A stretch of 64,000 nucleotides of DNA from Streptomyces graminofaciens (GTDB lineage Bacteria > Actinomycetota > Actinomycetes > Streptomycetales > Streptomycetaceae). Position 1 is the first letter of the stretch. The number at the start of each line of letters is the position of its first letter. The notes under the pieces are model-generated. The model worked only from the letters and a program-made list of their open reading frames with translations, was not told the origin of the DNA and searched no databases. The stretch is taken from the NCBI RefSeq assembly GCF_030294945.1, contig NZ_AP018448.1, positions 3,162,001 to 3,226,000 on the forward strand, in the 5' to 3' direction. Both the position numbers and the translations under genes were made by a program. Shown in pieces: positions 1 to 64,000 of this stretch.

Positions 1-67
1 TTGATCCTGCTGCCCGCGACTCAGTCGTGTCAACTATCGTGGCATTCGGCGACGGTCGACGGCTGAA

Positions 68-89
68 TCTCGCCACAGTTGTGGCGAGA
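68..89. promoter_or_regulatory. Perfect inverted repeat upstream of the XRE gene
   Basis: Nine-base arms TCTCGCCAC and GTGGCGAGA are separated by AGTT. They lie in the 231-base leader before the XRE regulator gene, where no convincing gene is visible. The symmetry and position fit either an autoregulatory operator for the XRE protein or a short hairpin in its leader. There is no T-run, so it is not an obvious terminator. The symmetry is seen directly; the role is inferred. Confidence 0.4.
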
Positions 90-231
90 CCTGGCTGAGA
101 CTTCACCCGAGCGGCTAGTCTCCCCGCAGTTCACGGTGTACTTGCCGGGAACGAGGTCTCGCGACAGGCTTGGCTCCACGGATTGCGCGGCACCACGAAA
201 TTGGCCTGAGAGAGACGTAGGAGATCTGTCG

Positions 232-888
232 GTGACGGATGGCTTCGAGGTTCCGGACGCCGCGGCGACGGTTCTGCTGCCGGCCGTCGTGGCCCGCGTC
301 ACCGCGCTGGCCGACAAGCTGGGCGTGGCGCACGCGGAAGTCTTCGACGTGCGGCGGCTGTCGGTGGCGTCCGGGGTGCCGGACGCGGTGGTGAAGGCGC
401 TGCTGAGCGGCCAGAGCGCCGGCGAGCCGGACGTCCAGGCCCGGTTCCTGCAGCGACTGCAGCTGCTGCGGCGCACCCGGCTCAAGCCGGGCGGGCGCAA
501 GTACACCCAGCAGGAGATCGCCGACGGCGCGGGCATGTCGCGCCAGCAGGCGGGGGCCCTGATCAACGGCGACCGGCGCCCCACGATGGAACATTGCGAC
601 GCGATCCAACGATTCTTCAGAGTGCACGCCGGTTTCCTCACCGCGGAGGATCCCGAGGCACTCGCCAGTGCCCTGATGCGCACCGAGCAGGAGCTCCTCC
701 AGAAGCTCGCCGACCGTGACCGGGCGGCGGCACAGGCCGCCGACGACCCGCTGCAGCGGCTGCTGCAGAACCACGGGGTGCGCTCCATCGCCTGGCGGGC
801 AGCCCAGTTGCCCACCGACCAGCACCGCGACAAGGTGGCGGAGTGGCTGGACATGCTCCTGGAGAGCGTCAAGCGGCCCGAGTCCTGA
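232..888 (+). CDS. XRE-family helix-turn-helix transcriptional regulator
   Basis: Predicted DNA-binding regulator of 218 residues. A helix-turn-helix spans about residues 91-120 (core QEIADGAGMSRQQ), and a helical C-terminal part of about 90 residues follows. The GTG at 232 is chosen because GTAGGAG sits 8-15 bases upstream. The frame stays open further upstream to 79, but that stretch does not look like regulator sequence. The gene is followed 13 bases later by an HExxH protein gene, the arrangement of XRE/ImmA-type pairs in which the protein partner relieves repression. It probably controls the downstream membrane protein and FAD oxygenase genes. The target and the signal are unknown. Confidence 0.8.
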   Translation: MTDGFEVPDAAATVLLPAVVARVTALADKLGVAHAEVFDVRRLSVASGVPDAVVKALLSGQSAGEPDVQARFLQRLQLLRRTRLKPGGRKYTQQEIADGAGMSRQQAGALINGDRRPTMEHCDAIQRFFRVHAGFLTAEDPEALASALMRTEQELLQKLADRDRAAAQAADDPLQRLLQNHGVRSIAWRAAQLPTDQHRDKVAEWLDMLLESVKRPES

Positions 889-901
889 CCGGGGGAGAAC
901 T

Positions 902-1450
902 GTGGGCATCGGTAAGGAAATGCGCCGTCTGTGCGGCGAGTTGGTCGGCGAGCTCACGCTCCCGGCGCCGGCGGACCCCGCCGACCTGTACGGGGCTCTG
1001 TGTGACGCGATGAGCAGACGCCGGGGCCGGCCCGTGCGCTACCGCACGGCCTCGTTCCCGCACGGCACGGCCAGCGGGCTGTGGCTGGACATGGCCGAGC
1101 ACGACCTCGTCGTCATCGAGGAACGCACGGCCCCCGACCACCAGTTGGTGATCCTGGGCCATGAGCTGTGGCACATGCACGCCGGGCACTGCGGCCACGA
1201 CGTGGAGGGCGCCGCCGTCGCCGCGCGCTTATTGCACGCGGAGGCGGATCTACGCGCGACAGTCCTGAAGGTCGCCGCCCGTACCCGCTTCGACCTGGCG
1301 GACGAGCAGGACGCGGAGAGCTTCGGGCTGCTGCTGGCGAGCAAGTGCCGTACGTGGCTCGCCGGTTCGGCGCTGCGCGGCCCGGTGCGCCGCGACCACC
1401 TGGCCGGCCGGATCGGGGCCTCCCTGGGCTACCGCGGTCCGCAGGGCTGA
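902..1450 (+). CDS. ImmA/IrrE-like HExxH protein (putative metallopeptidase partner of the XRE regulator)
   Basis: A protein of 182 residues with HELWH at residues 87-91 and a downstream helix carrying DAESFG near residue 139. Both fit the zinc-binding arrangement of ImmA/IrrE-type metallopeptidases. These proteins usually act on, or sense for, a partner XRE repressor, and the partner gene lies 13 bases upstream. Genes of this kind are often labelled as a toxin component in Streptomyces, but nothing here shows toxicity. The GTG at 902 follows GGGGGAGAA. The zinc motif is seen; proteolytic activity is inferred. Confidence 0.7.
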   Translation: MGIGKEMRRLCGELVGELTLPAPADPADLYGALCDAMSRRRGRPVRYRTASFPHGTASGLWLDMAEHDLVVIEERTAPDHQLVILGHELWHMHAGHCGHDVEGAAVAARLLHAEADLRATVLKVAARTRFDLADEQDAESFGLLLASKCRTWLAGSALRGPVRRDHLAGRIGASLGYRGPQG

Positions 1451-1469
1451 GACTCCGAGACGCTGACAC

Positions 1470-2678
1470 ATGGACGGGCCCAGCTACTACCTCCCTGCCC
1501 TCGCGATGGCCGTCGCCCTGGCGCTCAAGACCCCGGAACTGCTGCGCAACTGGCGGGATCCGCTGCTGAGGTCGGTGTGCGCGCTGCTGACGACGGGGTC
1601 CCTGGTGTTCTGCTTCGCCGCCCCGCCGACGAGCGGCTGGCTGAACCGTCTCATCGGTGTCGCCAACATCTCGGCACCCCTGGTCTACTGCCTGCTGAGC
1701 GCCTTCAGCTGCTCGTGCATGGTCCTGATCACCAACTGGCGGGGCGGCCCGCCCGAGGTGACACGGCGGCTGTCACGCCGCTGGATCACCGGGTACGGTT
1801 CGATGTGCGCGGCCATCGTGACGCTGTTCGCGCTCGGGGACGCTCCCTCGGAGCGGCTGCAGGACTTCGACACGTACTACGCGAACACGCCGTTCCTGCG
1901 CGAGATGATCGTGCTCTATCTCGTCGGGTTCACCGTCGCGGGCGTCGCGATGAACGCCATGTGCTGGCGCTGGGCGCTCCAGGTGCACGGCTGGCTGCGC
2001 GCCGGGCTGCTGATCATCGCGCTGGGCTTCCTGGTGAACGTCCCTTTCGCCGCGGTGAAGCTGATCGCCGTGGTCACCCGCTGGCGGGGCGGGAACGTGG
2101 ACGACCTGAGCACGTACGCGGCTCCCGTGCTGGCCTCGGTGGGCGCGGCGGTCAGCGCGCTCGGCTTCTGTCTCCCGTTGGCCGGACAGCGCATCGGTGA
2201 CTCCTGGACCACCTGGACGACGTACCGCAGGCTCGGGCCGCTGTGGCGGGAGCTGAGGTCGGTCCGGGCGCAGGCCGGTCACGACGTGCGGATCTCGTGG
2301 TGGGCGCCGGCCCAGCTCCAGGTGACCCAGCGGGAGTCCGACATCCACGACGGCATGCTGAGCCTTTACCCCTACTTCGACTCCGAGGTCCGGGCGCGGG
2401 CGTACGACTCGGCCGTCACGGCGGGCTCCGGTCCCGCGCAGGCGCGGGCCGTGGCCGACGCCGCGATGGTGACGGCGGCGGTGCGGGCCAAGGCCGCCGA
2501 CCCCGAGGGCCGGTTCATCTGTTCGGCGGTGGCCGACGCGCCCACCGTGTCCGCCGAGAGTCACCGCGACCTTGTGCGGATGTCCCTCGCGCTGCGTCAG
2601 TCACCCGTTGTCGCGGCCGCCCGGGAGTGGGGCGCCGTCACCAGGTCGGAGAGCGACTTCCATGAGCGAACCCGTTAG
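1470..2678 (+). CDS. Seven-helix membrane protein, MAB_1171c / DUF6545-like
   Basis: A membrane protein of 402 residues. About seven hydrophobic segments fill residues 5-240, and a soluble C-terminal tail of about 160 residues lies probably in the cytoplasm. The layout and the position after XRE and HExxH genes match the family named putative transporter MAB_1171c. No transport substrate has been established for that family as far as I know. The last 17 bases overlap the start of the FAD oxygenase gene, so the two are translationally linked. In this neighbourhood it could export or sense an isoprenoid-derived compound or peptide, which is inference only. Confidence 0.75.
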   Translation: MDGPSYYLPALAMAVALALKTPELLRNWRDPLLRSVCALLTTGSLVFCFAAPPTSGWLNRLIGVANISAPLVYCLLSAFSCSCMVLITNWRGGPPEVTRRLSRRWITGYGSMCAAIVTLFALGDAPSERLQDFDTYYANTPFLREMIVLYLVGFTVAGVAMNAMCWRWALQVHGWLRAGLLIIALGFLVNVPFAAVKLIAVVTRWRGGNVDDLSTYAAPVLASVGAAVSALGFCLPLAGQRIGDSWTTWTTYRRLGPLWRELRSVRAQAGHDVRISWWAPAQLQVTQRESDIHDGMLSLYPYFDSEVRARAYDSAVTAGSGPAQARAVADAAMVTAAVRAKAADPEGRFICSAVADAPTVSAESHRDLVRMSLALRQSPVVAAAREWGAVTRSESDFHERTR

Positions 2679-4083
2679 AGGCCCCCTCGGCAGCGCCGCC
2701 GGGCGTGCCGTCGTCATAGGCGCGGGCCTGGCCGGGCTGCTGGCCGCCGCCGCGCTGCGCGACCACGCCGAGGTCACCGTCGTCGAGCGCGACGCGCTGC
2801 CCGAGGGGGCCGCGCCCCGCAGGGGTGTCCCCCAGGCCCGCCACCGCCATCTGCTGTGGTCCGGCGGCGCCCGCGCCGCGGAGGAGCTGCTGCCGGGGGT
2901 GACGGAGGCCTGGCTGGCGGCCGGGGCGCGGCGGATCCCGCTGCCGACCGGGCTGGTCGCGTTCTCGGCTGGGGGCTGGGCGCGGCGCGGGCCGGAGACG
3001 GAGTTCCTGATCGCGTGCGGCCGCGATCTGCTGGAGTCGGTCGTCCGCGCCCGGCTCGTCGCCGACCCCCGCGTCACCGTGCTGGAGCGCACCGACATGC
3101 TCGGTCTGGAGGGTGACGCCGCCCGGGTGACGGGTGTCCGGGTCCGCACGGCCGAGGGTGGGCACCGGGCACTGGCCGCCGATCTGGTCGTGGACTCCTC
3201 GGGGCGCGGTTCGCGCGGCACCGCCTGGCTCGACGCGCTGGGGGTCGCCCCGGCGCCGATGGAGGAGGTCGACGCCGGGCTCGTGTGCGCCAGCCGGGTC
3301 TTCCGGGCGCCCGCCGGCACCGAGGAGCACCCGATGGTCGAGGTACGGCCGGACGCGGCGCGGCCCGTGCCGGGGCGCGGCGCCACGGTCCTCCCCATCG
3401 AGGACGGTCGCTGGCTGGTGACGCTGTGGGGCACCCGAGGGGGTCAACCGGCCGGCGCTGCCGACGCGTTCGAGGAGTTCGCGCGCGGCCTCCCGCACCC
3501 GTTCGTCGGCGAACTGATATCCCACGCCGAGCCCCTGACGGACGTGGCCCTCACCCGCAGCACGGTCAACCGGCGACGCTTCTTCGAGAAGGTGTCCGAC
3601 TGGCCCGAGGGTTTCGTCGTGATCGGCGACGCGGTGGCCACGTACAACCCGGTCCACGGCCATGGCATGTCCGTCGCCGCCCAGAGCGCCCTCGCGCTAC
3701 GGGAACGGGTCGCCGAGCACGGTCTCGCGGCACCGGGGCTGGCGCGCCGGGTGCAGCGGGCGGTGGCGCGGCCGGTGGCGCTCGCCTGGGAGCTGGCCAC
3801 GGGCACGGACATCCGCCACCCGGAGGCGATGGGCAAGCGGCCGGGAGCGCTGCGGACACTCTTCGGCCGCTATCTCGACCGGTCGATCCGCGCCGCCGCC
3901 GGGCGCCCACTGGTCAGTGAGGCCCTCCTCGGCGTGATCACCCTCTCCAGGCCCGTCGGCTCCCTTCTCAATTCGAAGGTCGTCATGGCGGTGCTGCGCG
4001 GCCCGGGCGGACCCCCGCTGACGGAGCCTCCGCTGACGGGCCGTGAGCGGGAGGCGTCGCTGGGAGCGGTGGCACAGTTGTAG
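2662..4083 (+). CDS. FAD-dependent monooxygenase / oxidoreductase
   Basis: A flavoprotein of 473 residues. The N-terminal Rossmann motif GAGLAG is at residues 20-25, with the acidic ribose-binding end ERD near residue 44. The second FAD motif, GDAVATYNPVHGHGM, starts near residue 322. This is the architecture of aromatic hydroxylases and geranylgeranyl-reductase-like enzymes. The ATG at 2662 lies inside the end of the upstream membrane protein gene, giving a coupled pair. A prenyl diphosphate synthase is encoded nearby on the other strand, so a prenylated substrate is plausible but not shown. Confidence 0.8.
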   Translation: MSEPVRGPLGSAAGRAVVIGAGLAGLLAAAALRDHAEVTVVERDALPEGAAPRRGVPQARHRHLLWSGGARAAEELLPGVTEAWLAAGARRIPLPTGLVAFSAGGWARRGPETEFLIACGRDLLESVVRARLVADPRVTVLERTDMLGLEGDAARVTGVRVRTAEGGHRALAADLVVDSSGRGSRGTAWLDALGVAPAPMEEVDAGLVCASRVFRAPAGTEEHPMVEVRPDAARPVPGRGATVLPIEDGRWLVTLWGTRGGQPAGAADAFEEFARGLPHPFVGELISHAEPLTDVALTRSTVNRRRFFEKVSDWPEGFVVIGDAVATYNPVHGHGMSVAAQSALALRERVAEHGLAAPGLARRVQRAVARPVALAWELATGTDIRHPEAMGKRPGALRTLFGRYLDRSIRAAAGRPLVSEALLGVITLSRPVGSLLNSKVVMAVLRGPGGPPLTEPPLTGREREASLGAVAQL

Positions 4084-4262
4084 CCCTCGCGGGCATTTCC
4101 GTGGGGTTTCTCTTCCGCTGACCGAGCGAACCGATGTGCAGGGCAACGGGATTGTCAGTGGCGGACGGCAAGCTGGGGGTGCACCACCCGTGTGACTCCG
4201 TGGGCGTTGGGCCGCGGGGCGCGTGGGCCGTATCGCTGAGCCGACCAGGGGAGAGCCGACCG

Positions 4263-4490
4263 ATGCCGACCGCCGTACTGACCGACCGCGAGCGCTCCGC
4301 CGTGCAGGCCTATCTGCGGCTTCTGCAGACCGTACGAGCGGCGTTCGACGGGCCGCCGGAGGGTGGCCGACCACCCGTGGTGCCGACGGCGGCGCTCGAC
4401 GAGGCGGACCGGGCACTGGCGGCGGCCGGTCTCGCGGGCAATGAGGAGGAGCTCTTCCGGCTGCTGAAGGGCTGGTGTCCGCAGGTGTGA
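4263..4490 (+). CDS. Small conserved-looking protein ending in WCPQV
   Basis: A 75-residue protein of unknown function with strong G/C third positions, so it is probably real. AGGGGAGA lies about 8 bases upstream of the ATG at 4263. It is mostly helical in appearance and ends GWCPQV, which puts a cysteine four residues from the C terminus next to a tryptophan. The spacing resembles a CaaX box, although Pro-Gln-Val is not a canonical aaX sequence. The tryptophan recalls the prenylated residue of ComX. The next gene, convergent, encodes a prenyl diphosphate synthase. Modification is a hypothesis; a plain cytoplasmic protein is equally possible. The 180 bases upstream show no other feature. Confidence 0.65.
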   Translation: MPTAVLTDRERSAVQAYLRLLQTVRAAFDGPPEGGRPPVVPTAALDEADRALAAAGLAGNEEELFRLLKGWCPQV

Positions 4491-4508
4491 GCCGCCCCGC
4501 GGACCGGT

Positions 4509-4536
4509 GGTCCGCCGGATCCCGTACCGGCGGACC
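4509..4536. terminator. Bidirectional hairpin between convergent genes
   Basis: Perfect 10-base arms GGTCCGCCGG and CCGGCGGACC are separated by 8 bases. A nested stem GCGGACC/GGTCCGC lies just to the left. The site falls between the ends of the small-protein gene and the prenyl synthase gene, the expected place for a terminator serving both strands. No T-run is present, as is common in Streptomyces. Confidence 0.65.
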
Positions 4537-4580
4537 GCTGCCAGGGGGCGTGCGGCTTGCGCCAGGACCGGCTCGGAACC

Positions 4581-5585
4581 CTAGGCCGGCTGCTTCCCGA
4601 GCACCCGGTGGGACGGTGTGAGATACAGGCCGGAGGACTGGTCGACGAGGTTGCGGAGCATCGAGAGATAGGGCTCGGCGCCGCCCAGTTCAGCGAGCAG
4701 GCGATGGGCCTCGCCGCGGAATGCGTCGAGATCCTTCTCGAAACGCCGGAGAACGGCGGGCGCGAGGAGCACGGTCAGGAGTTCGGTGCGTGCCTCGGCG
4801 GAACCCCGCGCGGCGGCGCTCAATTCCAGGACGTGCTCCCGGCAGCCGGGCGACACCTCGTCGAGGGCGCAGGCGAGCAGATAGGTGACCGTGCCGTTGC
4901 GCAGGTCCTCGTCGCGGCCGGACAGAAGGTCTTCCTGGTCGTTGAAGAGCTGCCACAGAATGCCGAAGACGTCGCCGAACTCCCGCCACGACCGGGTGCG
5001 TTCACTCCCGACGCCCGACAGAATCGCGGCCATCGCCGTGATCATCCCGAACGGGGCGCCGGATTTCCCCCGGTAGGCCGCGACGACGGAATCCCGCGAG
5101 GCGCCCGCCGTGTCACCCCGCAGATCCCTCAACTGTCCCTCCGAGGCGCTGATCACGCAGGTGACGATCTCCCCGGTCAGGGCGTTGCGCACCGCGTCCG
5201 GGACACGCTGCGCCTGCACCACGTGGATGGGGAGGGCCTGACCGGCGATGACGGCTGCCAACAGGGCCTCGTCCGAGCCGAGTCCGGCGGGCGCGTACAC
5301 GCCATGACCGTCGAACAGGTCATCGAGGTAGCACGCCGAGGTCCACCACAGGACGTGCACGGCCGCCAGGGGCACGGCCGGTGCGTGGACACCCGTCTCG
5401 GCGCCGTGCACCAGCAAGGGCAATACCGACAAAGGATATTTCATCTGCTGATGACGGAGAAGTCCGGATATCGCTTCACGTACCGATCCCGACGTCGGAC
5501 CGAGTCTTTCCAGAGCGGCCCGTATTTCCGCGTCCATGTCCGCGGAGACCTGTCTGTACAGGTCGAAGTAGGACGGCTGGTTCAT
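4581..5585 (-). CDS. Prenyl diphosphate synthase family protein
   Basis: A 334-residue all-helical enzyme of the class I trans-prenyl synthase fold. The first aspartate-rich motif is DDLFD at residues 88-92. The second is NDQED at residues 215-219 with Asn in place of the first Asp, in the context ILWQLFNDQEDLL. A conserved lysine region (YRGKSG, about 171-176) and EGQLRDL (149-155) also fit. It would condense isopentenyl diphosphate with an allylic diphosphate in the cytoplasm. The altered second motif makes chain length and activity uncertain. The gene lies 72 bases downstream of a phosphopantetheinyl transferase gene on the same strand, and no terpene cyclase is nearby. Confidence 0.8.
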   Translation of the reverse strand: MNQPSYFDLYRQVSADMDAEIRAALERLGPTSGSVREAISGLLRHQQMKYPLSVLPLLVHGAETGVHAPAVPLAAVHVLWWTSACYLDDLFDGHGVYAPAGLGSDEALLAAVIAGQALPIHVVQAQRVPDAVRNALTGEIVTCVISASEGQLRDLRGDTAGASRDSVVAAYRGKSGAPFGMITAMAAILSGVGSERTRSWREFGDVFGILWQLFNDQEDLLSGRDEDLRNGTVTYLLACALDEVSPGCREHVLELSAAARGSAEARTELLTVLLAPAVLRRFEKDLDAFRGEAHRLLAELGGAEPYLSMLRNLVDQSSGLYLTPSHRVLGKQPA

Positions 5586-5657
5586 TTGGCATCCTCGTCA
5601 TCAAGTCTTCACGCCCGCATCCCGATCGACCTGTCGAACGGAATTCCCGGCAGGACT

Positions 5658-6350
5658 TCAGAGAGAATCCCCAGGGGAAAAGGGCACCGAAACCGCCGTC
5701 GCCACCAGCCCCGGCCGCACCGTCCAGCGGCCGTCGAAGAACCCGACACGCCGGCCTTCCACGACCGGTCCGGGCACGAGCAGTCGGGCGCGCAGGGTGC
5801 CGGAGCGGCCGTCGGGTCCCACGGCCACCTCGATGTCGGCCTCCGAGAAGTCCAGCCACTGGGCGGTGAGCGGGAACCACGCCTTGTAGACCGACTCCTT
5901 TGCGCTGAACAGCAGCCTGTCCCAGTGGACCGAGGGGTGGTCGGCGGTCAGCCGGGCGAGGCGCGCGTTCTCCGTGGGGAGCGCTATCGCCTCCAGGACG
6001 CCGTCGGGCAGGGGGCCGTGCGGTTCGGCGTCGATGCCGAGGGAGGCGAGGTCGGTGGCGCGGACCAGGGCGGCCGCCGCGTACCCCTCGCAGTGGGTCA
6101 TGCTGCCGATCAGCCCGTCCGGCCAGCCGGGGGCGCCGCGCTCACCGGGCAGGATGGGCTGCGCGGGTACGCCGAGCTTCTCCATGGCCCGCCGGGCGCA
6201 GGCGCGTACGACGGTGAACTCCCGGCGCCGCTTCTCGACCGCCCGGGCGACGACCGCCTCCTCCTCGGGGAAGAGCGCGGCCTCCCCCGCTCCGTCGCTA
6301 CCGTGCGCCTCCACGGCCACGACCGACTCCGGGAGCAGCTCCTCGATCAC
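5658..6350 (-). CDS. 4'-phosphopantetheinyl transferase, Sfp/EntD type
   Basis: A 230-residue enzyme that moves phosphopantetheine from CoA to a serine of carrier proteins, activating polyketide, peptide or fatty acid synthases. The magnesium-binding motif GIDAEP is at residues 105-110, and FSAKESVYKAW with the catalytic Lys-Glu pair is at 148-158. The GTG start at 6350 lies inside the end of the upstream metallophosphoesterase gene (53-base overlap), with CGGAG close by. S. coelicolor is recalled to carry a PPTase of this kind in a similar neighbourhood. It probably serves several pathways, not just its neighbours. Confidence 0.9.
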   Translation of the reverse strand: MIEELLPESVVAVEAHGSDGAGEAALFPEEEAVVARAVEKRRREFTVVRACARRAMEKLGVPAQPILPGERGAPGWPDGLIGSMTHCEGYAAAALVRATDLASLGIDAEPHGPLPDGVLEAIALPTENARLARLTADHPSVHWDRLLFSAKESVYKAWFPLTAQWLDFSEADIEVAVGPDGRSGTLRARLLVPGPVVEGRRVGFFDGRWTVRPGLVATAVSVPFSPGDSL

Positions 6351-7206
6351 CGGCTCCGACCTCCATCGGCAGAATGCGGCGCAGCTGTCCCGGCGGCACC
6401 GGGCGCGGACGCCATTCGCGGGGGTAACCCACCGACACCTCTTCGAAGCGGACCCCGTCCAGCCAGGTGGTCCGTGGGATGTGCAGATGACCGTAGACCA
6501 TCACCTCGACGCGGAAGCGCCGGTGCCAGTCGGCGGTCAGCTCCGTGCCGCACCACATGGCGAACTCGGGATAGCGCAGCACGTCCATCGGGTGCCGGTC
6601 CAGCGGGTAGTGGTTGACCAGCACCGTGGGCGTGTCGGCGGGGAGGGCGGCGAGCCGGCGCTCGGTCTCGGCGACCCGGGCGCGGCACCAGGCGTCGCGG
6701 CTCGGATACGGGTCGGGGAACAGCACGTGCTCGTCGGTGCAGACGATGCCCGTCTCGTGCGCGTACGCCAGCCCCTCGGCCTTCGTCGTGCAGCCCTTGG
6801 GCAGGAACGAGTAGTCGTACCCGAGGAAGAGCGGTGCGACGATCGCGGGTCCGCCCGGGCCCTCCCACACCGGGTAGGGGTCCTCGGGCGTGACGACGCC
6901 CAACTCCCGGCAGAGGCCGACGAGATACTCGTAGCGGGCGACTCCGCGATGCGGGACGGTCTCCTTCGGGTGGGTCCACAGCTCGTGGTTGCCCGGCGCC
7001 CAGACGACCTTCGCGAAGCGGCCGGCGAGGGTCTGGAGCGCCCAGCGGATGTCGACGGCCGTCTCGGCGACGTCACCGGCGACCAGCAGCCAGTCGTCGT
7101 CCGTCTCCGGGCGCATCCGCTCGACCAGGGCGCGGTTCTCCGCATAGCCGATGTGCAGATCGCTGATGGCCAGCAGGTTCCCCGAACGGCCGACCGTCGA
7201 CTCCAC
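6298..7206 (-). CDS. Calcineurin-like metallophosphoesterase
   Basis: A 302-residue cytoplasmic phosphoesterase. The dinuclear metal motifs appear in order: DLH at residues 16-18, GD at 44-45, GNHE at 72-75, NHYPLD mid-protein and GHLH near the C terminus. The GTG at 7206 is chosen because GGAAGGAG lies 6 bases upstream; the longer open frame beyond it is not coding. The gene ends inside the PPTase gene, so the two are co-transcribed. The substrate is unknown. Confidence 0.85.
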   Translation of the reverse strand: MESTVGRSGNLLAISDLHIGYAENRALVERMRPETDDDWLLVAGDVAETAVDIRWALQTLAGRFAKVVWAPGNHELWTHPKETVPHRGVARYEYLVGLCRELGVVTPEDPYPVWEGPGGPAIVAPLFLGYDYSFLPKGCTTKAEGLAYAHETGIVCTDEHVLFPDPYPSRDAWCRARVAETERRLAALPADTPTVLVNHYPLDRHPMDVLRYPEFAMWCGTELTADWHRRFRVEVMVYGHLHIPRTTWLDGVRFEEVSVGYPREWRPRPVPPGQLRRILPMEVGAGDRGAAPGVGRGRGGAR

Positions 7207-7515
7207 CCGTACTCCTTCCGAGACCGAATGGAAACACAAGAACACACGTGCGCGCCGATGGACAAGAGTGGCCTGTTGAGAGCCCCGCCGAGTGGCTGAC
7301 AGGCCATGCGCACATGGCGTGATCATGGCTCGACGGACCCAGGCCGGAAGGATTAACACGCGCGTGACAGAAACAGGGGTCCCGGTGGCCTTATGATCGG
7401 CGACAACACCACCGCCACGCCCGTCCTTCGCGTCGGCGGTTCGGCGTACCTCCATCTCCCCTGGCCGGGCACGGCCTGCTCCGCCGTGCCCGCGAACCGT
7501 AGAAAGGCGGCCTGC
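7207..7515. other. Divergent intergenic region
   Basis: This 309-base spacer separates the leftward metallophosphoesterase gene from the rightward ATP-grasp gene. It must hold both promoters, but I see no convincing -35/-10 pair, no clear inverted repeat and no small gene with the local codon bias. Confidence 0.4.
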
Positions 7516-8697
7516 ATGGGCTCTCGCGTACGCGTCTGGCTCAACCGCACGTACGCGGAGAACGTGTTCTTCATGGATCAGCTGCGGAGTAATCCGCATG
7601 CTCGACCAGTCGACATCCATGCGACGCACGGTGACGCCGACTCCCCCGTACTGGCCGCGGCCGACACCGCCGATCTGGAGCCGGACGGCCTGTCCCCCGC
7701 CGCGTACGTCGAGTACGCCCTCGACCAGTGCGCCAAGCGTTCCATCGACGTGTTCGTGCCCCGGCTGCACCAGGCGGTCATCGCCGCCCACCGCGAGGAG
7801 TTCGCCGCCGTCGGTACGGCGCTCCTGGCGCCGCCCGCCGAGTCCATCGAGGTCTTCGAGGACAAGGTGACCGCGTACGAGGCGGTCCAGGCGTTCGGGG
7901 TGCCCGTGCCGCCGTGGTTCCGGGTGCGGACGGCCGATGAACTCGTCGCGGCTGTCGACGAGTTGGAGGCCGACGGGCACAGAGCGTGCTTCAAGCCGGC
8001 GGCCGGGGCGGGCGGTGTGGGCTTCCGCGTCGTGACGCGCGCCCCCTTCTCGCTCACGCACCTCAGCGGCTTCCCGAGCCCGTACGTTCAGCTCGACATG
8101 GTCGTCGACGCGGTGCTCGCGGCCGAGGAGCCGGTGGACTGGCTGGTCATGCCCCGTCTGGAGCAGCCGGAGGTGTCGGTCGACTGCCTGACCGGGCCCG
8201 ACGGGCGGGTCCGTATGGCCGTGGGCCGCACGAAGAACGGCCGTCGGCGGGGCTTCACGTCGCACCCCTCGTGGATCGAGCCCGCGCGGCTCATCGCGGA
8301 GAAGTTCGCGCTGCATTATCTGACGAACATCCAGTTCCGGATGTTCGGGGACGAGCCCGTACTGATGGATGTCAACACGCGTCCGGCGGGTGGGCTGCAT
8401 CAGCTGGCGCTGTGCGGTGTCAACGCGCCTTGGGCGGCTGTGCAGTTGGCGCTCGGCGAGGACCCGGGGGATGTTGTCCCGGCCCTGCTGGGTCAGGACT
8501 ACACCGTGGTGTCGGGGACGCGGCCGTTGCGGGCGGTTTCGGCGCCGGTGCCGCATCCGCGGGTTGAGGCGGAGGTCGTCGCCGGGGTTGTGGCGGAGGG
8601 TGTTGAGGTGCGGGCGCTGGAACTGGGGCCTGTGGATGCGCCCGCGTGCGCCCCGGCCGTGCGCAAGCCGTCGGCCGACCGTCCGTTGGCGGTCTGA
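7516..8697 (+). CDS. ATP-grasp domain protein
   Basis: A 393-residue protein. The ATP-grasp core spans about residues 110-310, with CFKPAAGAGGVGF as the glycine-rich lysine segment and QFRMFGDEPVLMDVNTRP as the metal-binding end. Such enzymes ligate a carboxylate to an amine or thiol at the cost of ATP. The ATG at 7516 is chosen because AGAAAGGCGG lies just upstream; a longer open frame starts at 7393. It stands alone, followed by a dispersed repeat, so its pathway is unknown. CTGAG-cccgc-CTCAG at 8694-8708, followed by a T-rich stretch, may be a weak terminator. Confidence 0.75.
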   Translation: MGSRVRVWLNRTYAENVFFMDQLRSNPHARPVDIHATHGDADSPVLAAADTADLEPDGLSPAAYVEYALDQCAKRSIDVFVPRLHQAVIAAHREEFAAVGTALLAPPAESIEVFEDKVTAYEAVQAFGVPVPPWFRVRTADELVAAVDELEADGHRACFKPAAGAGGVGFRVVTRAPFSLTHLSGFPSPYVQLDMVVDAVLAAEEPVDWLVMPRLEQPEVSVDCLTGPDGRVRMAVGRTKNGRRRGFTSHPSWIEPARLIAEKFALHYLTNIQFRMFGDEPVLMDVNTRPAGGLHQLALCGVNAPWAAVQLALGEDPGDVVPALLGQDYTVVSGTRPLRAVSAPVPHPRVEAEVVAGVVAEGVEVRALELGPVDAPACAPAVRKPSADRPLAV

Positions 8698-8720
8698 GCC
8701 CGCCTCAGGGTTTCCTTTCT

Positions 8721-8963
8721 CGCCCCCGCCGCCCCCGCCGCCCCTTCACCCCCGACTGCTGCGCTTGAGAGCTCGGGTGGGTTGGGTTCGTCTGCGGCTG
8801 CGGGGTCGTCGGGGTTGCTCGCGCAGTTCCATGCGGCCGTGCTTTCAGGGGCGCGGGGAAGTGTGCGACAAGCCCCCACCGACCCGCAGCCGACACACAT
8901 GCCCAGGGGGCCTGGGGGCGCAGCCCTCAGGGATGGGACGGGTAGGGGCGGCGGGGGCGAGAA
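8721..8963. repeat. Dispersed intergenic palindromic repeat, copy A
   Basis: Copy A of an element also present near 48.9 and 55.0 kb. It has the block GAGAGCTCGGGTGG, the core AGGGGCGCGGGGAA, the segment AGCCGACACACATGCC, and a tail at 8931-8960 containing GGGATGGGACGGGTAGGGG. A reverse complement of the tail's GGGGCGGCGGGGGCG lies at 8721-8745, so the whole element is a long imperfect inverted repeat. There is no coding potential. It follows the ATP-grasp gene and may act as a terminator. Confidence 0.75.
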
Positions 8964-8970
8964 AAGTCCG

Positions 8971-9195
8971 CTACGATTCGCAGCCCCACAGCTCTGCCAA
9001 CTCCCGCAAGCGAGGCGGCAGTTGAGCGTGGGGGTCGGCCGCGCGGGCCGGTTGGATTCGGCCGGACTTGATCGTGGCGGACCAGTCGCCGAGCTGGGGG
9101 CGGAACGTGCCGTGGTCCTTGTCGCCGCAGTCGAGCATCCCGGGCTCCCACTCGGTGGACAGGCCCTCCGCCAGTTGACACCTCACCACTCTCAC
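8971..9195 (-). CDS. Small hypothetical protein
   Basis: A 74-residue frame starting with GTG and ending AELWGCES. Third codon positions are strongly G/C over the last 50 codons, which suggests genuine coding sequence. The N terminus is uncertain: a methionine 19 residues in could also be the start. No domain was recognised. It lies between the repeat and the GH38 gene on the same strand as GH38, and could be a short gene or the remnant of a longer one. Confidence 0.45.
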   Translation of the reverse strand: MRVVRCQLAEGLSTEWEPGMLDCGDKDHGTFRPQLGDWSATIKSGRIQPARAADPHAQLPPRLRELAELWGCES

Positions 9196-9340
9196 TTCGC
9201 ACTCTCGCGTAGTCCCGTATCACAGGGGCAGCAGGCGAACCGCAGGTGTCACGGAGACAGCCGGCTGTGGTCGCGGCGGGCAACGTACCCGCCGCGACCA
9301 GCGGATCTACTCCATCCCTACTTCTTGGTGGGAGACACGG

Positions 9341-12388
<3,048 letters not shown>

Positions 12389-12453
12389 GAAAGGTCTCCA
12401 GAGAGGGAGAGAAGCGGATCGGAGCGAATCCGAGCGGATTGGAGCGCGCGGCG

Positions 12454-12467
12454 GGAAAGCGCTTTCC
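12454..12467. promoter_or_regulatory. LacI-type operator palindrome upstream of GH38
   Basis: GGAAAGCGCTTTCC is a perfect 14-base palindrome with the central GCGC typical of LacI/GalR-family operators. It lies in the 87-base gap between the end of the GH4 gene and the start of the GH38 gene. That implies separate, repressible transcription of GH38. No LacI-type gene is present in the window, so the regulator would act from elsewhere. Confidence 0.6.
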
Positions 12468-12475
12468 GGAGGGTG

Positions 12476-13813
12476 CTACCTAAGGTACGCCAGGCCGGGG
12501 TGAACCTCTGCGTAGCCCTCCACCAGCCTGCGGGCCACGTTCACCGAGTCCACCAGCGGATGCAGGGCGAAGGCCTTGACCGCGGTCGTGCGGGAGCCGG
12601 ACTCGGCGGCGGCCAGGACCTCGCGCTCGACGCCCTTCACCGCGCAGACCAGGCCGGTGGCGTGGTCGGGCAGCGGGTCGACGGCGACCGGGTGGGCGCC
12701 GTTGGCGTCGACGAGGCAGGGCACCTCGATGACGGCCTCGCCGTCGAGGACCGCGAGGGCGCCCTTGTTGCGGACGTTGAGGATCAGGGTGGTGCGCTCG
12801 TCGCGGGCGATGGCCCGCATCAGGGCGAGGGCGACCTTCTCGTAGCCGCCGGAGAGGTCGTCGGCGTCGCGTTCGCCCGCGCCTGCCGTCTCCCGGTTCT
12901 CCGACATGTACGTGGCCTCGCGCTCGGCGCGGGTGCGGTCCCAGGCCTTCAGGGCGTGGGCGTCCGGGCGGCGCATCTCCTCGTAGAAGTGGGCCTGCTG
13001 GTCCTTGAGGAAGGCGCCGCGGGTCTTGTCGGCCGCCTGGTAGGCGCGGACGGCCTCACGGTTGAAGTAGTAGTAGTGCAGGTATTCGTTCGGGATGGCG
13101 CCGAGGGACTGGAGCCAGTCCACGCCGAAGAGCTTGCCCTCCTCGAAGGAGCCGAGCAGGTCGCGGTCGGCGAGGAGGCGCGGGAGTTCGTCGCGGCCCG
13201 CGACGCGCAGGCCGCGGACCCAGCCGAGGTGGTTGAGGCCGACGTAGTCGATCCAGGCCTCGCGCGGGTTCGCTCCCAGTACCCGGGCGATACGGCGGCC
13301 GAGGCCGACGGGTGAGTCGCAGATGCCGATGACGCGGTCGCCGAGGTGGCGGGACATCGCCTCGGTGACCAGGCCGGCCGGGTTGGTGAAGTTGATCAGC
13401 CAGGCGTCGGGGGCGAGGCGGGCCACGCGCCGGGCGATGTCGACGGCCACGGGGACCGTGCGCAGGCCGTACGCGATGCCGCCGGCGCCGACGGTCTCCT
13501 GGCCGAGGACGCCCTCGGCGAGGGCCACGCGCTCGTCGTTCGCCCGGCCCTCCAGGCCGCCGACGCGGATCGCGGAGAAGATGAAGTCGGCACCCTTGAG
13601 GGCCTCGTCGAGGTCGGTCGTGGCGGTCACCTCGGGGGCGTCGGGCACACCCGCCGCCTGCTCGGCGAGGACCCGGGTCACGGCGGAGAGCCGGTCCCCG
13701 TCCAGGTCGTGCAGCACGACCTGGGTGACCCGGCCCTCGGCCCTGTCCCCGAGGAGCGCCCCGTACACGAGCGGCACCCGGAATCCTCCGCCGCCCAGAA
13801 TCGTCAGCTTCAC
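12476..13813 (-). CDS. Glycoside hydrolase family 4 (6-phospho-beta-glucosidase-like)
   Basis: A 445-residue NAD- and metal-dependent glycosidase. The dinucleotide-binding start is LTILGGGGFRVP at residues 3-14. NFTNPAG, GICDSPVG (metal-binding Cys near 165) and GLNHLGW (metal-binding His near 195) follow. GH4 enzymes cleave by oxidation-elimination and accept alpha or beta glycosides, often 6-phosphorylated. The CDSP signature resembles the 6-phospho-beta-glucosidase branch, but substrate cannot be fixed from sequence. The GTG at 13813 follows AAAGGTGG; the frame upstream is not coding. The DeoR regulator gene lies 98 bases upstream on the same strand. Confidence 0.88.
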   Translation of the reverse strand: MKLTILGGGGFRVPLVYGALLGDRAEGRVTQVVLHDLDGDRLSAVTRVLAEQAAGVPDAPEVTATTDLDEALKGADFIFSAIRVGGLEGRANDERVALAEGVLGQETVGAGGIAYGLRTVPVAVDIARRVARLAPDAWLINFTNPAGLVTEAMSRHLGDRVIGICDSPVGLGRRIARVLGANPREAWIDYVGLNHLGWVRGLRVAGRDELPRLLADRDLLGSFEEGKLFGVDWLQSLGAIPNEYLHYYYFNREAVRAYQAADKTRGAFLKDQQAHFYEEMRRPDAHALKAWDRTRAEREATYMSENRETAGAGERDADDLSGGYEKVALALMRAIARDERTTLILNVRNKGALAVLDGEAVIEVPCLVDANGAHPVAVDPLPDHATGLVCAVKGVEREVLAAAESGSRTTAVKAFALHPLVDSVNVARRLVEGYAEVHPGLAYLR

Positions 13814-13911
13814 GCAACTACCACCTTTGCCGATCGTGCCTGTCGTGCGGGCCGCCCCGACACGTGTCATCCCGTCACGGGTGCGCGGATCGCCGACCCG
13901 CCTGTTCGAGG

Positions 13912-14697
13912 TCACGCGCCTCGCGCGGTGACGACCTCGACCCCCGCCTCCTCCAACGACGAACACGTCGACTGGTCCACGGGCCCGTTGGTCACCAGCA
14001 CGTCGAGTTCCCCGGGGCCGCAGACCCGTGCCATCCCCGTGCCGGGGAACTTCGCGGAGTCGGCGAGCAGGACGACCCTGTCGCTCGCCTTGATCATCGC
14101 GCGTTTGACGGGGACCTCGACGACGGTGGTGTCCATGACCTGGCCGCCGGGCCGCACTCCGCTGGTGCCGAGGAACAGCCAGTCGGCGTGCAACTGGCGC
14201 AGGTTGTCCTCGGTGAGGAAACCGACGAGGGAGCGGTACTCACGGCGGACCATACCGCCGAGCAGCACCAGCTCGATGCCCTCGTCGTCGGCCAGCTCCT
14301 CGTAGACCACCAGGTTGCTGGTGATCACGGTGAGGCGGCGGCCGTGCAGCTGCCGGGCCAGGCGGTAGGCGGTGGTGCCGATGTCGAGCAGCACGGACTG
14401 GCCGTCGCGGACCATCGAGGCGGCCGTGGCCGCTATGGCGTCCTTCTCGGCCACCCGTACCTCGGCGACCTCGGCGAAGGGCTGGTCGCCCTCGTCCACC
14501 ACGGCGCCGCCGTGGACACGCGTGAGCAGCCCCTCCTCCTCCAGCCTGACCAGGTCACGCCTGATGGTGGCGGGGCTCACACCCAGCTGCTCGGAGAGAT
14601 CGGTCACGGCTGCGGGGCCACCGGAGCGCAGGGCCCGCAGGATGAGTTGGTGTCGTCGTTCTGCCAGCACGCGCTGCACACTACTCGTCATCTTCAA
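13912..14697 (-). CDS. DeoR/GlpR-family transcriptional regulator
   Basis: A 261-residue repressor. The N-terminal helix-turn-helix is at about residues 30-56 (VTDLSEQLGVSPATIRRD). The C-terminal sugar-phosphate sensor has the ISOCOT-type fold (DIGTTAYRLARQL, LLGGMVRREY, LFLGTSGVRPG). DeoR proteins usually respond to a phosphorylated sugar intermediate. Here the divergent PfkB kinase gene, 100 bases away, could make that effector. It probably controls both the leftward glycosidases and the rightward uptake operon. A second in-frame ATG two codons in could be the true start. Confidence 0.88.
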   Translation of the reverse strand: MKMTSSVQRVLAERRHQLILRALRSGGPAAVTDLSEQLGVSPATIRRDLVRLEEEGLLTRVHGGAVVDEGDQPFAEVAEVRVAEKDAIAATAASMVRDGQSVLLDIGTTAYRLARQLHGRRLTVITSNLVVYEELADDEGIELVLLGGMVRREYRSLVGFLTEDNLRQLHADWLFLGTSGVRPGGQVMDTTVVEVPVKRAMIKASDRVVLLADSAKFPGTGMARVCGPGELDVLVTNGPVDQSTCSSLEEAGVEVVTARGA

Positions 14698-14726
14698 TCA
14701 TTTCCATGCTCACTTCTGCTCGGGTA

Positions 14727-14761
14727 TTGACCAATCTCCCGGATCAGCGCACGATTCCGGG
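14727..14761 (+). promoter_or_regulatory. Possible promoter and operator for the PfkB-ABC operon
   Basis: TTGACC at 14727-14732 and CACGAT at 14750-14755 are 17 bases apart, a weak fit to a vegetative promoter pointing right. An inverted repeat CCCGGA (14738-14743) / TCCGGG (14756-14761) overlaps this pair, a natural place for the adjacent DeoR repressor to bind. The elements are seen; promoter activity and the regulator are inferred. Confidence 0.35.
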
Positions 14762-14797
14762 CATCGAATTTGAAGAGTTCTGACGAGAGGTGCTCGC

Positions 14798-15817
14798 GTG
14801 GACCACGACCGGCCCGATGTGGTGCTGACCGGGCTGCTCTTCTACGACCTCGTCCTCACGGGGCTCGGCAGGCCCCCCACCCCCGGCGAGGAGATCTGGA
14901 CCGGCGGCATGGGCTGCGGCCCCGGCGGCATCGCGAACCTCGCCGTGGCCGCCGCCCGTTTCGGCCTGAACACCTCTCTGGCCACGGTCTTCGGCGACGA
15001 CTACTACGGCGCGTACTGCCGTGAGGTCCTCGCCGGTCAGGAGGGCGTCGACCTCTCGCTGTCCCGTACGGCGGACGGCTGGCACACCCCGGTCACCGTC
15101 TCTCTCGCGCAAGGTCACGACCGGGCCCTGGTCACCCACGGCCAGGAGCCCCCGTACTCGCAGGACACGCTGATGGGCGACCCGCCCGAGGCGCGCACGG
15201 CGCTCGTGCATCTGGAGGCCGAGCCGCGCGACTGGCTCGCCAAGGCCGCCGCGAACGGCACGCGCATCTACGCGGACGTCGGCTGGGACCCCACCCAGCA
15301 GTGGTCCCGTGACCTCCTCGACCAGCTGACCCTGTGCCACGCCTTCCTCCCCAACGAGACCGAGGCGATGGCGTACACCCGCACCGACAGCGCCGTCGCC
15401 GCGCTCGGCACGCTGAGCGAGCTGGTGCCGGTGGCCGTGGTCACGCGCGGGGGCGAGGGCGCGGCCGGCGTCGACCAGACGACCGGCGAGTACGCTGACG
15501 TCCCCGCCCTCGACACCGATGTCCTCGACACGACGGGCGCCGGGGACGTGTTCGGCGCGAGCTTCGTCGCGGCCTCCCTCGGCGGCTGGCCGCTGGAGGA
15601 ACGGCTGCGGTTCGCCGTCCTGGCCGCAGGTCTGTCGGTGCGGCACCACGGCGGTGCGCTCGCCGCCCCCGGCTGGTACGGCGTCGACCGCTGGTGGCGC
15701 TCGCTGACCGACCCCGGCCTGAAGAAGGCCTACGGCTTCCTCGCGGACCGCATCCCGGCCGACGTCGGCCCGCCGGTGCACCACGCCCCGGTCACCCCGC
15801 CGGTACGGCTGCCCTGA
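14798..15817 (+). CDS. PfkB-family carbohydrate kinase
   Basis: A 339-residue ribokinase-type sugar kinase. The substrate-binding glycine pair lies in GGMGCGPGGIANLAVAAARFG (about 31-51). The ATP and catalytic signature DTTGAGDVFGASF is at about 245-257, including the catalytic Asp. It would phosphorylate a sugar or sugar alcohol released inside the cell by the island's glycosidases. The GTG at 14798 follows GAGAGG. It is the first gene of a rightward run that continues to about 26.5 kb. Confidence 0.88.
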   Translation: MDHDRPDVVLTGLLFYDLVLTGLGRPPTPGEEIWTGGMGCGPGGIANLAVAAARFGLNTSLATVFGDDYYGAYCREVLAGQEGVDLSLSRTADGWHTPVTVSLAQGHDRALVTHGQEPPYSQDTLMGDPPEARTALVHLEAEPRDWLAKAAANGTRIYADVGWDPTQQWSRDLLDQLTLCHAFLPNETEAMAYTRTDSAVAALGTLSELVPVAVVTRGGEGAAGVDQTTGEYADVPALDTDVLDTTGAGDVFGASFVAASLGGWPLEERLRFAVLAAGLSVRHHGGALAAPGWYGVDRWWRSLTDPGLKKAYGFLADRIPADVGPPVHHAPVTPPVRLP

Positions 15818-15872
15818 TCCCCCCAGAAAAACGCCCCTCAGCACCACGAACAGGAACAAACAGGAGTGACCC

Positions 15873-17153
15873 GTGGACCTTTCTCGTAGAGGCTTCCTCC
15901 AGGCCGCCGTACTCACCGCGGCAGCCTCCGGCCTGACCGTCGCCTGTGGCGACGACTCGGGATCCGGCGGTACCAAGAACGGCAAGAACCTCACCATGTG
16001 GTACTGGGGCGGCGCCCTCAGCGACAAGGTGGTCGCCGAGGCCAAGACGCACTTCAGCAGCAAGATCAAGCTGACCAGCGCCTCCATCGGCGGCGACTTC
16101 AAGCAGAAGCTCACCACCACCCTCGCGGCGGGGGGCAGCTCCGTGCCGGACATCACCGGCATCAAGGGCGAGGACATCGCCTCCTTCCTGCCCAACGCCG
16201 ACCGCTTCCTCGACCTGAACGACCTGGGCTTCAAGAAGATCTCGTCCCAGTACCTGGAGTGGAAGACCAAGCTCGCCCAGACCAAGGACGGCAAGCAGAT
16301 CGGGTTCCCGATCGACATCGGTCCCACCGCGCTCTTCTACCGCGCGGACCTGTTCGACAAGGCGGGGCTGCCCACCGACCCGGCCAAGGTCGCCGCCGAG
16401 GCCAAGACCTGGGACGACTACTTCGCGCTCGGCTCGGAGTTGAAGAAGGCGCTGGCCGGCACCTTCCTGGTCAACAACATCAGCTCGGTGTTCAACATCG
16501 TGGTGGGCCAGGGCACCAAGCGGTTCATCGACGAGAACAACCACTTCATCGGCGACCAGGACCACATCCGCGCCGCGTGGACCACGGCGATCCGCCCCTA
16601 CACGCTCGGCCTCGACGCCAAGATCAACGACAACACCTGGAACGCCGCCATCGGCAAGAACCTGACCACCGAACTCGGCGCCGCCTGGCACGCGCTGGAC
16701 ATCGAGTCGGCGGCCCCGGGCACCAAGGGCAAGTGGCGGGTCTGTGCGACGCCCGGCGGACCGGCCAACCAGGGCGGCTCCTACCTGGCCCTGCCCAAGC
16801 AGTGCCGCAACCCCGAAGAGGCATTCAAGATCATCAGCTGGATCCTCAGCCCGGACAACAACGCCAAGAGCTTCACCGACGCCGCCATCTTCCCCGCCTC
16901 CCCGGCCTCGTACGCGATGGACGCCATGACGGGCCCCGACGCCTTCTTCGGCGGACAGAAGATCATCGAGGTCTTCGGACCCGCCGCCGAGGCCATACCC
17001 GTGAGCTACGAGGCCCCCGCCGACTCCGCGGTCATGGCTCCCTTCATGGCCGAGCTGAGCAGCATCGAGGCCAAGGGCAAGAAGCCCGACGACGCCTGGA
17101 AGGACGCGGTCTCCCAGGCCAAGCAGATCGCCAGGCGACAGGGGGTGAGCTGA
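15873..17153 (+). CDS. ABC transporter sugar-binding lipoprotein
   Basis: A 426-residue extracellular solute-binding protein of the MalE/UgpB type. It has a twin-arginine start (SRRGFLQ, residues 4-10), a hydrophobic stretch and a lipobox LTVAC with Cys25 as the likely acylated residue. It would sit on the outer face of the membrane and deliver an oligosaccharide to the two permeases encoded next. CAGGAG lies 8 bases before the GTG start. The stop codon abuts the next start codon directly. The bound sugar is unknown. Confidence 0.9.
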   Translation: MDLSRRGFLQAAVLTAAASGLTVACGDDSGSGGTKNGKNLTMWYWGGALSDKVVAEAKTHFSSKIKLTSASIGGDFKQKLTTTLAAGGSSVPDITGIKGEDIASFLPNADRFLDLNDLGFKKISSQYLEWKTKLAQTKDGKQIGFPIDIGPTALFYRADLFDKAGLPTDPAKVAAEAKTWDDYFALGSELKKALAGTFLVNNISSVFNIVVGQGTKRFIDENNHFIGDQDHIRAAWTTAIRPYTLGLDAKINDNTWNAAIGKNLTTELGAAWHALDIESAAPGTKGKWRVCATPGGPANQGGSYLALPKQCRNPEEAFKIISWILSPDNNAKSFTDAAIFPASPASYAMDAMTGPDAFFGGQKIIEVFGPAAEAIPVSYEAPADSAVMAPFMAELSSIEAKGKKPDDAWKDAVSQAKQIARRQGVS

Positions 17154-18161
17154 GTGTCGTCACCTCCGGTCACCGGCCCCGCCACGGTGCAGGAGCACCG
17201 TGGCGGGCCGGGCCCGGCCCGCTTCCGCCCGCGGCGCACCCCGCCCGCGGGCGTCGCGCGGCCCGCACGTCGTGGGGTGCTGTCGTACTGGCGGCAGTAC
17301 CTGGCGATCTCACCCTTCTACCTGATCTTCATCGCCTTCTCGTTCTTCCCTGTCTTCTATTCGCTGTATCTGGCCTTCCAGCGCTACGACGGCCTGGGCA
17401 CCAAGCAGTTCGTCGGTCTGCAGCAGTTCGAGTTCCTCTGGAACGACCCGGTCTTCTGGCTGTCGATCCGCAACACCCTGGTGATCTGGGTGCTGTCCAC
17501 CGTTCCCACGCTGTTCGGCGCCCTGGTGCTGGCGACGCTGCTGCACTCGGTGCGCCGCTTCAAGGGCTTCTACCGCATCGCCCTCTATGTGCCGAACGTG
17601 ACGTCGATCGTCGCCGTGGCGATCTTCTTCGGCGCGGTGTTCAGCAACAACTTCGGCCTGGTCAACGCGATCCTGGGCACGGTCGGCATCTCACCCGTCC
17701 CGTGGCTGAGCAATCCGTGGCTGATCAAACTGGTCATCGGGCTGCTGATGACCTGGATGTGGACCGGCTACAACATGATCATCTATCTGGCCGGACTCCA
17801 GGCTATCCCCCAGTCGGTCTACGAGGCTGCCAAGATGGACGGCGCCGGACCGGTGCGGACCTTCTTCCAGATCACCATTCCGATCATGCGGCCGATCATC
17901 CTGTTCACCGTCATCGTCTCGACCATCAACGGCCTGCAGAGCTTCAGCGAACCCCAGGTGCTCTTCGCCAGCAACGCCGCCAACGCGAACCTCGGCGGCC
18001 CGGGCCAGGCAGGCCTGACCACGCTGCTGTACTTCTACCAGTCGTCCTTCCTCGACAACGACTACGGCTACGGTGCGGCCATCGTGTGGGCCTTCTTCGT
18101 ACTGATCATCGTGCTCGTCGTCATCAACTGGCGCATCGTGCAGCGAGGGAGTAAGTCATGA
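17154..18161 (+). CDS. ABC sugar transporter permease, MalF type
   Basis: A 335-residue inner membrane subunit with a polar N-terminal tail of about 40 residues and about six membrane helices. The cytoplasmic EAA loop AAKMDGAGPVRTFFQITIP contacts the ATPase. The GTG start follows the binding protein's TGA with no gap. The gene overlaps the next permease gene by ATGA, so the pair is made in step. Confidence 0.92.
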   Translation: MSSPPVTGPATVQEHRGGPGPARFRPRRTPPAGVARPARRGVLSYWRQYLAISPFYLIFIAFSFFPVFYSLYLAFQRYDGLGTKQFVGLQQFEFLWNDPVFWLSIRNTLVIWVLSTVPTLFGALVLATLLHSVRRFKGFYRIALYVPNVTSIVAVAIFFGAVFSNNFGLVNAILGTVGISPVPWLSNPWLIKLVIGLLMTWMWTGYNMIIYLAGLQAIPQSVYEAAKMDGAGPVRTFFQITIPIMRPIILFTVIVSTINGLQSFSEPQVLFASNAANANLGGPGQAGLTTLLYFYQSSFLDNDYGYGAAIVWAFFVLIIVLVVINWRIVQRGSKS

Positions 18162-19027
18162 CGGCAGCGGCCACGACGCGGCCGGCCACGGGTGCGAGGT
18201 GGCTGCGCCGCCCCAAGGGCCTCACCGCGCACATCTTCCTCATCCTGGCCGTCCTGATCTCGGTCTTCCCGTTCGTGTGGACGATCGTGATGGCGACCAA
18301 CACCACCAGTGACATCTACAAGAGCCCACCGAAGCTGACCTTCGGCTCCCATCTGCTGGAGAACATCCGGCATGTGCTCGACACCATCGACTTCTTCGGG
18401 TCGATGCTCAACACGGTCATCGTGGCGTGCGCCACCACCGTCCTGGTGCTGTTCGTCGACTCCCTGGCGGCCTTCGCCTTCGCCAAGTTCGACTTCCCCG
18501 GGCGCAAAATGCTCTTCGGCACGCTGCTGGTGTTCATGATGCTGCCGCTCCAGCTGGCCGTCCTGCCGCAGTTCATCCTCATGTCCGAGATCGGCTGGGT
18601 CGGCATGCTCAAGGCACTGGTCTGGCCCGCCCTCTCCAACGCCTTCGGCATCTTCTGGCTGCGCCAGTACATCGAGAACGGTGTGCCCGACGAACTGCTC
18701 GACGCCGCGCGCATCGACGGCGCCGGTTTCTTCCGTCAGTACTGGAACATCGCACTGCCGATGATCAGGCCCGCGTTGTCCTTCCTGGCCATCTACGCCT
18801 TCGTCAATGCCTGGAACGACTACGTCTGGCCGCTCATCGTGCTCACCAACCCCGACCACGTCACGCTCCAGCTGGAGCTCGCCCAGCTCAACGTCGGCCA
18901 CAACACCGACTACAGCATGGTCATGGCCGGGGTGCTCATGGCGTCCATCCCGCTGGTCGTGGTCTTCGCCGTCTTCGCGCGCGGGTTCATCGCGGGCGCC
19001 ACCGAAGGCGCCGTACAGGGCAGCTGA
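18158..19027 (+). CDS. ABC sugar transporter permease, MalG type
   Basis: A 289-residue membrane subunit with about six helices and the EAA loop DAARIDGAGFFRQYWNIALP. It pairs with the upstream permease. No ATP-binding subunit gene occurs in the operon or elsewhere in the window. This is usual for Streptomyces sugar importers, which share the MsiK ATPase encoded elsewhere. Confidence 0.92.
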   Translation: MTAAATTRPATGARWLRRPKGLTAHIFLILAVLISVFPFVWTIVMATNTTSDIYKSPPKLTFGSHLLENIRHVLDTIDFFGSMLNTVIVACATTVLVLFVDSLAAFAFAKFDFPGRKMLFGTLLVFMMLPLQLAVLPQFILMSEIGWVGMLKALVWPALSNAFGIFWLRQYIENGVPDELLDAARIDGAGFFRQYWNIALPMIRPALSFLAIYAFVNAWNDYVWPLIVLTNPDHVTLQLELAQLNVGHNTDYSMVMAGVLMASIPLVVVFAVFARGFIAGATEGAVQGS

Positions 19028-19054
19028 ACCGGAGTCGCGAGAGAGAGGTGCACA

Positions 19055-19977
19055 GTGATGGATGCCGTCGGCGGAGGACGGCCGGGGCGCGGCAAGGTGC
19101 TCGTGGTGGGTATGGACGGGTTGCGCTTCGACCGGCTGACCCGCTCGCCGTCCACGGCCCCCGTGCTGCACGGCCTGATGGCCGCGGGTGCCCACGGCAC
19201 CAGCCTGCTGCCCTACGGCGAGGTGGACGGTCAGGCCGAGAACGGACCGTCCACGAGCATGGCCTACACCGACTCCGGCCCCGGCTGGTCGAGCGTGCTG
19301 ACCGGGGTGTGGCCCGACCGGCACGGGGTGACCGGCAACGACTTCAAGGGGTCCGACTACACCCGCTACCCCGACTTCCTCAGCCGGGCCGTCACCGCGC
19401 GGCCCGGTCTGCGCACCGCGGCCGCGGTGTCCTGGCCGACGCTGGTCCGCCGCGGCGCCCTCGGCCGCGCCATCGGCCGGCGGGTGCGCCACAACGGCGA
19501 GCGTCGCGGCTACGAGACCGCGGACCGCCTCGTCGCCCGGACCGCCCTGCGCTGGCTCACCAAGGACGACCCGGACGTCGTGTTCGTGTACTTCGGCGCC
19601 ACCGACGAGGCCGGCCACGCCACGGGCCCCCTCAGCCCCGCCTACGACCAGGCCCTCCTCACCCAGGACGCCCACCTGGGGCGGCTGCTGGACGCCATCG
19701 ACGCCCGGCGCTCCGACCCCGCCCGGGCGGACGAGCGCTGGACCGTGCTGGTCACCACGGACCACGGACATCTCGACACCGGCGGCCACGGGGGCGACAC
19801 GCGTGCCGAGCGGGAGGTCTTCGTCGTGCTCCACGAGCCCGGAATGCCCGGCGGCACCCGGCTGGACACACCCCGCCTCATCGACATCGCCCCCACGGTC
19901 CTGGACCGTCTCGGCATCCCCGTCGCCCCCGCCTGGGGCCTCCAGGGGCGCATCCTCAGTAAGGGAGCCATTCGCTG

Positions 19978-19978
<1 letters not shown>
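19055..19978 (+). CDS. Alkaline phosphatase superfamily phosphodiesterase (nucleotide pyrophosphatase-like)
   Basis: A 307-residue metalloenzyme with no signal peptide. It opens with VLVVGMDGLRFD (first metal Asp). PGWSSVLTGVWPDRHGV around residues 70-90 holds the likely Ser nucleophile. VTTDHGHLDTGGHGG completes the metal site near residue 235. This is the layout of nucleotide pyrophosphatase/phosphodiesterases. In this operon it could cleave a phosphodiester within an imported sugar conjugate. An ATG at 19058 is an alternative start. It overlaps the GH2 gene by one base (TGATG). Confidence 0.82.
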
Positions 19979-22929
<2,951 letters not shown>

Positions 22930-22974
22930 CCCCACCCCCCGCTTCCCTTTTCACGGACCTTCCATGGAGCACGT

Positions 22975-24834
22975 GTGTGTACTTCGCATGAGCAGGGCCA
23001 GGGCGAGTCGGCCCCGCAGGCCGGTGCCGGCCGGCGCAACTTCCTGCGCGCGACCGCGCTGATGGGTGCGGCGGCCGCTGTGCTCCCGGCGGCGGCCGGC
23101 ACCGCGCAGGCCGCCGCCGAGTCCCCTTCGTCCGCCGCGCGTTGGCGGCCCGATCCGGACAGCCGCCGGTTCACGCTGGCCGTGATGCCCGACACGCAGT
23201 ACCTGTTCGACGGCCCGAGCATCGACAAAGCGCCCGTCGAGGCCTCGCTGCGCCATCTGCTGGAACACGGCCGGGAGGAGAACATCGTCTTCCTCTCCCA
23301 CCTCGGCGACCTCACGCAGAACGGCGCGAAGGAGGAGTGCGCGGCCATCGGCGAGGCGTTCCGGCTGCTCGACCGCAAGGGTGTCGGCTACAGCGTCCTC
23401 GCGGGCAACCACGACGTGCGGTCCTCCACCGACGACCAGCGGGGCTCGACCCCGTACCTGGACGTCTTCGGACCGGACCGCTTCAAGGGCCACCAGACGT
23501 ACGGGGGCGCCTCCCCGGACGGCTACAACACGTACCACCTCTTCAGGGCCGCCGGCCTGGAGTGGATGGTGCTGGCGCTGGACTGGCGGCTGTCGGCTAA
23601 GGGGTTCGACTGGGCCGAGGCGGTCATGGCCCAGCACCCGAAGACGCCCGTCGTCCTCACCACGCACGAACTGGTCGACGAGGACGACTCCCTGTCCTCC
23701 TACGGTCAGAAGCTGTGGGACCAGTTGATCGAGGACCACGACCAGATCTTCCTCACCCTCAACGGGCACTACTGGCCGGCGGCCCGTGCCACGCGCAGGA
23801 ACGCGGCGGGCAACGAGGTCCACCTCCACCTCACGAACTACCAGAACCGGTACTTCGGCGGCGCGGCGATGATCCGTCTCTACCGTTTCGACCTCGACCG
23901 GAACACGATCGACGTGGAGACGATCTCCCCGTGGATTCTGGGCCGGGCCGCGAAGGGGCTCAACGAGTTGGAGCGGCAGGAGATCGAACTCTCCGGCGAC
24001 GCCGACCGGTTCTCGGTCGACATCGACTTCGCGGACCGCTTCGCGGGCTTCGCGCCGGTGCCCGCCCGGGCCGCGCGGCCCGTGTCGAAGATGCTGGTGC
24101 CCGGCACGGTGGCGTACTGGCGGTTCGACGGCCAGGAGGACGGGGCGGCCGTCGGCGGCACGGTCCGCGACCGCTCGGGACGCGGCAACGACCTCACCCT
24201 GGTCACCGTGGGCGGCGGCACACTCACCTACTCCGCCGACCACCACCCGGACCAGCCCGGCCACGGCAGCCTGGAGTTCCACGGCGGCAAGCCCCCGCTG
24301 AAGGGCGCGTATCTGCGGACGGTCGAGGGGGCTCCTCTCAACTCGGTAACCTTTAATACCGGTTACACCATCGAGGCGTTCTACCGCCTGCCCGCCGACT
24401 GGAACCCGTCGAACCACGCCTGGGCGGGCATCCTCGGCCGGACCGGCACGGGTGGCGCGGCGGGCAGGACGCAGGACGACCCGGACGAGCCGCTCGCCAC
24501 GCTGTCGCTGTCGAACGACCGCGAGCCGCAGTGGGCCGTGCGCCCGCTCAACCAGCAGGGCATCGCGACCAACTGGGGCCAGGAGACGCCGCTGGAGACG
24601 TGGTGGCACCTCGCGATCGTCAACGACGGCGAGCACACCACGCTCTACGTCCAGGGCTGCCCCGTCGTCCGCAACCCGAAGGCGGCGGCCGTCGGCCTCA
24701 CCTCGGTCGGGCTCCCGTGGATCCTCGGCGGCTACGAGTACGCGGGCGAGATCGACCAGATCCTGCACGGCCGCCTCGGTGACGTCCGCATCGTCGAACG
24801 GGCTCTGCCCGTCAAGTCGTTCATGAACCACTGA
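22975..24834 (+). CDS. Exported metallophosphatase with C-terminal LamG-like domain
   Basis: A 619-residue protein. It has a Tat signal (RRNFLRATAL near residue 20, ending TAQAAAE near 47), then a calcineurin-type phosphoesterase (MPDTQY, SHLGDLTQNG, AGNHDVR, TTHELV, NGHYWPAAR) to about residue 290. A linker follows, then a concanavalin/LamG-like jelly roll (about 375-610) beginning GTVAYWRFDGQEDG. Export is likely, with the lectin-like domain holding the enzyme on a glycan. The substrate is unknown. The GTG start at 22975 is the best supported; an ATG at 22964 is in another frame. Confidence 0.85.
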   Translation: MCTSHEQGQGESAPQAGAGRRNFLRATALMGAAAAVLPAAAGTAQAAAESPSSAARWRPDPDSRRFTLAVMPDTQYLFDGPSIDKAPVEASLRHLLEHGREENIVFLSHLGDLTQNGAKEECAAIGEAFRLLDRKGVGYSVLAGNHDVRSSTDDQRGSTPYLDVFGPDRFKGHQTYGGASPDGYNTYHLFRAAGLEWMVLALDWRLSAKGFDWAEAVMAQHPKTPVVLTTHELVDEDDSLSSYGQKLWDQLIEDHDQIFLTLNGHYWPAARATRRNAAGNEVHLHLTNYQNRYFGGAAMIRLYRFDLDRNTIDVETISPWILGRAAKGLNELERQEIELSGDADRFSVDIDFADRFAGFAPVPARAARPVSKMLVPGTVAYWRFDGQEDGAAVGGTVRDRSGRGNDLTLVTVGGGTLTYSADHHPDQPGHGSLEFHGGKPPLKGAYLRTVEGAPLNSVTFNTGYTIEAFYRLPADWNPSNHAWAGILGRTGTGGAAGRTQDDPDEPLATLSLSNDREPQWAVRPLNQQGIATNWGQETPLETWWHLAIVNDGEHTTLYVQGCPVVRNPKAAAVGLTSVGLPWILGGYEYAGEIDQILHGRLGDVRIVERALPVKSFMNH

Positions 24835-24864
24835 GCCTCAGCGAAAGGCCTTGAGGAACCGATC

Positions 24865-26532
24865 ATGTCCGAGCAGCGACTGCCCGCCTGGGCCGACCCG
24901 TCCGTCTCCCCCGCCGACCTCGACGCGCAGGGAGTGTCACGCCGTGGCCTCCTGCGCGGCGCGGGCCTCTTCGGCGCCGCCTTCGCCCTGGGCTCCATGG
25001 CGACCCCGGCCGTGGCCGCCCCCGGCTCCCGGCGCTTCGGCGGCGAGGACCCGCGCCTCGCCTACCTCGTCGGCGACCACCACATCCACTCCGTGTACAG
25101 CCACGACGCCAAGTACACGTTCTCCCAACTGGCCGCCGCCGGCGCGAAGTACGGGCTCGACTGGATGGTGTTCACCGAGCACTCCAACTTCGGTCACGCC
25201 GACTTCGGGGCCGCCCTGGAGCACAAGGAGATCCTGAAGGCCCGGGCCGACAACCCGCGTCAGCTGATCTTCCAGGGCCTGGAGTGGTACATCCCGGCCG
25301 CCGAGCACTGCACCGTGTTCACCGCGCCCGGCCCGCACGAGGTCGACGTCCTCACCGAGTTCGAGAGCGCGTACGACGGAAAGCTGCTTGGCTACACCGA
25401 CGGCGCCCCCGACAACGCCAACACGGCCCGCAACGAGGCGCACGCCGTCAAGGCGATCCAGTGGCTGGCGGAGCAGCGCCGCACCGGATACGTCGACGAC
25501 GTGCTGGTGCTGGCCAACCACCCGCTGCGCCTCGGCATCGACTCCCCGCACGAGCTGCGCAACTGGCGGGACGCGGCCCCCGAGATCGTGATCGGCATGG
25601 AGGGCGCGCCCGGCGCCCAGGGCGCGGCCATCCCGGGCTGGCGCGGCACGGCCTCGATCCGGGGCGAGTACGAGAACAAGCCGTCCGCCAACTCCTGGCC
25701 GGGCTACCCGGCGGAGGCGTACCTCACCCACGGCGGCTTCGACTGGTCGACGGCGACGGTCGGCGGCCTCTGGGACGCGATGCTCGCCGAGGGCAAGCCG
25801 TTCTCGATCACCACCAACTCGGACGCGCACCGCATCGTGTTCGACACCTGGAGGAACGGGGACTGGGCCGCCGGGCAGAACTTCGACAACACCGGCAAGC
25901 TGCCGGACCCGGTGAACACGACCACCCCGCAGCCCGGCAGCGACTTCTGGCCCGGCCAGTTCAGCCGCACCCATGTGGGCGTCACGCGGTACGGCTACCG
26001 GGCGGTGATGGCGGGCCTGCGCGCGGGCCGGGTCTGGCTGGATCACGGCCATCTGCTGGACGGCCTCGACGTGCGACTGAAGCGGGACCGCGACCACGGC
26101 CGAGGCGTGACCCTGGGCGGCCGACTGCGCGTCCGCAAGGGCGAGCGGCTCACCCTGACCGTGACGGTGACGACCGCCTCGCGCGCCAACCCCCGGGGAA
26201 TCCTCCCGGAGTTGGCCCATGTGGACGTCATCCGGGGCGCGGTGCGGGGCCCGGTGACCGACCGCGACGCCTGGAAGGCTCCCGACACAAAGGTCACCCA
26301 CACCAAGGACGTGACCGGCCGCAAGGGCACCTACACCCTGCGCATCCCGCTCACAGCGGGCGAGGAGTCCTTCTACGTCCGCCTGCGCGGCAGCGACGGC
26401 AAGCGGAACGGAACGGGTTACCTGGGCGCGTCCACGGACCCGCACGGCCCGATCCCCCACACCCCGGGCGACGGAGACCCGTGGGAGGACACCTGGTTCT
26501 ACTCGAACCCCGTGTTCGTGGACGTGAGTTGA
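24865..26532 (+). CDS. Exported PHP-domain phosphoesterase
   Basis: A 555-residue protein with a Tat signal (SRRGLLRGAGLFG near residues 25-37, ending PAVAAP near 52). The PHP metal motifs are present: VGDHHIHSVYS near 70, DWMVFTEHSN near 97, LANHPLRLG mid-protein and TTNSDAHR near 315. A C-terminal beta-rich region follows. PHP proteins are usually phosphoesterases. It lies 30 bases after the metallophosphatase gene and closes the run, so both probably process phosphorylated material outside the membrane. Most PHP proteins are cytoplasmic, so the Tat signal is notable. Confidence 0.85.
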   Translation: MSEQRLPAWADPSVSPADLDAQGVSRRGLLRGAGLFGAAFALGSMATPAVAAPGSRRFGGEDPRLAYLVGDHHIHSVYSHDAKYTFSQLAAAGAKYGLDWMVFTEHSNFGHADFGAALEHKEILKARADNPRQLIFQGLEWYIPAAEHCTVFTAPGPHEVDVLTEFESAYDGKLLGYTDGAPDNANTARNEAHAVKAIQWLAEQRRTGYVDDVLVLANHPLRLGIDSPHELRNWRDAAPEIVIGMEGAPGAQGAAIPGWRGTASIRGEYENKPSANSWPGYPAEAYLTHGGFDWSTATVGGLWDAMLAEGKPFSITTNSDAHRIVFDTWRNGDWAAGQNFDNTGKLPDPVNTTTPQPGSDFWPGQFSRTHVGVTRYGYRAVMAGLRAGRVWLDHGHLLDGLDVRLKRDRDHGRGVTLGGRLRVRKGERLTLTVTVTTASRANPRGILPELAHVDVIRGAVRGPVTDRDAWKAPDTKVTHTKDVTGRKGTYTLRIPLTAGEESFYVRLRGSDGKRNGTGYLGASTDPHGPIPHTPGDGDPWEDTWFYSNPVFVDVS

Positions 26533-26550
26533 GCGGCAGCGAACCTTGAC

Positions 26551-26600
26551 GAGCGCGGGGAACTGCGCGACCAGCCACGACGGTCCCGCAGTTCCCCACA
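26551..26600. terminator. Convergent terminator built from a partial intergenic repeat
   Basis: Perfect 11-base arms GGGGAACTGCG (26557-26567) and CGCAGTTCCCC (26587-26597) form a hairpin between the ends of the PHP gene and the MaoC gene. The sequence GCGCGGGGAACTGCGCGACCA is a fragment of the dispersed element seen near 8.8, 49.0 and 55.1 kb. This supports a terminator role for that family. Confidence 0.65.
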
Positions 26601-26604
26601 AGGC

Positions 26605-27060
26605 TCAGGCGTAGAACCGGGACAGACTCTGCAGAACGGCCGCCGGCTTCGGCGCACCCTCGATCTCGATCGTGCCGTCCACGGTGATCTGCACCCCACC
26701 CGGTACGTCCTCGACCGAAGCGAGCTTGCCCACCAGCCGGATCTTGGAGCCGACCTTGACCGGCGAGGGGAACCGCACCTTGTTCAGCCCGTAGTTCACC
26801 TTCGTCGACACACCCTCGACATCCAGCAGCTCGGTGAAGAGCGGGATGAACAGCGAAAGGGTCAGGTACCCGTGGGCGATCGGCGCGCCGAAGGGGCCCT
26901 CCGCCGCCTTCTCCGGGTCGACGTGGATCCACTGGTGGTCACCCGTGGCATCGGCGAACGTGTTGATCCGCTCCTGCGTGACCTCGATCCACTCACTGGT
27001 GCCGAGGTCACTGCCCTCGAGCTTCTTGAGCTCGTCGATGCCGTTGACGGTGATGCTCAT
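26605..27060 (-). CDS. MaoC-family enoyl-CoA hydratase
   Basis: A 151-residue single hotdog-fold hydratase. The R-hydratase motif is complete: FADATGDHQWIHVDPEKA with the Asp-His pair at about residues 42-47, then GAPIAHGYLTLSL. It would hydrate a trans-2-enoyl-CoA to an (R)-3-hydroxyacyl-CoA. The ATG at 27060 is the only sensible start. It is the last gene of a four-gene leftward operon with an acyl-CoA ligase, an amidohydrolase and an SDR. Confidence 0.9.
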   Translation of the reverse strand: MSITVNGIDELKKLEGSDLGTSEWIEVTQERINTFADATGDHQWIHVDPEKAAEGPFGAPIAHGYLTLSLFIPLFTELLDVEGVSTKVNYGLNKVRFPSPVKVGSKIRLVGKLASVEDVPGGVQITVDGTIEIEGAPKPAAVLQSLSRFYA

Positions 27061-27092
27061 GTTGCCTGCTTTCCAATGTGTTTGACGGTGAG

Positions 27093-28616
27093 TCAGCCGT
27101 TTCCGAAGCGCTTGCGCACCCGCGCCTTCAGCAACTTGCCGGAGGCCGTGCGCGGCAGTTCGTCGGCGATCACGATCGACTTGGGGATCTTGTACTTGGC
27201 CAGTCGCCCGGCGAGGGAGGCCAGCACCTCGTCGGCGTCCAGGGCGGAGCCCTCCCTGGGGACGACCACCGCGCGCGGCACCTCGCCCCACTTCTCGTCC
27301 GCCACACCTATGACGGCGCACTCGACGATGTCGGGGTGGGCGAGGAGCTGGTCCTCGATCTCGGCGGGGTAGATGTTCTCGCCCCCGGAGATGATCATGT
27401 CCTTGATGCGGTCGACGATGAAGACGTAGCCGTCCTCGTCGACCCGGGCGGCGTCCCCGCTGCGGAACCAGCCGTCGGCGAAGACCGCGGCCGTCTCCTC
27501 GGGCAGCCCCCAGTAGCCGGGCATGACGTGCGGACCGCGGACCACGACCTCGCCGGGCTCGTCGACGTCGACCGGTGTCATGTCCGGCCGTACGACCCGC
27601 ACATCGCTGAAGAAGTGCGGTACGCCCGCCGAACCGGCCTTGCTCACGGCGTGCTCGGCGTCGAGGAAGAGCGTGCCGGGGGCCGCCTCCGTCATGCCGT
27701 AGCCCTGGAGGAAGGTCAGCCCGCGCTCCTGGAATTTGGCGATGAGCGGGGTCGGCACCGGGGAGCCGCCGCAGGACAGCATCCGCAGCGACGACAGGTC
27801 GGCGTCCGCCCAGCGCGGATGCCGGCCGATCTGGTCGAACATGGTCGGCACGCCGAACATGAACGTGATCCGGTGCCGTTCGATCAGGTCGAAGGTGGCC
27901 TCCGGCACGAAGGCCTCGACCAGGACGCACGTGCCGCCCTTGAGCAGCACGGGCAGGGTGAGCATGTTGAGCCCGGCGGTGTGGAACAGCGGGGCGGAGA
28001 CCAGCGCGCGTTCGTCGGTGATGATGTCCTGGTCGACGAGCACGTTGACGGCGTTCCAGATGATGTTGCCGTGCGTGAGCATCGCGCCCTTGGGACGGCC
28101 GGTCGTCCCCGAGGTGTACATGATGATGCAGGTGTCGTCGGCGGTGACGGGCTGGTCGATCGGCTCGTCGGCGGCCCCGGCGAGCAGCGCCTCGTACTCG
28201 GTGCCGACCTCGACGTACGTACGGACGTCGCTGCTGCCCGGCAGTCCCGCGACGAGCCCGGTGAACCCGGACGCGTACACCAGCGCCTTCGCCCCGGAGT
28301 CCGCCAGCTGGTAGGCGATCTCAGGGCCGGCGAGGCGGGTGTTGAGCGGGACGAAGACCGCGCCGAGGGTGCCCGCGGCGAAGAGGGTCTCCAGGTACGA
28401 GGGGTGGTTGGGCCCCAGGTAGGCGATCCGGTCGCCGCGGCGCACGCCGGAGGCGCGCAGGGCGTGGGCGAGGCGCGTGGTGCGCTCGTACAGCTCCCCG
28501 TAGGTGATGCTCGTGTCGCCGTGGATCAGCGCGGTGCGCTGCGGGGTCTTGCGGGCCCGGCGGGCGGGCCACGACCCCAGTCCCTCATTGCGCATCTCTG
28601 TGCCCCTGTCCGTCAT
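27093..28616 (-). CDS. Acyl-CoA synthetase (AMP-forming, FadD-like)
   Basis: A 507-residue adenylating ligase. P-loop-like motif YTSGTTGRPKGAM is near residue 170, GYGMTEAAPG near 300, the hinge GWFRSGDAARVDEDGYVFIVDR near 380 and the catalytic lysine in LPRTASGKLLKA near the C terminus. It activates a carboxylic acid to its CoA thioester. The operon context suggests an aliphatic or aryl-alkyl acid channelled to the MaoC hydratase and SDR. Confidence 0.9.
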   Translation of the reverse strand: MTDRGTEMRNEGLGSWPARRARKTPQRTALIHGDTSITYGELYERTTRLAHALRASGVRRGDRIAYLGPNHPSYLETLFAAGTLGAVFVPLNTRLAGPEIAYQLADSGAKALVYASGFTGLVAGLPGSSDVRTYVEVGTEYEALLAGAADEPIDQPVTADDTCIIMYTSGTTGRPKGAMLTHGNIIWNAVNVLVDQDIITDERALVSAPLFHTAGLNMLTLPVLLKGGTCVLVEAFVPEATFDLIERHRITFMFGVPTMFDQIGRHPRWADADLSSLRMLSCGGSPVPTPLIAKFQERGLTFLQGYGMTEAAPGTLFLDAEHAVSKAGSAGVPHFFSDVRVVRPDMTPVDVDEPGEVVVRGPHVMPGYWGLPEETAAVFADGWFRSGDAARVDEDGYVFIVDRIKDMIISGGENIYPAEIEDQLLAHPDIVECAVIGVADEKWGEVPRAVVVPREGSALDADEVLASLAGRLAKYKIPKSIVIADELPRTASGKLLKARVRKRFGNG

Positions 28617-28635
28617 TGCACATGGGGGGTGTCCC

Positions 28636-29532
28636 TCACGGTTTCGTCAGGCCCAGCAAACGGGCGGCGTTCTCCTTGAGGATCTTCGGCCTGACCTCGT
28701 CCTTGATCGGCAGCTTCTCGAAGTCGGCGAGCCAGCGGTCGGGGGTGAGGACGGGGTAGTCGGAGCCGAAGAGCACCTTGTCCTTGAGCAGCGTGTTGGC
28801 GTACTGCACCAGCTGCGGCGGGAAGTACTTCGGCGACCAGCCCGACAGGTCGATGTGCACGCCCGGCTTGTGCGTGGCCACCGCGAGCGCCTCGTCCTGC
28901 CAGGGGAAGGACGGGTGCGCCAGGATGATCTTGAGGTGCGGGAAGTCGGCGGCCACGTCGTCCACGTGCAGCGGGTTCGAGTACTTCAGCCGGATGCCAC
29001 CGCCGCCGGGGACGCCCGCGCCGATGCCCGTCTGGCCGCTGTGGAAGAGGGCGATCGTGCCCGTCTCCTCGATGACCTCGTACAGGGCGTACGCCACCGC
29101 GCGGTCGTTGGGGAAGAAGCCCTGGACGCTGGGGTGGAACTTGAAGCCCTTCACCCCGTACTCCTCGACCAGGCGGCGGGCCTGCTTCACACCCGCCTTG
29201 CCGCGGAAGGGGTCGATGGAGGCGAAGGGGATCAGCACGTCCGCGTTGGCGGCGGCCGCCTCGGCGACCTCCTCGTTCGGGACGGGCTCGGTACCGGTCG
29301 CGGACTCGGCGTCCACCGTGAAGATCACGGCGGCCATCTTCCGCTCGCGGTAGTAGGCGGCCGTCTCCTCCAGGGTCGGCTTCCGCTTGCCCTCGACCTT
29401 GAAGTAGGCGGACGAGGCGTCGTGCAGCTCGTCGTCAAGGGAGGCGTTGCCCTTGGAGGACACCTCCGCGTGGGTGTGGACGTCGATCGCGACGAGTTCT
29501 TCCACGTTCATGGCGGGGTTGCCGGGTGTCAT
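28636..29532 (-). CDS. Amidohydrolase-2 family protein
   Basis: A 298-residue TIM-barrel metalloenzyme of the ACMSD / gamma-resorcylate decarboxylase branch. Metal motif DVHTHAE is near residue 17, GFKFHPS mid-protein, ILAHPSFPW near 190 and FGSDYP near 255. Enzymes of this branch decarboxylate or hydrolyse ring-derived acids. The ATG at 29532 overlaps the SDR stop codon by one base; a second ATG seven codons later is possible. Its substrate within the acyl-CoA operon is unknown. Confidence 0.85.
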   Translation of the reverse strand: MTPGNPAMNVEELVAIDVHTHAEVSSKGNASLDDELHDASSAYFKVEGKRKPTLEETAAYYRERKMAAVIFTVDAESATGTEPVPNEEVAEAAAANADVLIPFASIDPFRGKAGVKQARRLVEEYGVKGFKFHPSVQGFFPNDRAVAYALYEVIEETGTIALFHSGQTGIGAGVPGGGGIRLKYSNPLHVDDVAADFPHLKIILAHPSFPWQDEALAVATHKPGVHIDLSGWSPKYFPPQLVQYANTLLKDKVLFGSDYPVLTPDRWLADFEKLPIKDEVRPKILKENAARLLGLTKP

Positions 29533-30449
29533 CACGCCTCCGGGATCTTCGGGGCGGGGATGCCCACGGTCTGCGGCTCGGCGCCCAGCGAGGTCGGCCA
29601 GACGTCGGCCAGGGCCTCGGGGGTCCAGCCGCCGTTCGCGTACGCCGTCTTGATCTCCTGCGGATGCGACCAGAGTGCCACCTTGTCGCCGCCGATGCCG
29701 ATGGCCTGGCCGGTGACACCGCGCGCGGCCTCTGAGGCGAGGAACGGGACCAGCGCCGCGCAGTCCTCGGGGGTGCCGAAGCCCTCGCCCTTGCGCAGGA
29801 ACTCCGGGAACGGCTTGCCCTCGCGCAGGGCCTCCACGTACGGGGCGAAGACCGGGATGGTCTCGGTCATGGCGGTGGCGGCGACCGGGACGATCGCGTT
29901 GACGGTGATGCCGGCGCGGCCCAGCTCCATCGACCACGTGCGGGCGAAGGCGGCGATGCCGGCCTTGGCGGCGGCGTAGTTCGTCTGGCCGAAGTTGCCG
30001 CGCTGGCCGGCCGGGGAGCCGACGAGGATCAGCGAGCCGCCCTCGCCCTGCTCGCGCATCCGGATCGCCGCGGCGCGGGCGCAGGTGAAGGTGCCCTTGA
30101 GGTGGGTGGAGATCACGGCGTCGAAGTCGTCGTCGGACATCTTCCACAGCACCTTGTCGCGCAGGATGCCCGCGTTGGTGACGAGGATGTCGAGCCGCCC
30201 GAACTCCTCGACCGCGCGGTTCACCAGCCGGTCGGCCGCCTCGGTCGTACCGACCGGGACGACCTCGGCCACGGCCTTGCCACCCGCCTCGGTGATGGAC
30301 TTCACGGCCGCTTCCGCCACGGCCTCGTCGATGTCGTTGACGACCACTGAGGCGCCGGCGGCGGCGAGGGCCTGAGCGTAGGCGAGGCCGAGGCCACGGC
30401 CACTGCCGGTGACGACGGCGACCTTGCCGGTGAGATCGATGCTGGGCAC
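29532..30449 (-). CDS. Short-chain dehydrogenase/reductase (3-hydroxyacyl-CoA dehydrogenase-like)
   Basis: A 305-residue NAD(P)-dependent oxidoreductase. GSGRGLGLA is the cofactor loop (near residue 14), VNDID follows, NAG is near 93, the catalytic Ser is in VGSPAGQ and YAAAK holds the Tyr-Lys pair near 162-166. The sequence resembles the dehydrogenase half of multifunctional (R)-3-hydroxyacyl-CoA enzymes, which matches the MaoC hydratase at the other end of the operon. The GTG at 30449 is chosen over longer open sequence upstream. It is the first gene of the operon and faces the MarR gene. Confidence 0.9.
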   Translation of the reverse strand: MPSIDLTGKVAVVTGSGRGLGLAYAQALAAAGASVVVNDIDEAVAEAAVKSITEAGGKAVAEVVPVGTTEAADRLVNRAVEEFGRLDILVTNAGILRDKVLWKMSDDDFDAVISTHLKGTFTCARAAAIRMREQGEGGSLILVGSPAGQRGNFGQTNYAAAKAGIAAFARTWSMELGRAGITVNAIVPVAATAMTETIPVFAPYVEALREGKPFPEFLRKGEGFGTPEDCAALVPFLASEAARGVTGQAIGIGGDKVALWSHPQEIKTAYANGGWTPEALADVWPTSLGAEPQTVGIPAPKIPEA

Positions 30450-30489
30450 GAGTGGGGTCCCTTCGGATGGCGGTGCGGCTTCGAAATCG

Positions 30490-30527
30490 AAGTTAAGAGC
30501 AATAGTTGTTGACGTCAATAGTTGTTG
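30490..30527. promoter_or_regulatory. Promoter of the SDR operon overlapping a probable MarR operator
   Basis: The perfect palindrome TTGACGTCAA (30509-30518) is flanked by two direct copies of AATAGTTGTTG at 30501-30511 and 30517-30527. On the minus strand, TTGACG (30518-30513) and TAACTT (30495-30490) are separated by 17 bases, a fair promoter for the SDR gene whose -35 box lies in the palindrome. A MarR repressor made from the divergent gene would block it directly. The sequence features are seen; binding is inferred. Confidence 0.6.
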
Positions 30528-30545
30528 TTGCTCGGCCTTTGCGTC

Positions 30546-31082
30546 ATGCTTGACCGCAGTACGATCGCGCTGCCCCACCCGGGGCCTCGAAGGGAGCCCG
30601 CCATCGCCCGCCAGCAGACGCAGAACCCCGCCTCGGCCGACGCCCAGGAGCCGTGGATGCGCGGACTGCACGCGGACACGGGCTATCTGCTGTACCGCCT
30701 CGGTCTGCGCTCCGGGCAGTTGTTCAACGTCTCGCTCCAGGAGTCGGGCCTGCGCCTGCGCCACTACGCGCTGCTGCGCTTCCTCGCCACCTCGCCGGGC
30801 GCGCTCCAGCGCGAGCTGAGCGCGTCGCTCGGCTACGACCCGAGCGCGATCGTCGGCCTGGTCGACGACCTGGAGAAGCTGGGCTTCGCCGAGCGGCGCC
30901 CCTCCCCGGACGACCGGCGCAGCCGGATCATCGTCCTCACCAAGGACGGCCGGGCCTTTCTGCGCGACACGGACGAGGCCGGGCAGCGGGTGACGAACGA
31001 ACTGCTCGAGCCCCTCGACGCCGACGAGCGCGCGGCGCTGCACGTGCTGCTGCAGAAGGTCGTGGAAGCCGGGCTCGGGTGA
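30546..31082 (+). CDS. MarR-family transcriptional regulator
   Basis: A winged-helix repressor of about 178 residues. The DNA-binding part is LQRELSASLGYDPSAIVGLVDDLEKLGFAERRPSPDDRRSR, read as helix-turn-helix (LSASLGYDPSAIV), recognition helix and wing (about residues 85-122). It is transcribed away from the acyl-CoA operon and probably represses it until a ligand, perhaps the acyl-CoA, binds. The start is uncertain: ATG at 30546 has no good ribosome site and an ATG at 30657 is also in frame. Confidence 0.85.
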   Translation: MLDRSTIALPHPGPRREPAIARQQTQNPASADAQEPWMRGLHADTGYLLYRLGLRSGQLFNVSLQESGLRLRHYALLRFLATSPGALQRELSASLGYDPSAIVGLVDDLEKLGFAERRPSPDDRRSRIIVLTKDGRAFLRDTDEAGQRVTNELLEPLDADERAALHVLLQKVVEAGLG

Positions 31083-31107
31083 GGACGGGAGTGGTGAGGG
31101 TGATGCC

Positions 31108-31923
31108 ATGTCGATGACCGCCGACGCCGTGCCGACGTCGGCGTCACCGGCACGGACCCCGGTGTCACCGTCGCCGTCGGGGGCCGCTCGGTCCGCGCCG
31201 GACCGGCTTCTCGCCGTGCTCGCCGCCTTCGACCACGCGCATCCGGCGCTCTCCCTCACCGACATCAGCCGCCGGGCGGGGCTGACGCTCACCACGGCCC
31301 ATCGGCTGGTGGGCGCGCTCACCGAGTGGGGCGCCCTGGAGCGGGACGCCTCGGGGGTCTACCACGTGGGGCTCAGGCTCTGGGAGGTCGCGGCCCTCGC
31401 CCCGCGCGGACTCGCGCTGCGGCAGATCGCACTGCCCTATCTGGAGGACCTGTACGAGGCCACGCACGAGAACGTGCAGCTCGCGGTCCGGGACGGCGAC
31501 GAGGTCGTCTACATCGAGTGGCTCTCCGGGCGCTCGGCGGTCGGCGTCCACATCCGAGTGGGTGCCCGCTGGCCCCTGCACGCCACGGGCGTGGGCCTGG
31601 CACTCCTCGCACACGCCGAACCGGAGTCCCAGGAGGCGTACTGCGAGACCCCGTTGGCCGTCTTCACCCCGTACACCATCGGCGAGGGCGCTCGGCTGCG
31701 GCGGGTCCTCGCCGAAGTACGGCGTACGGGTGTGGCGGTGAGCGCCCGTCAGGTGACGGACGACGCCCTGTCGGTGGCGGCGCCGGTGCGCGGCCAGGAC
31801 GGGTCGGTGGTCGCGGCGGTGTCGGTGGTGGTTCCCCAACTGAGTGCCCAGGTACCGGTGTTGACCCCGGCGGTACGGGTGGCGGCGCGAGGCATCTCAC
31901 GGGCGCTGGGCTGGCAGCCGTGA
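31108..31923 (+). CDS. IclR-family transcriptional regulator
   Basis: A 271-residue regulator. The N-terminal winged helix (LTDISRRAGLTLTTAHRLVGALTEWG, given as two parts, LTDISRRAGLTLTTAHR and LVGALTEWG) covers about residues 50-75. A GAF-like effector domain follows (VQLAVRDGDEVVYIEW, RWPLHATGVGLALLA). It lies 25 bases after the MarR gene on the same strand and may add a second control to the same catabolic operon. IclR proteins commonly sense aromatic or small organic acids. Confidence 0.87.
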   Translation: MSMTADAVPTSASPARTPVSPSPSGAARSAPDRLLAVLAAFDHAHPALSLTDISRRAGLTLTTAHRLVGALTEWGALERDASGVYHVGLRLWEVAALAPRGLALRQIALPYLEDLYEATHENVQLAVRDGDEVVYIEWLSGRSAVGVHIRVGARWPLHATGVGLALLAHAEPESQEAYCETPLAVFTPYTIGEGARLRRVLAEVRRTGVAVSARQVTDDALSVAAPVRGQDGSVVAAVSVVVPQLSAQVPVLTPAVRVAARGISRALGWQP

Positions 31924-31929
31924 TCCCGC

Positions 31930-32015
31930 ACCCCTTCGGGGCGCGGGGCCGGATCGTTATGCGGCTCCGCCGTGTGGCCGCGACAGGCCCCCACCGGCCC
32001 GCACCCGAGAGCAAC
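31930..32015. repeat. Divergent copy of a dispersed intergenic repeat
   Basis: This stretch between the convergent IclR and serine hydrolase genes contains CTTCGGGGCGCGGGG, ATGCGGCTCCGCCG and GCGACAGGCCCCCACCGG. The last matches the GCGACAAGCCCCCACCGA block of copy A near 8.87 kb. It looks like a variant of the same family and again sits where transcription should end. The match is partial. Confidence 0.45.
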
Positions 32016-32105
32016 CTGTCGGCCCGAGCTCTGGAACACAGCAGCCCGGGCCGCACGCATGACTGACGTACCCGCATGCACGGAAGCAGTCCCCCGGCAG
32101 GTGAG

Positions 32106-33206
32106 TCAGGCCGCCAGGCCCTCGTAGACGGCCGCGAGGATCATGAACCCCCGGTCGTCGCCGATTCCGCCGTCGTCGATCATCCGGTTCATCACATACG
32201 CCACGCTCGTCCGGGCGTCGAGGTCGACCAGGGCGAGGGAGCCGCCCCAGCCGCCCCAGAAGCAGGTGCGGGGGTTGGGGAGCTGGCCGCCGTTGAGGCC
32301 GTAGCCCATGCCATAGCGCATCGGCACGCCCAGGACGTGGTCCGTCCCGCTGAACTGCTCCTCCAGCGCCCGCTCGCATCCCTTCTCCGACAGCAGCCGT
32401 ACGCCCCTGGCCTCGCCGCCGCAGGCCAGCAGCGACTGCACGGCGGCGACCGAGCGGGCGTTGCCGTGGCCGTTCACCGAGGGGATCTCGGCGCGCCGCC
32501 AGGCGGTCGTGTTGGCGACGTCCAGCGGCAGGTCCGGGTTGGGCGGCGGGCCGCCGCGCTGCGGGGAGGAGGTCGGCGGGATGATCGGCGCGACCCGGTG
32601 GTCGTGCTCGGCCGGGAGGCCGATGTGGTAGTCCGCGCCCAACGGGCCCGCGATCTCCTCGGCGAAGAACGTCCCCAGGCTGCGGCCGGTGACACGGCGC
32701 ACGATCTCGCCGACCAGATAGCCCTGGGTGAGCGCGTGGTACCCGGCCTCGGTGCCCGGCTCCCAGGCCGGGGGCTGCGCGGCGAGTCGGGCGGTGGGGA
32801 CCTGCCAGTCGTACAGGTCCTCGACCGTTATCGGCGCGTCGAAAGCGGGCAGACCGGCCGTGTGCGAGAGCACATGGCTGACGCGTACGCCCTCCTTGCC
32901 CGCTGCGGCGAACTCGGGCCAGTACGTGGCCACCGGCGCGGTCAGGTCCAGGGCGCCCCGGTCGGCGAGGACGAGCGCGCACAGCGCGGCCATCGTCTTG
33001 GTGGTCGACCAGGTGTGGGTGATGGTGTCCCGCTCCCAGGGTGTGGTGCGGTCCGCGTCCGCGTGTCCGCCCCACAGGTCGACCACCGGCTCGCCGTCGA
33101 CGTACACGGCGACCGAGGCGCCCACGTCCTTGTTGTCCAGCGAAGCGGCCAGCGCTTCGCGTACTGCGGAGAATCGGTCCGTGCAGGTGCCATGAAGGTC
33201 CGCCAT
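32106..33206 (-). CDS. Serine hydrolase, beta-lactamase / esterase family (class C-like)
   Basis: A 366-residue penicillin-binding-protein-like hydrolase. The nucleophile motif STTK is at residues 67-70, and YHA (in place of the usual YxN) is near 152. WGGWGGSLALVDLDARTS near the C terminus holds the HxG-like strand. There is no signal peptide, so it is probably a cytoplasmic esterase or peptidase and not a resistance beta-lactamase. The ATG at 33206 is chosen; the frame upstream lacks domain similarity. It lies alone between the IclR gene and the DUF5955 unit. Confidence 0.85.
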   Translation of the reverse strand: MADLHGTCTDRFSAVREALAASLDNKDVGASVAVYVDGEPVVDLWGGHADADRTTPWERDTITHTWSTTKTMAALCALVLADRGALDLTAPVATYWPEFAAAGKEGVRVSHVLSHTAGLPAFDAPITVEDLYDWQVPTARLAAQPPAWEPGTEAGYHALTQGYLVGEIVRRVTGRSLGTFFAEEIAGPLGADYHIGLPAEHDHRVAPIIPPTSSPQRGGPPPNPDLPLDVANTTAWRRAEIPSVNGHGNARSVAAVQSLLACGGEARGVRLLSEKGCERALEEQFSGTDHVLGVPMRYGMGYGLNGGQLPNPRTCFWGGWGGSLALVDLDARTSVAYVMNRMIDDGGIGDDRGFMILAAVYEGLAA

Positions 33207-33297
33207 GCGGGCAGTCTGTCGGTGCGTGCCGCAGGGGGCCACCGAATATTGGACGCGGCGGCCCGTCCGACCGGACCGCCCTGGCCGCCGCGGCGGA

Positions 33298-33690
33298 TCA
33301 CCCCGTCGCGAACCACGCTCCGATGATCCGCCGCAGCGACTCCACATACGTGGCGAGTTCGTTCACGCCTGCCACCGCGCCCGCGATCACCAGTGCCGCG
33401 CGCCGCAGTGGTCCGGGCTGGGGGTCGGCCGCCCCGGCCTCCGTCTCAGCCTCCGCGATGGCGTCCCTGGCGGCCTCCCGGTCGGCGGGGTCCAGGTCCG
33501 CTTCGTCGAGGCGTTCACGCAGCGACCGCAGGAGTTCCAGCACCTGTGCCGCGTGCGGTGTGACAGCGGCGTGCTGGTTGTGCTGTACGGCCTGCGCGTG
33601 GTCACCCGCCGCCACGGGACCGGAGACGGTGCCCCCGAAGATCTGCACGCCGTGGTTGTCGCCCGGCCGTTCCGGCCCGCCCGATGTCAT
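33298..33690 (-). CDS. DUF5955-like protein with N-terminal glycine-rich tag
   Basis: A 130-residue protein. Residues 14-36 form a tag (GVQIFGGTVSGPVAAG then DHAQAVQ). Acidic helices follow (LRSLRERLDEADLDPADREA), then a hydrophobic C-terminal stretch (LVIAGAVAGVNELATYV). It resembles the Streptomyces family DUF5955, whose function is not known to me. Its ATG overlaps the stop of the 564-residue membrane protein gene by ATGA, and that protein carries nearly the same tag at its own C terminus. The two are therefore likely partners. Confidence 0.75.
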   Translation of the reverse strand: MTSGGPERPGDNHGVQIFGGTVSGPVAAGDHAQAVQHNQHAAVTPHAAQVLELLRSLRERLDEADLDPADREAARDAIAEAETEAGAADPQPGPLRRAALVIAGAVAGVNELATYVESLRRIIGAWFATG

Positions 33691-35381
33691 TTCGTCTCCC
33701 CCGTCACCCCGGCGTTCCGCTTGCCCGTCTGTGCGGCACGGGCGTGACGCCCCGCCGCCATCGGGCCGACGACCGTGCCGCCGCTGATCTGGATTCCGTT
33801 GTTGATCTGGATGTCCTGTCGTGCCTCGTACTCGCCGAGCGCGTAGCCGTGGTCGCGCAGACAGTCCAGGACGGCGGTGTGCACCCGCCGCTCGACCATG
33901 GCGGTCAGCCGGGACACGTCCATCTCCTGGAACGGCTGGGCGTAGGCGGCGGAGGCGGCCAGCTCCCGTACCGACAGCCGGGGGCTGTGGTCGATCGGGC
34001 GCCGCTCCTGGCGCATCTTCCGGTACCAGTCCTCCTGGCTGCGCATGTTCCAGGCGGTCAGGGCGATGCGCAGGGGTTCCGCGAAGCTCTGCGTCAGCAC
34101 CTGGCCGATGTGTGTGACGGCGTACCAGGCGACGGCCAGTTGCTCCCCGGGGCTGTCCGGCGGTACGAGTTCGTCCACCGCGTGGAAGCGTTCGGCTATC
34201 GGCGGCAGGACGAAGCTCTGGCTCTCCACCTGTAACTGTCCGCCCTGGACGCTCACCCGGAAGAACTGGGTCAGCACGACCTCGTCCGCCCACAGGCCCA
34301 GGCGGGTGACCACGAAGTGACGCAGTCGCTCGTTGGCCGCCAGGTCCACCTCGGCCGGCCATCCGGCCTCGCCCCTGGGGGTGCCCGTCTGGGCGAGGCG
34401 TTCCCACCCGCTGAGCCAGGCGCTCTCGGAATCCGGACGGACCCCCGGCTTGAACACATAGTCCTGGACGTCGATGCGGTGCAGCCGGTCGCCCGGATAC
34501 TCGTGGCCCGCGCCCAGGTCGCGCAGCCGGTTCCGTATCGCCGCGTGGATCACGGGAACGCTCAGCGGGCGGGGCTGCCGTCCGTCGGCCTCGTGCTGGG
34601 CCGACGGCTTCAGTTCGATCGCGAAGGACCACTCCGAGATCCGGGGCCCGGTGCCGACGAACGGCCCGAAGGACGAGTAGACGACATCACGGTCGGACTG
34701 TTTCCTGGCGAGCCCGTCGCACAGCGCGGCATGGCGCCCGGACACCTGGGAGCCGGGCCCGGGCCTGCCTCGTTTGCCGGTCAGGGCACGCAGGGTCCAG
34801 AGCCGGAGGTTGTAACCGGTGATACCGGTTACAACCAGCACTACGAGCATGGCAAGGAGCGCTTTCCCGGAGAAGCCGCCCAGCATCCCGAACAGGGACG
34901 GCAGCACCAGGACGGCGGCGATCCCGGCCGCGGCAACGGTGGCGATCATCGATCCCTTGCCGGGCTTGCCCGTGCTCAGCCGGCCGCCGGACGGGAGCAG
35001 CGAAGCCAGCAGGCCGAGGGCCACCCCCAGGACCACACCGGTCGGCGAGAGGATCAGCGCCACCGCCAGTGCGGGCAGCACCGCCCAGGCCTGTGACGCG
35101 ATCCGTCTGCGTACGGCGAAACACTCGCGCAGGACCGCGCTGAGGTCGAAGCCGAAAGAGGGAGCGGGGACACGGTGGCGGTTCACCGCGAGCTCGTCGA
35201 TGGCCCGGGACCGGAAGTACGGGTCGATGTGGGCCGCGGCCCGCAGATATGAGGTTGCGTCGCCCCGGGACGGCCCCGCCTGCTCCTCGATCAGCCACCG
35301 CAGCTGTCCGTCGGAACCGCCGGACTGCCGCCAGTCGGCTTCGACGCGCTCGGGCCGGTTCGGTTGGGGTGGATTCGCCAT
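33687..35381 (-). CDS. Membrane protein with C-terminal glycine-rich tag, function unknown
   Basis: A 564-residue protein. A hydrophilic N-terminal region of about 95 residues leads to about four closely spaced membrane helices (about 97-190). A large cytoplasmic domain follows to about 525. The tail holds GIQISGGTVVGPMAAG and RHARAAQ at about 529-551, almost the tag of the next gene's N terminus. No enzyme motif was recognised. The 330-base gap on the other side faces a serine/threonine kinase gene. It may be a membrane scaffold or signalling protein working with the DUF5955 protein. Confidence 0.7.
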   Translation of the reverse strand: MANPPQPNRPERVEADWRQSGGSDGQLRWLIEEQAGPSRGDATSYLRAAAHIDPYFRSRAIDELAVNRHRVPAPSFGFDLSAVLRECFAVRRRIASQAWAVLPALAVALILSPTGVVLGVALGLLASLLPSGGRLSTGKPGKGSMIATVAAAGIAAVLVLPSLFGMLGGFSGKALLAMLVVLVVTGITGYNLRLWTLRALTGKRGRPGPGSQVSGRHAALCDGLARKQSDRDVVYSSFGPFVGTGPRISEWSFAIELKPSAQHEADGRQPRPLSVPVIHAAIRNRLRDLGAGHEYPGDRLHRIDVQDYVFKPGVRPDSESAWLSGWERLAQTGTPRGEAGWPAEVDLAANERLRHFVVTRLGLWADEVVLTQFFRVSVQGGQLQVESQSFVLPPIAERFHAVDELVPPDSPGEQLAVAWYAVTHIGQVLTQSFAEPLRIALTAWNMRSQEDWYRKMRQERRPIDHSPRLSVRELAASAAYAQPFQEMDVSRLTAMVERRVHTAVLDCLRDHGYALGEYEARQDIQINNGIQISGGTVVGPMAAGRHARAAQTGKRNAGVTGETK

Positions 35382-35712
35382 GTCTCCCCGCTCATCCCAT
35401 GACGGACCAGGGGAAGGAGCATGCCACGTTCCCCAGGAAATTGCTGCGATTTCCCCCGAATTGGGATGGATGGGAAGCGAGAGCCCTATGGGTCCTCACC
35501 TGAATCTCAGGCACCGGACCCCCTGCTCGAAGAAGAACCCACCCAGGTACGGGTCGCACGATGCGACCGCATGCCCCTCTCGATTCCCCAACTGCTGGAA
35601 CCTGTCGTGGGAGGAGTGGAAGGCCGGGAGCGAACCATGAAATCCCATCCCCTAGGCTGATCCGCCACAACGGCCGTACGTAAGAAGCAGCGCGAAAGAA
35701 CGTGGTGGATCC
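35382..35712. other. Divergent intergenic region
   Basis: This spacer of 331 bases lies between the leftward tagged membrane protein gene and the rightward kinase gene. The only symmetry seen is the short CCTGA-ATC-TCAGG at 35499-35511. No gene or clear promoter pair was found. Confidence 0.4.
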
Positions 35713-37902
35713 ATGCCGCTGAGGGACGACGATCCCGCCGTCATAGGCGGCTACGCCCTGTTGGACCGGCTCGGTTCCGGTGGCATGGGCGTCGTCTATC
35801 TCGGCCGATCCGCGTCGGGGCGGCTGGTCGCGGTGAAGCTGGTGCACGCGCAGTTCTGCGAGGGCGAGGAGTTCCGTTCCCGGTTCCGGCAGGAAATCGC
35901 GGCGGCCCGCCGGGTGAGCGGCGCGTTCACCGCGCCGGTCGTGGACGCCGACCCCGAGGCCGACCGGCCCTGGATGGCCACGCTGTACGTGCCCGGGCCG
36001 ACCCTCTCCGAACTGGTCCGCAAGGAGGGCCCGCTGGACACCGCCCGGGTCCGGTTCCTCGCGCTCGGGCTCACCGAGGCGCTGCGGGACATCCATCAGG
36101 CGGGTGTCGTGCACCGGGACCTCAAACCGGCGAACGTGCTGATCGCCGAGGACGGCCCGCGCGTCATCGACTTCGGTATCTCGCGTGCCGGCGACAACCA
36201 GGCCCTGACCATGACCGGCCGGGTCATCGGCACACCGCCCTTCATGTCGCCGGAGCAGCTGCGCTCGCCCCGGGACGTCACCGCCGCCTCGGACGTCTTC
36301 TCGCTCGGCTCGCTGCTGGTCTTCGCGGCCAGCGGGAACAGCCCGTTCGAGGCGGAGAGCCCGTACATGGCGGGCTATCAGGTGATGTACGAGAAGCCCG
36401 AGCTGGACTCGGTCCCGCAGCCGCTGCGGGCCGTCGCCGAGCGCTGTCTCGACAAGGACCCGGCGGCCCGCCCCGACCTCACCGAACTGCACCGCCTGCT
36501 CAGGGAGTTGCCGGAAGCCCCGTACACCCCGGCCGGCCCGCACCCGTATGCCCCGGACACCCCCGGCGCCGCCTCCGGCTCCGCACCCACGCAGGCCCCG
36601 ACCCGGCGGACGGCCGGCCGCCTCCGCCGGGCCAGGCGGCAACTGTTCGCCGTCGGTCTCGGCGCCGCCGTGACCGTCGCCGTGCTCAGCGGCGTACTCC
36701 TCGTCTACGCGACGGACACGGAGAACACGGAGCCGGCGTACGACTCCCGCGCGCGTTCCGTTTCCCTCCCCGAGGGCTGGCAGCCCTGGCGCACGCCACT
36801 GCGGCACGACAACGGCCTCCCCGCCGAGTACATCTCGTCCGGCTACAAGAGACCGGGCTGCGCCTCGGACGGCACCGATCTGTACTGCGGCGGCTCGGGC
36901 TTCGTCGTCACCCGGGTGGACGCCGCGAGCGGCGAGATGGGCTGGCGGTACGGCACCCTGCCGCAGACCTCGCGGCCCGTCGGCGTACGGGACGGTCTGG
37001 TCTATGTCTACGAGGAGCCCGACACCGACAGTCGGCGGCTGGTGGCCCTGGACACCGGCACCGGCAAGCGGCGCTGGACCACGGCCGTGAGCCCGAACGA
37101 GACGTCCCACCTCTTCAGCGGCGGCCTGCTGACCCTGACGGCCGACAACCGGCACTTCGTCGCGTACTCCACGGCCGGTGAGAAGCTGTGGCGCTCGTCC
37201 GTGCCGAGCGCTGTGAACTGTGTGCCCACCTCGCTCGACGAGGCGCCGTACGCGTTGTGCTGGAAGGGCGACGACCTCCTCGAGAACAGCCGCTTCACCC
37301 TCGTACGACTCGATCCGGCCGACGGCACGCGGCGCGAACTCGCCACGCTGCCCAAGAAGTCCCTGGCCCTCGGAACGGTCGACGAGCAGCCGCTGTTCCT
37401 CGCGGCGGAGACCACCGAGAACGTGTACCAGGACGGGTACGAGCGGCCGTACAACGCGTTGCTGCGGGTGGACCCGGGCAGCGGGAAAATAACGCGGGTG
37501 GCGCTGAAGTCGGCGGTGCGCGGCAGTGCCACGCTCGTCGGCGGTGTCGTCTACTTCGTGCGGACCGACGGGACCGTCACCGCAGTGTCGGCGACCAGCG
37601 GCAAGGAGCTGTGGAAGGAGTCGACGGACACCGAGAGCCTGTCCGCCCCGGCGGTGTCGGCCGAGCGCGACGAGGTGTACTTCGCCAACCGCTTCGGGCG
37701 GCTGCTGGGCCTCGACCGCGCCACGGGCAGCGAGTTGTGGCGTACGGAGGCGATCGACGACCCGGGCGACATCGCGGCCGAGGCCCCGCCGACCGTGCTG
37801 CTCGTCGAGGACGCGATCGTGGCGACGGCCGGCGACACCGCGTTCTCCGTCAGCCCGGACCAGCCGACGGAACGGACGGCCTCCGCCGCCCCCGGTGACT
37901 GA
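35713..37902 (+). CDS. Membrane serine/threonine protein kinase with extracellular beta-propeller
   Basis: A 729-residue receptor-type kinase of the PknB/PknD kind. The Gly-rich loop LGSGGMG is at residues 20-26, Lys42 in VAVKL, catalytic Asp136 in HRDLKPAN and Asp153 in DFG. The APE-like MSPEQ follows. A Pro-rich linker (about 270-300), one membrane helix (about 312-334) and a C-terminal PQQ-like repeat domain (about 350-720, blades such as GTGKRRWTT, AGEKLWRSS, SGKELWKES, TGSELWRTE) complete it. The propeller should face outside and bind a ligand, controlling phosphorylation inside. Confidence 0.92.
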   Translation: MPLRDDDPAVIGGYALLDRLGSGGMGVVYLGRSASGRLVAVKLVHAQFCEGEEFRSRFRQEIAAARRVSGAFTAPVVDADPEADRPWMATLYVPGPTLSELVRKEGPLDTARVRFLALGLTEALRDIHQAGVVHRDLKPANVLIAEDGPRVIDFGISRAGDNQALTMTGRVIGTPPFMSPEQLRSPRDVTAASDVFSLGSLLVFAASGNSPFEAESPYMAGYQVMYEKPELDSVPQPLRAVAERCLDKDPAARPDLTELHRLLRELPEAPYTPAGPHPYAPDTPGAASGSAPTQAPTRRTAGRLRRARRQLFAVGLGAAVTVAVLSGVLLVYATDTENTEPAYDSRARSVSLPEGWQPWRTPLRHDNGLPAEYISSGYKRPGCASDGTDLYCGGSGFVVTRVDAASGEMGWRYGTLPQTSRPVGVRDGLVYVYEEPDTDSRRLVALDTGTGKRRWTTAVSPNETSHLFSGGLLTLTADNRHFVAYSTAGEKLWRSSVPSAVNCVPTSLDEAPYALCWKGDDLLENSRFTLVRLDPADGTRRELATLPKKSLALGTVDEQPLFLAAETTENVYQDGYERPYNALLRVDPGSGKITRVALKSAVRGSATLVGGVVYFVRTDGTVTAVSATSGKELWKESTDTESLSAPAVSAERDEVYFANRFGRLLGLDRATGSELWRTEAIDDPGDIAAEAPPTVLLVEDAIVATAGDTAFSVSPDQPTERTASAAPGD

Positions 37903-37993
37903 CCCGTACATGAGGTCGCGCACGGGGCACAGTCGAGGTGATCTTCACATCGTGAACTCTCCCTCCACGCAAGGACTTTCTCCGCTTTAACTC

Positions 37994-38022
37994 TTGACGA
38001 CCGCAGTGCCGGAGCGCACATT
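37994..38022 (+). promoter_or_regulatory. Possible promoter of the GH16 gene
   Basis: TTGACG at 37994-37999 and CACATT at 38017-38022 are 17 bases apart. The -10 match is weak. The 14-base operator palindrome begins 18 bases downstream, a position suited to repression. Confidence 0.35.
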
Positions 38023-38039
38023 GTCCGCACGCTCTACTG

Positions 38040-38053
38040 TGAGAGCGCTCTCA
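38040..38053. promoter_or_regulatory. CebR-like LacI operator upstream of the GH16 glucanase
   Basis: TGAGAGCGCTCTCA is a perfect 14-base palindrome, differing at two symmetrical positions from the published CebR box TGGGAGCGCTCCCA of Streptomyces. A half-copy GAGCGCTC with trailing TC lies at 38069-38078. The site lies 66 bases before the GH16 start. It suggests control by a LacI-family repressor that responds to beta-glucan fragments. Confidence 0.7.
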
Positions 38054-38118
38054 GGACGGGACCCGGACGAGCGCTCTCCACCCGCGCATTTCACTCCGTA
38101 CACCCCTAAGAGGCCGCT

Positions 38119-39516
38119 ATGAGTGAAACCTCCGGCATACCCATCGGGCAGCGTTCCCCCGGACGCCGCCCCCTCCGGCGCGTACTCCTCGCCTTCGTCA
38201 GCGCGTTGACGCTGGCCACGGCCGGGGCGACCGCCGCGCAGGGCGCCGCGCCGACGCCGCCCTCCGGCTGGACCCAGGTCTTCGTGGACGACTTCAACGG
38301 CACGGCCGGGACCGGCGTCAGCACCTCCAACTGGCAGTACGCGACCGGGACTTCGTACCCCGGCGGCCCCGCCAACTGGGGCACCGGCGAGGTCGAGACG
38401 ATGACCAACAGCACCAGCAACGTCTCGCTCGACGGCAACGGCAATCTGCGCATCACCCCGATCCGCGACTCTGCCGGGAACTGGACCTCCGGCCGGATCG
38501 AGACCAACCGCACCGACTTCCAGCCCCCGTCGGGCGGGAAGCTGCGGGTGGAGGCCAGGCTCCAGATGCCGAACGTCACCGGCACGGCCGCCGAGGGCTA
38601 CTGGCCCGCGTTCTGGATGCTGGGCGCGCCCTACCGGGGCAACTACCAGAACTGGCCGAGCGTCGGCGAGCTGGACATCATGGAGAACGTGCAGGGCCGC
38701 AACACCGTGTGGGCCACGATGCACTGCGGCACCAACCCGGGCGGCCCGTGCAACGAGACGACCGGCATCGGCAACTCCACCTCGTGCCCCAGCACCACCT
38801 GCCAGTCCGGCTTCCACACCTACACCATGGAGTGGGACCGCTCGGTGACCCCGGAGGCGATCCGGTTCTCCGTCGACGGCGTCAACTTCCACACGGTCAC
38901 GGCGAACCAGGTGGACGCGACGACCTGGACCAACGCCACGAACCACGGCTTCTTCATCATCCTCAACGTGGCGATGGGCGGCGCCTTCCCCGACGCGTTC
39001 GGCGGCGGCCTCGACGGCGACACCCGCTCCGGGGTGCCCATGGTCGTCGACTACGTGCAGGTGCTGTCGGCCGCCGGAGGCACGACCACACCGCCGTCCG
39101 GCACGCGTGACGCGTACAGCGCGATCCAGGCAGAGTCGTACAACAGCCAGAGCGGCACCGCCACCGAGACGACGACGGACACGGGCGGCGGCCAGAACAT
39201 CGGCTCGCTCGCCAATGGCGACTGGGCGCTCTACCAGAACGTCAACTTCGGTTCCACGGCCGCGACCCAGTTCGTCGCCCGGGTCGCGAGCGGGGCGAAC
39301 TCGGGCGTGAGCGGGCTGGTCGAGGTCCGGCTCGACAGCCGTACGAGTACGCCGATCGGCAGTTTCTCGATCGCCAACACCGGGGGCTGGCAGTCGTGGC
39401 GGACGGTACCCGCGAACATCAGCGGGGTCACCGGCACCCATGACGTGTATCTGACCTTCACCAGTGGCCAGTCTCAGGACTTCGTGAACGTGAACTGGTT
39501 CAACTTCGGCCGCTGA
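38119..39516 (+). CDS. Secreted GH16 beta-glucanase with C-terminal CBM6
   Basis: A 465-residue secreted enzyme. The signal peptide (RRVLLAFVSALTLATAG, cleavage near AAQGA at about residue 42) is followed by a GH16 jelly roll (about 45-320). The catalytic ExDxxE motif ELDIME has Glu184, Asp186 and Glu189. A short Thr/Pro linker leads to a family 6 carbohydrate-binding module (about 330-465: IQAESYNSQSG, NGDWALYQNVNFG, GWQSWRTV). This layout is typical of laminarinases acting on beta-1,3- or mixed-linked glucans. A CebR-like operator lies upstream. Confidence 0.92.
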   Translation: MSETSGIPIGQRSPGRRPLRRVLLAFVSALTLATAGATAAQGAAPTPPSGWTQVFVDDFNGTAGTGVSTSNWQYATGTSYPGGPANWGTGEVETMTNSTSNVSLDGNGNLRITPIRDSAGNWTSGRIETNRTDFQPPSGGKLRVEARLQMPNVTGTAAEGYWPAFWMLGAPYRGNYQNWPSVGELDIMENVQGRNTVWATMHCGTNPGGPCNETTGIGNSTSCPSTTCQSGFHTYTMEWDRSVTPEAIRFSVDGVNFHTVTANQVDATTWTNATNHGFFIILNVAMGGAFPDAFGGGLDGDTRSGVPMVVDYVQVLSAAGGTTTPPSGTRDAYSAIQAESYNSQSGTATETTTDTGGGQNIGSLANGDWALYQNVNFGSTAATQFVARVASGANSGVSGLVEVRLDSRTSTPIGSFSIANTGGWQSWRTVPANISGVTGTHDVYLTFTSGQSQDFVNVNWFNFGR

Positions 39517-39535
39517 GTGGTGGGTCGAGCACACC

Positions 39536-39569
39536 GGAGGGGCTCCGCCCGGGCGGCGGGGCCCCTTTC
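39536..39569. terminator. Bidirectional hairpin between GH16 and the AraC gene
   Basis: The sequence GGGGCTCCGCCC-GGGCGG-cgg-GGCCCC followed by TTT forms a strong imperfect hairpin with a small bulge between two convergent genes. It probably ends both transcripts. Confidence 0.6.
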
Positions 39570-39591
39570 CGCGTGCCCCCTCCCGGAAGGG

Positions 39592-40491
39592 TCAGCGCAT
39601 CTCGGCGCGGAACGCCACCGGTGTCGTACCGGTGTGCAGCTGGAAGAACTTGGAGAAGTTCGCCGAGTCCGGGAAGCCGACGGCCGCGCCGACACGGCCG
39701 ATCGGCAGGTCCGTGTGGGCCAGCAGCCGCTTGGCCTCCAGGACGACCCGCTTGTCGATGAAGCCCTTGGGGGTCTCGCCGGTCGCGGCGCGGACCGCGC
39801 GGACGAGGGTGCGGCGGGAGTAACCGAGGGCGTCGGCGTAGGCGCTGACGCTGTGGTTGGTGGCGAAGTCCAGCTCGACGGCGTCCCGGAAGCGGGTGAA
39901 GGTCGAGTCGTCGGGACGGCGGGCGGCCTCGGCGGAGCCGGCCGCGAGATGGGCGAGACGCAGCAGGAACGCGGTGAGGGAGTGCCGAAGCACCGCGGTG
40001 TGGGCGCCGAGCGGGAGGGTGGTCGTGTCGGCGTACTCGCGTTCCAGCTGGCCCAGGGAGTCGCGCAGGCCCGCGAGTTGGGCGGCGTCGGGGCGCAGCA
40101 GCGGGGGCAGGTCGTAGCGGTACAGGCCGGTCGCCTCGACGGTGGCGCGGGGCAGGAAACCCGGTTGCATGGCGAGGACGGTGCCGCGGTACCCGGTGGT
40201 GCGGGAGAACCGGTGCACCTGGCCGGGGCGGATCCAGAGCAGGTCGCCCGCGTCGGCCTCGTACTCGGTGAAGTCGATCATGTGGGTGACCGGGCCGCCG
40301 CCGAGCAGCATCACCACATGGAAGTCGATGCGGTGCACCCGCTCCAGGGGCGCGTCCGCGTGCCACGTGCGCCGGGCGTCGATCGGGCCGACCCGCATGC
40401 CGACGCCGGAGAGGCTGAGGTCGACGGGGAAGGGGAAGGTTCTGATCTGGTCGCCGTCGCCGTCGCCGTCCCGGAAGTCTCTGTCCCTCAT
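39592..40491 (-). CDS. AraC-family transcriptional regulator
   Basis: A 299-residue regulator. An N-terminal cupin-like sensor domain (about 20-160; DLLWIRPGQVHRFS) is joined to a C-terminal double helix-turn-helix (about 200-299; SVSAYADALGYSRRTLVRAV, then IGRVGAAVGFPDSANFSKFF). Proteins of this kind usually sense a small metabolite. The ATG at 40491 with AGAGGGC upstream is preferred over an ATG 19 codons earlier. It is divergent from the pentose phosphate operon and convergent with GH16, so either could be its target. Confidence 0.88.
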   Translation of the reverse strand: MRDRDFRDGDGDGDQIRTFPFPVDLSLSGVGMRVGPIDARRTWHADAPLERVHRIDFHVVMLLGGGPVTHMIDFTEYEADAGDLLWIRPGQVHRFSRTTGYRGTVLAMQPGFLPRATVEATGLYRYDLPPLLRPDAAQLAGLRDSLGQLEREYADTTTLPLGAHTAVLRHSLTAFLLRLAHLAAGSAEAARRPDDSTFTRFRDAVELDFATNHSVSAYADALGYSRRTLVRAVRAATGETPKGFIDKRVVLEAKRLLAHTDLPIGRVGAAVGFPDSANFSKFFQLHTGTTPVAFRAEMR

Positions 40492-40566
40492 GCCCTCTTG
40501 TCCTCGTCGCCCCGTCGTCGGTGTCCCAGTTTCACCGAAGGCTGGCACACCGCACCCTTCCCCAAG

Positions 40567-40581
40567 AAAAGTATGACTTTT
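40567..40581. promoter_or_regulatory. AT-rich inverted repeat upstream of tkt
   Basis: AAAAGT-ATG-ACTTTT lies in an unusually AT-rich patch between the AraC gene and tkt, 54 bases before the tkt start. It may be a promoter element or a regulator site for either gene. Confidence 0.4.
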
Positions 40582-40634
40582 AGATTTGAAGGCAACAGAG
40601 CAGTTCCGCCGTAGCTATCGAGGACTTCTTGAAG

Positions 40635-42686
40635 ATGAACTGGACAGAACTCGACCGGCGCGCCGTCGACACCGCCCGCCTGCTGGCCGCCGACGCCGTG
40701 CAGAAGGTGGGCAACGGACACCCCGGAACGGCGATGAGTCTCGCCCCGGCCGCGTACACCCTCTTTCAGAAGGTGATGCGGCATGATCCCGCCGACCCCG
40801 AGTGGACCGGCCGCGACCGCTTCGTCCTCTCCCCCGGCCACACCTCGCTCACCCTCTACACCCAGCTGTTTCTCGCCGGGTACGAGCTGGAGCTGGACGA
40901 CCTGAAGGCGTTCCGGACGCATGGTTCGAAGACGCCGGGCCACCCCGAGTACGGGCACACGGCGGGGGTCGAGACGACGACCGGGCCGCTGGGCCAGGGT
41001 GTCGCGAACGCCGTCGGCATGGCGATGGCCGCCCGTTACGAGCGCGGTCTGTTCGACCCGGACGCCGCCGAGGGCGAGTCGCCGTTCGACCACACCATCT
41101 GGGCGATCGTCTCCGACGGCGACCTGGAGGAGGGCATCTCCGCCGAGGCGTCCTCGCTCGCGGGCCACCAGAAGCTGGGCAACCTCGTCTTCCTGTACGA
41201 CGACAACCACATCTCCATCGAGGGCGACACGGCCACCGCGTTCTCCGAGGACGTGTTGAAGCGGTACGAGGCGTACGGCTGGCATGTGCAACGGATCGAG
41301 CCGGCCTTCAACGGCAATGTCGACGTCGACGCCCTGTACGACGCGCTGTTGGCCGCGCGGGAGGAGACCGGACGCCCCTCGATCATCGCCATGCGCACGA
41401 TCATCGCCTGGCCCGCGCCCAACGCCCAGAACACGGAGGCCTCGCACGGCTCGGCGCTCGGTGAGGACGAGGTCGCGGCCACCAAGCGCGTCCTCGGCTT
41501 CGACGCGAACAAGACCTTCGCCGTCGCCGACGACGTCCTCGCGCACACCCGCCGGGCCCTGGACCGGGGCGCCGAGGCGCACGCCGCCTGGGACAAGCGG
41601 ATCGCCGAGTGGCGGGGCGCCGAGCCCGAGCGGGCCCGGCTGTTCGACCGGGTGGTGGCCGGCCGGCTGCCCGAGGGCTGGGAGCGGGCGCTGCCCGTCT
41701 TCGAGGAGGGCACGTCCGTGGCGACCCGTGCCGCCTCCGGCAAGGTGCTCCAGTCGCTGGGTGCCGTCATTCCCGAGCTGTGGGGCGGCTCCGCCGACCT
41801 CGCCGGTTCGAACAACACCACCATCGACAGGACGTCGTCGTTCCTCCCGGCGGACAACCCGCTTCCCGAGGCCGACCCGTACGGCCGTACGATCCACTTC
41901 GGTATCCGCGAGCACTCCATGGCCGCGGCGATGAACGGGATCGCGCTGCACGGCAACACCCGTATCTACGGCGGCACGTTCCTGGTCTTCTCCGACTACA
42001 TGCGCAACGCCGTCCGCCTCTCCGCGCTGATGCAACTGCCGGTGACGTACGTCTGGACGCACGACTCCATCGGCCTCGGCGAGGACGGCCCGACGCACCA
42101 GCCGGTCGAACACCTGGCGTCCCTGCGGGCGATACCGGGCCTGAACATCGTCCGCCCCGCCGACGCCAACGAGACGGCGGTCGCCTGGGCCGAGATCCTG
42201 AAGCGGCATGCCACGAACCCGGCCCCGCACGGGCTGGCCCTCACCCGCCAGGGCGTGCCCACGTACGCGTTCAACTCCGAGGCCGCGACGGGGGGTTACG
42301 TCCTGATGGAGTCCTCGACCGGGACGCCGGAGGTGATCCTGATCGCCACCGGGTCCGAGGTGCAGCTGGCCGTGGCCGCGCGGGAGCGGCTGGAGGCCGA
42401 GGGGGTCGGGACGCGGGTGGTGTCGATGCCGTCCGTGGAGTGGTTCGAGGAGCAGCCGGCCGCGTATCGCGAGCGGGTGCTGCCGCCGTCGGTGAAGGCC
42501 CGCGTTGCGGTCGAGGCGGGTATCGGTCTGACCTGGTACCGGTACGTCGGTGACCACGGCCGCATCGTCTCCCTGGAGCACTTCGGCGCCTCCGCCGACG
42601 CCAAGACCCTGTTCGCCGAGTTCGGTTTCACCCCCGAGAACGTCGTCGCCGCCGCGCGGGAATCACTCCGCGCTGTCCGCGGTTGA
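40635..42686 (+). CDS. tkt: Transketolase
   Basis: A 683-residue thiamine diphosphate enzyme moving two-carbon units between sugar phosphates in the non-oxidative pentose phosphate pathway. Substrate and cofactor motifs run in order: GNGHPGTAMSLAP near residue 30, LSPGH near 70, the diphosphate/magnesium motif SDGDLEEG near 160, then HDSIGLGEDGPTHQP near 470. The first domain binds the cofactor diphosphate, the second the pyrimidine, and the C-terminal domain is complete. The ATG at 40635 with GAGGA 10 bases upstream is preferred to a TTG six bases earlier. It opens a six-gene operon. Confidence 0.96.
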   Translation: MNWTELDRRAVDTARLLAADAVQKVGNGHPGTAMSLAPAAYTLFQKVMRHDPADPEWTGRDRFVLSPGHTSLTLYTQLFLAGYELELDDLKAFRTHGSKTPGHPEYGHTAGVETTTGPLGQGVANAVGMAMAARYERGLFDPDAAEGESPFDHTIWAIVSDGDLEEGISAEASSLAGHQKLGNLVFLYDDNHISIEGDTATAFSEDVLKRYEAYGWHVQRIEPAFNGNVDVDALYDALLAAREETGRPSIIAMRTIIAWPAPNAQNTEASHGSALGEDEVAATKRVLGFDANKTFAVADDVLAHTRRALDRGAEAHAAWDKRIAEWRGAEPERARLFDRVVAGRLPEGWERALPVFEEGTSVATRAASGKVLQSLGAVIPELWGGSADLAGSNNTTIDRTSSFLPADNPLPEADPYGRTIHFGIREHSMAAAMNGIALHGNTRIYGGTFLVFSDYMRNAVRLSALMQLPVTYVWTHDSIGLGEDGPTHQPVEHLASLRAIPGLNIVRPADANETAVAWAEILKRHATNPAPHGLALTRQGVPTYAFNSEAATGGYVLMESSTGTPEVILIATGSEVQLAVAARERLEAEGVGTRVVSMPSVEWFEEQPAAYRERVLPPSVKARVAVEAGIGLTWYRYVGDHGRIVSLEHFGASADAKTLFAEFGFTPENVVAAARESLRAVRG

Positions 42687-42705
42687 TGCGAGCGCCTGAA
42701 GGAAG

Positions 42706-43854
42706 ATGATCACTGTGACCACCGAAGCGACAGCAAGTACGGAGCCCCTGAAACTCCTCTCCTCCGAGGGCGTCTCCATCTGGCTCGACGACCTCTCCCG
42801 CGAGCGCATCGCCTCCGGCAACCTCGCCGACCTCGTCAAGGACAGGCATGTGGTCGGCGTGACGACCAACCCGTCCATCTTCCAGGCCGCGATCGGTTCG
42901 GGCGCGGGCTACGAGGAGCAGCTCGCCGACCTGGCCGTGCGCGGGGTGACGGTCGACGAGGCCGTACGGATGATGACGACGGCGGACGTGCGCGCCGCCG
43001 CGGACGTCCTGCGACCGGTGTACGACGCCACGGCCGGGCGCGACGGCCGGGTCTCCATCGAGGTCGACCCCCGGCTGGCCCATGACACACGGGCCACCGT
43101 CGCCGAGGCCAGGCAGCTGGCCTGGCTGGTGGACCGCCCCAACGTGATGATCAAGATCCCGGCGACGAAGGCGGGCCTGCCCGCGATCACCGAGGTCATC
43201 GGCCTCGGTATCAGCGTCAATGTCACGCTGATCTTCTCGCTGGAGCGCTACCGCGAGGTCATGGACGCCTACCTCGCGGGCCTGGAGCGGGCGCGCGCGG
43301 CGGGCCTGGACCTCTCCTCCATCCACTCGGTCGCCTCCTTCTTCGTCTCCCGCGTCGACAGCGAGATCGACAAGCGGCTGACACTGCTGGGCACGGACAC
43401 GGCCCTCTCCCTGAAGGGGAAGGCGGCTCTCGCCAACGCGCGGCTCGCCTACGAGGCGTACGCGAAGGTCTTCGTCGGCGACCGCTGGGACGCGCTGGAG
43501 AACGCCGGCGCCAACCGGCAGCGTCCGCTGTGGGCGTCGACCGGTGTGAAGGACCCCGCGTACAAGGACACCCTGTACGTGGACGAGCTGGTCGCGCCGG
43601 GCACGGTCAACACCATGCCGGAGGCGACGCTGAACGCCACCGCCGACCACGGGCGGATCACCGGGGACACCGTGACCGGCGGGTACGCCCGGGCCCGCGC
43701 CGATCTCGACGCCGTGGAAGCCCTCGGCATCCCGTACGACGAGGTGGTCCGGCTGCTGGAGGCCGAGGGTGTGGCCAAGTTCGAGGCGGCGTGGCGGGAG
43801 CTGCTGGCCGCGGTGACGAAGTCCTTGGAGAGCAAGGGAGTTGACGGGGAATGA
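42706..43854 (+). CDS. tal: Transaldolase
   Basis: A 382-residue TIM-barrel enzyme of the actinobacterial transaldolase type, moving a dihydroxyacetone unit between sugar phosphates. The Schiff-base lysine is Lys150 in [24 protein letters not shown] near residue 50 and [19 protein letters not shown] near 280 are family motifs. It starts 20 bases after tkt and overlaps zwf by ATGA. Confidence 0.96.
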
Positions 43855-45398
43855 GCACGATCGATACGGAGACGGCCGAGTGGACCAATCCGCTCCAGGA
43901 CCCACGTGACCGCCGGCTGCCCCGGGTCGCGGGCCCGTCCGGCCTGGTCATCTTCGGGGTCACCGGTGACCTGTCCCGCAAGAAGCTGATGCCGGCCGTG
44001 TACGACCTGGCCAACCGGGGGATGCTGCCGCCGGGTTTCTCGCTCGTGGGCTTCGCCCGGCGGGACTGGGAGGACGAGGACTTCGCGCAGATCGTGCACG
44101 ACTCGGTCCGTGAGCACGCGCGCACCGAGTTCCGAGAGGAGGTCTGGCAGCAGCTCGCCGAGGGGATGCGGTTCATCCCGGGCGACTTCGACGACGACGA
44201 GGCCTTCAAGCAACTCAAGTCCGCGGTCGAGGAGTTGAACGCGTCCCGGGGGACGAGCGGCAACTTCGCTTTCTATCTCTCCGTGCCGCCGAAGTCCTTC
44301 CCGAAGGTCGTCCAGCAGCTGAAGAAGCACGGCCTCGCGCACCCGCCCGAGGGTTCCTGGCGGCGCGCGGTGATCGAGAAACCGTTCGGCCACGACCTGC
44401 GGTCGGCCGAGGATCTCAACGCGGTTCTGCATGAGGTGTTCGACCCGGAGCAGGTGTTCCGGATCGACCACTACCTCGGCAAGGAGACCGTCCAGAACAT
44501 ACTGGCGCTGCGCTTCGCCAACCAGATGTACGAGCCCATCTGGAACCGCAGTTACGTCGACCATGTCCAGATCACGATGGCCGAGGACATCGGCATCGGC
44601 GGGCGCGCCGGGTACTACGACGGCATCGGCTCGGCCCGTGACGTCATCCAGAACCACCTCCTTCAGCTGATGGCGCTGACCGCGATGGAGGAGCCGGCCT
44701 CGTTCGACGCCGCGTCGCTGCTCACCGAGAAGCTGAAGGTGCTCAAGGCGGTCCGGGTGCCGGAGGAGCTGGGCGAGCACACCGTGCGCGGCCAGTACGC
44801 GTCCGGCTGGCAGGGCGGCGAGAAGGTGCGCGGCTATCTGGAGGAGGAGGGCATCGACCCGTCCTCGACGACGGACACGTACGCGGCGATCAAGCTGGGC
44901 GTGGACAACCGCCGCTGGGCGGGCGTGCCGTTCTATCTGCGGACCGGCAAGCGGCTGGGCCGCCGGGTCACCGAGATCGCGGTCGTGTTCCAGCGGGCGC
45001 CGCACTCCCCGTTCGACTCCACCGCCACGGAGGAGCTGGGGCAGAACGCGATCGTCATCCGGGTGCAGCCGGACGAGGGAATGACCGTGCGCTTCGGTTC
45101 GAAGGTGCCGGGTACCTCGATGGAGATCCGGGACGTCACCATGGACTTCGCGTACGGCGAGTCGTTCACCGAGTCCAGCCCGGAGGCGTACGAACGGCTG
45201 ATTCTTGATGTGCTGCTCGGCGACGCCAACCTCTTCCCCCGCCACCAGGAGGTCGAGGAGTCCTGGAAGATCCTGGACCCGATCGAGGAGTACTGGGCCA
45301 CGCACGGCAGGCCCGCGCAGTACGCCTCGGGCAGTTGGGGTCCCGAGGAAGCCGACGAGATGCTCGCACGAGACGGACGGAGCTGGCGCAGGCCATGA
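43851..45398 (+). CDS. zwf: Glucose-6-phosphate 1-dehydrogenase
   Basis: A 515-residue enzyme that oxidises glucose 6-phosphate to the lactone and makes NADPH. The nucleotide motif [15 protein letters not shown] is near residue 38. The substrate motif RIDHYLGKE has His207, and the catalytic His269 is in QNHLLQL. Length is normal. It overlaps tal upstream and opcA downstream by four bases each, so synthesis is tightly linked to its assembly factor. Confidence 0.97.
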
Positions 45399-46333
45399 AA
45401 CTCGACCTCACCGACACCACGGCAAGCAAGATCAACAAGGCTCTGGTACAGGGCCGCCGGGCCATCGGCACGCCCGCCGTGGGCATGGTCCTCACGATGG
45501 TGATCGTGACGGACGAGGAGAACGCTTACGACTCGATCAAGGCGGCCGAGGAGGCCTCGCACGAGCACCCCTCGCGCACCCTGGTCGTCATCAAGCGCCA
45601 CGCCCGCACGCCCCGCGACCGTACGAGGTCGCACCTGGACGCGGAGGTCCGGGTGGGCGCCGACGCGGGTACCGGCGAGACGGTCGTGCTGCGGACGTAC
45701 GGCGAGGTGTCCGACCACGCCGACTCCGTGGTCCTGCCACTGCTGCTGCCGGACGCCCCGGTGGTGGTGTGGTGGCCCGTGGACGCGCCGGAGCACCCCG
45801 CGAAGGACCCGCTGGGCGCGCTCGCGCAGCGCCGGATCACCGACATGTACGCGGTGGACGCCCCGCTGGCCGCGCTGGAGCAGCGGGTGAAGTCGTACAC
45901 CCCCGGCGACACCGATCTCGCCTGGACGCGGCTCACCCCGTGGCGGTCGATGCTCGCCGCCGCGCTCGACCAGGCCAAGGCCGAGATCACCTCGGCGGCC
46001 GTCGAGAGCGAGGCCGACAACCCGAGCGCCGAACTGCTGGCCCGCTGGCTGGAGGCACGGTTGCACGTCACCGTCGACCGGGTCCTCACCGCCGGGCCGG
46101 TGGTGACGGGCGTGCGCCTCGGCACCGCGCGCGGCGAGATCGTCATCGACCGCCCCGAGGGCCCGCTCGCCACGCTCAGCCTGCCGAACCAGCCGTCGCG
46201 CACCCTCGCGCTGAAGGTGCGGGCCACCTCCGAGCTGATCGCCGAGGAGCTGCGGCGCCTCGACGCGGACGAGATGTACGCCGTCGCCCTGCGGGGTGGC
46301 GAGGGGAACGAGGAGGCCTCCGGCCGTGAGTGA
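45395..46333 (+). CDS. opcA: Glucose-6-phosphate dehydrogenase assembly protein OpcA
   Basis: A 312-residue protein found in actinobacteria and cyanobacteria beside zwf. It is known to promote oligomer assembly and redox-dependent activation of the dehydrogenase. Recognisable segments are [34 protein letters not shown] and [19 protein letters not shown]. The ATG at 45395 overlaps the zwf stop (ATGA). The last eight bases overlap pgi. Confidence 0.94.
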
Positions 46334-47975
46334 CACCCCGAGGCTCACGCGGCGGCCGGAGTGGACCGCGCTGGAGGATCACCGTGCCCGGTGGCACGGG
46401 CGGTTGCGGGAGCTGTTCGCGGCCGACCCCGGGCGGGCGGAGCGGTATGTGGTGCGCGTCGGCGATCTGCGCATCGACTACTCCAAGCATCTGATCACCG
46501 ACGAGACCCTGGCCCTGCTCCAGGAACTGGCCACCGCCACCGGCGTGTTCGGGCTGCGGGACGCCATGTTCCGGGGCGAGAGGATCAACGTCACCGAGCG
46601 CCGGGCCGTCCTGCACACCGCGCTGCGCGCCCCGGCGGACGCGGTCGTCGAGGTCGACGGCGAGAACGTCGTCCCCCGGGTCCACGCCGTGCTCGACCAG
46701 ATGAGCGACTTCGCCGAGCGGGTCCGCTCCGGCGAGTGGACCGGCCACACCGGCCGGCGGATCAGGAACGTCGTCAACATCGGCATCGGCGGCTCCGACC
46801 TGGGCCCGGCGATGGCGTACGAGGCGCTGCGGGCTTACACGGCACGGGATCTGACGTTCCGTTTCGTGTCCAACGTCGACGGCGCGGACCTGCACGAGGC
46901 CGTACGGGACCTGGATCCGGCGGAGACGCTGTTCATCGTCGCCTCCAAGACGTTCACCACGATCGAGACGATCACCAACGCGACCTCGGCCCGCTCCTGG
47001 CTGCTCCAGGGCCTGGGCGGTGAGGAGAAGGCGGTCGCCAGGCACTTCGTGACGCTGTCGACGAACGCCGAGAAGGTGTCGGACTTCGGCATCGACACGA
47101 TCAACATGTTCGAGTTCTGGGACTGGGTCGGCGGCCGCTACTCGTACGACTCGGCGATCGGCCTGTCCCTGATGATCGCGATCGGCCCGGACCGCTTCCG
47201 GGAGATGCTCGACGGTTTCGCCCTGGTCGACGAGCACTTCAGGAGCGCCCCCGCCGAGGCCAACGCGCCCTTGCTGCTCGCCCTGTTGGGCATCTGGTAC
47301 GGCAACTTCTTCGACGCCCAGTCGCACGCCGTCCTGCCGTACTCGCACTATCTGTCGAAGTTCACGGCGTACCTCCAGCAGTTGGACATGGAGTCCAACG
47401 GCAAGTCGGTGGACCGCGCGGGCCGGCCCGTTCAGTGGCAGACCGGTCCGGTGGTGTGGGGCACGCCGGGGACGAACGGGCAGCACGCGTACTACCAGCT
47501 CATCCACCAGGGTACGAAGCTGATCCCGGCCGACCTGATCGGGTTCGCCCGTCCGGTGGCCGGGCTGAGCGAGGCGCTCGAGGCGCAGCACGACCTGTTG
47601 ATGGCCAACCTGTTCGCGCAGGGGCAGGCCCTCGCCTTCGGCAAGACGGCGGACGAGGTCCGGGCGGAGGGGGTGCCCGAGGAGCAGGTCACGCACCGCA
47701 CCTTCAGAGGCGACCACCCCACGACCACGATCCTCGCGACCGCGCTGACCCCGTCGGTCCTCGGCCAGCTCATCGCCCTCTACGAGCACAAGGTGTTCGC
47801 GCAGGGCGCGATCTGGGACATCGACTCCTTCGACCAGTGGGGCGTGGAGCTGGGCAAGGTCCTGGCCAAGCGCCTCGAACCCGCACTCACCGAGGGCGCG
47901 CACGTCCCCGGTCTCGATCCCTCCACCACCGCTCTCGTCGCCACCTACCGCGAACTGAAGGAAGTAGAGAACTGA
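46326..47975 (+). CDS. pgi: Glucose-6-phosphate isomerase
   Basis: A 549-residue enzyme interconverting glucose 6-phosphate and fructose 6-phosphate. Conserved segments are [11 protein letters not shown] near residue 155, [13 protein letters not shown] near 205, the catalytic Glu region MESNGKSVD near 355 and the C-terminal QWGVELGK near 510. The GTG at 46326 lies inside the end of opcA. Its place here lets fructose 6-phosphate from the non-oxidative branch cycle back to zwf. Confidence 0.96.
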
Positions 47976-47976
47976 C

Positions 47977-48855
47977 ATGCAGATCGGTCTGATTGGTCTC
48001 GGCAAGATGGGCGGCAACATGCGCGAGCGGATCCGCCGCGCGGGCCACACCGTCATCGGCTACGACCGCAACCCCGAGGTCTCGGACGTGGGCAGCCTGG
48101 CCGAGCTGGTCCAGGGCCTCGACGGGCCTCGGGTCGTCTGGGTGATGGTCCCGGCCGGGGCTGCCACGCAGTCCGTCATCGACGAGCTGGGTGAGCTGCT
48201 GGCGGCCGGTGACACGGTCGTCGACGGCGGGAACTCCCGCTGGACCGACGACGAGAAGCACGCGGAGGAGCTCGGCGCGAAGGGCGTCGGCTTCGTCGAC
48301 GCGGGCGTCTCCGGCGGAGTCTGGGGCCTTCAGAACGGCTACGCCCTGATGGTCGGCGGCGACAAGGAGCACGTCGAGCGGCTCCAGCCGATCTTCGAGG
48401 CGCTGAAGCCGGAGGGGCCGTACGGGTATGTCCACGCGGGCAAGGTGGGGGCCGGGCACTTCTCCAAGATGGTTCACAACGGTATCGAGTACGCCATGAT
48501 GCAGGCGTATGCCGAGGGCTGGGAGCTGCTCGAGAAGGTCGACTCCGTGGAGAACGTCCGTGAGGTGTTCCGGTCCTGGCAGGACGGGACGGTGATCCGG
48601 TCCTGGCTGCTGGACCTCGCCGTGAACGCGCTGGACGAGGACGAGCATCTGCAGAAGTTGAAGGGGTTCGCGCAGGACTCCGGGGAGGGGCGGTGGACGG
48701 TGGAGGCGGCTGTCGACAACTCGGTGCCGCTGCCCGCGATCACGGCGTCGCTCTTCGCACGGTTCGCGTCGCGGCAGGACGACTCTCCGCAGATGAAGAT
48801 GATCGCGGCGTTGCGGAATCAGTTCGGTGGGCATGCGGTGGAGTCTGCAAAGTGA
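47977..48855 (+). CDS. gnd: 6-phosphogluconate dehydrogenase, short NAD-type
   Basis: A 292-residue decarboxylating enzyme making ribulose 5-phosphate. The Rossmann motif is GLIGLGKMGGNM at residues 4-15. The acidic YDRN at the end of the second strand (near 30) favours NAD over NADP, as in the short GntZ/YqeC branch. Catalytic segments GNSRWTDD, GVSGGVWG and KMVHNGIEYAMMQ are intact. The length is far below the 470 residues of the long NADP form, as expected for this branch. It begins one base after the pgi stop and ends the operon. Confidence 0.94.
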   Translation: MQIGLIGLGKMGGNMRERIRRAGHTVIGYDRNPEVSDVGSLAELVQGLDGPRVVWVMVPAGAATQSVIDELGELLAAGDTVVDGGNSRWTDDEKHAEELGAKGVGFVDAGVSGGVWGLQNGYALMVGGDKEHVERLQPIFEALKPEGPYGYVHAGKVGAGHFSKMVHNGIEYAMMQAYAEGWELLEKVDSVENVREVFRSWQDGTVIRSWLLDLAVNALDEDEHLQKLKGFAQDSGEGRWTVEAAVDNSVPLPAITASLFARFASRQDDSPQMKMIAALRNQFGGHAVESAK

Positions 48856-48870
48856 GGGAAGTGCAGTAGG

Positions 48871-49137
48871 GGCCTGGCCCTCTTCGACCCCGACGCGCAT
48901 GAGAGCTCGGATGATGGGGTGGGTCGGCGGGGGCGGGATCGTCGTGGTTGCTCGCGCAGTTCCCCGCGCCCCTGAAAAGCGCGGGGCGCAGCCCCGGCTT
49001 CCAGGGGCGCGGGGAACTGCGCGACCAGCCACAAACAACCCGCACGAGCCCACTCCCCCCACCCCTTACCCCGCAGCCGACCGGGGTCGAAGGGGCAGCG
49101 CCCCTGGAGATGGGACGGGTAGGGGCGGCGGGGGCGG
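48871..49137. repeat. Dispersed intergenic palindromic repeat, copy B
   Basis: This copy fills most of the 340 bases after gnd. Its core is a perfect inverted repeat with 21-base arms at 48954-48974 and 49002-49022 (arms begin GCGCAGTTCCCC and CAGGGGCGCGGG) around a smaller GGGGC/GCCCC stem. Outer matches CTTCGACCCCG (48883-48893) and CGGGGTCGAAG (49082-49092) are also inverted. The tail GATGGGACGGGTAGGGG ends at 49137. It is probably the terminator of the pentose phosphate operon. The rest of the gap holds only the leader of the next gene. Confidence 0.85.
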
Positions 49138-49195
49138 AAAATTGCTCGTCCCGGCGGTCAGTCGTGTGGCAGCATCCGCCGTATGACGACGAATC

Positions 49196-49597
49196 ATGAG
49201 GCCCATGCCGCGTAGGCGCCCGGGGCACGTCCGGACCGGACAGGCACGTCGGCCCGTCTCCCGGAACGCCCCCACCCCACCCGTCATCGACGGCCTCTCC
49301 CAGCGAACCCTGTCCGAGATCCGCCACCTCGAACGCACCCGCAACTACCTGATCACGGGAGAGGTCGGCGACGCCGTCCGCGCGTGGGCCCACGCCGTGC
49401 ACGGCACGCACCGCGAGCAGTGGCGCACTTTCGAGTTCGGCGACACGCACGAGTACTGCTGCACCGACCCGCTCGAAGCCAGAGCCTTCCTCGCCGACCT
49501 CGTCCAGGCCCTCCCCCCACCCGCCGCCCGCCAACTGGGCAAGGTCATCGAGGCACTGGACGCCCTGTGGACCCCTCCCGAAGCAACGCTGCTGTGA
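49196..49597 (+). CDS. Small hypothetical protein
   Basis: A 133-residue protein with a basic N-terminal tail (about 25 residues) and a helical domain containing LSEIRHLERTRNYLITGEVG and FEFGDTHEYCCTDPLEARAFL. Third codon positions support real coding. No known domain was recognised. The ATG at 49196 overlaps a ten-codon reading frame starting at 49183. Its last 53 bases overlap the convergent phosphotransferase gene. Confidence 0.7.
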   Translation: MRPMPRRRPGHVRTGQARRPVSRNAPTPPVIDGLSQRTLSEIRHLERTRNYLITGEVGDAVRAWAHAVHGTHREQWRTFEFGDTHEYCCTDPLEARAFLADLVQALPPPAARQLGKVIEALDALWTPPEATLL

Positions 49598-50393
49598 ACG
49601 TCTCGCGCTGCGCCGCGAGCCACCCCCGCACCCGGTCCCACCGCTCCCATCCACCCCGCTCGGCCACGGCCCGGACATACGAGGCGTCGCCCTCGGCGAC
49701 CCGGCGGGCCACGAAGGCCCGGCAGACCTCCGTGGCCTGCTCCACGACGCCGGGCAGCTCCACGCGCTCCCGTCGCGAGAGCCCGTAGCCGTCGGCCAGG
49801 AGACGGAGACGGGCCGGTACGTCCAGACCGGGCGGGTACAGCACGGCGGCGGACTCCGGGTCGAGCATCGGCACCCAGTAGCGCGCGGCCATGGCCAGGT
49901 CCCAGAGGGGGCGGCCCGGGGCCGACAGGTCGAAGTCGATGAAGGCCGTCGCGCGGCCGTCGCGGAAGACGACGTTGTCGGGGCAGACGTCGTTGTGGCA
50001 GAGGACCGTCCCGCCCTCCGGGTCGGCCAGGTGCGTCGGCCACTCCACCCCGTCCTCGACCCCGACGGCCGCACCCGCCTCGTGCAGCCGCCGCAGCAGG
50101 CCGCCCAGCGATTCCAGCGCCGTCTCCGTCATCGCCCACTCCGGGAACGGCGGCAGCGCCACGTCACCCGGGATGAACGTCAGTTGTTCCCGGCCGCCCA
50201 CGACCGGGCCGACCGGCGTCGGAGCCCCGACGAACCCGTGCGCCGCCAGAGCCCGGAGGTGGGCGTGGAGGGCGGGTGCGTTGGGCGGCGCCGGGCGTTC
50301 CACCAGTGAGCCCCGGCGGAAGACCGCCCCCGCGTTCTCCATCCCGCCGACCAGCGCCTCACGGCCCGCGTCCGCCGCCTCTTGGGTTGTCAT
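49545..50393 (-). CDS. Aminoglycoside phosphotransferase (APH) family protein
   Basis: A 282-residue kinase-like protein. The catalytic loop is VLCHNDVCPDNVVF near residue 152 and the metal motif is IDFDLSAPGRPLWDLA near 175. The family phosphorylates antibiotics, choline, homoserine or other small molecules, and nothing here shows the substrate or a resistance role. The ATG at 50393 is chosen; upstream sequence in this frame is not coding. It is divergent from the heme fusion gene across 259 bases and overlaps the end of the preceding convergent gene. Confidence 0.82.
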   Translation of the reverse strand: MTTQEAADAGREALVGGMENAGAVFRRGSLVERPAPPNAPALHAHLRALAAHGFVGAPTPVGPVVGGREQLTFIPGDVALPPFPEWAMTETALESLGGLLRRLHEAGAAVGVEDGVEWPTHLADPEGGTVLCHNDVCPDNVVFRDGRATAFIDFDLSAPGRPLWDLAMAARYWVPMLDPESAAVLYPPGLDVPARLRLLADGYGLSRRERVELPGVVEQATEVCRAFVARRVAEGDASYVRAVAERGGWERWDRVRGWLAAQRETFTAALLREGSTGRPVPR

Positions 50394-50652
50394 GCCGGGC
50401 ACCCTAATGGGATTGCTCCGAAAAGGTGGTCGAGGTCCGGGAGCGTCGACCACCGGCAGCCCCGTACGGCGGCCCAACCCACCGGAGATCCACACATCCG
50501 TTCGAATGCTCCCATGACGTTCCGAAATGCGATGACCATCCGCATTGTTATTAGATGCGCATATGGCGTGAACTGTCGCTGTGTGCCGGACGGTGCCGCC
50601 GGTAGCGTGCTGGCCCCCATGCCGTACGCGTCCGTACGAAGGGAACGACCGA

Positions 50653-53529
50653 ATGGCCGAGGCCGGGCAGCACGACGAGCGGTTCGAGCGGTACGACGGT
50701 GGCAGCCCGGAGGCTGAGCGGCTCGTCTTCGAGCGGTTGGCACGGGTGCTCATGGAGGTTCAGGTCCGCAATCGGCGGGCCGGTGGCGGTGGGATCGTCC
50801 GGGCGTTCCACGCCAAGGCGCCGGTTGCCGTGGAGAACGCGCGGCTGCGCTTCCACGACGATCTGCCCGCGGCCCTGCGGGTCGGCTTCGCGCAGCCCGG
50901 CGCGGACTATCCGGCGGTCGTGCGGCTGTCCAACGCGAGCGGCATCCGGCAGGGCGACGGCTCCCCCGATCTGCGGGGCGTGGCCGTGCGCGTGCAGGTG
51001 TCGGAGGGTGTGAGCCACGACCTGCTGGCCACCAGTTTCCCGGTGTCGCACGCGCGCGACGCGCGGGAGTTCGTGGCGTTCGCCAAGGCCATGGCGGGAG
51101 CGCGCAGCCCCGTGCAGAAGGCGTTCGCGCTGTTCGTGAAGCTGCCGCTGTCGGTGGGGCTCCGTACGGCCGACCGGATGCGACGCAATGTGCAAGCGGC
51201 CACCCGGCACACCGTCGACTCCCTCGCCAACGAGACGTACTGGAGCCGCGGGGCGATGCTGTGGGGCGAGGCCGGGCCGGTGCGGTACCTGCTGCGGCCC
51301 GCGCCCGGTACGCCCTCCGCGCCGGCGCCCGATCGGCGGGACCCCGACTTTCTGCACCGGGAGTTCGCCCGTCGGCTCGGTCAGGCGGACGTGGCGTTCG
51401 ATCTGTGTGTGCAGCGGTACGTGGACGAGCGGCGCACTCCGGTCGAGGACGCGTCGGTGGAGTGGAAGGACGCGGTGGCTCCGGCGGTGCCGATCGCTCG
51501 GCTCACCATCCCCGCGCAGGAGCTGGACAGTGCCGAGGCGCGGGCGACGGCACGGCGGATCGAGGATCTGACGTTCAACCCCTGGTACACCACCGACGAA
51601 TTCCGGCCACTGGGCAATATCAACCGGGCCCGGAAGGCCGGCTATCAGGCGAGCGGCGCCCATCGGCTCGGGCGGCGGTTCGTGAGCGAGGAACCGCTGC
51701 GCAACCGGGTGCTCGGGCGTCCCGTGGGTGCCGCCTTCGAGCTGCTGAACCGGGTCGTGCCGTGGCACCGGCTGCCGCTGTCCCTGAGCCTGCTGAACCT
51801 GGTGTTCCTGCGGAAGGTGCTCCGACGGCTGAACCTGATCGACTCCGAGCTGCGTGAGGCACCGCCCAAGGCCCAGCCCGCGCCGGAGCCGATCCCGGAA
51901 CGGCTGCGCACGGAGCGGTCGTACGACGGGACGTACAACGATCTGTCGGAGCCGAGGATGGGCTCGGTCGGTGCCACGTTCGGCCGGAATCTGAAGCCGG
52001 ACTACCGGCCGGACCTCTTCGACACGCCGAACCCGGTGACGGTCAGCCGGGAGCTGCTGTACCGCGAGAGCTTCGTGCCCGCGACCTCGCTGAACGTGCT
52101 GGCGGCGGCTTGGATCCAGTTCCAGGTGCACGACTGGGTGAACCACCGGCGCTACAAGCCCGGTGAGCGCAGTGTGGAGGTGCCGCTGCCGCCCGGGCAC
52201 GCCGGTGGCTGGCAGAACACGCCGGGCGGCCCGGCCGAGCACGTGATGCGGTTCGCGGAGAACGAGGCCGTCGAGCAGCCGGGGCAACCGCCGCTGTTGT
52301 TCGCCAACTCGGCCTCGCACTGGTGGGACGGCTCCGAGGTGTACGGCGCCGACGAGCAGACCGCGCGGTTCCTGCGCGAGCCGAACGGCGGGGCGAAACT
52401 CCGGCTGGAGGAAGGCCACTTGCCGCTGACCGGCAACGGCGTTCCGCTCACCGGCTTCAACGAGAGCTGGTGGATGGGGCTCAGCTCGCTGCACACGCTG
52501 TTCGCCCGCGAGCACAACGCGGTGTGCGACGCGCTGCGGGCCGAGTATCCGACGATGAGCGAGGAGAAGATCTACCACACGGCCCGGCTGGTGGTCTCCG
52601 CGCTGATCGCGAAGATCCACACCGTGGAGTGGACTCCGGCGATCCTCGCCACCGAGGCGATCGACGTCGCCCTGCACACCAACTGGGAGGGCCCGCCGAA
52701 GAACTGGCTCAACCAGCTGGGCCTGTGGCTGTTCGAGGCGCACTCGCTGACCGGCATCCCGAAGACGCTGCCGGACCACCACGCGGCGCCGTACTCCCTC
52801 ACCGAGGACTTCACCACCGTCTACCGGCTGCATCCGCTGATCCCGGACGACTACGAGCTGCGCGACCACCGGTTCGGGCACCGGCTGGAGACGGTCGGGT
52901 TCATGGACATCCAGGGCGGCGCCGCCGAGTCACAGATCCGCAAGACGGGCCTCGCCAACGCGCTCTACTCGTTCGGCATCGCCCACCCGGGCGCGATCAC
53001 CCTGCACAACTTCCCGCGCGCGCTGCAACGCTTCGAGCGGGACGGCGAGATCATCGACCTGTCCGTCGTGGACCTGGTCCGGACCCGGCGGCGGGGCGTG
53101 CCGCGCTACAACGACTTCCTCGCCGGGCTGCACAAGCCGCGCATCCGCTCCTTCGAGGACCTGACGCGGAACGCCGAGACCCTGGCCCGCCTCAAGGACG
53201 TGTACCGCGACGTCGACGAGATCGACACCGTGGTCGGTCTGTTCGCGGAGAACCCGCCGGAGGGCTTCGGCTTCAGCGACACCGCGTTCCGCATCTTCAT
53301 CCTGATGGCCAGCCGACGGCTACAGAGCGACCGATTCCTGACGGTCGACTACCGGCCCGAGGTCTACACCCCGCTCGGCATCGACTGGGTGGAGAAGAGC
53401 GGGATGAACTCCGTGCTTCTGCGCCACTGCCCGGATCTGGCGCCGCTGCTGCCGCGTGACGCGAGCGCGTTCGCGCCATGGCGGACGGTACGGCCGACAG
53501 CCAATGGCGACGGCAGCGGTTCTCAATGA
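50653..53529 (+). CDS. Catalase-like domain fused to a cyclooxygenase / alpha-dioxygenase-like heme peroxidase
   Basis: A 958-residue protein with two heme-binding folds. Residues 40-345 resemble catalase-related proteins: His53 in RAFHAKAP, Arg91, the segment DLRGVAVRVQV, and a proximal pair Arg327-x3-Tyr331 in RARKAGY. The position of the essential distal Asn of true catalases appears to be Ser128 (ATSFPVSHARD). Residues 420-950 match animal-type heme peroxidases of the fatty-acid dioxygenase branch: distal His493 in QFQVHDWVNH, and Tyr724 three residues before proximal His727 in VYRLHPLIPD, the spacing of the radical Tyr and heme His in cyclooxygenases. It may oxygenate a fatty acid and convert the hydroperoxide. 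No signal peptide is seen. GAAGGGA precedes the ATG. Confidence 0.88.
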   Translation: MAEAGQHDERFERYDGGSPEAERLVFERLARVLMEVQVRNRRAGGGGIVRAFHAKAPVAVENARLRFHDDLPAALRVGFAQPGADYPAVVRLSNASGIRQGDGSPDLRGVAVRVQVSEGVSHDLLATSFPVSHARDAREFVAFAKAMAGARSPVQKAFALFVKLPLSVGLRTADRMRRNVQAATRHTVDSLANETYWSRGAMLWGEAGPVRYLLRPAPGTPSAPAPDRRDPDFLHREFARRLGQADVAFDLCVQRYVDERRTPVEDASVEWKDAVAPAVPIARLTIPAQELDSAEARATARRIEDLTFNPWYTTDEFRPLGNINRARKAGYQASGAHRLGRRFVSEEPLRNRVLGRPVGAAFELLNRVVPWHRLPLSLSLLNLVFLRKVLRRLNLIDSELREAPPKAQPAPEPIPERLRTERSYDGTYNDLSEPRMGSVGATFGRNLKPDYRPDLFDTPNPVTVSRELLYRESFVPATSLNVLAAAWIQFQVHDWVNHRRYKPGERSVEVPLPPGHAGGWQNTPGGPAEHVMRFAENEAVEQPGQPPLLFANSASHWWDGSEVYGADEQTARFLREPNGGAKLRLEEGHLPLTGNGVPLTGFNESWWMGLSSLHTLFAREHNAVCDALRAEYPTMSEEKIYHTARLVVSALIAKIHTVEWTPAILATEAIDVALHTNWEGPPKNWLNQLGLWLFEAHSLTGIPKTLPDHHAAPYSLTEDFTTVYRLHPLIPDDYELRDHRFGHRLETVGFMDIQGGAAESQIRKTGLANALYSFGIAHPGAITLHNFPRALQRFERDGEIIDLSVVDLVRTRRRGVPRYNDFLAGLHKPRIRSFEDLTRNAETLARLKDVYRDVDEIDTVVGLFAENPPEGFGFSDTAFRIFILMASRRLQSDRFLTVDYRPEVYTPLGIDWVEKSGMNSVLLRHCPDLAPLLPRDASAFAPWRTVRPTANGDGSGSQ

Positions 53530-53572
53530 CCGTGAACTGACAGCGAACTGAACGACGTACGGGGGATCGCAC

Positions 53573-54979
53573 ATGACGACCATCGACGACGAGCCGTCGG
53601 AGGTGACCGGCCCCTCCGGTCACCCCGGGCTGACGGACCTGTTCCGGCGACCGCTGCTGCAGACCGTGTGGCGGCGGCGTACGCACCGCGTGAGCCGGGG
53701 CGCCAAGGTGCCCGCGGGCTCCATGACCTACACCTCCGGCAATGAACCACGGCCTCTGTCGGAGCTGGAGGAGGCGATGCTGATCGCCATCACCGGCTCC
53801 ACGGGGCTGACCATGCCCGACCGACCCTTCGAGGACCCGGAGAACGGCACGCCCATCATGTCCAAGCCGAACCTCACCATGACGGGACGTACGGCGGGCA
53901 GTCCGGACAACGCGCAGGGCACGCACTTCTTCCTCATCAACGACACCGGCACGTACTTCCTGCGGAAGCTGGAGCCCGCGCCGCAGGAGCCGTTCGACGC
54001 CGAGACGCTCATCGCGCGGGCGCGGCGGGCCAAGGTGAAGGTCCTGGACCACCGGCTCGACGTGGCGCCGGGGAAACGGGACTTCCCGGCGTACCTCGAC
54101 TCGAACCGGTTCCTGTCCAACCTGCCCGGGACCACCGTGCTGTTCCCGGTGGTCGACCTCTCCCACCAGTACGTGAACGCGCTGATGTATCTGCTCACCC
54201 AGCCGGACGGGGCCCGGCCGACCCTGGTGGACGACCGGAACTTCTACCGTCCGGCCGGGGTGAAGAAGTGGGTGAGGAACGGCTTTCTCAACAAGGACCT
54301 GAAGCTGCCGCTGGGGGCGCTGGGGCCGATGCGGACGCAGATCGAAGCGGATCTGCTTCTCCAGAACCTGATGCTCACCGCCGAGGCGATGGGGCTGGGT
54401 GCGTGGATCCACGCCGCGATCAATCCGCAGATCGCGCTCGGCGACCCCAAGTTCTCCCGTGCGTACGGCAGGATGCTCGGTTTCACCTTCGTCACTCCGC
54501 GCTGGCAGCCGGCGGACATCTGGCGCTGGCACATTCCGCTGCCGAAGTACACGAATGTGCGCTCGCATCCGGTCGGGCTGCGTGCGCCCGACGGTGAGGT
54601 GCTGATCGCGGCCGCGTGTCCGCCCTCGTACGGGTCGATGTCGGACGCCGTGGACGCGATCATCCGGGAGAAGTTCGGGGCGGGGGGTGTGTACGGGGAC
54701 AAGGACGTCTTCTCGCGGATCTACAGAGAGGACTACGGGCAGCGGTATCTCGCCGAGGCGAGTGAGTACGAGGAGCGGGTGATCGACTGTGCGCGGGATG
54801 TGTGCGAGTACGTGCTTCGTACGCATCGGCGTTTTCCGGCGCACACGGATGCGATCCATGTTCCCGGGGTCTGGCTTCAGGTGCATCACGTCGAGAAGGA
54901 GTACTACGACCGGTTCTTCGTGAACGGGTTGACGGAGGCGCATCGCAGGCACGACGAGGTGTGGGACGGCAGGGCCTAG
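53573..54979 (+). CDS. Nitroreductase-like protein paired with the heme fusion
   Basis: A 468-residue protein of uncertain family. NEPRPLSELEEAMLIAITGSTG near residues 56-77 (two pieces: NEPRPLSELEE and AMLIAITGSTG) and LLLQNLMLTAEAMGLGAWI near 263-281 resemble the FMN-binding helices of nitroreductases such as SagB-type oxidases. The C-terminal 120 residues match nothing I know. The gene starts 43 bases after the heme fusion gene and surely shares its transcript. It may reduce or oxidise the oxygenated product. No membrane segment or signal peptide is seen. Confidence 0.6.
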   Translation: MTTIDDEPSEVTGPSGHPGLTDLFRRPLLQTVWRRRTHRVSRGAKVPAGSMTYTSGNEPRPLSELEEAMLIAITGSTGLTMPDRPFEDPENGTPIMSKPNLTMTGRTAGSPDNAQGTHFFLINDTGTYFLRKLEPAPQEPFDAETLIARARRAKVKVLDHRLDVAPGKRDFPAYLDSNRFLSNLPGTTVLFPVVDLSHQYVNALMYLLTQPDGARPTLVDDRNFYRPAGVKKWVRNGFLNKDLKLPLGALGPMRTQIEADLLLQNLMLTAEAMGLGAWIHAAINPQIALGDPKFSRAYGRMLGFTFVTPRWQPADIWRWHIPLPKYTNVRSHPVGLRAPDGEVLIAAACPPSYGSMSDAVDAIIREKFGAGGVYGDKDVFSRIYREDYGQRYLAEASEYEERVIDCARDVCEYVLRTHRRFPAHTDAIHVPGVWLQVHHVEKEYYDRFFVNGLTEAHRRHDEVWDGRA

Positions 54980-55000
54980 ACACAGTCTGTCCGCCCACGC

Positions 55001-55217
55001 CTGCGAGCTCGGGGGTACCGGGTGCGTTGGCGGGTGCGGGATCGTCGTGGTTGCGCGCGCTGTGCCCCGCGCCCCTGAAAAGCGCGGGGCACAGCCCCGG
55101 CTCTCAGGGGCGCGGGGAACTGCGCGACAAGCCCCCACTCATCCACAGCCGACACACATGCCGGGGGTCTGGGGGCGCAGCCCCCAGGGATGGGACGGGT
55201 AGGGGCGGCGGGGGCGA
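55001..55217. repeat. Dispersed intergenic palindromic repeat, copy C
   Basis: The copy occupies most of the 300 bases after the nitroreductase-like gene. It shows GAGCTCGGGGG, a core inverted repeat CCCCGCGCCCCTGA / TCAGGGGCGCGGGG around GCGCGGGGCACAGCCCCGGC, the AGCCGACACACATGCC block, a hairpin CTGGGGGCGCAGCCCCCAG and the tail GGATGGGACGGGTAGGGG ending near 55217. It matches copies A and B closely and may terminate the heme operon. Confidence 0.83.
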
Positions 55218-55278
55218 AAGAACAGCGGGCCCTGTCCTGATAGTTGACAGGTACAAGCGTGTCGGGTGACAGTCCCGA

Positions 55279-56745
55279 GTGATGATGATCGACGAGCTGA
55301 CGGTGGCCGAGCGGCGGGTGTGGGACGCCTTCCCTCGGGGAGTGGCCGTGGACTTCCGTGCGGATGGGGACGAGGACGCCGCGGACGGGGAGTCGTGGGG
55401 GCCGGAGCGGACCGTACGGGCGAGCGTGCTGCGGACGCTGTTGCTGACGGCACCTCAGGAGGACGGCGAGATAGCCGCGTTGAAGGTGTCGGGAGCGCGG
55501 ATCACGGGCGTGCTGGATCTGCGGTACGCCAACGCCGACAGCGTCGTCCGCCTCAGCCACTGCTTCTTCGAGCGCGAGCCCGACTGGTCCGGCGCCCAAC
55601 TGCACTACGTCAAGCTCAACAAGTCGGTGTTCCCGGGGCTGCGGGCGCCGAGGATGCGCGTGGACGGCAGCCTGCGGATGACCGACTGCCGGTTCCGGGG
55701 GCCGCTCAGGCTCGGCGGATCGCAGATCTCCGGGGCGCTGTACCTGGAGCGGGCCGAGCTGACCGCGCCGGACGCCGACGAGCCCGTGCTCCAGCTGGGC
55801 CAGACCGAGATCGGCGACGACCTGTGCGCTCCCGGAATGCGTGCGCGGGGCGAGGTACGGCTGAGCGACGCCACCGTCAACGGGACGATCAAGCTCACGG
55901 ACGCCGACCTGAGCCACCCGGGCGGCACCGCGCTCCGCGGGGAGCGACTCAAGGCGACCTCCGACGTCCTCATGCGGCACACCCGGGTCCGGGGCCGGAT
56001 CGACCTGCGGGGCGCCCGCGTCGAGGGGCGCCTGGAGATGTCGTACGCCCGTCTGTCGAACCCGGGCGGTACGGCACTGCGCGTGAGCAGCGGCGTCGTG
56101 AGCGAACTCTGGCTGCGTGAGGGGTCCCGGATGGAGGGGGTGCTCAATCTCCGCCGGTCGCAGATAGAAGTCCTGTTCCTGGAGCCGGAGATGCTCCCGG
56201 ACGAGGTGCTGCTGAACAACCTCACGTACACCGCGCTCATGCCGCACGAGCCGGCCGAGCAGCGACTGCCCATGGTGGAGCGGGACGGCGACGGCTATGT
56301 CCCGTACAGCTACGAGCAGTTGACGGAGGCGTACCGCAGGATCGGTGACGACGACGCGGCCCGGCGCGTCCAGCTCGCCAAGCAGCGCCGCCATCGCGCC
56401 ACCCTCGCCTGGTACGGCCGACTGTGGGGCCATGTCCAGGACGCCACCGTCGGCTACGGCTTCCGCCCGCTGCGCGCCGCCGTCTGGCTGCTGTCGCTGC
56501 TGGCCGTGGGCTCGGTGGCGTACGGGCTGCACCATCCGCCGCCGATCAAGGCGGGCGAGGCCCCCACGTTCAACGCCGTCTTCTACAGTCTCGACCTGCT
56601 CCTGCCGATCATCGACTTCGGTCAGGAGCGGGCGTACGCGCCCGTGGGCTGGGGGCAGTGGCTGTCGTACGTGCTCGTCATCACCGGCTGGATCCTGGCG
56701 ACGACGGTCGTCACGGGCGTGACCCGTACGGTCAGCCGCCAGTAG
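55279..56745 (+). CDS. Beta-helix membrane protein (often labelled membrane-associated oxidoreductase)
   Basis: A 488-residue protein. Residues 55-310 form repeats of about 20 residues such as ISGALYLERAEL, VRLSDATVNGTIKLTDADL and GRIDLRGARVEGRLEMSYARL, predicted as a right-handed beta-helix. A helical linker with Arg/Lys-rich RRVQLAKQRRHRATLAWYG follows (about 350-395), then two or three membrane helices (about 400-420, 435-455 and 460-482) with FNAVFYSLDLLLPIIDFGQE between. The oxidoreductase label seems unsupported: no cofactor motif is visible. The C-terminal pattern resembles a small pore-like module. ATG at 55279, 55282 and 55285 are equally possible starts. Confidence 0.7.
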   Translation: MMMIDELTVAERRVWDAFPRGVAVDFRADGDEDAADGESWGPERTVRASVLRTLLLTAPQEDGEIAALKVSGARITGVLDLRYANADSVVRLSHCFFEREPDWSGAQLHYVKLNKSVFPGLRAPRMRVDGSLRMTDCRFRGPLRLGGSQISGALYLERAELTAPDADEPVLQLGQTEIGDDLCAPGMRARGEVRLSDATVNGTIKLTDADLSHPGGTALRGERLKATSDVLMRHTRVRGRIDLRGARVEGRLEMSYARLSNPGGTALRVSSGVVSELWLREGSRMEGVLNLRRSQIEVLFLEPEMLPDEVLLNNLTYTALMPHEPAEQRLPMVERDGDGYVPYSYEQLTEAYRRIGDDDAARRVQLAKQRRHRATLAWYGRLWGHVQDATVGYGFRPLRAAVWLLSLLAVGSVAYGLHHPPPIKAGEAPTFNAVFYSLDLLLPIIDFGQERAYAPVGWGQWLSYVLVITGWILATTVVTGVTRTVSRQ

Positions 56746-56764
56746 GCGCCGTCCCCGACTCCCG

Positions 56765-58558
56765 TCATCTGCCCGGGCGTTGGACGTGCTGGGCGGCGAG
56801 GCGTACGGGGGCGTTCTGGGCGCCGTAGCCCCGGTAGTCGGCGTCGCGCTGGACCAGTTCGAAGAAGACGCGGCCGATGGTCTCCGTGTAGCAGTGGCGG
56901 AACTCGCCGTCGGCGTCGCGGTCGTAGAGGATGCCGAGGTCGCGGTACGTCTCCAGCTCGGCCTCGGTGAACTCGTACCGGGCGGCCAGGTCGTCGTAGT
57001 AGTTCGCGGGTACCGCGAGCAGTCGGCCGCCAGCGGCGCGGAAGGCGCGGGCGGCGGCCACCACGTCGTCCGTGGCGAGCGCGATGTGCTGGGCGCGCGC
57101 GGTGTCGTCGGTCGGGGCGGGGCCGACGCTGAGGGCGATGCGGACACTGCCGTCGGCGTTCGCGACCGGTCGGCTGCGGAACAGGCCGTAGGGGTCGGCG
57201 ACGTCGACGCTCTCGCGGGCGTCCAGGCCGAGCACGGTGCGGTGGAAGAGGGCAGCCTCGTCGAACTGGTGCCAGGGCTGGGTGAGGGCTAGATGGTCGA
57301 CGCGGTGGACGTGCCGCGCGGGTTGCCCGGGCGACGGGACCGGGTGGAAGTCGGTGGTCCAGCTCGGGAGTTCGGGGCGGTCCGTCGCGCAGAAGAAGAG
57401 TTCCGTGCCGTCGGGCGCGGCCACTGCGTCGAGCGGCGCGTCCTCGGCGGCGCGGCGGCGGGGCAGCACCGGGGCGAGGAGCGACTCGGCGCGACGCGCG
57501 GCGCCGTCGGGGTCCGGTGACTCCAGGCCGATCGCGGCGAGCTGGGTGCCGTCCCGGCGCGCGGCCGGGCCGGTGTTGACCAGGATCCGCGCCTCGCCCT
57601 GCTGCCACAGGTCGACCGGCTTGCTGCGGTGCCGTGCGGTGCGGGCGAAGCCGAGGGCGCCGAGGAGCGCCGAGACGGGCTCGGCGTCGGGCGTGACCAG
57701 CTCCGCGAAGGCGACCTGCGTGGGCACGACGGGGGCCGGGAGCGCGGCGAGCCCGGCCGACTCCTGGAGCATCAACAGCGAACGGTGGGCGTCGACTGCG
57801 GTGGGCCCGGCCTCGGCCTGCCGGAAGACGTCGTTGAAGACCTCCAGGGAGAGGGGACCTCGGTAACCGGCGGCGATGACGTGCCGCAGCAGGCCCGTGA
57901 CGTCGAGGCCGCCCTGACCGGGGAAGCAGCGGTAGTGGCGGCTCCACTGGAGTACGTCCATCGCCATCAGCGGGGCGTCGGCCAGCTGGAGGAAGAAGAT
58001 CTTCTCGCCGGGGATGTCGGCGATGCCCTTGGGATCGGAACCACGGGCCAGGATGTGGAAGCTGTCGAGGCAGGTGCCGAGCGCGGGATGGTCGGCGGCC
58101 TCGACGATGCGCCAGGCGTGGTCGTACGTGCTGACGTGCCGCCCCCAGGCCAGCGCCTCGTACGCGACCTTGATGCCGAACTCCTGCGCCAGATCGGCCA
58201 GTTGGCGCAGATGGTACGCGGCGAGCGCGTCGTCGTCCTCGGCGAGCGGATGGACGCTGGAGCAGACGAGCACGGTGTCGGTGCCGAGGCGGCGCATCAG
58301 CTCGAACTTGTGCCGGGCTCGGCGCAGATTGCGGGCGAACTCCTCGTCCGGGACGGCCTCGATGTCCCGCATCGGCTGGTAGAGATCGATGCTCAGGCCC
58401 AGGTCGGCGCAGCGGGCGCGGATGTCCTCGGGGGTGAGGGGGCTGGCGAGCAGATCGTTCTCGAAGATCTCGACCCCGTCGAAGCCGGCCCGGGCGGCCG
58501 CCGTGAGCTTCTCGGTGAGGGATCCACTGAGGGAGACGGTGGCGATGGACGTGCGCAT
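56765..58558 (-). CDS. Two-domain 3-dehydroshikimate dehydratase (QuiC-like, TIM barrel plus HPPD-like)
   Basis: A 597-residue fusion. Residues 1-275 form a sugar-isomerase/AP-endonuclease-2 TIM barrel (GFDGVEIFENDL, VCSSVHPL, LGTCLDSFHILARG, FFLQLADAP, SLEVFND). Residues 290-597 form a vicinal-oxygen-chelate domain like 4-hydroxyphenylpyruvate dioxygenase, with metal ligands in HRVDHLAL, QHIALATDD and RVFFELVQR. Enzymes of this layout dehydrate 3-dehydroshikimate to protocatechuate; the role of the second domain is unclear. It is transcribed with the shikimate dehydrogenase gene upstream, supporting quinate/shikimate catabolism. Confidence 0.88.
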   Translation of the reverse strand: MRTSIATVSLSGSLTEKLTAAARAGFDGVEIFENDLLASPLTPEDIRARCADLGLSIDLYQPMRDIEAVPDEEFARNLRRARHKFELMRRLGTDTVLVCSSVHPLAEDDDALAAYHLRQLADLAQEFGIKVAYEALAWGRHVSTYDHAWRIVEAADHPALGTCLDSFHILARGSDPKGIADIPGEKIFFLQLADAPLMAMDVLQWSRHYRCFPGQGGLDVTGLLRHVIAAGYRGPLSLEVFNDVFRQAEAGPTAVDAHRSLLMLQESAGLAALPAPVVPTQVAFAELVTPDAEPVSALLGALGFARTARHRSKPVDLWQQGEARILVNTGPAARRDGTQLAAIGLESPDPDGAARRAESLLAPVLPRRRAAEDAPLDAVAAPDGTELFFCATDRPELPSWTTDFHPVPSPGQPARHVHRVDHLALTQPWHQFDEAALFHRTVLGLDARESVDVADPYGLFRSRPVANADGSVRIALSVGPAPTDDTARAQHIALATDDVVAAARAFRAAGGRLLAVPANYYDDLAARYEFTEAELETYRDLGILYDRDADGEFRHCYTETIGRVFFELVQRDADYRGYGAQNAPVRLAAQHVQRPGR

Positions 58559-58599
58559 GGGGGTGCTCCTTCAACGCTTCGGGTTTCCGGCAGTAGGCC

Positions 58600-58658
58600 T
58601 CAAGGGGCGCGGGGAACGGCGCGACAAGCCACGGACAACCCGCGGCCGACACACTGGG
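58600..58658. repeat. Partial dispersed intergenic repeat
   Basis: CAAGGGGCGCGGGGAACGGCGCGACAAGCCACGG (read in parts: GGGGCGCGGGGAAC, GCGCGACAAGCC, CGGCCGACACA) matches the centre of copies A-C. It lies between the shikimate dehydrogenase and dehydratase genes, which are on the same strand, so it does not fully block read-through if the pair is one operon. Confidence 0.6.
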
Positions 58659-58673
58659 CGGCCCGTACGGCGC

Positions 58674-59549
58674 CTAGTTACGGACACCCACGACACCGGC
58701 CAACTCGGCAATATCGGCGAGCATGGCGGCAGCGTCCGGCTCACGCCCCGTGAACAGCCGAAACGCGTCCACCGCCTGGAACACCGCCATCCCACCCCCG
58801 TCCAGCACGGCGCAGCCGACCGCCCGAGCGGTCCGCAGCAGCTCCGTCTCCAACGGCCGGTACACCACCTCGGCGACCCACAGCCCGGGCCGCAGCAACT
58901 CCGCGCCGAAGGGCAGCCCGGGGTGCGCGGCCATCCCGGTCGGCGTCGCATGGACGACACCGTCGGCCTCGGCGAGCAGCGCGGGCAGCATGTCGAGGGT
59001 CGCGGCGGCGGCGCGGCCCACCCCGAAGTGCCGGTTGAGGGCGACGGCGAGGTCGGCGGCGCGGTCGGGCATCGCGTCGACGACGGTGACGTGCCCCGCG
59101 CCGAGGGTGAGCGTGGCGTGGGCGACGGCGGCGCCCGCGCCTCCGGCGCCCACCTGCACCACCTTCTCCAGCGGGGCGTCGGGCAGCCCGCGTGCGAAGG
59201 ACGCGGCGAAGCCGGTGACGTCCGTGTTGTGGCCGACGGCGCGGCCGTCATCGAAGACGACGGTGTTGACCGCGCCGAGCGCCTCGGCCTGCGGGGAGAG
59301 CTCATCGAGGTGTTCGATGACGAGCTGCTTGCACGGGTGTGTGATGTTGAGCCCGTCGAAGCCGAGGTCGCGGGCGGCGCGCAGCAGGTCACCGACCGCC
59401 TCCGGCCGGCCGCCGAGCACGTCGATGTCGATGAGCCGGTACAGATAGCGCAGGCCCTGGCGGTCGGCCTCCCGCTCGTGCAGCGCCGGGCTGAGCGAGG
59501 GGCCGATGCCCGCGCCGATCAGTCCGACGAGATACGTGTCCTTGGCCAC
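58674..59549 (-). CDS. Quinate/shikimate dehydrogenase
   Basis: A 291-residue NAD(P)-dependent enzyme. The substrate-binding SLSPALHE is near residue 18, the catalytic lysine in NITHPCK near 75, GAVNTVVFDDGRAVGHNTDVTGF near 95-117 and the cofactor loop GAGGAGAAV near 135. The second half is complete. In this cluster it should oxidise shikimate or quinate for catabolism; the acidic residue after strand two (VVDAMPD) favours NAD. A 26-base operator lies 22 bases before its start. Confidence 0.92.
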   Translation of the reverse strand: MAKDTYLVGLIGAGIGPSLSPALHEREADRQGLRYLYRLIDIDVLGGRPEAVGDLLRAARDLGFDGLNITHPCKQLVIEHLDELSPQAEALGAVNTVVFDDGRAVGHNTDVTGFAASFARGLPDAPLEKVVQVGAGGAGAAVAHATLTLGAGHVTVVDAMPDRAADLAVALNRHFGVGRAAAATLDMLPALLAEADGVVHATPTGMAAHPGLPFGAELLRPGLWVAEVVYRPLETELLRTARAVGCAVLDGGGMAVFQAVDAFRLFTGREPDAAAMLADIAELAGVVGVRN

Positions 59550-59570
59550 GACGGACCTCCTGAGCGGCTC

Positions 59571-59596
59571 ACTAATGTACGAACTGGTGAGTTAGT
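59571..59596. promoter_or_regulatory. Operator of the shikimate cluster, copy 1
   Basis: This 26-base imperfect palindrome has arms ACTAA and TTAGT. Read on the minus strand it is ACTAACT-2-CCAGT-2-GT-2-ATTAG, matching the copy at 60534-60559 at 19 of 26 positions. It sits between the divergent shikimate dehydrogenase and TetR genes and is probably bound by that TetR protein. Confidence 0.72.
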
Positions 59597-59708
59597 CATA
59601 GCAGCCGGACCCCCGGCTTGGGAAGCCCGCTCCCGGCACCCGCCACGCCTGGGCTTCTAGAATCTGCGGCACGCGACCTGAAACGCGCCCTACGCCCGAA
59701 GGAACCCG

Positions 59709-60374
59709 ATGACCAGCGCCGAAGAACCGGCACGACCCAACGGGCGCATCCGTGACGCCGCCCGGACCAAGGCCGAGATCCTCGATGTCGCGACCAAGGA
59801 GTTCGCCCGCTCGGGGTTCGCCGGGGCCCGTGTCGACGAGATCGCCGCCCGCACCCGCACCACCAAGCGGATGATCTACTACTACTTCGGCGGCAAGGCG
59901 CAACTGTTCACCGCCGTGCTGGAGCGGGCGTACTCCGTGATCCGGCAGCAGGAGCAGGAACTGGACGTCGAACACCTGGACCCGGTGGCGGCGATCCGCC
60001 GGCTCGCCGAGGTGACCTTCGACCACCACGAGGCGCACCCCGACTTCATCCGCCTGGTCGGCATCGAGAACATCCACGAGGCCGAGCACATCGCCTCCTC
60101 CGAGATGCTCGGCACGATCGGCTCGCCGGCCCTGGACGTGATCCGCCGGATCCTGGAGTCGGGCCAGAAGTCCGGCCTGTTCACGGCGGACGTCGACGCC
60201 GTCGACCTGCACGCGATGATCAGCTCCTTCTGCTTCTTCCGGGTCTCCAACCGGCACACCTTCGGCGCGCTCTTCGGCCGCGACCTGGTCGAACCGGGCC
60301 GACGCGAGCACTACCGGAAGATGCTCGGCGACATGGTGATCGCCTATCTGACGGCGGACCGCGCGACGGACTGA
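59709..60374 (+). CDS. TetR-family regulator of the shikimate cluster
   Basis: A 221-residue regulator. The N-terminal helix-turn-helix is at about residues 20-55 (EFARSGFAGARVDEIAARTR, TTKRMIYYYFGGK). The C-terminal ligand domain contains FDHHEAHPDFIRLVGIENIHEA. It is flanked by two related operators, one before the divergent dehydrogenase gene and one before the downstream transporter gene. It is therefore likely a repressor released by shikimate, quinate or protocatechuate. An ATG start follows GAAGGA. Confidence 0.9.
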   Translation: MTSAEEPARPNGRIRDAARTKAEILDVATKEFARSGFAGARVDEIAARTRTTKRMIYYYFGGKAQLFTAVLERAYSVIRQQEQELDVEHLDPVAAIRRLAEVTFDHHEAHPDFIRLVGIENIHEAEHIASSEMLGTIGSPALDVIRRILESGQKSGLFTADVDAVDLHAMISSFCFFRVSNRHTFGALFGRDLVEPGRREHYRKMLGDMVIAYLTADRATD

Positions 60375-60415
60375 CGCGGGCGCACGGCGGACTGACGCGG
60401 GGCGCACGGCGGACC
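60368..60415 (+). repeat. Short tandem repeat after the TetR gene
   Basis: GGACTGACGCGGGCGCACGG is followed directly by a near copy with one extra G, then by decaying copies of GGCGGACCG. The unit is about 20 bases. It overlaps the TetR stop codon. The remaining 60416-60681 gap holds the transporter promoter and operator and no gene. Confidence 0.5.
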
Positions 60416-60489
60416 GGGGCCGAGGCGCGGCGGACCGAGATCGGGGCACAACGGACCGGGATCGCGGAAAGATCCTTCGGCATGACCTC

Positions 60490-60518
60490 TTGACACCCGG
60501 GAAACGTGGGCGCAACAT
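60490..60518 (+). promoter_or_regulatory. Probable promoter of the shikimate transporter gene
   Basis: TTGACA at 60490-60495 is a consensus -35 box, and CAACAT at 60513-60518 stands 17 bases away as a weak -10. The operator starts at 60534, about 10 bases after the expected start point, so bound repressor would block elongation. Confidence 0.5.
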
Positions 60519-60533
60519 CCGTAGCCAACCGCT

Positions 60534-60559
60534 ACTAACTACCCAGTGGGTTAATTAGC
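60534..60559. promoter_or_regulatory. Operator of the shikimate cluster, copy 2
   Basis: The site reads ACTAACT-2-CCAGT-2-GT-2-ATTAG and agrees with the reverse complement of 59571-59596 at 19 of 26 positions. It lies 122 bases before the transporter start, downstream of a likely promoter. The shared sequence ties transporter and catabolic genes to one regulator. Confidence 0.72.
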
Positions 60560-60681
60560 CGGGTAGCACCCGGCACGGCCGCCCAGTCACCCCCAGGGAC
60601 CGGCTCCCCTCCCCCCATTCCCTCCCTGTCTTCCGCCGCTTCACTCCGCCTACGGTGGAGAACCCACGAAGGAGCACCGCC

Positions 60682-62025
60682 GTGTCCGTCCCCGCCGCAC
60701 CGCCCGGCCAGCCGAAGAAGGCCGCCACAGCCGCCTGGATCGGCAGCGCACTGGAGTACTACGACTTCTTCATCTACGGCAGTGCCGCCGCCCTGATCTT
60801 CCCGAAGGTCTTCTTCGACGAGTCCGACCCGGCCACGGCCACGCTGCTGTCGCTGGGCACGTTCGGTGTGGCGTACGCGGCGCGGCCGATCGGCGCGCTC
60901 TTCCTCGGTCACTTCGGGGACCGGCTCGGCCGCAAGAAGATCATGGTCTTCACGCTGATCCTGATGGGCCTGTCGACGTTCCTCATCGGCTGCCTGCCCA
61001 CCCGCGACCAGGTCGGCACCCTCGCCCCGGTCCTGCTCGTGCTCTGCCGGGTGCTGCAGGGCATCTCGGCCGCCGGTGAGCAGGCCAGCGCCAACTCCAT
61101 GACGCTGGAACACGCGCCGTCCGAGCGCCGCGGCTTCTTCACCAGCTTCACCCTCAGCGGCACGCAGGGCGGCCAGCTGCTCGCCACCCTGGTCTTCATC
61201 CCGATCGCCGCGCTCCCCGAGGAGCAGCTGCTGTCCTGGGGCTGGCGGGTGCCGTTCTGGCTGAGCATCGCGGTCGCCGTCGTCGGCTACGTCATCCGCC
61301 GCACGCTGGAGGAGACCCCGGCCTTCACCCAGCAGCAGACCGCCTCCGAGGGCGTCGCCAAGCTGCCGCTCGCCGTGCTGCTCCGCGACCACTGGGTGGA
61401 TGTGCTGCGGGTGATCGCGGGCGCGCTGATCGCCTCGGTCTCCACGATCTTCACCGTGTGGGCGCTGGCGTACGGCACGAGCGACGCGGTCGGCCTGTCC
61501 CGCTCGGCCATGCTGTGGGTGGGCGCGCTCGCCAACCTGGTCGCGCTCGCCGCGATCCCGCTGTGGGCCTCGCTCTCCGACCGCATCGGCCGCCGCCCGG
61601 TGTACCTGATCGGCGCGGCCGGCAGCGCGGTGCTGATGTTCGCCTACCTGTGGTCGATCTCCACCGGCACCTACGCGCTGATCCTGCCCCTCGGCATCCT
61701 CACCTTCGGTGTCGTCTACAGCGCGGCGAACGGCGTCTGGCCCTCCTTCTACGGCGAGATGTTCTCCACCAAGGTCCGGCTGTCCGGCATGGCCATCGGC
61801 ACCCAGATCGGCTTCGCGGTCGCCGGTTTCGCCGTGACCTTCGCCGCGGAGATCGCCGGCCCCGACGGCGACAACTGGTCCGCCGTCGCCCTCTTCACCG
61901 CCTGCCTGTGCGTCCCGCCGGTCATCGCGGTCCTCACCGCCCGCGAGACCCACAAGATCCCGACGGAGCGGCTCGGCGAGCACGCCGCACGCACGGACGC
62001 GGACCGGGAGCGGGTCGCGGCCTGA
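60682..62025 (+). CDS. MFS transporter, metabolite:H+ symporter family (shikimate/quinate uptake)
   Basis: A 447-residue transporter with 12 membrane helices of the metabolite:H+ symporter group (ShiA, KgtP, ProP relatives). SALEYYDFFIYGSAAALIF opens helix 1 and GHFGDRLGRKKIMV is the signature loop between helices 2 and 3, repeated as SLSDRIGRRPVY in the second half. It should bring shikimate, quinate or a related acid into the cell. The GTG at 60682 follows GAAGGAG at 60668-60674. Confidence 0.9.
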   Translation: MSVPAAPPGQPKKAATAAWIGSALEYYDFFIYGSAAALIFPKVFFDESDPATATLLSLGTFGVAYAARPIGALFLGHFGDRLGRKKIMVFTLILMGLSTFLIGCLPTRDQVGTLAPVLLVLCRVLQGISAAGEQASANSMTLEHAPSERRGFFTSFTLSGTQGGQLLATLVFIPIAALPEEQLLSWGWRVPFWLSIAVAVVGYVIRRTLEETPAFTQQQTASEGVAKLPLAVLLRDHWVDVLRVIAGALIASVSTIFTVWALAYGTSDAVGLSRSAMLWVGALANLVALAAIPLWASLSDRIGRRPVYLIGAAGSAVLMFAYLWSISTGTYALILPLGILTFGVVYSAANGVWPSFYGEMFSTKVRLSGMAIGTQIGFAVAGFAVTFAAEIAGPDGDNWSAVALFTACLCVPPVIAVLTARETHKIPTERLGEHAARTDADRERVAA

Positions 62026-62047
62026 GCCACCGAACCCCGGACCGACC

Positions 62048-62081
62048 GGGTCCCCGGACGCCTCAGGGTGTCCGGGGACCC
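62048..62081 (+). terminator. Strong hairpin terminator after the transporter gene
   Basis: Perfect 12-base arms GGGTCCCCGGAC (62048-62059) and GTCCGGGGACCC (62070-62081) enclose a 10-base loop, 22 bases after the stop codon. This is the strongest simple hairpin seen in the window. Confidence 0.8.
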
Positions 62082-62191
62082 ACCCGCTTCCCGGCCGGAC
62101 TCACCTCCCGGCCGCGCGGCTGCCGTTCTCCGTACCGCAGGGAATACGCTGAGCCCCCACGGACCAGCGGGACGGTGTCGAAGGGGGACGA

Positions 62192-62584
62192 GTGGGCGGG
62201 TACGCGGGTGAGGACGGGGCCGTGCGGAACTCCGTCTCGGGGGACGCCGTGGTGCACGGGCACTCCGTGCAGGCGCAGGTGATCGAGTCGCTGACGTTCG
62301 CCGCCCCGCAGGGCTACCGGCCGCCGGTACCGCGCCAACTGCCCTCGTCCAACCACCTGTTCGTCAACCGCGCCGCAGAACTCGGCGCGCTCACCGACGC
62401 GCTGACGTCCAGTCGGCTGATCTCGGTCAGTGGGCTCGGCGGCGTCGGCAAGACCCAGCTGGTGACCCGCTGGGCGTCCACGACCGGCGCGGAGCACTTT
62501 CCGGACGGGGAGTTGTACGCCGACCTGGAGCGCTCGGCCGGTGTCGCGGCAGCGGCGGAGGAGAGTGCCGGGGAGGACGGCTGA
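62192..62584 (+). pseudogene. Truncated NB-ARC/AfsR-like NTPase with N-terminal tag
   Basis: A 130-residue frame. It has a tag-like start (RNSVSGDAVVHGHSVQAQV, residues 12-30) and the usual lead-in RPPVPRQLPSSNHLFVNRA. The P-loop is GLGGVGKTQL at 81-90, and it runs as far as GELYADLE before a low-complexity Ala/Glu tail and stop. Intact relatives continue for several hundred residues with Walker B and repeat domains. No other frame downstream restores them, so this looks like a broken STAND-type NTPase gene. AAGGGGG precedes the GTG start, so the fragment could still be translated. Confidence 0.65.
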
Positions 62585-62629
62585 GCCGGGCGCCCGCAGG
62601 TGAGCGGGTGCCGGTCGGCGTCCTCGGCG

Positions 62630-62773
62630 TATTGCTGGTGGCGCGGCTCGCCTTATCGCCGGTGGGCGCGGCTCGCCGTATCGCTGATGGGTTCGCCTCG
62701 CCGTATCGCTGATGGGCGCGGCTCGGCGTACCGCTGATGGGCGTGCGTCGCCGCACCCGTGGGCGCGGCTCGG
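62630..62773. repeat. 25-bp tandem repeat (minisatellite)
   Basis: Four adjacent 25-base units lie at 62654-62678, 62679-62703, 62704-62728 and 62729-62753, close to TATCGCTGATGGGCGCG + GCTCGCCG, with decayed units on both sides. The unit is not a multiple of three and no gene is evident, so this is non-coding. It occupies most of the 279 bases between the truncated NTPase and the last gene. Confidence 0.8.
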
Positions 62774-62863
62774 ATCTCGTCGGGTCGGCGCCCCTTGTTC
62801 AGTACGATCACCCCGTTCCGTCCTGCCCGTCCCTCACCTCCCCCGTCCCGCCGGAGAGTGGCC

Positions 62864-64000
62864 GTGCCCCTGCTGCCCCGCGTCGTCCAGCGTCGTCCGC
62901 TGCCGAGGCGTCGTGGTACCTGGCCTGAGCCGAGGGCGCGGGTGCTGGGTGTCGCGCGGACCCTGACCTCGGCGACGCGGCTGCTGGACGTGTTGGCGCT
63001 GCTGCGGCCGGAGGACGGTATCGAGGTCGCCTACACGGTCAATCCGGGTTCGGCCTTCGCCGCCGGTCTTGAGGAGTATCTGGTCGGTGTCGGGGCGGAG
63101 TTCGTGCCGTGGCGGGAGGCCACGCGCAGGCGGTTCGACCTCGCGGTGTCGTGCACGGTGAACGCGTCGATGCGGCGCTTGGGCTGTCCGCTGATCGTGC
63201 TGCCGCACGGCGCCGGCTACAACCGACTGGTCCCCGAGACCACCGGTGACGCCGTCTCCCCCGCCGGGCTCTCCCGGCGTGAACTCATGCACTGGGGACG
63301 GGTCGTACCGGCGGCGATCGGGGTCTCGCACGAGGAGCAGATCGAGCGGCTCGCCCAGGTCTGCCCGCCGGCGGCCCCGCGCGCGCTGGTCGTCGGCGAC
63401 TGGTGCTTCGACCGGATCCGGGCCAGCTTGGAGCGGCGCGACGTCTACCGCGCCCGGCTCGGGGTCGGCGCCGGCCGGCGGCTGGTCGTGCTGCACTCGA
63501 CGTGGGGCGAGCACTCCCTGCTCGGGCGCTGCCCCGACCTGCCGCTGCGGCTGGTCGCCGCGCTGCCGGTGGACGAGTTCGCGGTGGCCGCCGTACTGCA
63601 CCCCAATGTCTGGGCCTGGCATCGCCCGCACAGCGTGTACCAGCGGCTGGCCACGGCCATGGACGCGGGCCTGATGGTGATCCCGCCGCACGAGGGCTGG
63701 CGGGCGGCGGTCGTCGCCGGCGACTGGGTCGTCGGCGACCACGGCAGCACCTCGTTCTACTCCGCGGCGGCCGACCGCGTGACCCTCCTCGCGGCCACCG
63801 GCCTCGACGAACTCGACCCGGCCTCCCCCACCGCCGACTTCGCCCGCACCGCCCCGCGCCTCGACCCCGACGGCGACCTGTACGAGCAGCTGCGGCAGGC
63901 GGCGCGTCAGCACTCCCCGGAGCGGCTGCGCCCGATCGTCGACCGACAGCTCGGGGTGCGCGGGGAGGCCGGCACGATCCTGCGGAGGTGGATCTACGGC
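62864..64000 (+). CDS. Partial gene: GT-B-like protein, function unknown
   Basis: An open frame of 379 codons with no stop before the window ends, so the C terminus is missing. The GTG at 62864 follows GGAGAG; a GTG six bases earlier is possible. The sequence has two Rossmann-like halves. The second contains VVLHSTWGEHSLLGR, VAAVLHPNVWAWH, LMVIPPHEGWRAAVVAGDWVVGDHGSTSFY, read in pieces. This resembles GT-B glycosyltransferases or CDP-glycerol glycerophosphotransferases, with HPN and GDHGS as the likely ligand-binding points. Similar genes are sometimes misnamed translation initiation factor in Streptomyces, as far as I recall. The opposite strand is also open here but lacks domain sense. Confidence 0.75.
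   Translation, partial: MPLLPRVVQRRPLPRRRGTWPEPRARVLGVARTLTSATRLLDVLALLRPEDGIEVAYTVNPGSAFAAGLEEYLVGVGAEFVPWREATRRRFDLAVSCTVNASMRRLGCPLIVLPHGAGYNRLVPETTGDAVSPAGLSRRELMHWGRVVPAAIGVSHEEQIERLAQVCPPAAPRALVVGDWCFDRIRASLERRDVYRARLGVGAGRRLVVLHSTWGEHSLLGRCPDLPLRLVAALPVDEFAVAAVLHPNVWAWHRPHSVYQRLATAMDAGLMVIPPHEGWRAAVVAGDWVVGDHGSTSFYSAAADRVTLLAATGLDELDPASPTADFARTAPRLDPDGDLYEQLRQAARQHSPERLRPIVDRQLGVRGEAGTILRRWIYG

What the first reader, a model, noticed from the sequence alone, without database searches (positions are those of the whole stretch)
50653..54979. Catalase-like and cyclooxygenase-like hemes fused in one protein, with a nitroreductase-like partner: a candidate bacterial oxylipin system
The sequence shows a catalase-type N-terminal domain (His53, Arg327-x3-Tyr331) followed by a peroxidase domain with His493 and a Tyr724-x2-His727 arrangement, the spacing of the radical tyrosine and heme histidine of cyclooxygenases and alpha-dioxygenases. 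Catalase-related domains fused to lipoxygenases are known (coral allene oxide synthase). A fusion to a cyclooxygenase-like domain would be a different route to the same chemistry: oxygenate a fatty acid, then rearrange the hydroperoxide. Ser128 at the expected distal Asn suggests altered catalase chemistry. The adjacent flavoprotein-like gene could act on the product.
Basis: partly seen in the sequence, partly recalled or inferred. Interest (0 to 1): 0.78.

Follow-up and report, generated by a model that had tools for sequence, protein, structure and literature searches.

The report
Catalase fused to fatty-acid alpha-dioxygenase
One bacterial gene encodes a single protein that joins a catalase-like domain to a domain resembling the plant enzyme fatty-acid alpha-dioxygenase; it is predicted to add oxygen next to the acid group of fatty acids with one heme and likely to process the resulting peroxide with the other, which would point to a widespread bacterial lipid-oxidation pathway that no paper I found describes.

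The parts
50653..53529 (+). CAT-alphaDOX fusion protein, 958 aa (P0001)
   Evidence: purine-rich stretch agggaac shortly before the ATG
50686..51687 (+). N-terminal catalase-related heme domain, residues about 12-345
50809..50811 (+). His53, predicted distal heme His; preceded by Phe52 (not Thr)
51034..51036 (+). Ser128 at the distal-Asn position of catalases; N/S/G/D in relatives
51631..51645 (+). Arg327-x3-Tyr331, predicted proximal heme ligand motif
51703..53493 (+). C-terminal alpha-dioxygenase domain, residues about 351-947
52129..52131 (+). His493, equivalent of rice alpha-DOX distal His157
52618..52635 (+). His656 and Thr661, equivalents of rice His311/Thr316 (carboxylate binding and alpha-carbon placing)
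   Evidence: residue roles from PMC8720084
52822..52833 (+). Tyr724-x2-His727, equivalents of rice radical Tyr379 and proximal His382
   Evidence: role from PMC8720084
53317..53319 (+). Arg889, equivalent of rice Arg559 (carboxylate binding)
   Evidence: role from PMC8720084
53573..54979 (+). Partner gene, 468 aa (P0002), putative nitroreductase-superfamily flavoprotein
   Evidence: weak; co-occurrence
55279..56745 (+). Pentapeptide-repeat protein (P0003); frequent neighbour, link to the system uncertain
   Evidence: Pfam PF13576; beside the fusion in 23 of 65 loci

Best explanation
The gene at 50653-53529 encodes a fusion of a catalase-related domain with an alpha-dioxygenase-type domain that is predicted to bind two hemes, to add O2 to the alpha carbon of fatty acids at the second heme and likely to convert the resulting 2-hydroperoxide at the first. 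Step 1 (inferred): in some relatives a linked patatin-like phospholipase would free the fatty acid; I saw none beside the window's copy. Step 2 (predicted from the conserved Tyr724, His493/His727 and His656/Thr661/Arg889): peroxide activates the alpha-DOX heme, Tyr724 becomes a radical, takes the alpha hydrogen and O2 adds, giving a 2-hydroperoxy acid. Step 3 (inferred from the fusion and from other pairings of the same two parts): the catalase domain removes the hydroperoxide. My committed guess is heterolysis to compound I plus 2-hydroxy acid, then two-electron oxidation to the 2-oxo acid; decarboxylative cleavage to the aldehyde is the near alternative. Step 4 (inferred): the thiamine-diphosphate enzyme beside 16 of 65 relatives would decarboxylate or ligate that product. 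Step 5 (inferred): the flavoprotein-like partner would carry out a redox step on the product.
Against: No biochemistry. The catalase domain lacks the Thr-His pair of cAOS, so action on fatty-acid hydroperoxides is by analogy. The window's own locus shows neither phospholipase nor ThDP gene; the genome's ThDP relatives are at most 33% identical. Ten stand-alone alpha-DOX loci (L070-L072, L075-L077, L079-L082) had no catalase-like match in the fetched flanks, some of which end early, so the catalase is not needed in all lineages. In three long variants (L095, L096, L102) and three split pairs (L097-L099) the distal-His positions of both domains are changed: these may be inactive or altered, which weakens the split pairs and their phospholipase as evidence on chemistry. 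That both change together proves little, since 4 of 10 stand-alone alpha-DOX also lack that His. 14 of 36 fusion genomes in the genus lack the partner gene.
Confidence: 0.6

Rival explanations
1. The catalase domain is a guard, not a second catalytic step: it would hold down H2O2 and hydroperoxide levels so that the alpha-DOX heme is primed but not destroyed, and the fatty-acid product would leave as 2-hydroperoxide and decay to aldehyde by itself.
For: Catalase fold with distal His, Arg and proximal Tyr kept; alpha-DOX and COX are peroxide-activated and self-inactivating (recalled); fatty aldehydes are the reported products of alpha-oxidation by alpha-DOX (PMC8720084, start of abstract).
Against: The catalase Asn is Ser here and the residue before the distal His is Phe; a free catalase would serve as well and would not need linkage in both orders with different catalase groups (inference).
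Confidence: 0.25
2. The enzyme oxygenates not free fatty acids but another carboxylic acid, such as a polyketide or aryl acid, in a specialised pathway, with the ThDP enzyme as a carboligase.
For: The ThDP partner's best PDB row is an entry called BbmA, whose reaction the call does not tell; patchy distribution in the genus (36 of 295 full-length).
Against: Substrate-channel residues match fatty-acid alpha-DOX at 11 of 13 places; phospholipases of two families are linked in some loci.
Confidence: 0.12
3. Part of a stress or phage-defence module in which phospholipase plus dioxygenase damage the cell membrane.
For: Patatin-like phospholipases are known effectors in such systems (recalled).
Against: 0 of 7 proteins scanned match PADLOC; the 9 neighbouring window proteins scanned include no recognisable defence gene.
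Confidence: 0.05

Closest known systems
Plant and cyanobacterial fatty-acid alpha-dioxygenases (4kvj, 4hhr; CalDOX, LepDOX)
   Same: Fold, radical Tyr, two heme His, carboxylate-binding His/Thr/Arg, most channel residues
   Different: Those described in the text I read are not said to carry a catalase domain; here one precedes it. PMC8720084 reports alpha-DOX in Actinobacteria and Cyanobacteria, and the word catalase occurs 0 times in its main text
33-kDa catalase-related protein of Mycobacterium avium subsp. paratuberculosis (3e4w, 3e4y)
   Same: Fold over 287 of 301 residues; Leu-His at the distal site resembles Phe-His here
   Different: A 320-residue chain on its own; 26% identity. Its peroxidase activity is recalled, not read
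Coral allene oxide synthase-lipoxygenase and hydroperoxide lyase-lipoxygenase fusions
   Same: N-terminal catalase-related domain, C-terminal fatty-acid dioxygenase (PMC5617202, passages including the abstract)
   Different: Dioxygenase is a lipoxygenase, not a heme enzyme; cAOS has Thr66-His67 where this family has Phe-His or Leu-His; oxygenation at carbon 8 of arachidonic acid rather than C2
Nostoc punctiforme 10S-dioxygenase with a catalase-related hydroperoxide lyase
   Same: Heme dioxygenase of the COX superfamily working with a catalase-related protein in bacteria (passages in PMC9579011 and PMC13049297; the original paper is not held)
   Different: Two separate genes; linoleate 10S position; not an alpha-DOX by product
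Fungal DOX-P450 fusions (linoleate diol synthases)
   Same: Diheme fusion of a COX-superfamily dioxygenase with a hydroperoxide-converting heme domain (PMC13049297, start of abstract and passages)
   Different: Second domain is a P450, at the C terminus

Membership tests
Fatty-acid alpha-dioxygenase | Radical Tyr with proximal His three residues on, distal His | tested here: met
   Y724, H727, H493 in 90 of 90; aligned to rice Y379, H382, H157
Fatty-acid alpha-dioxygenase | Carboxylate-binding His311/Arg559 and Thr316 | tested here: met
   H656 89, T661 89, R889 90 of 90
Fatty-acid alpha-dioxygenase | Closest sequence and fold among solved structures | tested here: met
Fatty-acid alpha-dioxygenase | Makes 2(R)-hydroperoxides from fatty acids | not testable with these tools
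   needs assay
Cyclooxygenase | Closer to COX than to alpha-DOX | tested here: not met
Cyclooxygenase | Makes endoperoxide (PGH2-type) product | not testable with these tools
   needs assay
Catalase-related heme proteins | Catalase core fold with distal His and R-x3-Y | tested here: met
Catalase-related allene oxide synthase / hydroperoxide lyase | Thr next to the distal His | tested here: not met
   F 74, L 12, Q 2, S 1, V 1 of 90. cAOS has T66-H67 (PMC5617202). That Thr sets this group apart from true catalases (Val) is recalled; PMC5617202 instead calls T66 identical to the catalase residue
True monofunctional catalase | Distal Asn | tested here: not met
   Ser128 in this protein; Asn in 74 of 90 relatives
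True monofunctional catalase | Pfam PF00199 over its cut-off | tested here: not met
   24.7 against 25 bits; many relatives are given PF00199 in the database
Nitroreductase superfamily (P0002) | PF00881 over its cut-off | tested here: not met
   15.8 against 23.5 bits; 19 of 26 members hit weakly, best E 0.0036; of 3 distant relatives 1 hits, 18.7 bits
Nitroreductase superfamily (P0002) | Profile relatives in the PDB | tested here: inconclusive
   Profile A5: 4 of the 5 best rows are NfrA1, two NADPH-flavin oxidoreductases and an NADPH nitroreductase at the same helix, E 0.14-0.53. Profile A1: none, only two Ras-like rows; P0002 alone: only antibody rows. hhalign against 4 nitroreductases Prob 0.6%; model pLDDT 48
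Known anti-phage defence | PADLOC model match | tested here: not met
   0 of 7 proteins

The most novel reading that the evidence does not exclude
This is the core of a bacterial counterpart of the phospholipase-cyclooxygenase cascade: a patatin-like phospholipase frees a fatty acid, a self-contained catalase/alpha-dioxygenase turns it into a 2-oxo acid, and a dedicated thiamine-diphosphate enzyme with a flavoprotein turns that into a long-chain acyloin or shortened aldehyde that acts as a signal or weapon. The window holds a reduced two-gene form; the full four-gene form sits on plasmids of root-nodule bacteria and in some actinomycetes.
Probability: 0.25. Interest if true: 0.85.

Novelty: new variant of a known kind. 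Interest (0 to 1): 0.68.

Why it matters
Alpha-oxidation by alpha-DOX has been studied mostly in plants and a few cyanobacteria; [quoted passage not shown] Here is a conserved protein with two predicted heme sites, present in Actinomycetota, Alphaproteobacteria, Cyanobacteriota and others, whose database names are mostly 'peroxidase family protein' or 'catalase', with a linked partner gene and, in some loci, a ThDP enzyme and a phospholipase. If the chemistry is right it gives bacterial oxylipins a concrete route, a further way (besides lipoxygenase and 10S-DOX) in which a catalase-like heme is paired with a fatty-acid dioxygenase, and a one-protein biocatalyst candidate for chain-shortened aldehydes or 2-oxo acids.

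Tried and rejected
Rejected: COX membership. Ser128 as a functional hallmark. Allene-oxide chemistry (needs a neighbouring double bond; recalled chemistry). Phage origin: 0 of 3 proteins match PHROGs. Defence system: 0 of 7 match PADLOC. Co-loss of the distal His in both domains as proof of coupling: weakened, where 4 of 10 stand-alone alpha-DOX lack it too.

Led nowhere: structure of P0002 (pLDDT 48) and its fold search (no E under 0.001); PDB search with P0002 alone (antibody rows) and with profile A1 (two Ras-like rows); hhalign of P0002's family against four own-genome nitroreductases (0.6%), the two control pairs giving 0.1 and 0.2%; papers on BbmA/CsmA (nothing fitting, 0 papers); profile of the ThDP enzymes at E 1e-100 returned nothing (threshold too strict). 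Three papers were not held. No title or start of abstract listed by searches, and no passage that I opened, describes a catalase/alpha-DOX fusion; I did not open every listed paper, and most subscription papers are not in that library.

Limits: in the surveys only the 2 best candidates per genome were scored for P0001 and up to 4 or 5 for P0002. In one search, 76 of 295 genomes match; I counted the 36 with one match spanning about residue 10 to 949 or more. Not counted: 3 long variants in pieces (G469, G557, G572), 3 fragments (G505, G586, G598), stand-alone alpha-DOX and catalase-only matches. G680 has a distant P0002 relative (32%) that I did not count, 17 of 19 matching genomes have only such distant relatives, and none of these 17 has a P0001 match. 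The patatin count is a lower bound: its list for G434 and G519 does not include the patatin-like genes beside L097 and L099. The trees use 25 of the 90 fusion rows, because four names in my list did not match; they are quick trees with a midpoint root; the three long variants were left out of the DOX tree.

Full report
1. What is there. The window lies in a single-contig 11.6 Mb genome; the nearest listed proteins with names are from Streptomyces (about 89% identity), so the host is likely a Streptomyces. The gene at 50653-53529 is the only match to An_peroxidase in that genome and has no second copy. It is followed 43 bp later, same strand, by a 468-aa gene (53573-54979), so an operon is likely.

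4. The fusion is widespread. Named full-length relatives come from Streptomyces, Streptosporangium, Actinomadura, Microtetraspora, Salipiger, Bauldia, Alloyangia and Candidatus Obscuribacterales (65 loci). A second search, from the Obscuribacterales protein, lists Scytonema, Leptolyngbya, Anabaena, Verrucomicrobia, Thermomicrobiales, Vicinamibacteria, Hellea, Ruegeria and Nocardioides among its 120 best rows, where all carry An_peroxidase and most also Catalase (a few are partial). It is also on plasmids of root-nodule bacteria, at least one of them typed conjugative. In 295 genomes of the own genus 76 match and 36 have it full-length; in 396 genomes drawn over the phylum 20 match and 3 have it full-length, all of the own genus.

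5. The two parts belong together. Stand-alone alpha-DOX genes exist: ten loci showed no catalase-like match in the fetched flanks (L070-L072, L075-L077, L079-L082). In L073 a stand-alone alpha-DOX gene is followed after 15 bp by a catalase-like gene; in L074 the two are one 970-aa protein in the reverse order; in L097, L098 and L099 a catalase-like gene precedes a stand-alone alpha-DOX gene on the same strand. These five catalases lie outside the fusion catalases (SH-aLRT 99), in two long-branched groups, while the alpha-DOX of these loci nest among stand-alone ones (quick trees, root unsure). So alpha-DOX has most likely been paired with catalase-like proteins more than once, in both orders. 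I take this as the strongest evidence of a shared reaction path. Against it: three long variants (L095, L096, L102) and the split pairs L097-L099 have the distal-His position changed in both domains (Arg/Pro and Asn/Arg), so they may be inactive or altered; and 4 of 10 stand-alone alpha-DOX also lack the distal His, so that the joint change proves little. L073 and L074 keep both.

6. Partners. P0002: present in 47 of 65 loci (38 on the same strand, at most 243 bp after the fusion; 9 on the opposite strand). The 18 genomes where it is not adjacent gave no match at all, while the two positive controls did. In the genus it is in 22 of 36 fusion genomes and 0 of 259 others (Fisher 4.4e-24); all 22 are linked, 17 within 258 bp and 5 within 2.5 kb. 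Relatedness between genomes inflates that p value, but linkage is kept through changed order and orientation and in Alphaproteobacteria at 62-65% identity. Its family is unsettled; the nitroreductase superfamily is the best lead, with several searches that did not show it. A ThDP enzyme (all three TPP_enzyme domains in the 5 proteins scanned; best PDB row BbmA) is in 16 of 65 loci, always with P0002 (Fisher 0.003). The own genome has only relatives of at most 33% identity. A patatin-like phospholipase lies beside L036 (cut by the locus end), L048, L053, L060 and L063, beside plasmid loci L105 and L106 (of L104-L107), and beside the split pairs L097 and L099. The eight complete ones keep the GGGIR, VSGG and DGG motifs. 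Pfam Patatin scores: L105 40.5, L106 32.2, L048 30.6 (over the cut-off of 27.7); L097 20.8 and L063 20.3 (below). Eight genomes searched have 1-3 patatin matches each, a lower bound, so neighbourhood by chance is unlikely but I computed no probability. L040 and L041 have instead a Tle1-like phospholipase gene. In L105 and L106 the order is phospholipase, ThDP enzyme, fusion, P0002 on one strand.

7. Mechanism. Shown: architecture, residues, folds by prediction, linkage. Predicted: 2-hydroperoxide formation at Tyr724. Inferred: substrate from the alpha-DOX residues and the phospholipase neighbours; catalase domain acting on the 2-hydroperoxide; 2-oxo acid or shortened aldehyde as product, chosen because ThDP enzymes act on 2-oxo acids and aldehydes; redox role of P0002. 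The guard rival (control of peroxide level) remains open at about 0.25.

8. Known or new. Known kinds: catalase-related/lipoxygenase fusions of corals (PMC5617202, passages); a cyanobacterial 10S-dioxygenase with a separate catalase-related lyase (passages in PMC9579011 and PMC13049297); fungal DOX-P450 fusions (PMC13049297, start of abstract and passages). PMC4420034 (12 passages) reviews the superfamily and places plant alpha-DOX; the passages shown name no catalase fusion. PMC8720084 found alpha-DOX in five bacterial phyla but its main text does not contain the word catalase. Nothing listed by searches points to this fusion. Hence: new variant of a known kind.

Noticed in passing
window 48956-49020, 55059-55123, 58603-58620, 8847-8864, 26549-26566: Element with inverted copies of GCAGTTCCCCGCGCCCCT: 7 matches with up to 2 mismatches against 0.03 expected; four lie as two inverted pairs 47 bp apart, one pair between P0002 and the next gene.
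   Followed up: partly
window 55279-56745: Pentapeptide-repeat protein with a hydrophobic C-terminal part (by eye); next to the fusion in 23 of 65 loci, also in some where P0002 is missing.
   Followed up: partly
L095, L096, L102: Long fusion variants (1231-1247 aa ORFs) with FRAK instead of FHAK in the catalase domain and Pro at the distal-His position plus a deletion in the alpha-DOX domain; the radical Tyr is kept.
   Followed up: partly
L100: Remnant in which codons 1-234 of the fusion run up to codons 429-465 of the partner gene: it looks like a deletion through both genes.
   Followed up: no
L104: On a conjugative Rhizobium plasmid the fusion is followed by a RoxA-like cytochrome c gene, a 195-aa protein and then P0002.
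   Followed up: partly
L029 12598-15606: LodA-like lysine epsilon-oxidase gene beside the partner gene in Streptosporangium nondiastaticum.
   Followed up: no
window 56765-59549: QuiC-like 3-dehydroshikimate dehydratase (TIM barrel plus HPPD-like part, below the NCBIfam cut-off) and a shikimate dehydrogenase-like gene, both on the minus strand.
   Followed up: no
L084, L085, L086, L087 (genomes G172, G215, G098, G066): A distant P0002-like family (about 31-36% identity) in genomes without a match to the fusion.
   Followed up: partly
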